Shown here: one piece after another, positions 1 to 32,479 of the stretch
Layout: every line of letters starts with the position of its first letter
Position numbering within the stretch: the first letter of the stretch is position 1
Program-made: the position numbers and the translations under genes
The notes under the pieces: model-generated
Told to the model about the DNA's origin: nothing
Databases searched by the model: none
The model's input: only the letters and a program-made list of their open reading frames with translations
From: Eubacteriales bacterium
GTDB lineage: Bacteria > Bacillota > Clostridia > Lachnospirales > Lachnospiraceae
Length of the DNA stretch: 32,479 nt
NCBI GenBank assembly: GCA_030524225.1
Contig: JAUNGV010000026.1
Span: forward strand, 1 to 32,479
Direction of reading: 5' to 3'

Positions 1-587
1 GGATTGACGCCGCTTTTTGGCGGCTGTTCCTGCGTACTCCCGTCCTTTGTTGCCGCAGGGGGCAGGAAGGAGGCGGGGCCGTAGTAGTCGATCACGGCGC
101 TGACGGCGCTGCTTTCCTCCAAACAGTCTCCGATTTCATACTGCGTCTGTCCGGCGGTGAGAGCGGTCATGGAGGCGAGATGGGCACCGGCGGATTCTCC
201 ACCCACGATCACGCGGCTCTTGTCGATTCCATAGACCTGCGCGTGCGCCCGCAGATAGCGGATCGCCTGTTTGGAATCTTCAAGCTGCGCGGGAAACGGC
301 GCACAGTTGGCGGTTCTGTATTCGATGCTGGCGACCACATATCCTTTTCTGGCAAAATTGGTCAGCCACGGAATGTGCGCGCCCCTTTCCATTGTCTGAT
401 ACGCGCCGCCGCAGATCCAGACGAGAAGCGGGAGCGGAGCGTGATCCGGCCGGAACGGGCAGAGCAGATCGAGCTTTAAATCCTTATACCGGTAGAAGGG
501 AAACCAGTAGGGCGTCTGGGAATAGGTGATTCCCTCGATCAGGGTGACGGGTGTTTCCTTTGTTTCGATGATACATTCTCTTCTCAT
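1..587 (-). CDS. Alpha/beta hydrolase (esterase/lipase family), 5' part only
   Basis: The reading frame opens at an ATG at 587 and runs off the left edge of the window; about 195 residues are visible. It looks like a serine hydrolase of the BD-FAE/carboxylesterase type, cytoplasmic, with no signal peptide. The nucleophile motif GGESAGAH is present with Ser132, inside the usual strand-turn-helix (RVIVGGESAGAHLASM). The oxyanion-hole loop that normally reads HGG reads WICGGAY (residues 57-63), so the His is replaced by Cys. A core strand ending in ASIEYR (86-91) fits the fold. The catalytic Asp and His lie beyond the window. A GGAG site 8 bases upstream supports the start. The gene is preceded by a structured leader repeat at 591-769 that recurs before the Nudix gene at 21700. 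The natural substrate cannot be read from the sequence; deacetylation of a sugar or glycan is possible given the neighbours. Confidence 0.85.
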   Translation of the reverse strand, partial: MRRECIIETKETPVTLIEGITYSQTPYWFPFYRYKDLKLDLLCPFRPDHAPLPLLVWICGGAYQTMERGAHIPWLTNFARKGYVVASIEYRTANCAPFPAQLEDSKQAIRYLRAHAQVYGIDKSRVIVGGESAGAHLASMTALTAGQTQYEIGDCLEESSAVSAVIDYYGPASFLPPAATKDGSTQEQPPKSGVN

Positions 588-590
588 AGC

Positions 591-769
591 TAATCTCCAT
601 TCCGGAGCGATTCTTGCGGCGGGCAATCCTCCCATTGCTGTCACGCTGAAGGCACATTTTCCTGAACTGCGGTCAGGAAGCGTCCTTCGCTGCGCTTGGT
701 CAAGGTCCGATTTGTGTCTGCCATCATCGAGATTTGTGACGCTCCGGAACAAATCTCGGGATTAAAAAT
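591..769 (-). repeat. Structured leader repeat, copy 1 (5' leader of the hydrolase)
   Basis: Read on the minus strand, this 179-bp stretch matches 21532-21696 on the plus strand over most of its length. It contains a hairpin with stem CGAGATTTGT / ACAAATCTCG, a second hairpin TTCCTGA / TCAGGAA, and a 3' end CTCCGGAATGGAGATTA in which CTCC can pair with the Shine-Dalgarno GGAG of the hydrolase. It ends 4 bases before the hydrolase ATG. Short ORFs on both copies translate to similar peptides, but this comes from DNA similarity and I do not believe they are proteins. Confidence 0.75.
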
Positions 770-1172
770 GTCGCCTTTCTGCGGGAAACGTATTCTCTCC
801 TTTTTCATTGTAGAAAAAGGAATGCTGCGGAAAAAGAACAAAACCGCACGATTCTGATACAATTCAGTGATCTGGTGAATTGCCTGTAATGAATGGTATT
901 ATTTTAGGAAAGAGAGCATTATATATGTCGGGGACTGATTCCTGCGGAACCTCCGAAAAGTGTCAATACTCATCGAAATCGTTGTTTTTTTACGGGCGGG
1001 ACTCTTTTAGACTAGAGACAGCAAAGAAAGACTGCGGAACAGGCAGGAAGGGACGGCTGGGGAAAGCCGGACAATTGCCGGAAAACCGGAAAAGACCGCG
1101 CAGAGGCAATGCGGGCGGGGCAGGAAGGAAGAGCCGCAGTCGGATACTACAGAACAGGAATGGAGGATCAGT
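770..1172. other. Intergenic region between divergent hydrolase and binding-protein genes
   Basis: No credible gene is seen. On the minus strand there is an AT-rich hairpin TCCTTTTTC / GAAAAAGGA (about 797-820) just upstream of the leader repeat, and a weak possible promoter (TTCACC, 17-base spacer, CAGAAT) near 850-880. On the plus strand an extended -10-like TGGTATTAT lies at 895-902 and a T-rich stretch at 982-991, neither with a convincing -35. Activation of the binding-protein gene by the response regulator at 2915-4501 would fit a weak core promoter. The last 100 bases are purine-rich and hold the ribosome-binding site. Confidence 0.4.
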
Positions 1173-2732
1173 ATGAAAAAGAGAGTGCTTGCTTTATTGC
1201 TTTCGGCGATGATGGCGGCAGGACTGGCAGGATGCGGCGGCTCGGAATCGGCAGGCGGCGCGGCACAGGCGGAGGACTCCGGGACAGCGGGCAGCGAAGC
1301 GTCCGCATCGGGAGGAGACGATTATTTTGAAGAGACACAGCATCTCGTCGTCGCCTTCCCGACCTTTGTCGGCGCACCGGTGGATCAGGATATGGTGACT
1401 GAGGAGATTAATAAGATCCTGCTGGAAAAGCACAATATCGAGATCGAGATGCGGATCAGTGATTCCGGCTCCTACAGCCAGTCGGTGACGCTGGCGCTGG
1501 CGGGAGGAGAGCAGATCGACGTGATCAGTTCGTTGTTCGTGACGTATCCGACTCTCGTCAATCAGGGCTATCTGATTGATCTGGAGGAGAACGACCTGCT
1601 GGCTGCTTACGGCGATGGAATCGTGGAGGCGATCGGGCAGGAATATGTGGAGATGTGCCGGGTGGGCGGCGTGCTCTATGCCATCCCGAACGGCCGTGAA
1701 TACGCCGGAGGCCGCGGCTGTATCGCGGTTGCCACAGAGTATCTGGACGGCATCGGCTACGAGGCGGCTTCGGACGAGGAGATTATCGAGATCACGGAGG
1801 AGGAGCTGGAGGATATCTTCGCGAGACTTCACGAGACGTATCCGGATCTGGAGGTCTATCGCCCGACGGCGAATGATCTGATGCAGCAGAGCGAGATGGA
1901 CCAGCTCGGCGGATCCAACTTCGGAGTGCTGACGGATTACGCGCAGGATCTGACGGTGCAGAATCTCTTTGAGAGCGATAATTACATGGAGTTCTGCAAA
2001 CGGGTCTACGAGTGGAACCAGAAGGGATATATCAGCAGGGATGCGGCGACCGATACGACGGCGGTGGGCTCTCTTGTCAAGGACGGCGTGCTGATGGCGT
2101 ATGGTACGAGTGGTAAGCCGGGTGTCAAGGCACAGGAGACTCTGGGCGATGGTCGCGATATGACGATCTTCCAGACGAAGGAGGACTTCCTTCCTTCCAG
2201 CGGCGCGGCCAGCTATCCGTGGGGCATTGCCTATACGACCGCGAATAAAGAGGCGGCGATGGTTCTGATGCGGGAGCTCTTTACGAATCCGGATCTGGCG
2301 GATCTCTTTATCTACGGCATCGAGGGCGTTCATTATGTCATTGACGAGGACGGACTTCTGGATACCTCGCAGGGTGAGAGAGCGGGCAATTACTCGACTC
2401 TGCCGTGGCTGTATTCGAACCAGTTCCTGAGCACGCCGACCGTCGGCAACAGCCCGGATCTCTGGGAAGAGATTCAGGAATTCAATGCGCAGGCTATCAA
2501 ATCGGAGGCGGCAGGCTTTGCCTTTGATACGACAGTAGTGACCACAGAGCTGGCAGCGGTGACGAATATTTACATTGAGTATCAGAAGAATCTGGAGTAC
2601 GGCTTCCTCGATCCGGAAGTCGGTATTGCGGAGATGAATGAGAAGATGATGGCGGCCGGCCTGCAGACGATTATCGACGAGAAGCAGAGACAGCTGGACG
2701 AGTGGGCGGCGTCCAGGGCAGACGGAACCTGA
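1173..2732 (+). CDS. Extracellular solute-binding lipoprotein of a carbohydrate ABC importer
   Basis: 519-residue lipoprotein that should capture a sugar or oligosaccharide outside the membrane and hand it to the permeases at 6509-8425. Residues 1-20 form a lipoprotein signal peptide with lipobox LAGC, and Cys21 is the predicted lipidated residue. It is followed by a Gly/Ala/Ser/Glu linker to about residue 50. The mature part has features of the family-1/LplA-type binding proteins that pair with LplB/YtcP permeases: GGEQIDVIS (strand plus hinge), a repeated GGVLYAIPNG motif, and the C-terminal stretch in which DPEVGIAEMNEKM leads into an IIDEKQRQLDEW helix, as in DUF3502-containing members. 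A GGAGG site 7 bases before the ATG supports the start. No ATPase is encoded nearby, so a shared multi-sugar ATPase (MsmK type) is inferred. The ligand is unknown. Confidence 0.9.
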   Translation: MKKRVLALLLSAMMAAGLAGCGGSESAGGAAQAEDSGTAGSEASASGGDDYFEETQHLVVAFPTFVGAPVDQDMVTEEINKILLEKHNIEIEMRISDSGSYSQSVTLALAGGEQIDVISSLFVTYPTLVNQGYLIDLEENDLLAAYGDGIVEAIGQEYVEMCRVGGVLYAIPNGREYAGGRGCIAVATEYLDGIGYEAASDEEIIEITEEELEDIFARLHETYPDLEVYRPTANDLMQQSEMDQLGGSNFGVLTDYAQDLTVQNLFESDNYMEFCKRVYEWNQKGYISRDAATDTTAVGSLVKDGVLMAYGTSGKPGVKAQETLGDGRDMTIFQTKEDFLPSSGAASYPWGIAYTTANKEAAMVLMRELFTNPDLADLFIYGIEGVHYVIDEDGLLDTSQGERAGNYSTLPWLYSNQFLSTPTVGNSPDLWEEIQEFNAQAIKSEAAGFAFDTTVVTTELAAVTNIYIEYQKNLEYGFLDPEVGIAEMNEKMMAAGLQTIIDEKQRQLDEWAASRADGT

Positions 2733-2806
2733 CCGGTACAGAAGTGGCAGGGAACCAGCAGACAGAGTACATCAATCAGGATAGGAAAATCAGGATAAAA
2801 AATAAG

Positions 2807-2860
2807 GAATCCCCTTTCAGAGACAGACGGTTTGCAGCCCGCTGTTCTGAAAGGGGATTC
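2807..2860 (-). terminator. Perfect 15-bp hairpin between convergent genes, terminator for the response regulator
   Basis: GAATCCCCTTTCAGA at 2807-2821 pairs perfectly with TCTGAAAGGGGATTC at 2846-2860, and the loop can extend the stem (ACAG with CTGT). On the minus strand the stem is followed by a T-rich tail (TTATTTTTTATCC), the expected form of an intrinsic terminator for the kinase/regulator operon. On the plus strand there is no T-tract, so termination of the binding-protein transcript here would be weaker. Confidence 0.8.
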
Positions 2861-2914
2861 TGCGCGTGGGAGCAGGCGGGGCAGAGGGAGACTCCTGCAG
2901 CCTCTGCGCTGTTC

Positions 2915-4501
2915 CTATCCCCGGAATTCCCGCGGGGTTATGCCGGTGAAGTTCTTGAACTGCCGGGAAAAATAGGAGATATTCTGGAAGCCGCAGGAGA
3001 TCGCGATGTCCCAGATATTCATATCCGTCTGGAGGAGCAGGCGCTTCGCCTCCTCGATTCTCTCGTGGATGACGTAGTTGGTCAGAGAGTAGCCGGTCTC
3101 GTTCTTGAACAGGTGAGAGAGGTAATCCGGCGTCAGGTAGACCATCGAGGCCAGCGATTCACGGCTGAGCTTTTCGGAGAGATGTTCCCTGATGTATGTG
3201 CGCACGAGAACGACGGTATCGTCCTGGCTGCGGGCGTTGGCGGCGCAGTCGGCGTAGAGCGTGAGCGCCCGCGCGGTGAAGTCCTGCAGACTGTGGAAGG
3301 AGGAGACGACCTGTTCCTCCGACTGAGAGAACGCTCTGGCGCGAAAGGCGGGGAGCGCGGCGGGAAAGGACTGCTCCATGGAAGAGAGCAAAAGGTGCAG
3401 GAAACCGTGATAGAACGCAATCAGGGAATTTCTGGTCGCCGTGCCGGAATGCTGCATGGAATTGAGCAAAATGTCGCACTCTGACCGGAGCTGTTCGTAG
3501 CGGCGGCTCATCAGATACTCCCGCCAGCGCGGTTCCTCGGAGCCGAGGGCGTCGGTATGGCTGTCGGAGGACAGAGCGCCCGCGGATTCCGCAAGATCAA
3601 AGACGTGGTTTTCCAGCGAGACGTTCCGGTACGCCTTTTCCAGAAGCAGGCGGAGCTGCTGCGGCGCGGAGGCCATACCGCAGGTGGAGGAGGCGATATA
3701 ATAGTTGAAGCTGTGGGGATAGTGGGAGGTGTAATCGTCAAAGGACTTCCTGCAGTGTGCGGCCAGAGCGGAGCGGCTGCGTCCTCCCGCGGGAAGGGGC
3801 AGCAGATAGCAGTAGTGATCGAGGCGGATCATGACGGGGATTTCCTCCGGCTGGAAATAGTATTCGTAGCAGATATTTTTGAGGGTGAATTCAAAAAGGG
3901 AGAGGCTGTTATCGAGGGACTCCTTGGCGTTGTACTGAACGAGGAGAAGCAGGTACTCCTCATCGACGAGATCGACATTTAAGTTGCGGCGCTTTAACTC
4001 CGTGACAATTTCCTCGGGCTTGGTGCCGATGATGCCGGCGGCCAGGTCCATCCAGAACAGCTCGTACAGGGACTGCTGGCTCTCCTGCCAGTAGACAGCC
4101 TGTTCGCTGCTGAGTCTGACGCTGTTGCGCTCTTCATATAGTTGTACAGCTTTGGAAACAGCGGCGAGGAGCTGTTCCTGATCCACCGGTTTTAGGAGAT
4201 AGTCGATGCTGGAGAGTTTCATGGCGGTGGAAATATACTCGAATTTGGCGAAGGCGGTCAGATAGATGCAGATCGTATCCAGTCCGCTCTCCCGGATGTG
4301 ATCGAGCAGCTGCAGTCCGCTGCCGCCGGGCATCTCAATGTCGCAGATCATGACGGAAACCGGATGGGAGGCGAAGTAATCGAGGGCCTGCGCCATACTG
4401 TAGGCGCAGTGGATCTCTTCGAAGCAGTCGGTATTCTGTTCGATCTTGCGGCGGGTGCTCTCCGCGCTGTAATATTCGTCGTCTACAATCAGGAGTGTCA
4501 T
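2915..4501 (-). CDS. Response regulator, YesN/AraC family
   Basis: 528-residue cytoplasmic transcription factor. Residues 1-125 are a CheY-like receiver with the acidic pair Asp7/Asp8, phospho-acceptor Asp54 (ICDIEMPGGSG), Thr82 and Lys104 (LLKPV), all intact. A long middle region of about 280 residues has no motif I recognise, as is usual for YesN-type regulators. The C-terminal ~100 residues are a double helix-turn-helix AraC domain ending in FKNFTGITPREFRG, with the conserved second-helix pattern SYFSRQFKN. The start codon overlaps the stop of the kinase gene upstream (ATGA, 4498-4501), so the two are translationally coupled. The likely target is the surrounding importer: the binding-protein gene and the divergent permease operon. 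Long family members of this size are common in Lachnospiraceae sugar loci. Confidence 0.93.
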   Translation of the reverse strand: MTLLIVDDEYYSAESTRRKIEQNTDCFEEIHCAYSMAQALDYFASHPVSVMICDIEMPGGSGLQLLDHIRESGLDTICIYLTAFAKFEYISTAMKLSSIDYLLKPVDQEQLLAAVSKAVQLYEERNSVRLSSEQAVYWQESQQSLYELFWMDLAAGIIGTKPEEIVTELKRRNLNVDLVDEEYLLLLVQYNAKESLDNSLSLFEFTLKNICYEYYFQPEEIPVMIRLDHYCYLLPLPAGGRSRSALAAHCRKSFDDYTSHYPHSFNYYIASSTCGMASAPQQLRLLLEKAYRNVSLENHVFDLAESAGALSSDSHTDALGSEEPRWREYLMSRRYEQLRSECDILLNSMQHSGTATRNSLIAFYHGFLHLLLSSMEQSFPAALPAFRARAFSQSEEQVVSSFHSLQDFTARALTLYADCAANARSQDDTVVLVRTYIREHLSEKLSRESLASMVYLTPDYLSHLFKNETGYSLTNYVIHERIEEAKRLLLQTDMNIWDIAISCGFQNISYFSRQFKNFTGITPREFRG

Positions 4502-6207
4502 AAGCGGTATACCTCGTAGGGAATTGTAATGGTGATCTGCGCGCCTGCACCCGGTCTGTTGCAGAAGGAGAAGGAGGCGGTATCGAAAATCTGCCGGGTG
4601 CGCCGGAGCGTATTGGCGATACCGATGTGCCCGCCTGTGCTCTCGAAGGTTCGGGAGAAATTCTGGAACAGCTGCAGAACCTCTTCGGAATAGCCCTTGC
4701 CGTTGTCCCAGAGCACGATGCGCAGGCAGGACGGGGACGACGAAGCAGGAAGGTCAGAGGGCAGGGCGCTCACCTCAATGAAGATCTCCAGCAGCTGCCC
4801 CATGGAAACGCTGTATTTGACCGAGTTTTCCACGAAATTCAGGATCATCAGCGGTACCACGACGGCGTCCTCCGCCTCTTTCGGACAGGACAGAGAGAGG
4901 GAGAGGCTGTTCGGATAGCGGATGGAGGAGAGACGGATGTAGTTTTCCACGAGAGAGAGCTCCTCCCGCAGAGAGACTGTCTGACCGGAGGAGAGGACGT
5001 AGCGGAGATGGTTGCTCAGGCTCCGCAGCATATCCTGTGCCAGCTTCAGTTCATTGCAGTCCGTCAGCTGGTAGGCGGTATTCAGACAGTTGATCATAAA
5101 ATGCGGCGTGATCTGCTGTTTGAGGAACTGGACTTCCAGATCGCTGCGCAGGAGCTTCTGCTCATACACATCGATTTTCAGATTTTTGATTTCGGAGACC
5201 ATGTTGTTGTAGGTGTCCGTCATGGTGCGAAATTCCGGCAGCTGGTGCACCTCTGTGATCCTGTTGTCCAGATTGCCGGCAGAGAGCTCGCGCAGCGCGT
5301 TCGTGATCGCCGTGACCGGGCGCAGGACGTTCAGCTGGAAAAAGAGCGCCATGCCGAGCCAGAGCAGGAAGACGAACAGGACCGTCGGGATAAAGACGTA
5401 GGCCAGGGAGCTGCGCAGATAGGAGATCTCAGCGTAGGGAACGGTGCGAATAAGGCTGTATGGCCCCGCATCGAGAGGCTGTGCGACGATAATCATGCGC
5501 TCCCCGTCTATCCGGTCAATGGAGTAGGAATCCGCGCCGGGAAGGGTGATCGTGACGGGAGAGGCGATATTCTCCAGAAGCTGCCCGCTGTCATCGCTCA
5601 GATAAACCGAGCTGCGTTCGTCGTCGCCGTTTGTGACAGAGCGCAGCAGCGTGTCGATGCTGACGACGGCTCCGATGTAGCGCTCTCCGCTCTTTAAATA
5701 CTTGATGAGATAGAAGACGTCGCCGGAGCGGACGAGATTCCAGTGCGAGGGGCGGGCCTGCTGTTCAATCGCCGTGCGGGAAACCTGGCGCATGGAGGCG
5801 TAGACTTCATTGTTGGCGAGGGCTGCAATATAGAGGTCGCTTCCGGGAAGGTAGCAGAACAGTGCGTTGGCCTCGTAGTCGGACAGGGAATTGGAGAAGT
5901 AGCGGTTCAGCGTCTGCACAGCGGGGTAGAAGTCCCAGTCGGATTCCTGCAGATAGCTCAGGCTGATGAAGCTGCCGTTTTCGGTCAGCAGCGTATAGAG
6001 CCATGCGTCCAGGCGGGACAGTTCCTTGTCGATCTGTTTCTCGTAGAGAACAGCGGTGTCCTGGGTGTTCCGGTAGACACGGTTTCTCAGGATGCGCAGG
6101 GCCGCAGTGTTGTAATAGGAAATAACCAGAAAAAGAAAGGTCAGGATCAGAAGGAGAAAGAGGAGCGTCAGTTTTCTCAGGGACAGCGTTCGCAGAAATT
6201 TCTTCAT
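4498..6207 (-). CDS. Sensor histidine kinase, YesM type (HPK7/LytS-like)
   Basis: 569-residue membrane sensor for the response regulator at 2915-4501. TM1 spans about residues 13-33, an extracellular sensing domain 35-268, TM2 about 269-291 and a HAMP linker about 292-345. The phospho-acceptor is His369 in the His_kinase motif QQITPHFMINCLN (the family usually reads NPHFLYNTL), followed by an ATPase domain with N-box NFVENSVKYS (Asn461), DNGKGYSEE (G1) and GGHIGIANTL (G2). The frame extends ten codons further to a TTG at 6237, but the ATG at 6207 is preceded at good distance by GGAAGG, so I start there. The extracellular domain probably senses a glycan directly or through the binding protein; the sequence does not show which. 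Confidence 0.93.
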   Translation of the reverse strand: MKKFLRTLSLRKLTLLFLLLILTFLFLVISYYNTAALRILRNRVYRNTQDTAVLYEKQIDKELSRLDAWLYTLLTENGSFISLSYLQESDWDFYPAVQTLNRYFSNSLSDYEANALFCYLPGSDLYIAALANNEVYASMRQVSRTAIEQQARPSHWNLVRSGDVFYLIKYLKSGERYIGAVVSIDTLLRSVTNGDDERSSVYLSDDSGQLLENIASPVTITLPGADSYSIDRIDGERMIIVAQPLDAGPYSLIRTVPYAEISYLRSSLAYVFIPTVLFVFLLWLGMALFFQLNVLRPVTAITNALRELSAGNLDNRITEVHQLPEFRTMTDTYNNMVSEIKNLKIDVYEQKLLRSDLEVQFLKQQITPHFMINCLNTAYQLTDCNELKLAQDMLRSLSNHLRYVLSSGQTVSLREELSLVENYIRLSSIRYPNSLSLSLSCPKEAEDAVVVPLMILNFVENSVKYSVSMGQLLEIFIEVSALPSDLPASSSPSCLRIVLWDNGKGYSEEVLQLFQNFSRTFESTGGHIGIANTLRRTRQIFDTASFSFCNRPGAGAQITITIPYEVYRL

Positions 6208-6340
6208 GTTTGTTATCCTTCCTTTCGCTTCACGCAAGGCACAAACAAGTTATGAAAAATCCGCGTTATTTTTCACTCTTCTTCTATGCCGCGTCGCCGC
6301 ATCGGAGACGGCAGAATTTTCCCGCGCGGCAGATAATCAT

Positions 6341-6370
6341 ACTATACCGGAAGTGTGCGGGATAATGCAA
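6341..6370 (-). promoter_or_regulatory. Predicted sigma-A promoter of the kinase/regulator operon
   Basis: On the minus strand, TTGCAT (-35, 6370-6365), an 18-base spacer and TATAGT (-10, 6346-6341) match the sigma-A consensus at 4/6 and 5/6 positions. Transcription would start about 130 bases before the kinase ATG. Confidence 0.55.
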
Positions 6371-6412
6371 GAGTACCCCTGTTTTGTTCTTTTTTGGAAA
6401 AAGAGGCGAAAT

Positions 6413-6418
6413 TATAAT
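6413..6418 (+). promoter_or_regulatory. Consensus -10 box of the permease operon
   Basis: A perfect TATAAT lies 90 bases before the permease start. At the expected -35 position there is only a T-run (6390-6395), no TTGACA-like box, which is typical of promoters that need an activator such as the YesN-type regulator encoded next door. Confidence 0.5.
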
Positions 6419-6476
6419 GAGTACATCCGAACAATACTTGCGAAGCGGCGGATCAAAACAGGATCCGGCGCAAAAA

Positions 6477-6493
6477 AGAGCGAAGAACGCTCT
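6477..6493 (+). promoter_or_regulatory. Hairpin directly upstream of the permease Shine-Dalgarno site
   Basis: AGAGCG / CGCTCT form a 6-bp stem with a 5-base loop, then GATA, then GGGAGG. The same architecture with a covarying base pair occurs before the esterase gene at 8640-8656, where the linker is GACA. Confidence 0.5.
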
Positions 6494-6508
6494 GATAGGG
6501 AGGGAACT

Positions 6509-7462
6509 ATGGCGAGGGAGAGAACAATCACTGCGACGAAGGAAAAGCCGAAGAGGAGCTGGAAGCAGTTTAAGCGGTACATACCGGTCTATCTGCTCAT
6601 GCTGCCGGGGCTGATTTATCTGTTTATCAACAACTATATGCCGCTGCCCGGGCTGGTGGTGGCCTTCAAACAGTACAATGCGAGAAAAGGCATCTACGGG
6701 AGCGACTGGGTTGGCTTCAAGAATTTTGAGTATCTCTTTGCAACGGATGACGCATGGATTATCACGAGAAATACGATTCTCTACAATACGGCGTTTATCA
6801 TCGTGAATACTGTGCTGGCGATTGCGGTGGCGATTATTCTGAGCGAGCTGTGGGGGAAGGCCAAGAACTTTTATCAGAGCGCGATCCTGCTGCCGTATCT
6901 GATCTCCTCCGTTATCATCGGCTATCTGGTCTTTGCTTTTTTCAGTGTGGAGAACGGATTCGTGAATAACGCAATTCTCCCGCTTTTTGGCAAAGAGGCG
7001 GTCAGCTGGTATTCGGAACCGAAGTACTGGCCGTTTATCATTGTTTTTGTCGCGGCGTGGAAGTCGGTGGGATATAACTGTATTATTTATCTCTCGACGT
7101 TGCTGGGCTTTGACCGCGCATTCTATGAGTCGGCGCAGATCGACGGGGCGACGAAACTGCAGCAGATCCGGTTTATTACGCTGCCGCTCTTAAAGCCCAC
7201 TGTGATTATGCTGACGCTGATGGCAGTCGGACGGATTTTCTATTCGGACTTCGGACTCTTCTATCAGGTACCGATGAATCAGGGAGCGCTGTACGCGACG
7301 ACGCAGACCATTGATACCTATGTGTACCGGGGACTGCTGCAGCTGGGCAATATTTCCATGTCGGCGGCGGCCGGCGTATACCAGTCTATTATAGGCTTCG
7401 TTCTGATTCTGGCGGCAAACCTTCTGGTGAGAAAACTCGATAAGGATTCGGCGCTCTGGTAA
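6509..7462 (+). CDS. Carbohydrate ABC transporter permease, LplB type (first subunit)
   Basis: 317-residue inner-membrane subunit of a binding-protein-dependent sugar importer. A short basic cytoplasmic N-terminus (RSWKQFKRY) leads into about six membrane segments, the first being VYLLMLPGLIYLFINNY. The EAA loop that docks the ATPase is present: FYESAQIDGATKLQQIRFITLPLL, with the Gly-Ala at its centre. The motif WVGFKNFEYLF after the first membrane segment is typical of LplB/YteP-like permeases. The start at 6509 is chosen because GGGAGGG lies 4 bases upstream; the frame is open back to 6206 but without a usable site. The partner permease follows after 63 bases and the cognate binding protein is most likely the product of 1173-2732, on the far side of the regulator genes. 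Confidence 0.92.
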   Translation: MARERTITATKEKPKRSWKQFKRYIPVYLLMLPGLIYLFINNYMPLPGLVVAFKQYNARKGIYGSDWVGFKNFEYLFATDDAWIITRNTILYNTAFIIVNTVLAIAVAIILSELWGKAKNFYQSAILLPYLISSVIIGYLVFAFFSVENGFVNNAILPLFGKEAVSWYSEPKYWPFIIVFVAAWKSVGYNCIIYLSTLLGFDRAFYESAQIDGATKLQQIRFITLPLLKPTVIMLTLMAVGRIFYSDFGLFYQVPMNQGALYATTQTIDTYVYRGLLQLGNISMSAAAGVYQSIIGFVLILAANLLVRKLDKDSALW

Positions 7463-7525
7463 GAGGTGTTCCGGGTGAAGAATGAGTATATAAAAGGTAT
7501 ATAAAAATAGTGGGAGAAATTGACT

Positions 7526-8425
7526 ATGAGAACAAGAGAAGATAAAATCTTTAATATTGTCGGAAATATTGTTATGATAATTCTGACATTGTTTGCACTG
7601 ATCCCGATTGCGCTGATGTTCATTTCCTCGCTGACGTCGAATGCGGCGATTCTGCAGAACGGCTATTCCTTCTTTCCGAAGGAGTGGAGCATCTACGCCT
7701 ACGAGTGGATCTTCTCCTTTAACGGCGGCATGGTGATTCAGGCGTACGGCGTCTCCTTCTTTATCACAGCGGTGGGGACGGTGTGCAGCGTGCTGCTGAC
7801 GATCGGTCTGGCGTACGGACTCTCCAAAAAAGGACTGCCGGGACGCGGGATTCTGACCTTTTACGTCGTGTTCACCATGCTCTTTAACGGGGGACTTGTG
7901 CCGACATATATCAACTACACGAACGTATTTCACATTAAGGATACGATCTTTGCCCTGCTGGTTCCCTCGCTTCTGATGAACGCGTTCAACGTACTGCTGA
8001 TGAAGAGTTATTTCGTCACCGGCGTGCCGGATGAAATCATCGAGGCAGCCTATATCGACGGGGCGAATGAGCTGACCACGCTGACGAAAATCGTCGTGCC
8101 GCTGGCCAAGCCGATTATTGCGACAATCGCGATGTTCGCCGGAATCGCCTACTGGAATGACTGGAACAACGGATATATCTATATTGTAAAGAGGACGGAG
8201 CTGTTCAGTATTCAGAACCTGCTGAACCGTCTGATGCAGAATATCAACGCGCTGACGCAGAACGCGAGCAGTGTGGCCAATGTCAATCAGGGGCTGGCGG
8301 AGATTCCGTCCGTGACCGTACGCATGGCGATTGCCACGCTGGGAATTCTGCCGATCATCGTGGTCTATCCGTTCATTCAGAAAAACTTTGTCAAAGGCAT
8401 TACGCTCGGCGGCGTTAAGGGATGA
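7526..8425 (+). CDS. Carbohydrate ABC transporter permease, LplC/YtcP type (second subunit)
   Basis: 299-residue membrane protein forming the heterodimeric sugar channel with the product of 6509-7462. It opens with a first membrane segment (IVGNIVMIILTLFALIPIALMF) and has a clear EAA loop, IIEAAYIDGANELTTLTKIVVPLAKP. The central MLFNGGLVPTYI and the C-terminal YPFIQKNFVKGITLGGVKG are signatures of the YtcP/LplC subgroup. The ATG at 7526 has GGGAG 9 bases upstream; a TTG two codons earlier is less likely. The stop at 8425 is followed 23 bases later by a MITE-like insertion, behind which the esterase gene continues in the same direction. Confidence 0.93.
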   Translation: MRTREDKIFNIVGNIVMIILTLFALIPIALMFISSLTSNAAILQNGYSFFPKEWSIYAYEWIFSFNGGMVIQAYGVSFFITAVGTVCSVLLTIGLAYGLSKKGLPGRGILTFYVVFTMLFNGGLVPTYINYTNVFHIKDTIFALLVPSLLMNAFNVLLMKSYFVTGVPDEIIEAAYIDGANELTTLTKIVVPLAKPIIATIAMFAGIAYWNDWNNGYIYIVKRTELFSIQNLLNRLMQNINALTQNASSVANVNQGLAEIPSVTVRMAIATLGILPIIVVYPFIQKNFVKGITLGGVKG

Positions 8426-8440
8426 GGCGGGAAGATTCCG

Positions 8441-8608
8441 GAACAAATATGACAGTTCAGCCGCGCCATTCGCAAAGTCGCGCTGCCGTTTCACGGCTGC
8501 CTTTGCTCATGAGCTGGCGCTCCCTCAGCCGAAAGCAAGCGGCACAAATTCGTGCAAGCACGATTTGCCTCCTCTTGTATCCGGCTGGCGGAACTGTTAC
8601 GAACAAAT
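8441..8608 (-). mobile_element. MITE-like element A (IS66-type ends) with 8-bp target duplication
   Basis: The element proper is 8449-8600 (152 bp), flanked on both sides by the direct repeat GAACAAAT (8441-8448 and 8601-8608; the next base also matches). Its ends are inverted repeats: ATGACAGTTC at the left, and GTAACAGTTC read inward from the right. It is 80-90% alike by eye to element B at 18299-18462, in opposite orientation. It has no transposase and no credible ORF. Internal stems include CGTGC / GCACG flanked by ATTTG pairing, and GCCGT-GAA-ACGGC. Ends starting GTAA and 8-bp duplications are the known hallmarks of the IS66 family, so a non-autonomous IS66 relative is inferred. Confidence 0.75.
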
Positions 8609-8639
8609 ACCCGATAGAAGCCGTTTCATATGCAAATAC

Positions 8640-8656
8640 GGAGCGGAGAGCGCTCC
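8640..8656 (+). promoter_or_regulatory. Hairpin directly upstream of the esterase Shine-Dalgarno site
   Basis: GGAGCG / CGCTCC form a 6-bp stem over a GAGAG loop, then GACA, then GGGAGG. It matches the hairpin at 6477-6493 in layout and spacing, with the outer A-T pair there replaced by G-C here. Confidence 0.5.
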
Positions 8657-8671
8657 GACAGGGAGGAAATG

Positions 8672-9949
8672 ATGGGAAAAGCATACAGCACAATTTCAGA
8701 GGTATTGGATTTTGGCACTTATATCAGCAAAGTGATTCTCTATCCGGAACAGGAACTGCGCGGTGCGCAGCCGCAGGCGGAGCAGTTCCGCGTGAAGGTG
8801 ACAAGACGGCTTCGCAGCGAGGATTTCCCGTGGCCGGAATTCATGGGAGAGCGGCCCAGCTTCCCGATGGAAGGGGAGAGGCAGATTCTGGCGGCTTATC
8901 TGGCCGATGAGGATGGAGAGGCCTGTGAGGACGGCGGCTGTATTGCGCTGGAGCTGGCGTGTGATCCGAGAGACGGGCTGGGCGCGATTATGCGATTTAA
9001 CGGGAAGTTTAATACATTTGTCGATGCGGATTACGAGATTGATCTGCTCACACCGCTGTCTGTATCACAAGGAGAGATAGCGCTCTGCAAATTTTCAGAA
9101 AACAGAGGGAATAGAATTCTGTTAGGAGACCTGCTTCGGGAAGAGGAGCATAAAGATCCGGAGATTTCCCTGCGCTACTCCTTCTATGAACCGGAGAACC
9201 TTGCAAAGGGGGAGCAGATTCCTCTGCTGATCTGGCTGCACGGGATGGGCGAGGGTGGAGAGGATACGAAGATCGCCGCGGTCGGCAACAAGGTGGTGAA
9301 TCTGATTTCCCCGGAAATCCAGGAGATTTTCGGTGGCAGGGCGTATCTGCTCGTGCCTCAGGCGCCGACGTGGTGGATGGATCCGGGAGACGGCAAGAGT
9401 CTGGCGGACGACGGGCGCACCTGCTATGCGGAGCCTCTGCGCTGGCTGATTGAAGATTTCATGGAAAAGCACCCGCAGACAGACCGGGGAAGGGTTTACC
9501 TCGGCGGGGATTCCAACGGCGGTTATATGACGGTGAATATGGTGATCCGCTATCCGCAGCTGTTTGCCGCTGCGTTTCCGGTCTGCGAGGCGTATCGGGA
9601 CGAGGCGCTCACGCAGGAAGCGATAGAGAGACTGGCACAGGTGCCGCTCTGGTTCACCGCGGCGCAGAACGATCCGGTCGTTCCGGTGAAGGACTACGTG
9701 GTTCCGACGTATCGCAGGCTGAAGGAAGCGGGCGCGCAGGTGCATCTGACACTCTGGGACAAGGTAGAGGATCACACGGGCAGATACCGGAAGGAGGACG
9801 GCTCGCCGTATGAGTACAATGGACACTGGAGCTGGATACCGATGCTCAACAATGAAAATCGTGTGGATTATGACGGGGAACCTGTCCTCGTAAACGGGCG
9901 GGAAGCGACGATGCTGGAGTGGTTGGCGGCGCAGAGAAAAGAAGGATAA
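8672..9949 (+). CDS. Esterase of the prolyl-oligopeptidase / PHB-depolymerase-like alpha/beta hydrolase type
   Basis: 425-residue cytoplasmic protein without signal peptide. Residues 1-165 form an N-terminal beta-rich region with no motif I recognise. Residues 165-425 are an alpha/beta hydrolase: IPLLIWLHGMGEGGED (oxyanion strand), nucleophile Ser281 in YLGGDSNGGYM, a late acid in WFTAAQNDPVVP and a candidate catalytic His in VEDHTGR or NGHWSW. This layout resembles feruloyl and acetyl-sugar esterases rather than peptidases. Of two adjacent ATGs (8669, 8672) I choose the second because it lies 5 bases after GGGAGG; the first would leave only 2. The gene follows the permeases in the same direction, separated by a MITE-like element, and was probably part of that operon before the insertion. 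It may remove acyl groups from an imported glycan. Confidence 0.8.
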   Translation: MGKAYSTISEVLDFGTYISKVILYPEQELRGAQPQAEQFRVKVTRRLRSEDFPWPEFMGERPSFPMEGERQILAAYLADEDGEACEDGGCIALELACDPRDGLGAIMRFNGKFNTFVDADYEIDLLTPLSVSQGEIALCKFSENRGNRILLGDLLREEEHKDPEISLRYSFYEPENLAKGEQIPLLIWLHGMGEGGEDTKIAAVGNKVVNLISPEIQEIFGGRAYLLVPQAPTWWMDPGDGKSLADDGRTCYAEPLRWLIEDFMEKHPQTDRGRVYLGGDSNGGYMTVNMVIRYPQLFAAAFPVCEAYRDEALTQEAIERLAQVPLWFTAAQNDPVVPVKDYVVPTYRRLKEAGAQVHLTLWDKVEDHTGRYRKEDGSPYEYNGHWSWIPMLNNENRVDYDGEPVLVNGREATMLEWLAAQRKEG

Positions 9950-10050
9950 GAGAAAGAGAAGAAAGACAAGAGAAATATAAGAAAAAGAGAAGAAAAGACA
10001 AGAGAAGGATAAGAACAGGCGAAAAGAGAGAAACAGGAAGCAGAGAACAT
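9936..10050 (+). repeat. Purine-rich, internally repeated spacer between esterase and MATE genes
   Basis: About 115 bases consist almost only of A and G. A 21-base unit at 9954-9974 recurs with one extra A at 9985-10006, and GAAGGATAAGA appears near both ends (about 9941 and 10002). The MATE frame stays open through the tract but would encode a run of Lys, Arg and Glu with no family resemblance, so I regard it as spacer. Confidence 0.6.
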
Positions 10051-10071
10051 ACAGCGGGGGCAGAAAACATC

Positions 10072-11460
10072 GTGGGGGATCAGAAGAAGAGACGGGAAAG
10101 CGTTCCGGCATCAGCCGGACTGGACACGAAAACAATGACGGCGCAGGCGGTGCGGATGGCGTGGCCTGCGGTGCTGGAGAGCTTTTTCGTCTCTTTTGCC
10201 GGGATGATCGATACGATGATGGTCTCGACGCTGGGGAGCGCTGCGGTGGCCGCGGTGGGTCTGACGGTACAGCCCAAATTTATCGGACTGGCGGCCTTCT
10301 TCGCAGTCAATATGGCGGTCTCCGCCCTCGTCGCGCGGAGAAAGGGAGAGGGCAGACAGAAAGAGGCGAACGAGACGCTGGTGACGGCGCTTTGGATTGT
10401 TCTCGTTCTCTGCGCTGTGGTGACGGCTCTGTGCCTCTGGGGTGCGGAGCCGATCCTGCGTTTTGCGGGCAGTGCGCAGGAGACACACGAACCGGCGGTG
10501 GCGTATTTCCGGATCATCATGGGAGGCACGGTGTTCACCGCAGTGCAGATGCTCTTTAATTCGGCGCAGAGGGGAAGCGGCAATACGAGAATCTCCATGA
10601 CGACGAATGTTACGAGCAGTATTGTGAATATCTGCTGTAATTATCTGCTGATCGGTGGACATTTCGGTTTTCCGGCGCTGGGAGTGCGGGGAGCGGCGAT
10701 TGCGACGGTGCTGGGAAGCGTGGTCGGAGCTGGAATGAGTATCGCTTCGTTGTTCCGCAGAACGTCCTACGTCAGTGTATCCCTGATTCTGCGTGAAAAG
10801 GTTCGCTTCACAGCGCGGGTGTTCCGCTCGATCGTGTCGTTTTCCTCCAATGTTTTGGCGGAAAATCTGGCGATGCGGGTGGGATTTCTGGCGACGGCGT
10901 TTCTGGCGGCCCGTCTGGGGACGGACGCCTTTGCGGCGCATAATGTCGGAATGAATCTGATGGGGCTGGCATTCTCGTTTGCGGACGGTATGCAGGCGGC
11001 CGGTGTGGCGCTGGCCGGTGAGGCGCTCGGCGCCAAAGAGAAGGAAAAGGCAAAGCGGTACGGCAGCATTTGTCAGAAAATCGGACTGGGAATCTCAGCA
11101 GTGCTGGCGCTGGTGATGTTTTTCGGGGGAAGGGCGATCTATTCCCTGTATTTTCAGGAGCCGCATATTCTGGAGTACGGCGTCCTGATTACACGGTTTA
11201 TCATGGTGATTGTGCCGCTGCAGATCTCGCAGATCATCTACGGCGCGTGCCTGAGGGCGGCGGGTGATATCCGGTATACGCTGGTGGCGTCTCTGATCAG
11301 TGTAATGGTGATCCGTACGCTCTCCACCTATGTCCTGACGAGCGTGCTCGGACTGGGACTGGCGGGGATCTGGCTCGGCGTGCTTTCGGATCAGCTGATG
11401 CGCTACTTGTTTATGAGTACCAGATTCCGTCGGGGGAAATGGGTGGATCTGAAGCTGTAA
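10072..11460 (+). CDS. MATE family multidrug/metabolite efflux transporter
   Basis: Polytopic membrane antiporter of about 462 residues, the normal MATE length, with roughly twelve hydrophobic segments. It opens in the typical way: AVRMAWPAVLESFFVSFAGMIDTMMVSTLGSAAVAAVG, with the conserved Asp of the first helix pair, and repeats the pattern after the middle (LAENLAMRVGFLATAFLAARLGTDAFAAHNVGMNLMG). The start is uncertain. GTG at 10072 lies 11 bases after a GGGGG stretch and gives the usual N-terminal length; ATG at 10135 is possible; the frame is open back to an ATG at 9919 inside the esterase gene, but that would add a low-complexity basic stretch. The next gene starts 15 bases after the stop. 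The exported compound is unknown; in this operon it could be a by-product of glycan breakdown or a toxic aglycone. Confidence 0.87.
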   Translation: MGDQKKRRESVPASAGLDTKTMTAQAVRMAWPAVLESFFVSFAGMIDTMMVSTLGSAAVAAVGLTVQPKFIGLAAFFAVNMAVSALVARRKGEGRQKEANETLVTALWIVLVLCAVVTALCLWGAEPILRFAGSAQETHEPAVAYFRIIMGGTVFTAVQMLFNSAQRGSGNTRISMTTNVTSSIVNICCNYLLIGGHFGFPALGVRGAAIATVLGSVVGAGMSIASLFRRTSYVSVSLILREKVRFTARVFRSIVSFSSNVLAENLAMRVGFLATAFLAARLGTDAFAAHNVGMNLMGLAFSFADGMQAAGVALAGEALGAKEKEKAKRYGSICQKIGLGISAVLALVMFFGGRAIYSLYFQEPHILEYGVLITRFIMVIVPLQISQIIYGACLRAAGDIRYTLVASLISVMVIRTLSTYVLTSVLGLGLAGIWLGVLSDQLMRYLFMSTRFRRGKWVDLKL

Positions 11461-11475
11461 GAGAAGGAGCGGGAT

Positions 11476-13005
11476 ATGGGAAGGGAGAGCAGGATGACAG
11501 AGAGAAAAGAAAGAGAACGGATTCGCACGATCATTACACAGGATGCGGAGGTGGACGATCAGAATTCACTGCGCCACTTTCTGCTTTATACCAATGAGGT
11601 GGAGCTGCAGGGTATCATACAGACCTCTTCGGTGTTTCACTGGCAGGGGATCAGAGGCGCGCAGGCGCCTGCACGGGAGACGGAAGGAGATCCGGCGTTC
11701 ACGGCGCAGAGCGTGGCCTATGATCAGCCGTATCGCTGGCCGGGAACGGCGTGGATGGACGGAGTCATTGATGATTATGCCGCCGTGTATCCGAATCTGC
11801 GCTGCCATGACAGCCGTTATCCGGGGCCTGCGACGCTGCGCGGTCTGATCAGAGTGGGCAATATCGGATATCCGGGAGAAATGGAGACGGCGACGCAGGG
11901 ATCGGAACTGATCCGCAGGGCGATGCTGGACGAGGATCCGCGCAGGCTCTATCTGCAGGTCTGGGGCGGAACAAATACGATCGCGAGAGCGCTGTATGAT
12001 ATTCAGACGGTATATCAGGCGCAGGGAGAGCGGGCGTGGGAGGAAATCCGGGCAAAGCTCTCCGATAAGGTGGTGATCACCGCCTGTGGAGAGCAGGATA
12101 CGACGTATCGCGATTACATTGCACAGGAGTGGCCGCAGATTCCGTTCGTCCGGTGTCTGCAGATGGGGAGCTACGCCTATGCGTGGAACCGGATGCCGGA
12201 AGGAGAGAGCAAGGACACGCTCCGGGCGGATTTTATGAAGGCAAATTTACTGTCCGGAAAAGGAGCGCTGCTGGACGGTTATGCGACGTGGGCGGATGGA
12301 AAACATTACGAGGGAGAAGAGGAGGGGAGTCAGTTTGGTTCCAATCCCGCACTGCTCGAACACTGGTGGGGCGCGGAGCGCGGGCTGGGCACGTACGCGC
12401 CGTATGATTTCATCTCCGAGGGAGATTCTCCCACCTTTTTCATGCTTCTGGACTGGGGACTTCGGACGACGGAGGATTTCTCCTTTGGCGGATTCAGCGG
12501 TAGATACCGGAGGGATGAGACGCAGAGAAATGAGAAAGGGGAGCCCCTGAACTACTGGATTCCCCAGCAGGATGTGTATACCGACCGTGCAGGGCAGAGC
12601 GTGGAGACGGAATCGATGTGGCGCTATGTGGCGGAGATTCAGAATGATTTCGCGGCAAGAGCGGACTGGTGTGTGACGAAGTCATATGCGGAGGCGGAGC
12701 ACGCGCCGGTGCTGGAGGTGGCAGAGGGCACTGATCTGACAGCGTCGGCTGGAAGTGCGGTGAGACTCCACGCGGCGGCGAAGGATCCGGACGGGGAAGC
12801 GGTCACCATTTCCTTCCGGATTTATGAGGAGGCGTCCGAGGTGCGGGGGGCTAAGGTACAAACCGTGAGTGCGGAGGCCGAGGCGCTGCTCCTGATTCCG
12901 GAGAGCGCAGAGCGTGGGGAAACGCTTCACGTCATTGTGCGCGCGCAGAAGGGCGGTGCACACAGGCTGACGCATTATCAGCAGGTGGTTGTGAGGGTGG
13001 AGTGA
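11476..13005 (+). CDS. DUF1593 / Sde182-like protein with nucleoside-hydrolase fold
   Basis: 509 residues, no signal peptide. The N-terminal domain (about 15-370) begins RTIITQDAEVDDQNSLRHFLLYTNEVELQGII. The DxExDDxxS pattern (Asp23, Asp27, Asp28) corresponds to the calcium-binding DxDxxxDD loop of nucleoside hydrolases and is the mark of DUF1593 proteins. Further family-like stretches are YLQVWGGTNTIARAL and EGDSPTFFMLLDWGLR. The C-terminal domain (about 410-509) reads as a beta-sandwich (HAPVLEVAEGTDLTASAGSAVRLHAAAKDPDGE), as in Sde182. GAAGGAG 9 bases upstream supports the start, and the 15-base gap to the MATE gene suggests one operon. Biochemical knowledge of the family is thin; a glycoside or nucleoside hydrolase role is inference. 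Being intracellular here, it may act on an imported conjugate. Confidence 0.85.
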   Translation: MGRESRMTERKERERIRTIITQDAEVDDQNSLRHFLLYTNEVELQGIIQTSSVFHWQGIRGAQAPARETEGDPAFTAQSVAYDQPYRWPGTAWMDGVIDDYAAVYPNLRCHDSRYPGPATLRGLIRVGNIGYPGEMETATQGSELIRRAMLDEDPRRLYLQVWGGTNTIARALYDIQTVYQAQGERAWEEIRAKLSDKVVITACGEQDTTYRDYIAQEWPQIPFVRCLQMGSYAYAWNRMPEGESKDTLRADFMKANLLSGKGALLDGYATWADGKHYEGEEEGSQFGSNPALLEHWWGAERGLGTYAPYDFISEGDSPTFFMLLDWGLRTTEDFSFGGFSGRYRRDETQRNEKGEPLNYWIPQQDVYTDRAGQSVETESMWRYVAEIQNDFAARADWCVTKSYAEAEHAPVLEVAEGTDLTASAGSAVRLHAAAKDPDGEAVTISFRIYEEASEVRGAKVQTVSAEAEALLLIPESAERGETLHVIVRAQKGGAHRLTHYQQVVVRVE

Positions 13006-13145
13006 TATCCAAGGATCGTCCGACGGATTCTCTCATGACTCTCAAACGGTTATCCCTCGATTCATTCAATGATACATTCCACGATTCTCCCATGACTCTC
13101 CAGCGGCGGTCATGGCGGCGGTGGCGGGAAGTGACCGAGATGTCA

Positions 13146-13979
13146 TCAGGTTCCTGTCACGCAGGAGCAGTCGTCTGCGGCCCGGTAGAATCCGGCGTAC
13201 AGATCCTCCCTGCGATCCTGCTTGACGGGAAATTCCCTGCGGATGCGGGCTGTGTCGTTCTCCAGAGAGAAGAGCAGGAGCTGTTCGCCCTCCGGGGCGC
13301 CGGGCAGGCGCAGAATCTCTCCGGTACAGGCGCTCCCGTCCGGCGCGTACAGGCAGGAGTCGCCCGTGTAGGCGAGGCCGCCGATCTGTCCGGCGCAGTT
13401 GATCCCGGCGAGATACGCCTGATTCTCGATCGCCCTGGCGCGGAGCAGGCAGAGCCATGCTTCCCGGCGCGGCGCGGGCCAGTTGGCCGGGACGAGGATC
13501 AGCGAGGCGGTTTTGGAGAGGATCTGGAACGGTTCGGGAAAGCGCAGATCATAGCAGATCTGTACGCCGATCTGAAAATCACCGAAGCCGCAGACCGGCA
13601 GATCGCCGCCGCCGCGAAACTGCCGGTCCTCCCCGCCGTAGCGGAACGGGTGGAGCTTGGCGTAGTCGAGGATTGTCTCCCCGTGAGGCGTGACGATGGA
13701 ATAATGATTTTCACATAACGCGCCGGTATCCCGGACCCAGCCGACGCCGATTGCGGTCTGGAAACGCCGGGAGAGCTGTGTCATTTGCGTCACGCTTTCC
13801 CGGTTCTTTTCTTTTGTGCGATCCGTATGCGGGGAGAAGCCGGTCAGGCTCATCTCCGGCAGGGCGAAGAGATCCGCGCCGCCCACATGCGAGAGGAGCT
13901 CTAAATAGCGGGTGACTTTCTGGAGATTGGCTTCCTTGTTTTCCCATTCGATCTGCATCTGTGCCAGAGCAAGTTTCAT
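13146..13979 (-). CDS. Carbon-nitrogen hydrolase (nitrilase superfamily, omega-amidase-like)
   Basis: 277-residue cytoplasmic amidase with the complete catalytic triad of the superfamily: Glu42 (LFALPEMSLTG), Lys108 (DYAKLHPF) and Cys142 (VQICYDLRFPE). The sequence after Cys and the stretch ILVPANWPAPRREAWLCLLRARAIENQAYL match the branch that includes omega-amidase (NIT2) and YafV, which hydrolyse alpha-keto acid amides; other small amides are possible. The ATG at 13979 has AAAGGAA upstream, whereas an 18-codon extension to 14033 lacks a site. The gene lies 34 bases after the oxidoreductase gene on the same strand, suggesting a two-gene operon, and it is convergent with the DUF1593 gene. Confidence 0.9.
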   Translation of the reverse strand: MKLALAQMQIEWENKEANLQKVTRYLELLSHVGGADLFALPEMSLTGFSPHTDRTKEKNRESVTQMTQLSRRFQTAIGVGWVRDTGALCENHYSIVTPHGETILDYAKLHPFRYGGEDRQFRGGGDLPVCGFGDFQIGVQICYDLRFPEPFQILSKTASLILVPANWPAPRREAWLCLLRARAIENQAYLAGINCAGQIGGLAYTGDSCLYAPDGSACTGEILRLPGAPEGEQLLLFSLENDTARIRREFPVKQDRREDLYAGFYRAADDCSCVTGT

Positions 13980-14013
13980 AGTGCTATTCCTTTCTGGAGC
14001 GCCCCCTGCGGCG

Positions 14014-15018
14014 TCAAGCGTTGTTTTTTCCATCTGCCGGAAATACGATGCCCGCCTGCCGTCTCGCCTCGTCCATAACCTGCATCGTTTTGACCGAGTC
14101 TGAAAGAGACAGGATTCCGTTCCGGATGCGGCGGACCCACTCTTCGCATTCGTATGTCATATCGTTGGAGCCGCGGTCGATGGAAATGACTTCCCGCTCT
14201 CCGCCTCTTCTGCAAATCGTGAGTTCCTGCATATCGGCGATTTCACGGAGGATCAGATTCGCGTTCTCTCCCTGAATCTGACTGGGCAGACTGCTGTCCG
14301 TGATTTTGGAGTAGATCAGTTCGGCCTGCATCTGGGGGTAGGAGGCGAGGATGGTTCCTGCGCCGTCCACGCCGTTTTCCAGAAAGACAGACTGGGCTGC
14401 GATGCGGTCCGGTATTCCAAACAGGGAGACGAGGGGATAGACGCAGTACACGCCGATGTCCATCAGAGCGCCGTTGGAGAGCTCCGGGCGAAATGCGTTC
14501 TCAATGATTCCCTGCTTGTACCGGTCATAGCGGGAGGAGTACTGGCAATACTGGAAGGTGGCCCGGCGGATTGTGCCGAGATCGGAGAGATGCGCCCGGA
14601 GCAGGGAGTATCCGGGCGCGTAGGCGGAGCGCATGGCCTCCATCAGGACGACGCGGTGCTCCCGGGCGGTCTCGATCATCAGGGCGAGTTCCCGGCTGTT
14701 GCTGGCGATGGGCTTCTCGCAGAGGACATGCTTGCCGCCGCGCATCATCAGGATAGCCTGTTCGCAGTGAAACGCGTTGGGGCTGGCGAGATAGACAGCG
14801 TCGATGGAGGGATCCTGCGCCATGGCGTTCAGATCTGTGTACGTCCTGACGGCGCGGCGGGAGGCGTCGGGGCAGGAGGCGATAAATGCCTCGGCGTTCT
14901 CCCTGCTGCGAGAATAGAGAGCCTCGTGGGAGAGCTCCGGACACTGTGCGGCGGCCTCGAGAAACTTCCGGACGATCTTTCCGGTGCCGATGGTGGCGAA
15001 ACGAATGGGATTCTGCAT
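14014..15018 (-). CDS. Gfo/Idh/MocA family NAD(P)-dependent oxidoreductase
   Basis: 334-residue cytoplasmic dehydrogenase. The Rossmann fold starts RFATIGTGKIVRKFLEAA (residues 6-23), followed by the family motif GGKHVLCEKPIASN with Glu101-Lys102-Pro103, where the Lys is the conserved catalytic residue. The C-terminal alpha/beta domain contains NGALMDIGVYCVYPLVSLFG, the usual substrate-side helix. The sequence resembles the dihydrodiol-dehydrogenase / sugar 3-dehydrogenase branch; the substrate cannot be fixed. The ATG at 15018 begins the recognisable fold; the frame is open to 15324 through the intergenic region, but that part has no resemblance and no ribosome-binding site. It is probably co-transcribed with the amidase gene that follows. 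Confidence 0.9.
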   Translation of the reverse strand: MQNPIRFATIGTGKIVRKFLEAAAQCPELSHEALYSRSRENAEAFIASCPDASRRAVRTYTDLNAMAQDPSIDAVYLASPNAFHCEQAILMMRGGKHVLCEKPIASNSRELALMIETAREHRVVLMEAMRSAYAPGYSLLRAHLSDLGTIRRATFQYCQYSSRYDRYKQGIIENAFRPELSNGALMDIGVYCVYPLVSLFGIPDRIAAQSVFLENGVDGAGTILASYPQMQAELIYSKITDSSLPSQIQGENANLILREIADMQELTICRRGGEREVISIDRGSNDMTYECEEWVRRIRNGILSLSDSVKTMQVMDEARRQAGIVFPADGKNNA

Positions 15019-15164
15019 GGTGTTATCTGCTGCCTTTCTGCCCGGCGTCCTTTCGCTGCATCTGTGCCGTTTTGGTGATGCTTTGGCGGTGATTCGCACT
15101 GTGCCACTGCTGTTATGCCGCAGTGCAAAGGAGGTTGGGCGGTGCCGGGATGCTGTGTTATCGT

Positions 15165-15235
15165 GATACTGTGATATACGCGATAGTGCCGTGCACATTG
15201 CGTACACGGCGTAACGCCGGGATACTGTGATATAC
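15165..15235. repeat. Pair of exact 15-bp direct repeats, possible operator sites
   Basis: GATACTGTGATATAC is present twice with 56 bases between equivalent positions, about 150-220 bases upstream of the oxidoreductase start and 220-290 bases upstream of the fucO start. A more degenerate third version (GATGCTGTGTTATC) starts near 15149. Confidence 0.4.
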
Positions 15236-15411
15236 AGCATTGTATCATATTTACGGCGGGATCGGCCGACGATACGATGCGGGTGCGCCGAAAATTCATG
15301 GCAGGGAACCGGTGAAAACGCCACGGCCGGATCGATCCGTTTTCACAGAATTTTCATCAGATGTTCTCATGAAATACCCCGGGGAAAGGATACCGCCGCG
15401 GGGAATTGTTT

Positions 15412-15419
15412 GGTATAAT
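15412..15419 (+). promoter_or_regulatory. Extended -10 promoter of fucO
   Basis: TGGTATAAT includes a perfect TATAAT (15414-15419) with the TGn extension, so no strong -35 is needed, and none is seen at 15391-15396. The predicted start, near 15426, leaves a leader of about 30 bases with the AAGGAGGG site. Confidence 0.65.
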
Positions 15420-15456
15420 GAACAGAAACAGACAAAAAACAAGGAGGGTACAGGAC

Positions 15457-16602
15457 ATGGCACAGAGAATTATGCTCAACGAGACATCGTATCACGGAAG
15501 CGGCGCAATTGCCGAGATCGTGACCGAGGTGAAGGCGCGGGGATTTCAGAAGGCGCTGGTCTGTTCCGATCCGGATCTCGTCAAATATCAGGTGACGGCA
15601 AAGGTGACGGATCTGCTGGACAAAGAAGGGCTTTCCTATGAGCTCTACACGGACATCAAGCCGAATCCGACCATTGAAAATGTGCAGAGCGGCGTGGCGG
15701 CGTTCAAAAAGGCGGCCGCGGACTACCTGATCGCGATTGGCGGCGGCTCCTCCATGGACACCTGCAAAGCGATCGGCATCATCATTGCGAACCCGGAGTT
15801 CGAGGATGTCAGAAGTCTGGAGGGAGCGTCCCCGACGACGAAGCCCTGCGTTCCGATCATCGCGGTTCCGACGACGGCTGGCACGGCGGCGGAGGTGACG
15901 ATCAACTACGTCATCACCGATGTGGAGCGCAAGCGCAAATTCGTCTGCGTGGATCCGCACGATATGCCGATCGTGGCGATCGTGGATCCGGATATGATGG
16001 CGTCCATGCCCAAGGGGCTGACCGCTTCGACCGGTATGGATGCGCTGACCCACGCGATTGAAGGGTACACGACGAAGGGAGCGTGGGAGATGACGGATAT
16101 GTTCCATCTCGAGGCGATCCGTCTGATCTCGAAATCTCTGCGGGGCGCGGTGGAAGGAACGCCGGAGGGACGCAAGGGAATGGCGCTGGGCGAATACATC
16201 GCCGGAATGGGCTTTTCCAATGTGGGTCTTGGAATCGCGCACTCCATGGCGCACACGCTGGGCGCGGTGTATGATACACCCCACGGCGTGGCCTGCGCGA
16301 TGATGCTTCCGATCGTAATGGCGTACAACGCGGAGTGCACCGGAGAGAAATACCGTGAGATCGCGCGCGCCATGGGTGTGGAAGGCGTGGATCAGATGTC
16401 GCAGGAGGAGTACCGCGCGGCGGCTGTCGAGGCGGTGCAGAAGCTCTCCGCAGACGTCGGAATCCCGGCGAAGCTCGAGGCGCTGAAAGAGGAAGATCTT
16501 CCGTTCCTCGCAGACTCCGCTTTTGCAGACGCATGCTGCCCCGGCAATCCGAAGGACACGAATGTGGAAGATTTGAAAATGCTGTTCCGCAAACTGATGT
16601 AA
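15457..16602 (+). CDS. fucO: Lactaldehyde reductase (iron-dependent alcohol dehydrogenase)
   Basis: 381-residue group III iron alcohol dehydrogenase that reduces L-lactaldehyde to L-1,2-propanediol with NADH, the fermentative outlet for fucose and rhamnose. It matches E. coli FucO as I remember it almost from end to end: MAQRIMLNET at the start, YLIAIGGGSSMDTCKAIGI (NAD site), PTTAGTAAEVTINYVI, RKFVCVDPHDMP, ALTHAIEG, and GMGFSNVGLGIAHSMAH followed by TPHGVA. These include the Asp and three His that bind iron. AAGGAGGG lies 8 bases before the ATG; an in-frame ATG at 15406 precedes the promoter and is rejected. No fucose or rhamnose isomerase, kinase or aldolase is in the window, so the lactaldehyde source lies elsewhere. 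It is convergent with the PHP-HAD gene with only 10 bases between. Confidence 0.95.
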   Translation: MAQRIMLNETSYHGSGAIAEIVTEVKARGFQKALVCSDPDLVKYQVTAKVTDLLDKEGLSYELYTDIKPNPTIENVQSGVAAFKKAAADYLIAIGGGSSMDTCKAIGIIIANPEFEDVRSLEGASPTTKPCVPIIAVPTTAGTAAEVTINYVITDVERKRKFVCVDPHDMPIVAIVDPDMMASMPKGLTASTGMDALTHAIEGYTTKGAWEMTDMFHLEAIRLISKSLRGAVEGTPEGRKGMALGEYIAGMGFSNVGLGIAHSMAHTLGAVYDTPHGVACAMMLPIVMAYNAECTGEKYREIARAMGVEGVDQMSQEEYRAAAVEAVQKLSADVGIPAKLEALKEEDLPFLADSAFADACCPGNPKDTNVEDLKMLFRKLM

Positions 16603-16612
16603 AGAGAGATTT

Positions 16613-18280
16613 TTAATTTTCCTGTAATATTCTGGCGAGTCCGTCGTGATCATTGTCCGTTTCGGTGATGAGATCGGCGGACTTTTCCAGTTCGGGCAGG
16701 AGAGCGAGGCCGTTGCACATCAGGACGCCGAGACCGGCGGCCTCCAGCATCGAGGCATCGTTGCCGGAATCTCCGGCTGCGATGGTATTCTCGGGGGAGA
16801 CGCCCAGATAGCGGCAGAGTCGGCGCAGTGCGCGGCCTTTGTCGGCGCGGCAGGAGACGACTTCCAGATAGTAGGCGCTGGAATAGAAGACATTGACCTG
16901 TCCCGCCAGTTCTTCTTCCACGCGCAGGCGGAAGGTCTCCAGACGGTCCAGATCCTCGAGTGCGATCGCGATGCACTTGCCCGGTTCCTCCGGCAGCAGA
17001 GAGGCGGGATCCTCTTCGTCGCACAGGACGTCGGCGTGGATGTAGCGCCGGTAATACTCGGTCTCACGGGTGATCCGTCGGCAGACGATGGCGGGTTCCG
17101 CATAGGTCTGACAGTAAACGCCGCACTCCTCGGCCAGATCGAGAACGCGCCGCACAACCGGAATGGGCAGCCCCTCACGGAAAATCCTGCGCCCTGTGTC
17201 GCAGTCGATCATCTCCGCCCCGTTGAAACCGCAGAGGAACATGCCGGGATAGTGAAGGGAGAGCTGCTTCTTCACGGAAGAGACACTGCTGGTGGCTCGT
17301 CCCGAGGTCATGATGAAACGGTTGCCCCTCGCACACCACTGATCGAGAGCCTCCCTCGTGGCGGGAGAGATGACCTTGTCGGAATTCAGGAGCGTGCCGT
17401 CGAGATCGGAGAAAAAGAGCTTCGTCCGGGGTGTCAGCGAGTGGAGCCGCTGCTTCATCTGTGTCAGGAGATGTTCCGACACGAACAGGCTGCCGTAGCC
17501 GTTGCCCATATCGAGGTTTGGTTTGTTCGCTCCGTGGAAATCGGATCCTCCGCTGGCGAGCAGTCCGTACTTGTCGGCCAGAGCGAGGATCTCGCCCTGC
17601 TGCTGGAGCGTGTGCGTACAGTAATAGACCTCGATGCCCATCAGTCCCTCGTTTTTTAAGGAGGAGACGAGAGTGTCGAGTTCCCCCGGTGTGAGGTGAT
17701 ACTGGAGGGGATGGGCGAGAATCGGTATGCCGTGGGCGGAGAGAATGAAGCTGACCGCCATGTGCGGGGTGATCTTTTCCCGGGGAACGAAGTAGGGGCA
17801 GTCGTCGCCGATGTAGCGGGAGAATGCCTCCGGGAGTGAGGAGATCAGACCGTGCCGGAGCATGTACTGGGCAAAATGGGCGCGCGTGACGACGGCCTCT
17901 CCGCATTCCTTTTTCAGTTCATCGTAGGGAACCGGGATTCCGGCGGCACAGAGGCGGTCGCACATTTTCTGATTGCGCAGTTCTCTGGCGTCTGCAAAGG
18001 CGTGGATTCTCTCCTGAAATCCCGGCGTATCGTAGTCGAGACAGAGACCGACGACGTGGATGTCCTTGCCCTCGTACTCCGTCGAGAGTTCAATGCCGGG
18101 AATGATCTCGAGATCTGTATCGCGCGCCGCAAGAACGGCCTCGGCGATTCCGTCCGTCGTGTCGTGATCGGTCAGGGCGAAGGCGGCGAGATTTTTGGAA
18201 AGAGCCAGAGAAACAAGTTCCGACGGCGTGAAAGTGCCGTCGGATTTGGTGGAGTGTACATGAAGATCAACTGCGCGCAT
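16613..18280 (-). CDS. PHP-domain phosphoesterase fused to a Cof-type HAD phosphatase
   Basis: 555 residues with two complete hydrolase domains. Residues 1-280 are a PHP domain with metal ligands His7, His9, Asp14 (HVHSTKSDG), Asp38-His39-Asp40 (LTDHDT), Glu64 (PGIELS), His190 (AHP) and Asp247/His249 (GSDFHG). It resembles the YciV/RNase AM group, which acts on 3',5'-bisphosphonucleotides and 5' ends of RNA. Residues 287-555 are a HAD-IIB (Cof) phosphatase: Asp292 and Asp294 in FFSDLDGTLLNSD, MTSGRATSS (motif II) and AAGDSGNDASML (motif IV). The ATG at 18280 has AGAGG upstream; a 22-codon extension would start inside the MITE-like element and is rejected. It follows the ABC-F gene and must once have been only 10 bases behind it. 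No frameshift joins the halves, so it is a true fusion. The substrates are inferred. Confidence 0.9.
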   Translation of the reverse strand: MRAVDLHVHSTKSDGTFTPSELVSLALSKNLAAFALTDHDTTDGIAEAVLAARDTDLEIIPGIELSTEYEGKDIHVVGLCLDYDTPGFQERIHAFADARELRNQKMCDRLCAAGIPVPYDELKKECGEAVVTRAHFAQYMLRHGLISSLPEAFSRYIGDDCPYFVPREKITPHMAVSFILSAHGIPILAHPLQYHLTPGELDTLVSSLKNEGLMGIEVYYCTHTLQQQGEILALADKYGLLASGGSDFHGANKPNLDMGNGYGSLFVSEHLLTQMKQRLHSLTPRTKLFFSDLDGTLLNSDKVISPATREALDQWCARGNRFIMTSGRATSSVSSVKKQLSLHYPGMFLCGFNGAEMIDCDTGRRIFREGLPIPVVRRVLDLAEECGVYCQTYAEPAIVCRRITRETEYYRRYIHADVLCDEEDPASLLPEEPGKCIAIALEDLDRLETFRLRVEEELAGQVNVFYSSAYYLEVVSCRADKGRALRRLCRYLGVSPENTIAAGDSGNDASMLEAAGLGVLMCNGLALLPELEKSADLITETDNDHDGLARILQEN

Positions 18281-18290
18281 AAATACCTCT

Positions 18291-18470
18291 TTAGTTGTGT
18301 AACAGTTCAGCCAGCCGTAAGCAGGAGGTGCAAATCGTGCTTGCACGAATTTGTGCCGCTTGCTTACGGCTGAGGGAGCGCCCGATCATGAGCAAAGGTA
18401 GCCGCGAAGCGGCAGAGAGCGCGGCAGCGCGACTTTGCGAATGGCGCAGGCTGAACGGTTACTTAGTTGT
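18291..18470 (+). mobile_element. MITE-like element B (IS66-type ends) with 8-bp target duplication
   Basis: The element proper is 18299-18462 (164 bp), flanked by exact direct repeats TTAGTTGT at 18291-18298 and 18463-18470. Its ends are inverted repeats GTAACAGTTCAGCC and (read inward from the right) GTAACCGTTCAGCC, 13 of 14 identical. Inside are a 12-bp perfect stem CAGCCGTAAGCA / TGCTTACGGCTG enclosing CAAATCGTGC / GCACGAATTTG, and a small stem GCCGC-GAA-GCGGC. There is no transposase. The right copy of the target repeat contains the stop codon of the ABC-F gene. Ends with GTAA and 8-bp duplications are known for IS66-family elements, so a non-autonomous relative is inferred. Confidence 0.82.
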
Positions 18471-20106
18471 CGCTGTCCTCGTCGGTTGCCTGTGAGACGT
18501 AGACGGTGCGCTTTCTCGCCATCTCGTCGTTTGCAAGGTACTCGTCGTACGTCGTTACCTTGTCGATGATCGAACCGTCCGGAAGAATCTCGATGATGCG
18601 GTTCGCGGTCGTCTCGACGATCTGATGGTCGCGGCAGGCAAAGAGCTCGACGCCGGGGAACTTGATCATGCCGTCGTTGAGGGCGGAGATCGCTTCCATG
18701 TCGAGGTGGTTCGTCGGTTCGTCAAAGATCAGGCAGTTCGCGCCGCTGATCATCATCTTGGAGAGCTGGCAGCGAACCTTCTCGCCTCCGGAGAGCACCT
18801 TGACTCTCTTGACGCCGTCGTCGCCCGCAAAGAGCATACGGCCGAGGAAACCGCGCACATATGTCACATCTTTGACCGGAGAGTAGCCGGTCAGCCATTC
18901 GGTAATCGTCAGATCACTGGAGAATTCCGCGGAGTTGTCCTTTTCAAAATAAGCCTGCGACGTCGTGACGCCCCATTTGTAAGTACCCTCGTCCGGTTTC
19001 TCCTTGCCCATCAGAATATTGAAGAGCGTCGTCTTGGCCAGCTCCTGACTGCCGACGAACGCGATCTTGTCATTGTGTCCCATGATGAAAGAGACGTGAT
19101 CGAGAACCTTGACGCCGTTCACGGTCTTGGAGATGTTGTCGACCATCAGCACCTCGTTGCCGATCTCCCGGTCGGGACGGAAATCGATGTAGGGATATTT
19201 GCGGCTGGAAGGCTTGATTGTGTCGAGCTCAATCTTTTCCAGAGCGCGCTTACGGCTCGTCGCCTGCTTGGATTTGGAAGCGTTGGCGGAGAAGCGGGAG
19301 ATGAACTCCTGCAGTTCCTTGATCTTCTCCTCCTTTTTGCGGTTGGCCTCTTTCATCTGACGCACGAGCAGCTGACTCGACTCGTACCAGAAATCGTAGT
19401 TGCCGGCAAAGAGCGTGATCTTGCCGTAGTCGATGTCGGCGATATAGGTGCAGACCTTATTCAGGAAATAACGGTCGTGGGAGACGACGATGACCGTGTT
19501 TTCAAAGTTGATGAGGAACTCCTCGAGCCACGCGATGGCGTCCATGTCGAGATGGTTCGTCGGCTCGTCGAGCAGCAGGATATCGGGATTGCCGAACAGA
19601 GCGCGGGCCAGCAGTACCTTGACCTTCTGCGCGCCGCCCAGATCCTTCATCAGCTGGGTGTGGAGCTCCGTCTCAATGCCGAGTCCGTTTAAGAGAGATT
19701 CCGCGTCCGATTCAGCCTCCCAGCCGTTCATCTCCGCGAACTCCGTCTCAAGTTCGCTGGCGCGGATACCGTCTGCGTCGGAGAAATCCTCCTTGGCATA
19801 GAGGGCGTCCTTCTCCTGCATGATTTCATAGAGCCGCTTGTTGCCCTGAATGACGGTGTCAAGGACCGTCAGGGCGTCGTATTTGTTGTGATCCTGTTCG
19901 AGGAAGGACAGGCGCTGACCGGGGGTGATCGCCACGCTGCCGCTCGTCGTATCGAGCTGGCCGGACAGGATTTTCAAAAAAGTGGATTTGCCCGCGCCGT
20001 TCGCGCCGATAATACCGTAGCAGTTGCCCTCGGTGAATTTAATGCTGACATCCTCGAAAAGCGCTTTCTTGCCAACGCGCAGGGTTACGCCGCTTGTACT
20101 GATCAT
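18463..20106 (-). CDS. ABC-F family ATPase (YkpA/YbiT-like), translation-associated
   Basis: 547-residue soluble protein with two ABC domains and no membrane segments, as in ribosome-binding ABC-F proteins. Domain 1 (about 1-250): Walker A GIIGANGAGKST, signature-like KDLGGAQKVK (degenerate), Walker B DILLLDEPTNHLD and switch VVSHDRYF. A charged inter-domain linker follows (about 250-320, QMKEANRKKEEKIKELQEF). Domain 2 (about 325-547): Walker A degenerate (VGSQELAKTTLF), signature canonical (VKVLSGGEKVR), Walker B CLIFDEPTNHLD, and a switch region reading ACRDHQ instead of SHD. The start has AGGAG 6 bases upstream. The 5' leader holds the tandem structured repeats at 20170-20345. This subgroup is a general translation factor rather than a proven resistance protein; a resistance role cannot be excluded. 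Confidence 0.92.
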   Translation of the reverse strand: MISTSGVTLRVGKKALFEDVSIKFTEGNCYGIIGANGAGKSTFLKILSGQLDTTSGSVAITPGQRLSFLEQDHNKYDALTVLDTVIQGNKRLYEIMQEKDALYAKEDFSDADGIRASELETEFAEMNGWEAESDAESLLNGLGIETELHTQLMKDLGGAQKVKVLLARALFGNPDILLLDEPTNHLDMDAIAWLEEFLINFENTVIVVSHDRYFLNKVCTYIADIDYGKITLFAGNYDFWYESSQLLVRQMKEANRKKEEKIKELQEFISRFSANASKSKQATSRKRALEKIELDTIKPSSRKYPYIDFRPDREIGNEVLMVDNISKTVNGVKVLDHVSFIMGHNDKIAFVGSQELAKTTLFNILMGKEKPDEGTYKWGVTTSQAYFEKDNSAEFSSDLTITEWLTGYSPVKDVTYVRGFLGRMLFAGDDGVKRVKVLSGGEKVRCQLSKMMISGANCLIFDEPTNHLDMEAISALNDGMIKFPGVELFACRDHQIVETTANRIIEILPDGSIIDKVTTYDEYLANDEMARKRTVYVSQATDEDSDN

Positions 20107-20169
20107 ATTGGTCTCCTTACTATATTATTATACATATACATGATGTTTCACAAAGTTTGGCTGGAAGTT

Positions 20170-20345
20170 GATGTTTTACAAAGTCCAGCGAGGGTTGTGT
20201 ATTAAGCAGCCCGGCCCAGAGGCGGCGCTGTCGCCTCTTACGGACTTTGATGTTTTTACAAAGTCCAGCGGGGTTGTGTATTAAACAACCCGGTGCAGAG
20301 GCGGCGCTGCCGCCTCTTACGGACTTTGATGTTTTTACAAAGTCC
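20170..20345 (-). repeat. Tandem ~80-bp structured repeat in the ABC-F leader
   Basis: Two full units (periods 80 and 79 bases, judged from the recurring ACAAAGTCC) and the start of a third. Each unit can fold into an outer stem AAAGTCC / GGACTTT enclosing an arm GAGGCGGC / GCCGCCTC (one change in unit 1) and an arm based on GTTGT / ACAAC, i.e. a three-way junction. The second arm is GGGTTGT / ACAACCC in one unit and GGTTGT / GCAGCC in the other, still able to pair. The linker between units can also pair across units (GGACTTT with the next AAAGTCC), giving an alternative fold. The repeats lie downstream of the ABC-F promoter and would be transcribed. Confidence 0.75.
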
Positions 20346-20351
20346 GTTTAT

Positions 20352-20379
20352 ATTGTACAGGAAAAAGGCAGGATTGCAA
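20352..20379 (-). promoter_or_regulatory. Predicted promoter of the ABC-F gene
   Basis: On the minus strand TTGCAA (20379-20374), a 16-base spacer and TACAAT (20357-20352) precede the tandem repeats. Transcription from here would give a leader of about 240 bases. Confidence 0.5.
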
Positions 20380-20570
20380 GTCCCGCCGCCGTTTTCCGGC
20401 ACTTTCCGCATAGGAGTGCGAAATAGTAAAGCGACTCTACAGTGATTGAGTGACTGATAGGATTCACGGAAAGAGAATAGTATAGCCCAAAAGCATAGTG
20501 CTGACTGATTTCAAAGCATTTGCTATTTCTATTGTATGTGTTTTATAGTTGAAGCGCGGGAACGAAGGAA

Positions 20571-20681
20571 ATGGCGGAAAGTGAGGGGAGCGCTCTGCAT
20601 AATGGGATTACGCTGAATGCGGAGAATGTAACACAAACTTTTACATATGTATGTCAAATATCAGGAGGTGCTTGGAGATGA
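20571..20681 (+). CDS. Possible 36-residue upstream peptide coupled to the lipoprotein gene
   Basis: An ATG at 20571 opens a 36-codon frame (MAESEGSALH...) whose TGA overlaps the ATG of the lipoprotein gene (ATGA, 20678-20681), an arrangement that often means translational coupling. Against it, the AAGGAA before its ATG is too close to be a good ribosome-binding site, and the lipoprotein has its own AGGAGG. I do not recognise the peptide. It may be chance. Confidence 0.2.
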   Translation: MAESEGSALHNGITLNAENVTQTFTYVCQISGGAWR

Positions 20682-21370
20682 AGAAGCCTAAAAAAAGATT
20701 TGGATTGAAACCGGGAATGATTCTGGGAATTGCCTGTATGCTGGTGCTGGGAACGGTGGGGTGTGCAGGGAGAGGTGATGCAGCGGAAGCAGAAGAAACA
20801 ATACAGGACACGGAGATGGAGCTGCCGGAAGCAGAGGTGGAAACAGAACAAACCGATAGTTTGGCAAATATGGAAGAGAAAGCGCTTACAGAGACCGCAC
20901 AAGAGAAAGAGACGGGAGTCACAGCTGAATCTGGAGAGGCGGGGGAGGAATCTGCAGTGGAATCCGGGGAGGCAGCGACACATTCAGATACAGAAGAACA
21001 AGAGGAAGTCATGCAGATTGTGTTATCGGTGAATGGAACAGAGCTGGAAGTGACATGGGAGGACAATGAAACTGTTGAGGCATTGCGGCAGGTGCTGGAA
21101 AATGGAGACATTACTGTGGACACACATCAGTATGGTGGCTTTGAGCAGGTCGGTTCTCTGCCGCAGGAATTTGTGAGAAGCGATGTGCAGATGACGACGG
21201 TTCCCGGTGATATTGTACTTTATTCAGGAAATTCTGTTGTCCTGTTCTATGGATCAAATTCATGGGCGTATACAAAGCTCGGGCATATTGAAAATCTGAC
21301 TGCAGATGAGTTGCGTGATTTGCTGGAAAGGGAAGGTACGCAGGTGGTGTTTACTCTGAGAGTGCCTTGA
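20678..21370 (+). CDS. Lipoprotein with cyclophilin-like fold domain
   Basis: 230 residues. Residues 1-28 are a lipoprotein signal peptide (basic start, then MILGIACMLVLGTVGC) with Cys29 as the predicted lipidated residue. Residues 30-115 form a very acidic, Glu/Thr-rich linker. The C-terminal ~115 residues (MQIVLSVNGTELEVTWEDNETVEALRQVL ... GDIVLYSGNSVVLFYGSNSWAYTKLGHIENL) match the cyclophilin-like-2 / TM1367-type domain, a small beta-barrel related to cyclophilins but without the proline-isomerase site. The start at 20678 is chosen for the AGGAGG 9 bases upstream; an in-frame ATG at 20651 would place that site inside the gene. Function is unknown; it should sit on the outer face of the membrane. 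Base composition and codon use are a little AT-richer than the neighbours. Confidence 0.85.
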   Translation: MKKPKKRFGLKPGMILGIACMLVLGTVGCAGRGDAAEAEETIQDTEMELPEAEVETEQTDSLANMEEKALTETAQEKETGVTAESGEAGEESAVESGEAATHSDTEEQEEVMQIVLSVNGTELEVTWEDNETVEALRQVLENGDITVDTHQYGGFEQVGSLPQEFVRSDVQMTTVPGDIVLYSGNSVVLFYGSNSWAYTKLGHIENLTADELRDLLEREGTQVVFTLRVP

Positions 21371-21423
21371 ATTGAAATGTGTCGAATCGCCTGATGGTAA
21401 AACCCGATCTCCGTCGGTACCTG

Positions 21424-21446
21424 CAGGAAGAATTTTCCCTGTTTTT
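21424..21446 (+). terminator. Probable terminator of the lipoprotein gene
   Basis: CAGGAA / TTCCCTG pair with one bulged C over a 5-base loop and are followed by five T. The stem is short, so confidence is moderate. Confidence 0.4.
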
Positions 21447-21531
21447 GCAGCATGGCTTATGGTATTGTGGTAAAAACAGAAAAAATAAAAGCTGAAAAGA
21501 GGACAAAATTGAAAAATAAGCTCGATAGCTT

Positions 21532-21696
21532 ATTTTTCAATCTTGAGATTTGTGCCGGGGCGTCACAAATCTCGATCATGGCAGACGCAAATCTGAAATT
21601 GACCGAGTGCAGTGAGGGATGCTTCTTGAACGTAGTTCAAGAAGATGGGCCTTCGGTGTGACAGCAATGGGGGTAGTCCCTCCGGAATGGAGATTA
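21532..21696 (+). repeat. Structured leader repeat, copy 2 (5' leader of the Nudix gene)
   Basis: Plus-strand counterpart of 591-769. The stem GAGATTTGTG / CACAAATCTC (21545-21573) and the stem CTTCTTGAAC / GTTCAAGAAG (21622-21644) are perfect. In the second, one C-G pair of copy 1 is a T-A pair here. The 3' end CTCCGGAATGGAGATTA carries the GGAG ribosome-binding site of the Nudix gene and a CTCC that could mask it. It ends 3 bases before the Nudix ATG. Confidence 0.75.
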
Positions 21697-21699
21697 ATC

Positions 21700-22134
21700 A
21701 TGACAGAAGTGGTAGCGGCTTTGATTTGGCGTGGGGAGCAATTCCTGATCTGCCAGCGTCCGGCTCATAAAGCAAGAGGTCTGCTGTGGGAATTTGTCGG
21801 CGGGAAGGTGGAGCCCGGTGAGACGAGAGAGGAGGCGCTGATCCGGGAGTGCAGGGAGGAACTGGATATCGGCCTGACAGTCGGAGATGTGTTCATGGAG
21901 GTGGAGCATGTGTATCCGGATCTCACGGTGCACCTGACGCTGTTTCATGCGGAGATCACGGAGGGAGAGCCGCAGAGACTGGAGCACAACGATCTTCGCT
22001 GGATCACGGCAAAGGAGATTGATCAGTACGATTTCTGTCCGGCGGACGAGGAGATACTGGAGAGGCTGAGAAGGGAATATAAACGAGTACAAGGGCGAGC
22101 GTCCCGCTGCCGGTGGGCAGACATATCGGTATAA
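21700..22134 (+). CDS. MutT/Nudix family (d)NTP pyrophosphohydrolase
   Basis: 144-residue cytoplasmic enzyme that should cleave (oxidised or modified) nucleoside triphosphates to monophosphates. The Nudix box is complete at residues 35-57: Gly35, Glu41, Arg49-Glu50, Glu53-Glu54, with Asp56 in the place of the last Gly. The surrounding sequence (FLICQRPAHKARGLLWEFVGGKVEPGE) is typical of the MutT / CTP-pyrophosphohydrolase (NudG-like) group. The ATG at 21700 follows GGAG at 8 bases; an upstream in-frame ATG at 21619 lies inside the leader repeat. It appears to be a single-gene unit followed by the tRNA. Expression may be controlled by the repeated leader. Confidence 0.9.
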   Translation: MTEVVAALIWRGEQFLICQRPAHKARGLLWEFVGGKVEPGETREEALIRECREELDIGLTVGDVFMEVEHVYPDLTVHLTLFHAEITEGEPQRLEHNDLRWITAKEIDQYDFCPADEEILERLRREYKRVQGRASRCRWADISV

Positions 22135-22203
22135 TAAATGTTGTTTGATATTTGCTGTGATTTTACAAGTTTTTCTGATTTTTACAAGTGTCACAGGATG
22201 GTG

Positions 22204-22236
22204 TTGACAAAGGCTTTTTCTGTATGCTAATATAAT
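22204..22236 (+). promoter_or_regulatory. Promoter of the tRNA-Thr gene
   Basis: A perfect TTGACA (22204-22209) is followed after 18 bases by TAATAT (22228-22233, preceded by TGC, an extended -10); an overlapping TATAAT at 22231-22236 would have a 21-base spacer. Strong match, as expected for a stable RNA gene. Confidence 0.75.
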
Positions 22237-22268
22237 ATTCGTTGATTCGCGGCTGCGGGTCAACGAAT
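22237..22268 (+). repeat. 9-bp inverted repeat between promoter and tRNA
   Basis: ATTCGTTGA (22237-22245) pairs with TCAACGAAT (22260-22268) over a 14-base loop, ending three bases before the tRNA. It could be an operator over the transcription start or a hairpin in the precursor leader. Confidence 0.45.
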
Positions 22269-22271
22269 CAT

Positions 22272-22344
22272 GCTGATGTAGCACAGTCGGTAGTGCGTCG
22301 CATTGGTAGTGCGGAGGTCACGGGTCCGATTCCCGTCATCAGCT
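22272..22344 (+). tRNA. tRNA-Thr (anticodon GGU)
   Basis: 73 bases fold into a complete cloverleaf: acceptor GCTGATG / CATCAGC, D-arm GCAC / GTGC, anticodon stem TCGCA / TGCGG with loop TTGGTAG (anticodon GGT, reading ACC and ACU), variable loop AGGTC and T-arm ACGGG / CCCGT with loop TCCGATT. The discriminator base is T, and CCA is not encoded. The T-loop has C where T55 is usual; the rest is standard for bacterial tRNA-Thr. Confidence 0.93.
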
Positions 22345-22348
22345 TAAT

Positions 22349-22395
22349 AAACCCCGGAAATCCTTTTTGGGACTTCCGGGGTTTTTCTTTTTTCA
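22349..22395 (+). terminator. Intrinsic terminator after tRNA-Thr
   Basis: AACCCCGGAA pairs with TTCCGGGGTT around a loop containing TCC / GGGA, followed by a T-rich tail (TTTTTCTTTTTTC). It begins only a few bases after the tRNA. Confidence 0.9.
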
Positions 22396-22690
22396 TTTTA
22401 CTGACTCCCGTGTTTCCCATATCTGACGCTGTTCGTCCGTATTTCATTATTTAATTTATAGTGCCCAGAAATGAACCGAACCCTCATTCCCTGCCTCTTA
22501 TACAGTAGATGCATCTGAAAGGAAGGAAATACCGGCGGCAGTCAGGAAGAGCCGGGGCTGGAGGAACTGATATTGTCAGACTGACAGGACACGAAAGGGA
22601 AACCGGCAGAGAAATCTGCGGGGACCTGACAGGAAATATCAGAAAGCCGGCAAAACAGGTCAGGAAACGGAAACAGGAAAGGAAGCGGAG
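22396..22690. other. Upstream region of the sigma-factor gene
   Basis: 295 bases without a gene. GAACCGAACC at 22473-22482, followed 15-20 bases later by CTTATAC, could be an ECF-type or sigma-A promoter; this is weak. The rest, from 22510, is purine-rich and ends in AAGGAAGCGGAG before the start codon. Confidence 0.3.
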
Positions 22691-23365
22691 ATGGACGAAC
22701 AGATACAGGGGCTGGTGCGGCGCATGCAGAGCGGCGATCAGGCGGCATTCGACGAGATTTACCATTTCTATTCCGGCAAATTGTACCGCATGGCGTATTT
22801 CATCCTGCAGAACAGGAGCGAGAGCGAGGACGTGCTGCAGGAGACGTTTGTCCAGTGTTACCGCCACTGCGGAGAGGTCAGAGAGGCAGGCGGTTTTGAA
22901 TCGTGGCTGTTCCGGATTCTCGTGCGGCAGGCGTGGCGTGCGGGGAAGAAACGAAGCGGCAGGCAGGAGATTTCGCTGGAGGAGATGATGGAGAGCGAGA
23001 GTGGCCGGGGAATGTCCGACCGGGGCATTTCCGCGGAACGGGAGACCGGGGCCGGAACGGAGCAGAGGAGCGAGAGCCCGCTGGAGATTCTGGAGAGAAA
23101 GGAGCGAAGCCGTCTCGTGCAGGAAGCGGTCAGACGTCTGGGGCCAAAGCAGCGGACGGTGGTATTTCTCTATTACTATCAGGAACTGAGCGTGCGAGAG
23201 ATCGCTCGTGTACTGGGAATCTTCGAGGGAACGGTCAAATCGAGGCTTTATCAGGCCCGCAGACTGCTGGAGAGCGAGCTGGGCGGCACACTGGAGAGAG
23301 GAGACGGACAGGATGAGGAAGAAAAAAGAAGAACTCGTCAGGCGTGCAGTACAGGAGTCCTGTGA
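22691..23365 (+). CDS. ECF-type RNA polymerase sigma factor
   Basis: 224 residues. Region 2 (about 10-90) has the family pattern GDQAAFDEIYHFYSGKLYRMAYFIL, then SESEDVLQETFVQCYRH (the DVxQETF motif) and FESWLFRILVRQAWR. A Gly/Glu/Arg-rich linker (about 95-135) is followed by region 4 (about 140-200): LGPKQRTVVFLYYYQELSVREIARVLGIFEGTVKSRLYQARRLLE, which binds the -35 element. The last ~25 residues are charged and overlap the next gene by 53 bases. It should direct polymerase to a small regulon, probably including its own promoter, and be held inactive by the membrane protein encoded next. AAGGAAGCGGAG before the ATG supports the start. Confidence 0.92.
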   Translation: MDEQIQGLVRRMQSGDQAAFDEIYHFYSGKLYRMAYFILQNRSESEDVLQETFVQCYRHCGEVREAGGFESWLFRILVRQAWRAGKKRSGRQEISLEEMMESESGRGMSDRGISAERETGAGTEQRSESPLEILERKERSRLVQEAVRRLGPKQRTVVFLYYYQELSVREIARVLGIFEGTVKSRLYQARRLLESELGGTLERGDGQDEEEKRRTRQACSTGVL

Positions 23366-24131
23366 GGAGATTGTGTTGGAGGAGAGCAGAGAGGAACAGT
23401 GTCTTGCGGCGATTCATCACAGAATCGCAGGGAAGGAAAGGAGCGCAGGAATGATGAAACGAAAGAATCATAAAAAGGTGGCAGTGCTGGTGGCGGCGGC
23501 CGTACTGGTGCTGGGATCCATTACCGCGTTTGCGGCGGGGAAGGTCATGAGCATTACCTCGCATACCTACAAAGGGGACGCGATTACGGATCTGGAGGAA
23601 TTCAGGGAAGAGGCGCAGGCGGCGCTGGGCGCACAGATCGGAGCGCCGGAGAGTCTGGGCGACGGCTATGCGTTTGAGGAAGGCTATGTCACGGAGGCAT
23701 TCGCGGAGGATGGAGAGGGCAATCAGCTCTATAGCTTTATGACGGTGATGGCCGGTTACGGACAGGGAAGCGTTCTGTCGATAAGCATCGAGAACGCGGC
23801 GTCAGATGACGCGGCGCTGTGGGGAACAGCGGACGCAGAGCAGGAGCCGGGCACCGTGCTCGCACAGCGGGAGATCGACGGGATTCCGGTGACGGTCAAA
23901 GAGACGAATTACCTGTTCCTGCCGCCGGACGGGAAACCGGACGAGGAGGATGCGGCGCTGCAGAGAGCGGGCGAGCTGGTGATCAGCTACGGGAGTCCCG
24001 AGGCGGAGAGAAAGACCTTCCGCACGGTGTCGTGGACGAAGGACGGCATGAATTATCTGCTTTCTACCTTTGCGGATATCGACGCAGAGACGCTTCTTAT
24101 CTGTGCGGAGCAGGTAATCGCACAGCAGTAG
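23313..24131 (+). CDS. Probable membrane anti-sigma factor (DUF4367-like extracellular domain)
   Basis: 272 residues. Residues 1-54 are cytoplasmic and rich in Glu, Lys and Arg, the part expected to bind the sigma factor. One membrane helix follows at about 55-75 (VAVLVAAAVLVLGSITAFAAG), then an extracellular domain of nearly 200 residues. Its C-terminal motif, WTKDGMNYLLSTFADIDAETLLICAEQVI, resembles DUF4367 domains found in sigma-linked membrane proteins. The start at 23313 lies inside the sigma-factor gene (53-base overlap) with GAGAGGAG about 9 bases upstream, which suggests coupled translation in stoichiometric amounts. The frame is open upstream to 23208 but without a site. The anti-sigma role rests on position and topology; no zinc-finger ZAS motif is visible. 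Confidence 0.75.
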   Translation: MRKKKEELVRRAVQESCEEIVLEESREEQCLAAIHHRIAGKERSAGMMKRKNHKKVAVLVAAAVLVLGSITAFAAGKVMSITSHTYKGDAITDLEEFREEAQAALGAQIGAPESLGDGYAFEEGYVTEAFAEDGEGNQLYSFMTVMAGYGQGSVLSISIENAASDDAALWGTADAEQEPGTVLAQREIDGIPVTVKETNYLFLPPDGKPDEEDAALQRAGELVISYGSPEAERKTFRTVSWTKDGMNYLLSTFADIDAETLLICAEQVIAQQ

Positions 24132-24192
24132 AAAGGCGGCTGCCTGCAGCGGCGCTGTGCCAGACATGCATTCGCAGACCGCAGCAGGGCGG

Positions 24193-25062
24193 TCAGGAGT
24201 CCCGTTCCCGCGCCATGCGGTTCCGGCAGGCGCGGGGACTCTCTCCGTAATACGTCCGGAACGCGCTGCAGAAGTGCTCCACACTGGAGAAGCCGAGATG
24301 TTCCGCAATCGCGGTGACGCTCTCGTCGGAGGAACGCAGAAATGCAATGGCGGCTGACATCCGCGCCTGCGTCCGTCTCTGCTGGAAGGTCTGACTGTAC
24401 TGCTCTGCGAGGAGCCGCTGGGTCTGACGGCAGGAGAGTCCGAGGCGGGCGGCGAGAGCGGGCAGTGTGAGGGAGTCATATTCGTAGAGGAAACATTCCT
24501 CGAGAATAATGGAGCGGCGCTCGTGCAGATCATGGGAGAGAGGCAGGGGTGCGGCGGCAGAATCCGCTTCATAATTGCGCACCATGCGCACAATAATCTG
24601 CTGAAGCAGGCTTTTCACTTCGATGGAAAAGCCTGCTTTTCTTTGGGACAGTTCCTGAAAGAGAGCGAGAAAGAGGGGGAGCAGTCCCTGGGTATCTTCG
24701 CCAATCCAGAGTTTTGTCTGCAGAAATCGTTCCGTCAGGGAGCGGAGGAGACGGGCGGATTCCTTTTTTTGAATATGGAAATAGATGCAGTATTCCGTCA
24801 TCGGATCAGCGGCGTCGGTAAACTGCTCGTGCTCCACATGGGGGCCGGTGACGTAGAGGGAACCGGGGCGCAGCGGATAGCGGGCACCGTCCAGAAAGAC
24901 CTCGCCGAGCCCCCGGGGGATGTAATGCAGTTCATAGCTTCCCTCGGAGTGAGCGTGTCTGGGAATTGGGCGCAGGAACTGCTCGCAGACGATGTTGAGT
25001 GCCCGGAAAGTGTAGCCGTCGAGGGAAAAAGAGAGGTCAAGATTGTCATATCGCGTGCGCAT
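24193..25062 (-). CDS. AraC family transcriptional regulator with cupin sensor domain
   Basis: 289 residues. The N-terminal ~170 residues contain a cupin-type sugar-binding domain: FLRPIPRHAHSEGSYELHYIPRGLGEVFLDGARYPLRPGSLYVTGPHVEHEQF, with the His-rich first strand and the PGSLYVTGPHVEH second motif. The C-terminal ~100 residues are a double helix-turn-helix (LTLPALAARLGLSCRQTQRLLAEQYSQTF ... SVTAIAEHLGFSSVEHFCSAFRTYYGESPRACR). GGAGG 6 bases upstream supports the start. The gene is divergent from the dehydrogenase/aldo-keto reductase pair and the GH3 gene beyond it, which are its probable targets. Three 10-base phased TTATA repeats lie 49 bases upstream (25111-25140). It is convergent with the anti-sigma gene, with no clear terminator between. 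Confidence 0.92.
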   Translation of the reverse strand: MRTRYDNLDLSFSLDGYTFRALNIVCEQFLRPIPRHAHSEGSYELHYIPRGLGEVFLDGARYPLRPGSLYVTGPHVEHEQFTDAADPMTEYCIYFHIQKKESARLLRSLTERFLQTKLWIGEDTQGLLPLFLALFQELSQRKAGFSIEVKSLLQQIIVRMVRNYEADSAAAPLPLSHDLHERRSIILEECFLYEYDSLTLPALAARLGLSCRQTQRLLAEQYSQTFQQRRTQARMSAAIAFLRSSDESVTAIAEHLGFSSVEHFCSAFRTYYGESPRACRNRMARERDS

Positions 25063-25110
25063 GGGAGCCTCCGTTTCGGGATTGAAGTACAGATAGAAAA
25101 TGTCGTTTTT

Positions 25111-25140
25111 TTATAACCGCTTATAGCTGTTTATAGTATG
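25111..25140. promoter_or_regulatory. Three TTATA direct repeats at 10-base steps
   Basis: TTATAACCGC, TTATAGCTGT and TTATAGTATG follow one another without gap, so the same face of the helix carries TTATA three times. It could be a binding array for the AraC protein, or include -10 boxes (TATAAG/TATAAA) of the AraC gene on the minus strand. Confidence 0.35.
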
Positions 25141-25183
25141 CGGCAACACGACACAAATAGCAAGAAAACGTCATAAACATGTC

Positions 25184-25212
25184 TTATTTTTATAGAAAAT
25201 CAGAGCTACAAT
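25184..25212 (+). promoter_or_regulatory. Possible activator-dependent promoter of the dehydrogenase operon
   Basis: TACAAT (25207-25212) is a good -10, but the -35 position holds only TTATTT (25184-25189). A poor -35 would fit activation by the AraC regulator. Confidence 0.35.
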
Positions 25213-25482
25213 GCGGATAAGAGAAATTCAGGTACCTGCGTTGGCGGCGGACGATCCGGACGGCAGAACATAATCCGTATCATGTAGTCATGGGATAAAT
25301 TGGGATCATCGGGCAGAATACAAGTACAGAAGATGAAATCAGAACAGGCATCAGGCTGAAATGAAAAGTACAGTACAAACGCAGTGGAAGCACAGCGAAA
25401 AACATAATAAAAAGCGCAAAAATCCATAGCAAAACAACAACCAAAACAATGTACAGTCAAACAAACAGAGGAGGACAAGAAC

Positions 25483-26538
25483 ATGGCGGTAAAAATGAGA
25501 GGCGCGATTCTGCCCGGAAACAGCTCGGTGGAGCTGCGGGAATTTGACATCCCGAAGCCGGGATTCGGACAGGTGGTCGTGCGGACGAAGGCGACGACGA
25601 TCTGCGGGAGCGACATCCGCTGCATCTACAGGGAGCACGTCGGAAAAGGACCGGAGGGCTACATTCCGGGGATGGTCGCGGGGCATGAGCCCTGCGGCAT
25701 TATCGAAGTCGAGGGCGAAGGACTGAAGCGGTTCAAAAAGGGCGACCGCGTCATCGTCTACCATATCTCCGGCTGCGGCGTCTGCCATGACTGCCGCATG
25801 GGCTACTATATTTCCTGCAAGAGCCAGCACAGACAGGCGTACGGATGGCAGAGAAACGGCGGAATGGCGCCGTATATTCTCTGCGACGAGAAGGATCTGA
25901 TCGCTCTGCCCGACGAGCTGACGTACAAGGACGGCGCTCAGGTGGCCTGCGGATTCGGCACGGTTTATGAAGCCATTGAGAAGATCGGCGTCAGCGGAAA
26001 CGACGCGGTTCTCGTGACGGGACTCGGTCCGGTCGGTCTCGCGGCGCTGATGCTCTGCAAGGCGCTGGGGGCGAACAAGCTGATCGGCGTGGAGGGGAAC
26101 GACTACCGCATCGCGCTGGCACAGAAGCTGGGACTGGTGGATTACGTCTTTAAGCCCAGCGATCACGTCGTCGAGGACATTCTCGCGGTGACGGGCGGCC
26201 ACGGCGTGGAGCGCGCGATCGACGCCAGCGCGGCGGATGCGGGACGCCAGACGGCGGTTCGCGCGACGAGAGAGTGGGGGAAGATCGCTCTCGTCGGAGA
26301 GGGAGGCACGATGAGCCTGACGCCGAGCCCGGATATGATCCATGGACAGAAGACGATTTACGGCTCCTGGGTGACCTCGCTGTGGAGAATGGAGGATCTC
26401 GTGGAGCGTCTCGTCCGCTGGGGCATCCACCCGGAGGATCTGATTACGGACGAGTTCCCGCTGGAGAAGGCGGACGAAGCGTACGCGCTGATGGCGGGCG
26501 GGAACTGCGGCAAGGTCGCGGTCGTATTCCCGGACTAA
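25483..26538 (+). CDS. Zinc-dependent alcohol/polyol dehydrogenase (MDR superfamily)
   Basis: 351-residue cytoplasmic oxidoreductase. The catalytic zinc site has Cys41 (TICGSD) and His68-Glu69 (AGHEPCG). The structural zinc site is complete: Cys98, Cys101, Cys104 and Cys112. The NAD(P)-binding fold carries GLGPVGLAAL from residue 180. The sequence belongs to the sorbitol/threonine/galactitol dehydrogenase branch; the family oxidises secondary alcohols of sugars or polyols, but the substrate is not readable. AGGAGG 9 bases before the ATG supports the start. The aldo-keto reductase gene follows after about 110 bases in the same direction, and both are divergent from the AraC gene. Confidence 0.92.
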   Translation: MAVKMRGAILPGNSSVELREFDIPKPGFGQVVVRTKATTICGSDIRCIYREHVGKGPEGYIPGMVAGHEPCGIIEVEGEGLKRFKKGDRVIVYHISGCGVCHDCRMGYYISCKSQHRQAYGWQRNGGMAPYILCDEKDLIALPDELTYKDGAQVACGFGTVYEAIEKIGVSGNDAVLVTGLGPVGLAALMLCKALGANKLIGVEGNDYRIALAQKLGLVDYVFKPSDHVVEDILAVTGGHGVERAIDASAADAGRQTAVRATREWGKIALVGEGGTMSLTPSPDMIHGQKTIYGSWVTSLWRMEDLVERLVRWGIHPEDLITDEFPLEKADEAYALMAGGNCGKVAVVFPD

Positions 26539-26647
26539 AGGGGAAAACAGATTCCGGAGAAATCGGTGACAAAAGTGTCCTGATTCGGCGGGGAATTTTG
26601 CCATGAACAGATGGCAGACAGACTGCGGCACAGGAGAAAGGATAGTT

Positions 26648-27658
26648 ATGAGCATTGGTACGGATTACAGCGCGCAGGTTCCGGCGCGCACACTGGCGGA
26701 CGGCACGAAGATTCCGGCGATCGGTCTGGGAACTTTCGGATCGGATAAGTACGGATCGGAGGCGGTCTCGGAGGCGGTATACGGGGCGGTCAGGAACGGG
26801 TACCGTCTGATCGACTGCGCTTCCGTTTATATGAATGAGAAGGAGATCGGCGAGGTACTGCGCCGCCTCTTTGCGGAGGGGGTAGTGCGCCGGGAGGAGC
26901 TTACTGTCACCTCCAAGGTGTGGAACGACCAGCACCGCGAGGTGGAGGCGGCCTGCCGCAGGAGCCTGTCGGATCTGGGGCTCGGGTATGTGGATCTCTA
27001 TTTCCTGCACTGGCCGTTTCCGAATTACCATGCGCCGCACTGCGACGGCGATTCGCGCAATCCGGATTCCAAGCCGTTTTCAGTCGGGGAATTCATGGAT
27101 ACGTGGAGACAGCTGGAATCCCTCGTCGATCAGGGACTGGTGAAGAATATCGCGATGTCGAACATGACGATTCCGAAGCTGGAGGCAGTGCTGCCGCTGT
27201 GCCGGATCAGGCCTGCGGCGATTGAGATGGAACTGCACCCTGCGTTCCAGCAGCCGGAGCTCTTTGACTATGTGGTGGCAAAGGGAATTCAGCCGATCGG
27301 CTTCTGCCCGATCGGTTCCCCGTCGAGACCGGAGAGGGACAGAACGCCGGAGGACATCGCGGATGTGGAGCTTCCCTCGATTCAGGCAGCGGCGGAGGCA
27401 CACGGCGATCATCCGGCGGTGACGTGTCTGAAGTGGGCTGTGCAGCGCGGGCAGATTCCGATTCCGTTTTCTGTCAAGGAACCCCAGTACATCGCGAATC
27501 TGAAGGCGAGCTTTGACGATCCGCTGACAGAGGCGGAGATGGCGGCGATCGCGGCGGACGACAGGAACTGCCGTCTCGTTAAGGGACAGGTATTCCTCTG
27601 GCCGGGGGCGCATGGCTGGGAAGATCTGTGGGATTTGGACGGGACGATTACAAAATAG
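26648..27658 (+). CDS. Aldo/keto reductase
   Basis: 336-residue NADPH-dependent carbonyl reductase of the AKR fold. The catalytic tetrad is intact: Asp56 and Tyr61 (RLIDCASVYMNE), Lys90 (TVTSKVWN) and His121 (LYFLHWPF). The N-terminal hairpin LADGTKIPAIGLGTFGSDKYG and the late IPIPFSVKEPQYIANLKA (cofactor-binding region) are typical of the AKR5-like group, which reduces sugar aldehydes and keto groups. An insert after His121 (PNYHAPHCDGDSRNPDSKPF) lengthens the active-site loop. The ATG at 26648 has AAAGGA upstream; the longer frame from 26603 lacks a site. A terminator follows at once, so this is the end of the dehydrogenase operon. Confidence 0.92.
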   Translation: MSIGTDYSAQVPARTLADGTKIPAIGLGTFGSDKYGSEAVSEAVYGAVRNGYRLIDCASVYMNEKEIGEVLRRLFAEGVVRREELTVTSKVWNDQHREVEAACRRSLSDLGLGYVDLYFLHWPFPNYHAPHCDGDSRNPDSKPFSVGEFMDTWRQLESLVDQGLVKNIAMSNMTIPKLEAVLPLCRIRPAAIEMELHPAFQQPELFDYVVAKGIQPIGFCPIGSPSRPERDRTPEDIADVELPSIQAAAEAHGDHPAVTCLKWAVQRGQIPIPFSVKEPQYIANLKASFDDPLTEAEMAAIAADDRNCRLVKGQVFLWPGAHGWEDLWDLDGTITK

Positions 27659-27675
27659 AGAAGAACAGAGAAAAA

Positions 27676-27721
27676 AGGCGGCAGGAAATCTTTCGAAGGA
27701 AGAATTCTGCCGCCTGTTTTA
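27676..27721 (+). terminator. Intrinsic terminator after the aldo/keto reductase
   Basis: AGGCGGCAG pairs with CTGCCGCCT over a loop of about 22 bases and is followed by GTTTTA. It separates the dehydrogenase operon from the GH3 gene. Confidence 0.85.
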
Positions 27722-27752
27722 TGGAAATTTTATTATTTTCCCCGTAAAATTC

Positions 27753-27781
27753 CTGACGAAACTGGTTAAATTTGATAGAAT
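27753..27781 (+). promoter_or_regulatory. Predicted promoter of the GH3 gene
   Basis: CTGACG (-35), a 17-base spacer and TAGAAT (-10) match the sigma-A consensus at 4/6 and 5/6 positions, about 44 bases before the start codon. Confidence 0.6.
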
Positions 27782-27824
27782 ACAAAAGAACAGCATAAAA
27801 ATATTAGGGAGGTTTACAGCAATC

Positions 27825-30110
27825 ATGGACATTTCCAAAGTGATTTCCGAAATGACGCTGGAGGAGAAAGCGGGGCTGTGCTCCGGAGCAGACTTCTGGC
27901 ACACAAAGGCAGTGGAGCGACTCGGCGTTTCCGATATTATGGTCAGCGACGGCCCTCACGGACTGCGCAAGCAGGATCAGAGCGCGGATCATCTGGGCGT
28001 CAATGAGAGTATCAAGGCGGTGGGATTCCCGGCGGCGAGCGCGACGGCATGCTCCTTTGACAGAGAACTGGTCAGGAGAGAGGGCGAGGCGCTCGGCGGC
28101 GAATGCCAGCACGAGGGCGTGGCGGTACTGCTCGGTCCTGCGGTGAATATCAAGCGCTCTCCGCTGTGCGGGCGCAACTTTGAGTATTTCAGCGAGGATC
28201 CGTATCTGGCGGGTGAGATGGCGACTGGCTGGATCAACGGCGTGCAGAGCCGGAATGTGGGAACGAGCATCAAGCACTTTGCCTGCAACAATCAGGAGCA
28301 CCGCCGCAATACCTCGGATTCTGTAGTGGATGAGAGAACGCTGCGCGAGATCTATCTGACGGCGTTCGAGACGGCGGTGAAGGAGTCACAGCCATGGACG
28401 GTGATGTGCTCCTACAACCAGCTCAACGGCGTGCAGGTCTCGGAGAACCGCCGTCTGCTGACGGAAATCCTGCGGGATGAGTGGGGCTTTGAGGGCTTCG
28501 TCGTCAGCGACTGGGGCGCGGTCAGAGACAGAGTCAAAGGCGTGGAAGCGGGACTCGATCTCGAGATGCCCTCCTCCAACGGCGTGAACGATAAGGCTAT
28601 CGTCGAGGCGGTAAAGAGCGGCGCGCTCTCCGAGGAAGTTCTGGATCAGACGGTGGCACGGATTCTGCGTATTGTCGAGAAGTTTGTGGAGAACAGGCAG
28701 CCCGATACGGCATGGGATCAGGAGGCGGATCACCGACTCTCCGCGCAGATTGCATCGGAGTCGGCTGTTCTTCTGAAAAATAGCGGAATTCTGCCTCTTA
28801 AGAAAGAGCAGAAAGTCGTATTCCTCGGAGAGTTTGCGGACAAGCCGCGTTTCCAGGGCGGCGGCAGCTCCCATATCAACTGCTTCCGGACGGAGTCGGC
28901 GCTCGAGGCGGCGGCAGCGGATTCTCTGGCGGTGACGTTTGCGCAGGGCTACACGACGCAGTCCGAGACGCCGGACGAGGCCATGATCGCGGAGGCCGTT
29001 GAGGCGGCGAAGGCGGCGGATGCGGCGGTGATCTTTGCGGGACTTCCGGATTCCTTTGAATCGGAGGGATATGACAGAGACCATATGCGGATGCCGGAAA
29101 ATCAGAACGCCCTGATTGCGGCGGTGGCGGCGGTACAGCCGAATACGGTGGTCGTTCTGCATCACGGATCGCCGATGGAGATGCCGTGGGCGGATGATGT
29201 GGCGGCGATTCTTGATATGTATCTGGGCGGTCAGGCAGTCGGACGCGCCGAGGTGGATCTGCTCTGGGGCGCGGTCAATCCGAGCGGCCGTCTGGCGGAG
29301 ACAATTCCGTTCCAGTGCGAGGACAATCCGTCGAGCCTGTATTACGGCGGAGAGGGAGACAGAACGGAATACCGTGAGGGCATCTTCGTCGGCTACCGTT
29401 ACTATGACAAGAAGAAAGCAGCTGTGCGCTATCCCTTCGGTTATGGTCTCTCCTATACAACCTTCGAGTATTCCGATCTGAGCGTGGATCAGACTCAGCT
29501 GGAGGCGGGCGGCGAACTGAAGGTGTGCGTGAAGGTCACGAACACAGGCGCTGTGGCAGGCAAGGAAGTCGTGCAGCTCTATGTCAGAAATCCGATCAGA
29601 GGTGATGTGATCCGTCCGGTGCGTGAGCTGCGGGCGTTTGACAAGGTGGAGCTTGCGCCGGGTGAGACGAAGGAGGTTTGCTTCACACTTTCCAATCGTG
29701 CCTTTTCCTATTATAATGCGCAGATCGGAGACTGGTACGCGCCGTCCGGGGAATACGCGGTGGAGATCGGCCGTTCCAGCAGGGAGATTGTGCTGGAGCA
29801 GAGCGTAAGCCTGCACAATGCGCGCCGCCTGCCGGTTCGCTACGACGACAATACGCTGGTCGGCGATCTGATGAAGGATGAGAAGGCGGCACAGGTCTGC
29901 CAGCCGCTCTTTGCGCAGTATCAGCAGTCGAGTCAGCTCTCCGGCGGAGACAGCGAGACCGCAAACGAGGCGATCTCCCAGGAGATGGTGGAGAAGATGT
30001 TCGCGTATATGCCGCTGCGTCAGCTTCTGAGCTTTGGCGGCGGAGCATTTACGAGAGAGATGCTGGATCAGATGATCGCGAAGCTGAATGAAATCGCAGA
30101 GCAGGAGTAA
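27825..30110 (+). CDS. Glycoside hydrolase family 3 beta-glycosidase (beta-glucosidase type)
   Basis: 761-residue retaining glycosidase without signal peptide, so it acts on imported oligosaccharides or glycosides in the cytoplasm. Domain 1 (about 1-300) is the TIM barrel with the substrate-binding K150-H151 (SIKHFACNNQE) and the nucleophile Asp229 in GFEGFVVSDWGAV. Domain 2 (about 360-560) carries the acid/base loop (SFESEGYDRDHMRMPENQ). A fibronectin-III-like domain follows (about 610-690, VTNTGAVAGKEVVQLYVRNP). The last ~80 residues (DNTLVGDLMKDEKAAQV ...) are an extra helical tail seen in many intestinal GH3 proteins. GGGAGG precedes the ATG by 12 bases, slightly long; the open frame upstream to 27612 crosses the terminator and promoter and is rejected. 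It stands alone between two terminators. Confidence 0.95.
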   Translation: MDISKVISEMTLEEKAGLCSGADFWHTKAVERLGVSDIMVSDGPHGLRKQDQSADHLGVNESIKAVGFPAASATACSFDRELVRREGEALGGECQHEGVAVLLGPAVNIKRSPLCGRNFEYFSEDPYLAGEMATGWINGVQSRNVGTSIKHFACNNQEHRRNTSDSVVDERTLREIYLTAFETAVKESQPWTVMCSYNQLNGVQVSENRRLLTEILRDEWGFEGFVVSDWGAVRDRVKGVEAGLDLEMPSSNGVNDKAIVEAVKSGALSEEVLDQTVARILRIVEKFVENRQPDTAWDQEADHRLSAQIASESAVLLKNSGILPLKKEQKVVFLGEFADKPRFQGGGSSHINCFRTESALEAAAADSLAVTFAQGYTTQSETPDEAMIAEAVEAAKAADAAVIFAGLPDSFESEGYDRDHMRMPENQNALIAAVAAVQPNTVVVLHHGSPMEMPWADDVAAILDMYLGGQAVGRAEVDLLWGAVNPSGRLAETIPFQCEDNPSSLYYGGEGDRTEYREGIFVGYRYYDKKKAAVRYPFGYGLSYTTFEYSDLSVDQTQLEAGGELKVCVKVTNTGAVAGKEVVQLYVRNPIRGDVIRPVRELRAFDKVELAPGETKEVCFTLSNRAFSYYNAQIGDWYAPSGEYAVEIGRSSREIVLEQSVSLHNARRLPVRYDDNTLVGDLMKDEKAAQVCQPLFAQYQQSSQLSGGDSETANEAISQEMVEKMFAYMPLRQLLSFGGGAFTREMLDQMIAKLNEIAEQE

Positions 30111-30196
30111 GAGACTGCGGTGATCCGTGGTCTCTGAGCGAAAGCGGACAGGAAGAAAATAAGAGCAGCATCGGGGAGCGGATCGCTTGTACAGGG

Positions 30197-30246
30197 CACT
30201 CTCCCGGACGGCAGGTAGTTTCCATTGCCGTCCGGGAGAGTGTTTT
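30197..30246 (+). terminator. Strong intrinsic terminator after the GH3 gene
   Basis: A perfect 17-bp stem (CACTCTCCCGGACGGCA at 30197-30213 with 30226-30242) over a 12-base loop, followed by TTTT. Confidence 0.92.
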
Positions 30247-30375
30247 CTATTGTGAAACAGAAGCATCGGGAACAGCTGTAGTTGGAAAGCGAGCGGGCAG
30301 AAGACGGGCGGAAGGAGATGCCGAACCGATGGAGTGGTCTGCAGAAAGCGGAGTGATGTGCCCTATGGCATTTGG

Positions 30376-30385
30376 TAAACGTTTA
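30376..30385. promoter_or_regulatory. LacI/CcpA-like palindrome
   Basis: TAAACGTTTA is a perfect palindrome centred on CG, the pattern bound by LacI-family repressors and CcpA. It lies far (about 440 bases) from the promoter at 30818, so its role is uncertain. Confidence 0.3.
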
Positions 30386-30817
30386 AGTTAGACGCGTAGA
30401 ACAGGATAAAAAAGCCGTGGATATGATAAAATCAAGCTTTTGATCGTCCGACAAAGCAAAATAAGGAGGAGGAAAGTGGCTAAAAAAAGAAAATAGAACG
30501 AAAATGACAGAAAATCAAAAACAATAACCAGGAGAGGGGAAAAGGAAGGGGAGAGCATGGGGGAATTGCTGTAAACCCAGTATTTATGCGGGTTTGCTAG
30601 ATAAGTGAATTGGAAAAAGGGAGTGAAAAAAGGGGAAAGCGAGACTTCGAAAGGAGAGAAAGCCAGCGAAAATTGCTTTGAAACCCATAAAATGGAGGAA
30701 CTTGTATTAAATTTAGCTAAAAAAATTACTTTTTTAATCGGCATAGTAAAACTGCACAAATTTGGAGTTCTATTTTCGGTAAAAACATGAGAAATGAGTC
30801 CCAAATGTGAATAGTCG

Positions 30818-30847
30818 TTGACAAATTTATGAAGACTGTTGTATGAT
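30818..30847 (+). promoter_or_regulatory. Promoter of the second binding-protein gene
   Basis: A perfect TTGACA (30818-30823), an 18-base spacer and TATGAT (30842-30847). Just downstream, GCGAAAACGATTAAGG (30854-30869) has the AAAACG core typical of LacI-family or CcpA operators, placed over the start of transcription, where a bound repressor would block it. Confidence 0.75.
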
Positions 30848-30933
30848 GAGTGTGCGAAAACGATTAAGGAATTCGCAGGATGATTGCGTTGATGAACAGC
30901 AACCAAAAATTCTTTAAATAGGAGGAAAAGCAA

Positions 30934-32479
30934 GTGAAGAAAAAGTTATTGGCAGCATTACTCAGCACTGCGATGGTGGCTACACTGCTCGTAGGCTGCG
31001 GCTCCTCTTCTTCGACCACGACGGACAGCGCGGAGTCGACGGAAGAGACGACAGAGGCGACCGAGGAGACCGCTGACGCGGAGGCAGAGGGGTCTGCAGA
31101 TTCCGCAAGCGCGGCGAGCGATCTCGCTTATACAGGTGAGATCAACCTGATGCACTATTCCACCTCTGAGGAGTCTGAGGGTAACGGCGGTTCCGACGGA
31201 ATGCGCACCATGATCCAGAACTGGATCGACGCACACCCGGACATCACACTGAACCAGAACGTTCTTGCAAACGCGGAGTACAAGACTCAGATCGCTACGA
31301 TGGCGGCTGCGGATGATCTCCCGGATGTATTCCTTCTTCAGGGCATGAATACGAAGTCCTGGGCGTCTCAGGGACTGGTTCTTGATCTGACCGACATCAT
31401 TGCGGAGTCCCCGTATGCGGATCAGTATGTAGAGTCCTATTTCACCCCGTTCACGGACGGCGGCAAGATTTACGCTCTTCCGTCTCTGACGGCTGGCACC
31501 TGCACGGTTGTCATCTATGACAAGCAGATGTGGGCGGATGCGGGCTACGACAGCTTCCCGGACAACTGGGACGATGTGATCGCAGCTTCGGAGTACTTCT
31601 CCGAGCAGGGCATCGACACGATCGCGTTCGGCAACGGCGGTCAGTGGCAGGCTAACTCCGATTTCCTGAGCACCATCGGCGACAGATACACGGGTTCCGA
31701 GTGGTTCCAGTCCATCATCGACAACAGCGGTGCTTCCTTCACGGATCCGGAGTTCGTATCCGCGCTGAGCTTCATGCAGGAGATCTTCCAGAGCGGTATC
31801 TTCAACGAGGACTTCAACTCCGTAACGAATGAGGATGCCCGTGAGTACTACATTTCCGGCGACGCTGCGGCGTTCATCGGCGGTAACTGGGATGAGTCCT
31901 ACATTGCAGCGACTCTTCTTGAGTACGACGAGGAGAAGTACAACAACATCGGCTTTGCAGTTCTTCCGCAGCCGGCAGACGCAACCCAGAATCCGCAGAG
32001 CCAGAACATCGGCCTTGGCTATGGTCTTGCCATCAACGCGAAGGTGGCAGAGGATCCGGACAAGCTCGCAGCGTGCATCGATCTGATCGAGTACCTGACC
32101 GGTCCTGATTTTGCAAACTATGTTGCTGAGAACTATGCACTGGCAGGTCTGACGCAGGTTGAAGATGTTGACCTGAGCGCGTTTGACGAAGTAACGCAGG
32201 CGTTCTACAACTACTCCTATGTCGATACGACTCCCTGCGAGATTTATGATTCCTATGTGGATCCGGCAGTTTGGGATGTCTGCAACACCGGCCTGCAGGA
32301 GCTGTTAAACGGCGATGCGGATGCGGAGACGCTGGCGGCTGAGATTCAGGCGAAGTACGAAGAGGTTTATGCGAGCGTTGTGACGCCGACCACCACGGAG
32401 TCCGCAGATGCGGCAACCACCGAGGCGGCTGAGGAAGCAGCAGATGAGGCTACCACTGAGGAAGCAGCAGATGCAGCAA
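30934..32479 (+). CDS. Extracellular sugar-binding lipoprotein (family 1), 3' end missing
   Basis: 515 residues are visible before the window ends. It starts with GTG at 30934, 7 bases after GGAGG. Residues 1-21 are a lipoprotein signal peptide ([21 protein letters not shown]) with Cys22 predicted lipidated. A Thr/Glu/Ser/Ala linker (about 23-60) leads to a family-1 sugar-binding fold: [15 protein letters not shown], the [14 protein letters not shown] hinge, [33 protein letters not shown] and [17 protein letters not shown], close to MsmE/raffinose-type proteins. The visible C-terminus is again a repetitive acidic tail ([21 protein letters not shown]...), unusual for this family. Permeases should follow beyond the edge. 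It differs from the binding protein at 1173-2732 and probably serves another importer. Confidence 0.92.

Follow-up and report, generated by a model that had tools for sequence, protein, structure and literature searches.

The window, by which we mean the whole stretch of 32,479 nucleotides analysed here, carries two leaders, one before a hydrolase gene and the other before a NUDIX gene (Table 1). An earlier sequence-only reading had reported that these leaders (591-769 and 21532-21696) are similar up to the Shine-Dalgarno (SD) site, and this is borne out, the two copies being homologous and their alignment running through the SD up to the start codon. Because copy 1 lies on the minus strand, the pair was detected as inverted repeats (147 nt at 82% complementary and 27 nt at 85%). 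Both leaders are thus real at the places given by that reading, which nevertheless left the minus strand of copy 1 unstated and the 5' hairpin of copy 2 (21508-21541) outside its limits. The downstream genes are indeed unrelated according to their domain matches (BD-FAE/alpha-beta hydrolase versus NUDIX). The conserved stem GAGATTTGT/ACAAATCTC was found in both copies, and the replacement of a C-G pair by a T-A pair in a second stem (TTCCTGA/TCAGGAA versus TTCTTGA/TCAAGAA) is present as described and recurs in other long copies of the family. The longest frame of the NUDIX gene (21619-22134) opens within the element and so gives a spurious N-terminal extension; similar false extensions are likely in the annotations at other copies.

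Table 1. Coordinates of the two leaders, their parts and the genes that follow them
Feature	Position in window	Strand	Remarks
Copy 1 element, long type	595..768	-	Truncated; of hairpin 1 part of the 3' arm is left (760-768)
Copy 1 hairpin 2	728..758	-	Loop CCGGAGCG at 740-747; pairing counted on the family
Copy 1 extra hairpin of long type, TTCCTGA/TCAGGAA	659..679	-	Sequence; other long copies
Copy 1 pseudoknot strand CGCTCCGG	602..609	-	Exact complement of the hairpin 2 loop
Copy 1 SD GGAG, supplied by the element	595..598	-	Sequence
Hydrolase gene, BD-FAE/Abhydrolase_3	1..587	-	Starts with ATG at 587-585 and extends beyond the contig end; first 150 aa scanned
Copy 2 element, long type, hairpin 1 present	21507..21692	+	Sequence, DNA and model matches
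SD-like AGAGGA 5' of copy 2	21498..21503	+	Faces the hairpin 1 TTG at 21509-21511
Copy 2 hairpin 1, ATTGAAAAATAAGC..GCTTATTTTTCAAT	21508..21541	+	Sequence; covariation in the family
Copy 2 hairpin 2	21545..21573	+	Loop CCGGGGCGT at 21555-21563
Copy 2 pseudoknot strand CTCCGG	21680..21685	+	6 pairs, one of them G-U, with loop CCGGGG
Copy 2 SD GGAG, supplied by the element	21689..21692	+	Sequence
NUDIX gene	21700..22134	+	ATG at 21700; domain match

Other repeats are also present in the window. A further pair lies upstream of two genes, at 18299-18447 (gene on the minus strand) and 8463-8600 (gene on the plus strand), sharing 86 nt at 93% plus stretches of 26 and 30 nt; on the opposite strand it matches the Rfam family Clostridiales-1 weakly (36.3 and 24.1 bits, gathering threshold 48), and a piece of it is nested in one copy of the element (L282). 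The segment 20192-20345 consists of two direct 75-nt copies, 93% identical, each with a palindromic GC-rich segment.

Size, architecture and distribution of the family

A covariance model (R1), made with 29 short copies taken from five genomes, yielded at least 145 matches at E up to 1 in the genome from which the window comes (150 of 1850 candidates scored), and a DNA search of this genome yielded 47. The genome holds more than 100 copies of the element, including both of those in the window. We examined 110 of them, comprising the 30 best DNA matches to copy 2 and 80 R1 matches, the rest of the 145 listed R1 matches, mostly weaker, lying outside this set; one copy was dropped for having too little downstream sequence, which left 109 testable copies. 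Several contigs of the same genome start or stop in or beside an element (L285, L308, L310, L311, L317 and L320), so that assemblies are probably interrupted by the repeat, and the numbers of copies are to be taken as lower bounds. Because the copies of this genome had been found partly through their 3' end, the count of gene starts given below was repeated on loci taken with a 21-base pattern of hairpin 2 alone (at least 118 stretches, from which 80 loci of the named collection were taken). Most of these named loci are labelled as Lachnospiraceae or its genera and the others are of Clostridia type, apart from two labelled 'Bacillus sp.' and two plain 'bacterium'. They gave 107 R1 matches, of which 88 were left after removal of 19 overlapping ones (mostly antisense), and 82 after removal of a further 6 with less than 80 nt downstream.

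The element measures about 105-200 nt. Short copies (about 131 nt) contain hairpin 1 (GATTGAAAAATAAGC..GCTTATTTTTCAATC), hairpin 2 (CGAGATTTGTG-CCGGAGCGT-CACAAATCTCG), hairpin 3 (GACGCAAAT..ATTTGCGTC), a small hairpin 4 and CGCTCCGGAATGGAG, followed by usually 4-9 nt and the ATG. Long copies, including both window copies, have about 60 extra nucleotides where the short ones have the 3' arm of hairpin 3, and several copies are devoid of hairpin 1 or of more 5' sequence. An inner module, AACGCAAAATCAAAGATTTTGCT, recurs between hairpins 2 and 3 in many copies (L277, L278, L281, L289, L317 and L323), and the element is therefore mosaic.

Under the stricter filters used for the surveys of the order and the class, R1 matched 15 of 295 genomes of the order (9 of 130 genera, two families), five of them with at least 11 matches each (11 scored per genome), and 3 of 391 genomes of the class, none of them outside the order; both counts include the source genome. 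The DNA query matched 10 of 41 relatives, again with the source genome included. Variants in other genomes mostly retain the order hairpin 1, hairpin 2, SD and ATG; the SD end is missing from the copies of two genomes (G008 and G010, four displayed from each). These relatives of the element share the first two hairpins, end in GTGCTCCGGCATG and have no SD (L036, L038, L045, L047, L052, L053, L057 and L058), and some of them stand in arrays beginning with GAGTGAAAAA. Neither in the window nor in nine further loci did any covariance model of Rfam release 15 match the element at E up to 1; the earlier reading had likewise been unable to assign the leaders to a known class. A phage or plasmid origin was rejected, since exact pattern matches amounted to 0 in viral contigs and 0 in plasmids, and those in phages were 3 unverified faecal records. 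The record MT838414.1 (L332), filed as Bacteriophage sp. (unverified), contains the element; two of its long frames, which we take to encode a Tex and an MBOAT protein, suggest that this one of the three is probably bacterial DNA.

Fold and pseudoknot

The fold predicted from the alignments comprises three hairpins and a pseudoknot joining the loop of hairpin 2 to the strand before the new SD. On alignment A2, 94.6% of the cells of this structure are paired (86.2 ± 0.5 when shuffled), and 20 of its 42 pairs have changed on both sides. For the pseudoknot itself (CCGGAGCG/CGCTCCGG) the paired fraction on A2 is 97.8%, and only 2 of its 8 pairs show two-sided changes. Of the 88 loops of the named loci, 82 can pair with the 3' segment over 6 or more contiguous positions (8.4 for shuffled loops, maximum 18), and a variant (L182, TCTGAGCGA/TCGCTCAGA) shows three compensated changes. 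When the 206 of 230 sequences in which the loop was located are taken together, 1622 of 1854 positions pair in register and any other register reaches at most 44%; 31 of these 206 have fewer than 7 of 9 pairs, many of them through the loop finder landing on hairpin 1. G-U pairs make up 158 of the 1622, a share that would fit RNA better than single-stranded DNA.

The sequence-only reading had also proposed that a CTCC-GGAAT-GGAG hairpin can hide the SD. Its sequence is present in both window copies and the hairpin can form in 63 of the 88 named copies, yet none of its pairs has changed on both sides on A2, and we therefore rejected it as a conserved switch. Its supposed competitor, an upstream GGGAGG or GGGGG that frees the SD by pairing with CTCC, did not hold, GGGAGG being present in just 4 of 12 long copies; we replaced it by the pseudoknot from the conserved hairpin loop, and in most long copies the segment in question forms the loop of a putative hairpin of the GGCAAT..ATTGCC type. 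The pseudoknot and the SD hairpin share one strand, so that the pseudoknot, once formed, leaves the SD free. The calculated energies of the isolated helices (-16.9 kcal/mol for the pseudoknot duplex versus -3.8 for the SD hairpin) suggest that the pseudoknot would take precedence.

The two ends of the element and the gene starts

Copies lie in sense orientation and carry a GGAG of their own at the 3' end. In 95 of the 109 testable copies of the source genome, an ATG that opens a frame of 50 codons or more follows 3-14 nt past the element (51 at 6 nt and 23 at 7 nt), the chance rate at random positions of the same stretches being 7.3%. Among the named loci such an ATG follows 69 of 82 copies (57 at exactly 6 nt; chance 7.0%), or 71 of 82 if GTG and TTG are allowed (chance 15.2%). 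The check proposed by the earlier reading, namely that matches of a model should end at start codons, thus came out as it had anticipated in both samples. The copies without such an ATG number 14 of 109 in the source genome and 13 of 82 in the named loci (2 of these 13 with GTG or TTG); some abut another element, whose GTG lies near the start-codon position, and a few in the source genome have no gene there. Ten of the 95 downstream proteins were scanned and belong to ten unrelated kinds (NTP transferase, MFS, aldo-keto reductase, Cas5, V-ATPase E, histidine phosphatase, PyrI, IlvD, hydrolase and NUDIX), with no association to one pathway.

The 5' side also lies next to SD-like sequence. Within 13 nt before hairpin 1, an SD-like tetramer is present in 54 of 61 full copies of the source genome and 42 of 50 named ones, compared with 24% and 20% of random windows, respectively; once those copies are excluded whose left flank is itself an element tail, the counts are 34 of 41 and 35 of 43. 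Hairpin 1 in the 111 full copies shows the triplet TTG in 51, GTG in 43, ATG in 6, CTG in 1 and another in 10, a count that is not independent because the copies share ancestry, and the modal spacing from the upstream GGAG to this NTG is 6 nt. A conserved leader peptide starting at this codon was rejected, as the frames differ between copies. Enough sequence for a look upstream was available for 103 full copies. In 71 of them a frame of at least 100 codons reads in the same direction and stops no more than 150 nt before the element, and many copies are therefore probably inside operons.

A second repeat family, made of hairpins followed by GTGCCGCAG..CTGCGGCAAGGAGG, gave 44 DNA matches in the source genome. 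Thirty were fetched (L371-L400) and the tail was located in 28, with an ATG frame 3-6 nt after it in 16 of these 28; several of the other tails run into a first-family element or a further copy of the second family. Tails of this family also occur in L018, L023 and L026, and in its tandem copies the first hairpin opens with ATG right after an SD. More than one sequence in this genome therefore ends at an SD.

Relatives lacking the element at the same genes were found for three genes. The source genome has a full copy before the ATG of metA (151.9 bits with R1), and R1 found the element in none of the metA loci of 29 relatives, the search including the whole of L072 and L087; the best scores, 18.3 and 14.3 bits, fell at some distance from the start. 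The SD left of the metA copy resembles the tail of the second family, so that layering at this place is older than the insertion of the element. A membrane-protein gene, which we take to be DUF4956-like, has a copy at 150.8 bits, and none of 29 relatives' loci (26 genomes) matched R1 at E up to 1; in the 12 of these inspected by eye, an SD-like purine stretch is followed by ATG. The third gene, presumably that of an acetate/butyrate kinase-like protein, has a truncated copy (48.6 bits), and R1 found no element in 14 relatives. GatC was discarded as a further case, the source genome alone having passed the cut-off.

Origin of the element and comparison with known systems

The sequence-only reading had named a plain mobile repeat as an outcome contrary to its own interpretation, and the marks of a dispersed repeat are what was found: more than 100 copies, a patchy distribution and empty sites. 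We consider it rather probable, with some reserve, that the element is a structured repeat, dispersed and probably mobile, which puts its own SD in place of that of the gene it enters. Insertion would occur directly 3' of a standing SD, which would then face the start-like codon of hairpin 1 (TTG, GTG or ATG), and the SD of the element would take over the gene at normal spacing, so that the gene would stay translated. The pseudoknot would occupy the CTCC strand and keep the new SD open; if it were absent, the SD could be masked by the CTCC/GGAG hairpin, which is weak.

A more far-reaching proposal, which we make tentatively and regard as possible more than probable, is that the SD itself is the target of a class of mobile elements. 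These would enter in sense orientation just past the SD and ahead of the start codon, perhaps with the SD or the transcript as a guide, and would bring a new SD with them. The habit would be common to at least two families in one genome, differing in sequence, which would layer one after another at the same gene starts. Selection of the surviving insertions could mimic such targeting.

The element may instead be an ordinary palindromic repeat of the MITE or REP kind inserting nearly at random, with selection keeping the sense copies that lie before start codons with a working SD. Its small size, its palindromic nature, its many copies and its mosaic and 5'-truncated forms are in keeping with this, as are the copies of G008 and G010 that have no SD end. 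A target-site duplication is not robust either: a permutation test was significant over 89 anchored copies, and over the 66 non-tandem ones it gave 86 of 192 against 76.8 expected (p = 0.058), which is why we do not claim a duplication of the SD. At neither end of the element alignment is there an obvious terminal inverted repeat. We nonetheless hold this explanation to be unlikely, because 84-87% of copies lie at exact SD spacing, always in sense there, whereas pneumococcal repeats, as far as the accessible account describes them, are spread loosely in intergenic regions (PMC3049150), and because selection would have to purge nearly all intergenic insertions, which would usually be harmless. 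A Y1 (RAYT) transposase was rejected as the mover: none was found in the source genome (G000, 81% complete) nor in G329, G182 and G290, and in G286, G031 and G093, where it is present, no element occurs in the loci fetched around it.

A translational riboswitch, or another ligand- or protein-sensing RNA governing a regulon, is a good deal less probable. The conserved fold, the pseudoknot adjoining the SD and the possible alternative hairpin argue for it, and of the layout suggested by the earlier reading, the folded leader, the compensatory changes and the ending at an SD have stood. The riboswitch itself has not: the copy number, the unrelated kinds of downstream protein and the relatives without the element at the same genes made us reject a riboswitch or single regulon as the main reading, the patchy distribution and the SD hairpin devoid of two-sided changes speak against it as well, and a riboswitch for one ligand is unlikely. 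Slightly more improbable still is a leader-peptide device in which the standing SD drives translation of a short frame, begun at the codon in hairpin 1, that controls the downstream SD by coupling, since against the NTG of 101 of the 111 full copies and its modal distance from an SD stand frames that differ in phase, in length (from 4 to 370 codons) and in where they stop, and the many copies without hairpin 1.

If the element does exchange the SD of the genes it enters, a small repeat can enter compact operons without breaking them, as it lands at the ribosome site and returns an SD, and about a hundred genes of one bacterium share the same folded leader, and one may ask if such sharing is neutral or amounts to a common layer of translation control. 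Spurious N-terminal extensions in gene calls are explained by the element as well, and its copies offer a natural series of matched leaders in gut Lachnospiraceae for testing structure against SD access.

No description of the element was recognised in the literature searched, which covered titles and the openings of abstracts, with subscription papers and supplements outside it. Translational riboswitches have a pseudoknot adjoining the SD and an alternative anti-SD pairing. The element resembles them in its SD-adjacent pseudoknot and differs in its copy number and its unrelated genes, with no sign of one ligand. Comparisons with repeats rest on the accessible parts of the papers cited. The BOX, RUP and SPRITE repeats of Streptococcus pneumoniae are, like the element, small, modular, folded and present in many copies; they lie upstream of or between genes, enriched between convergent genes, and are co-transcribed, some BOX copies containing short frames (PMC3049150). 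In the available account an SD end before a start codon is not described for them (PMC3049150), and we set them apart by such descriptions and not by the boxA, boxB and boxC sequences. Rickettsia palindromic elements are likewise about 150 bp long, occur in many copies and leave the host gene usable, in their case in frame; as described, they enter reading frames (PMC10969869), whereas the element separates the SD from the start codon and supplies a substitute for that SD. REPs associated with a RAYT/Y1 transposase (GTAG/CGTC-tagged) are also palindromic units of high copy number and patchy occurrence (PMC3733652), yet they are given there as 20-40 bp, shorter than the element, and no such transposase was found in the source genome or in three other copy-bearing genomes. 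MRSC-65-2 is likewise a structured motif with many copies per genome, but is presented as a single long stem (PMC11109978), the element consisting of several hairpins. In the same account (PMC11109978), inconsistent orientation marks candidate motifs that are mobile or repeat sequences, whereas the element has a fixed place and orientation. As judged from these published descriptions, the place between SD and start codon and the apparent replacement SD make the element unusual among small interspersed elements.
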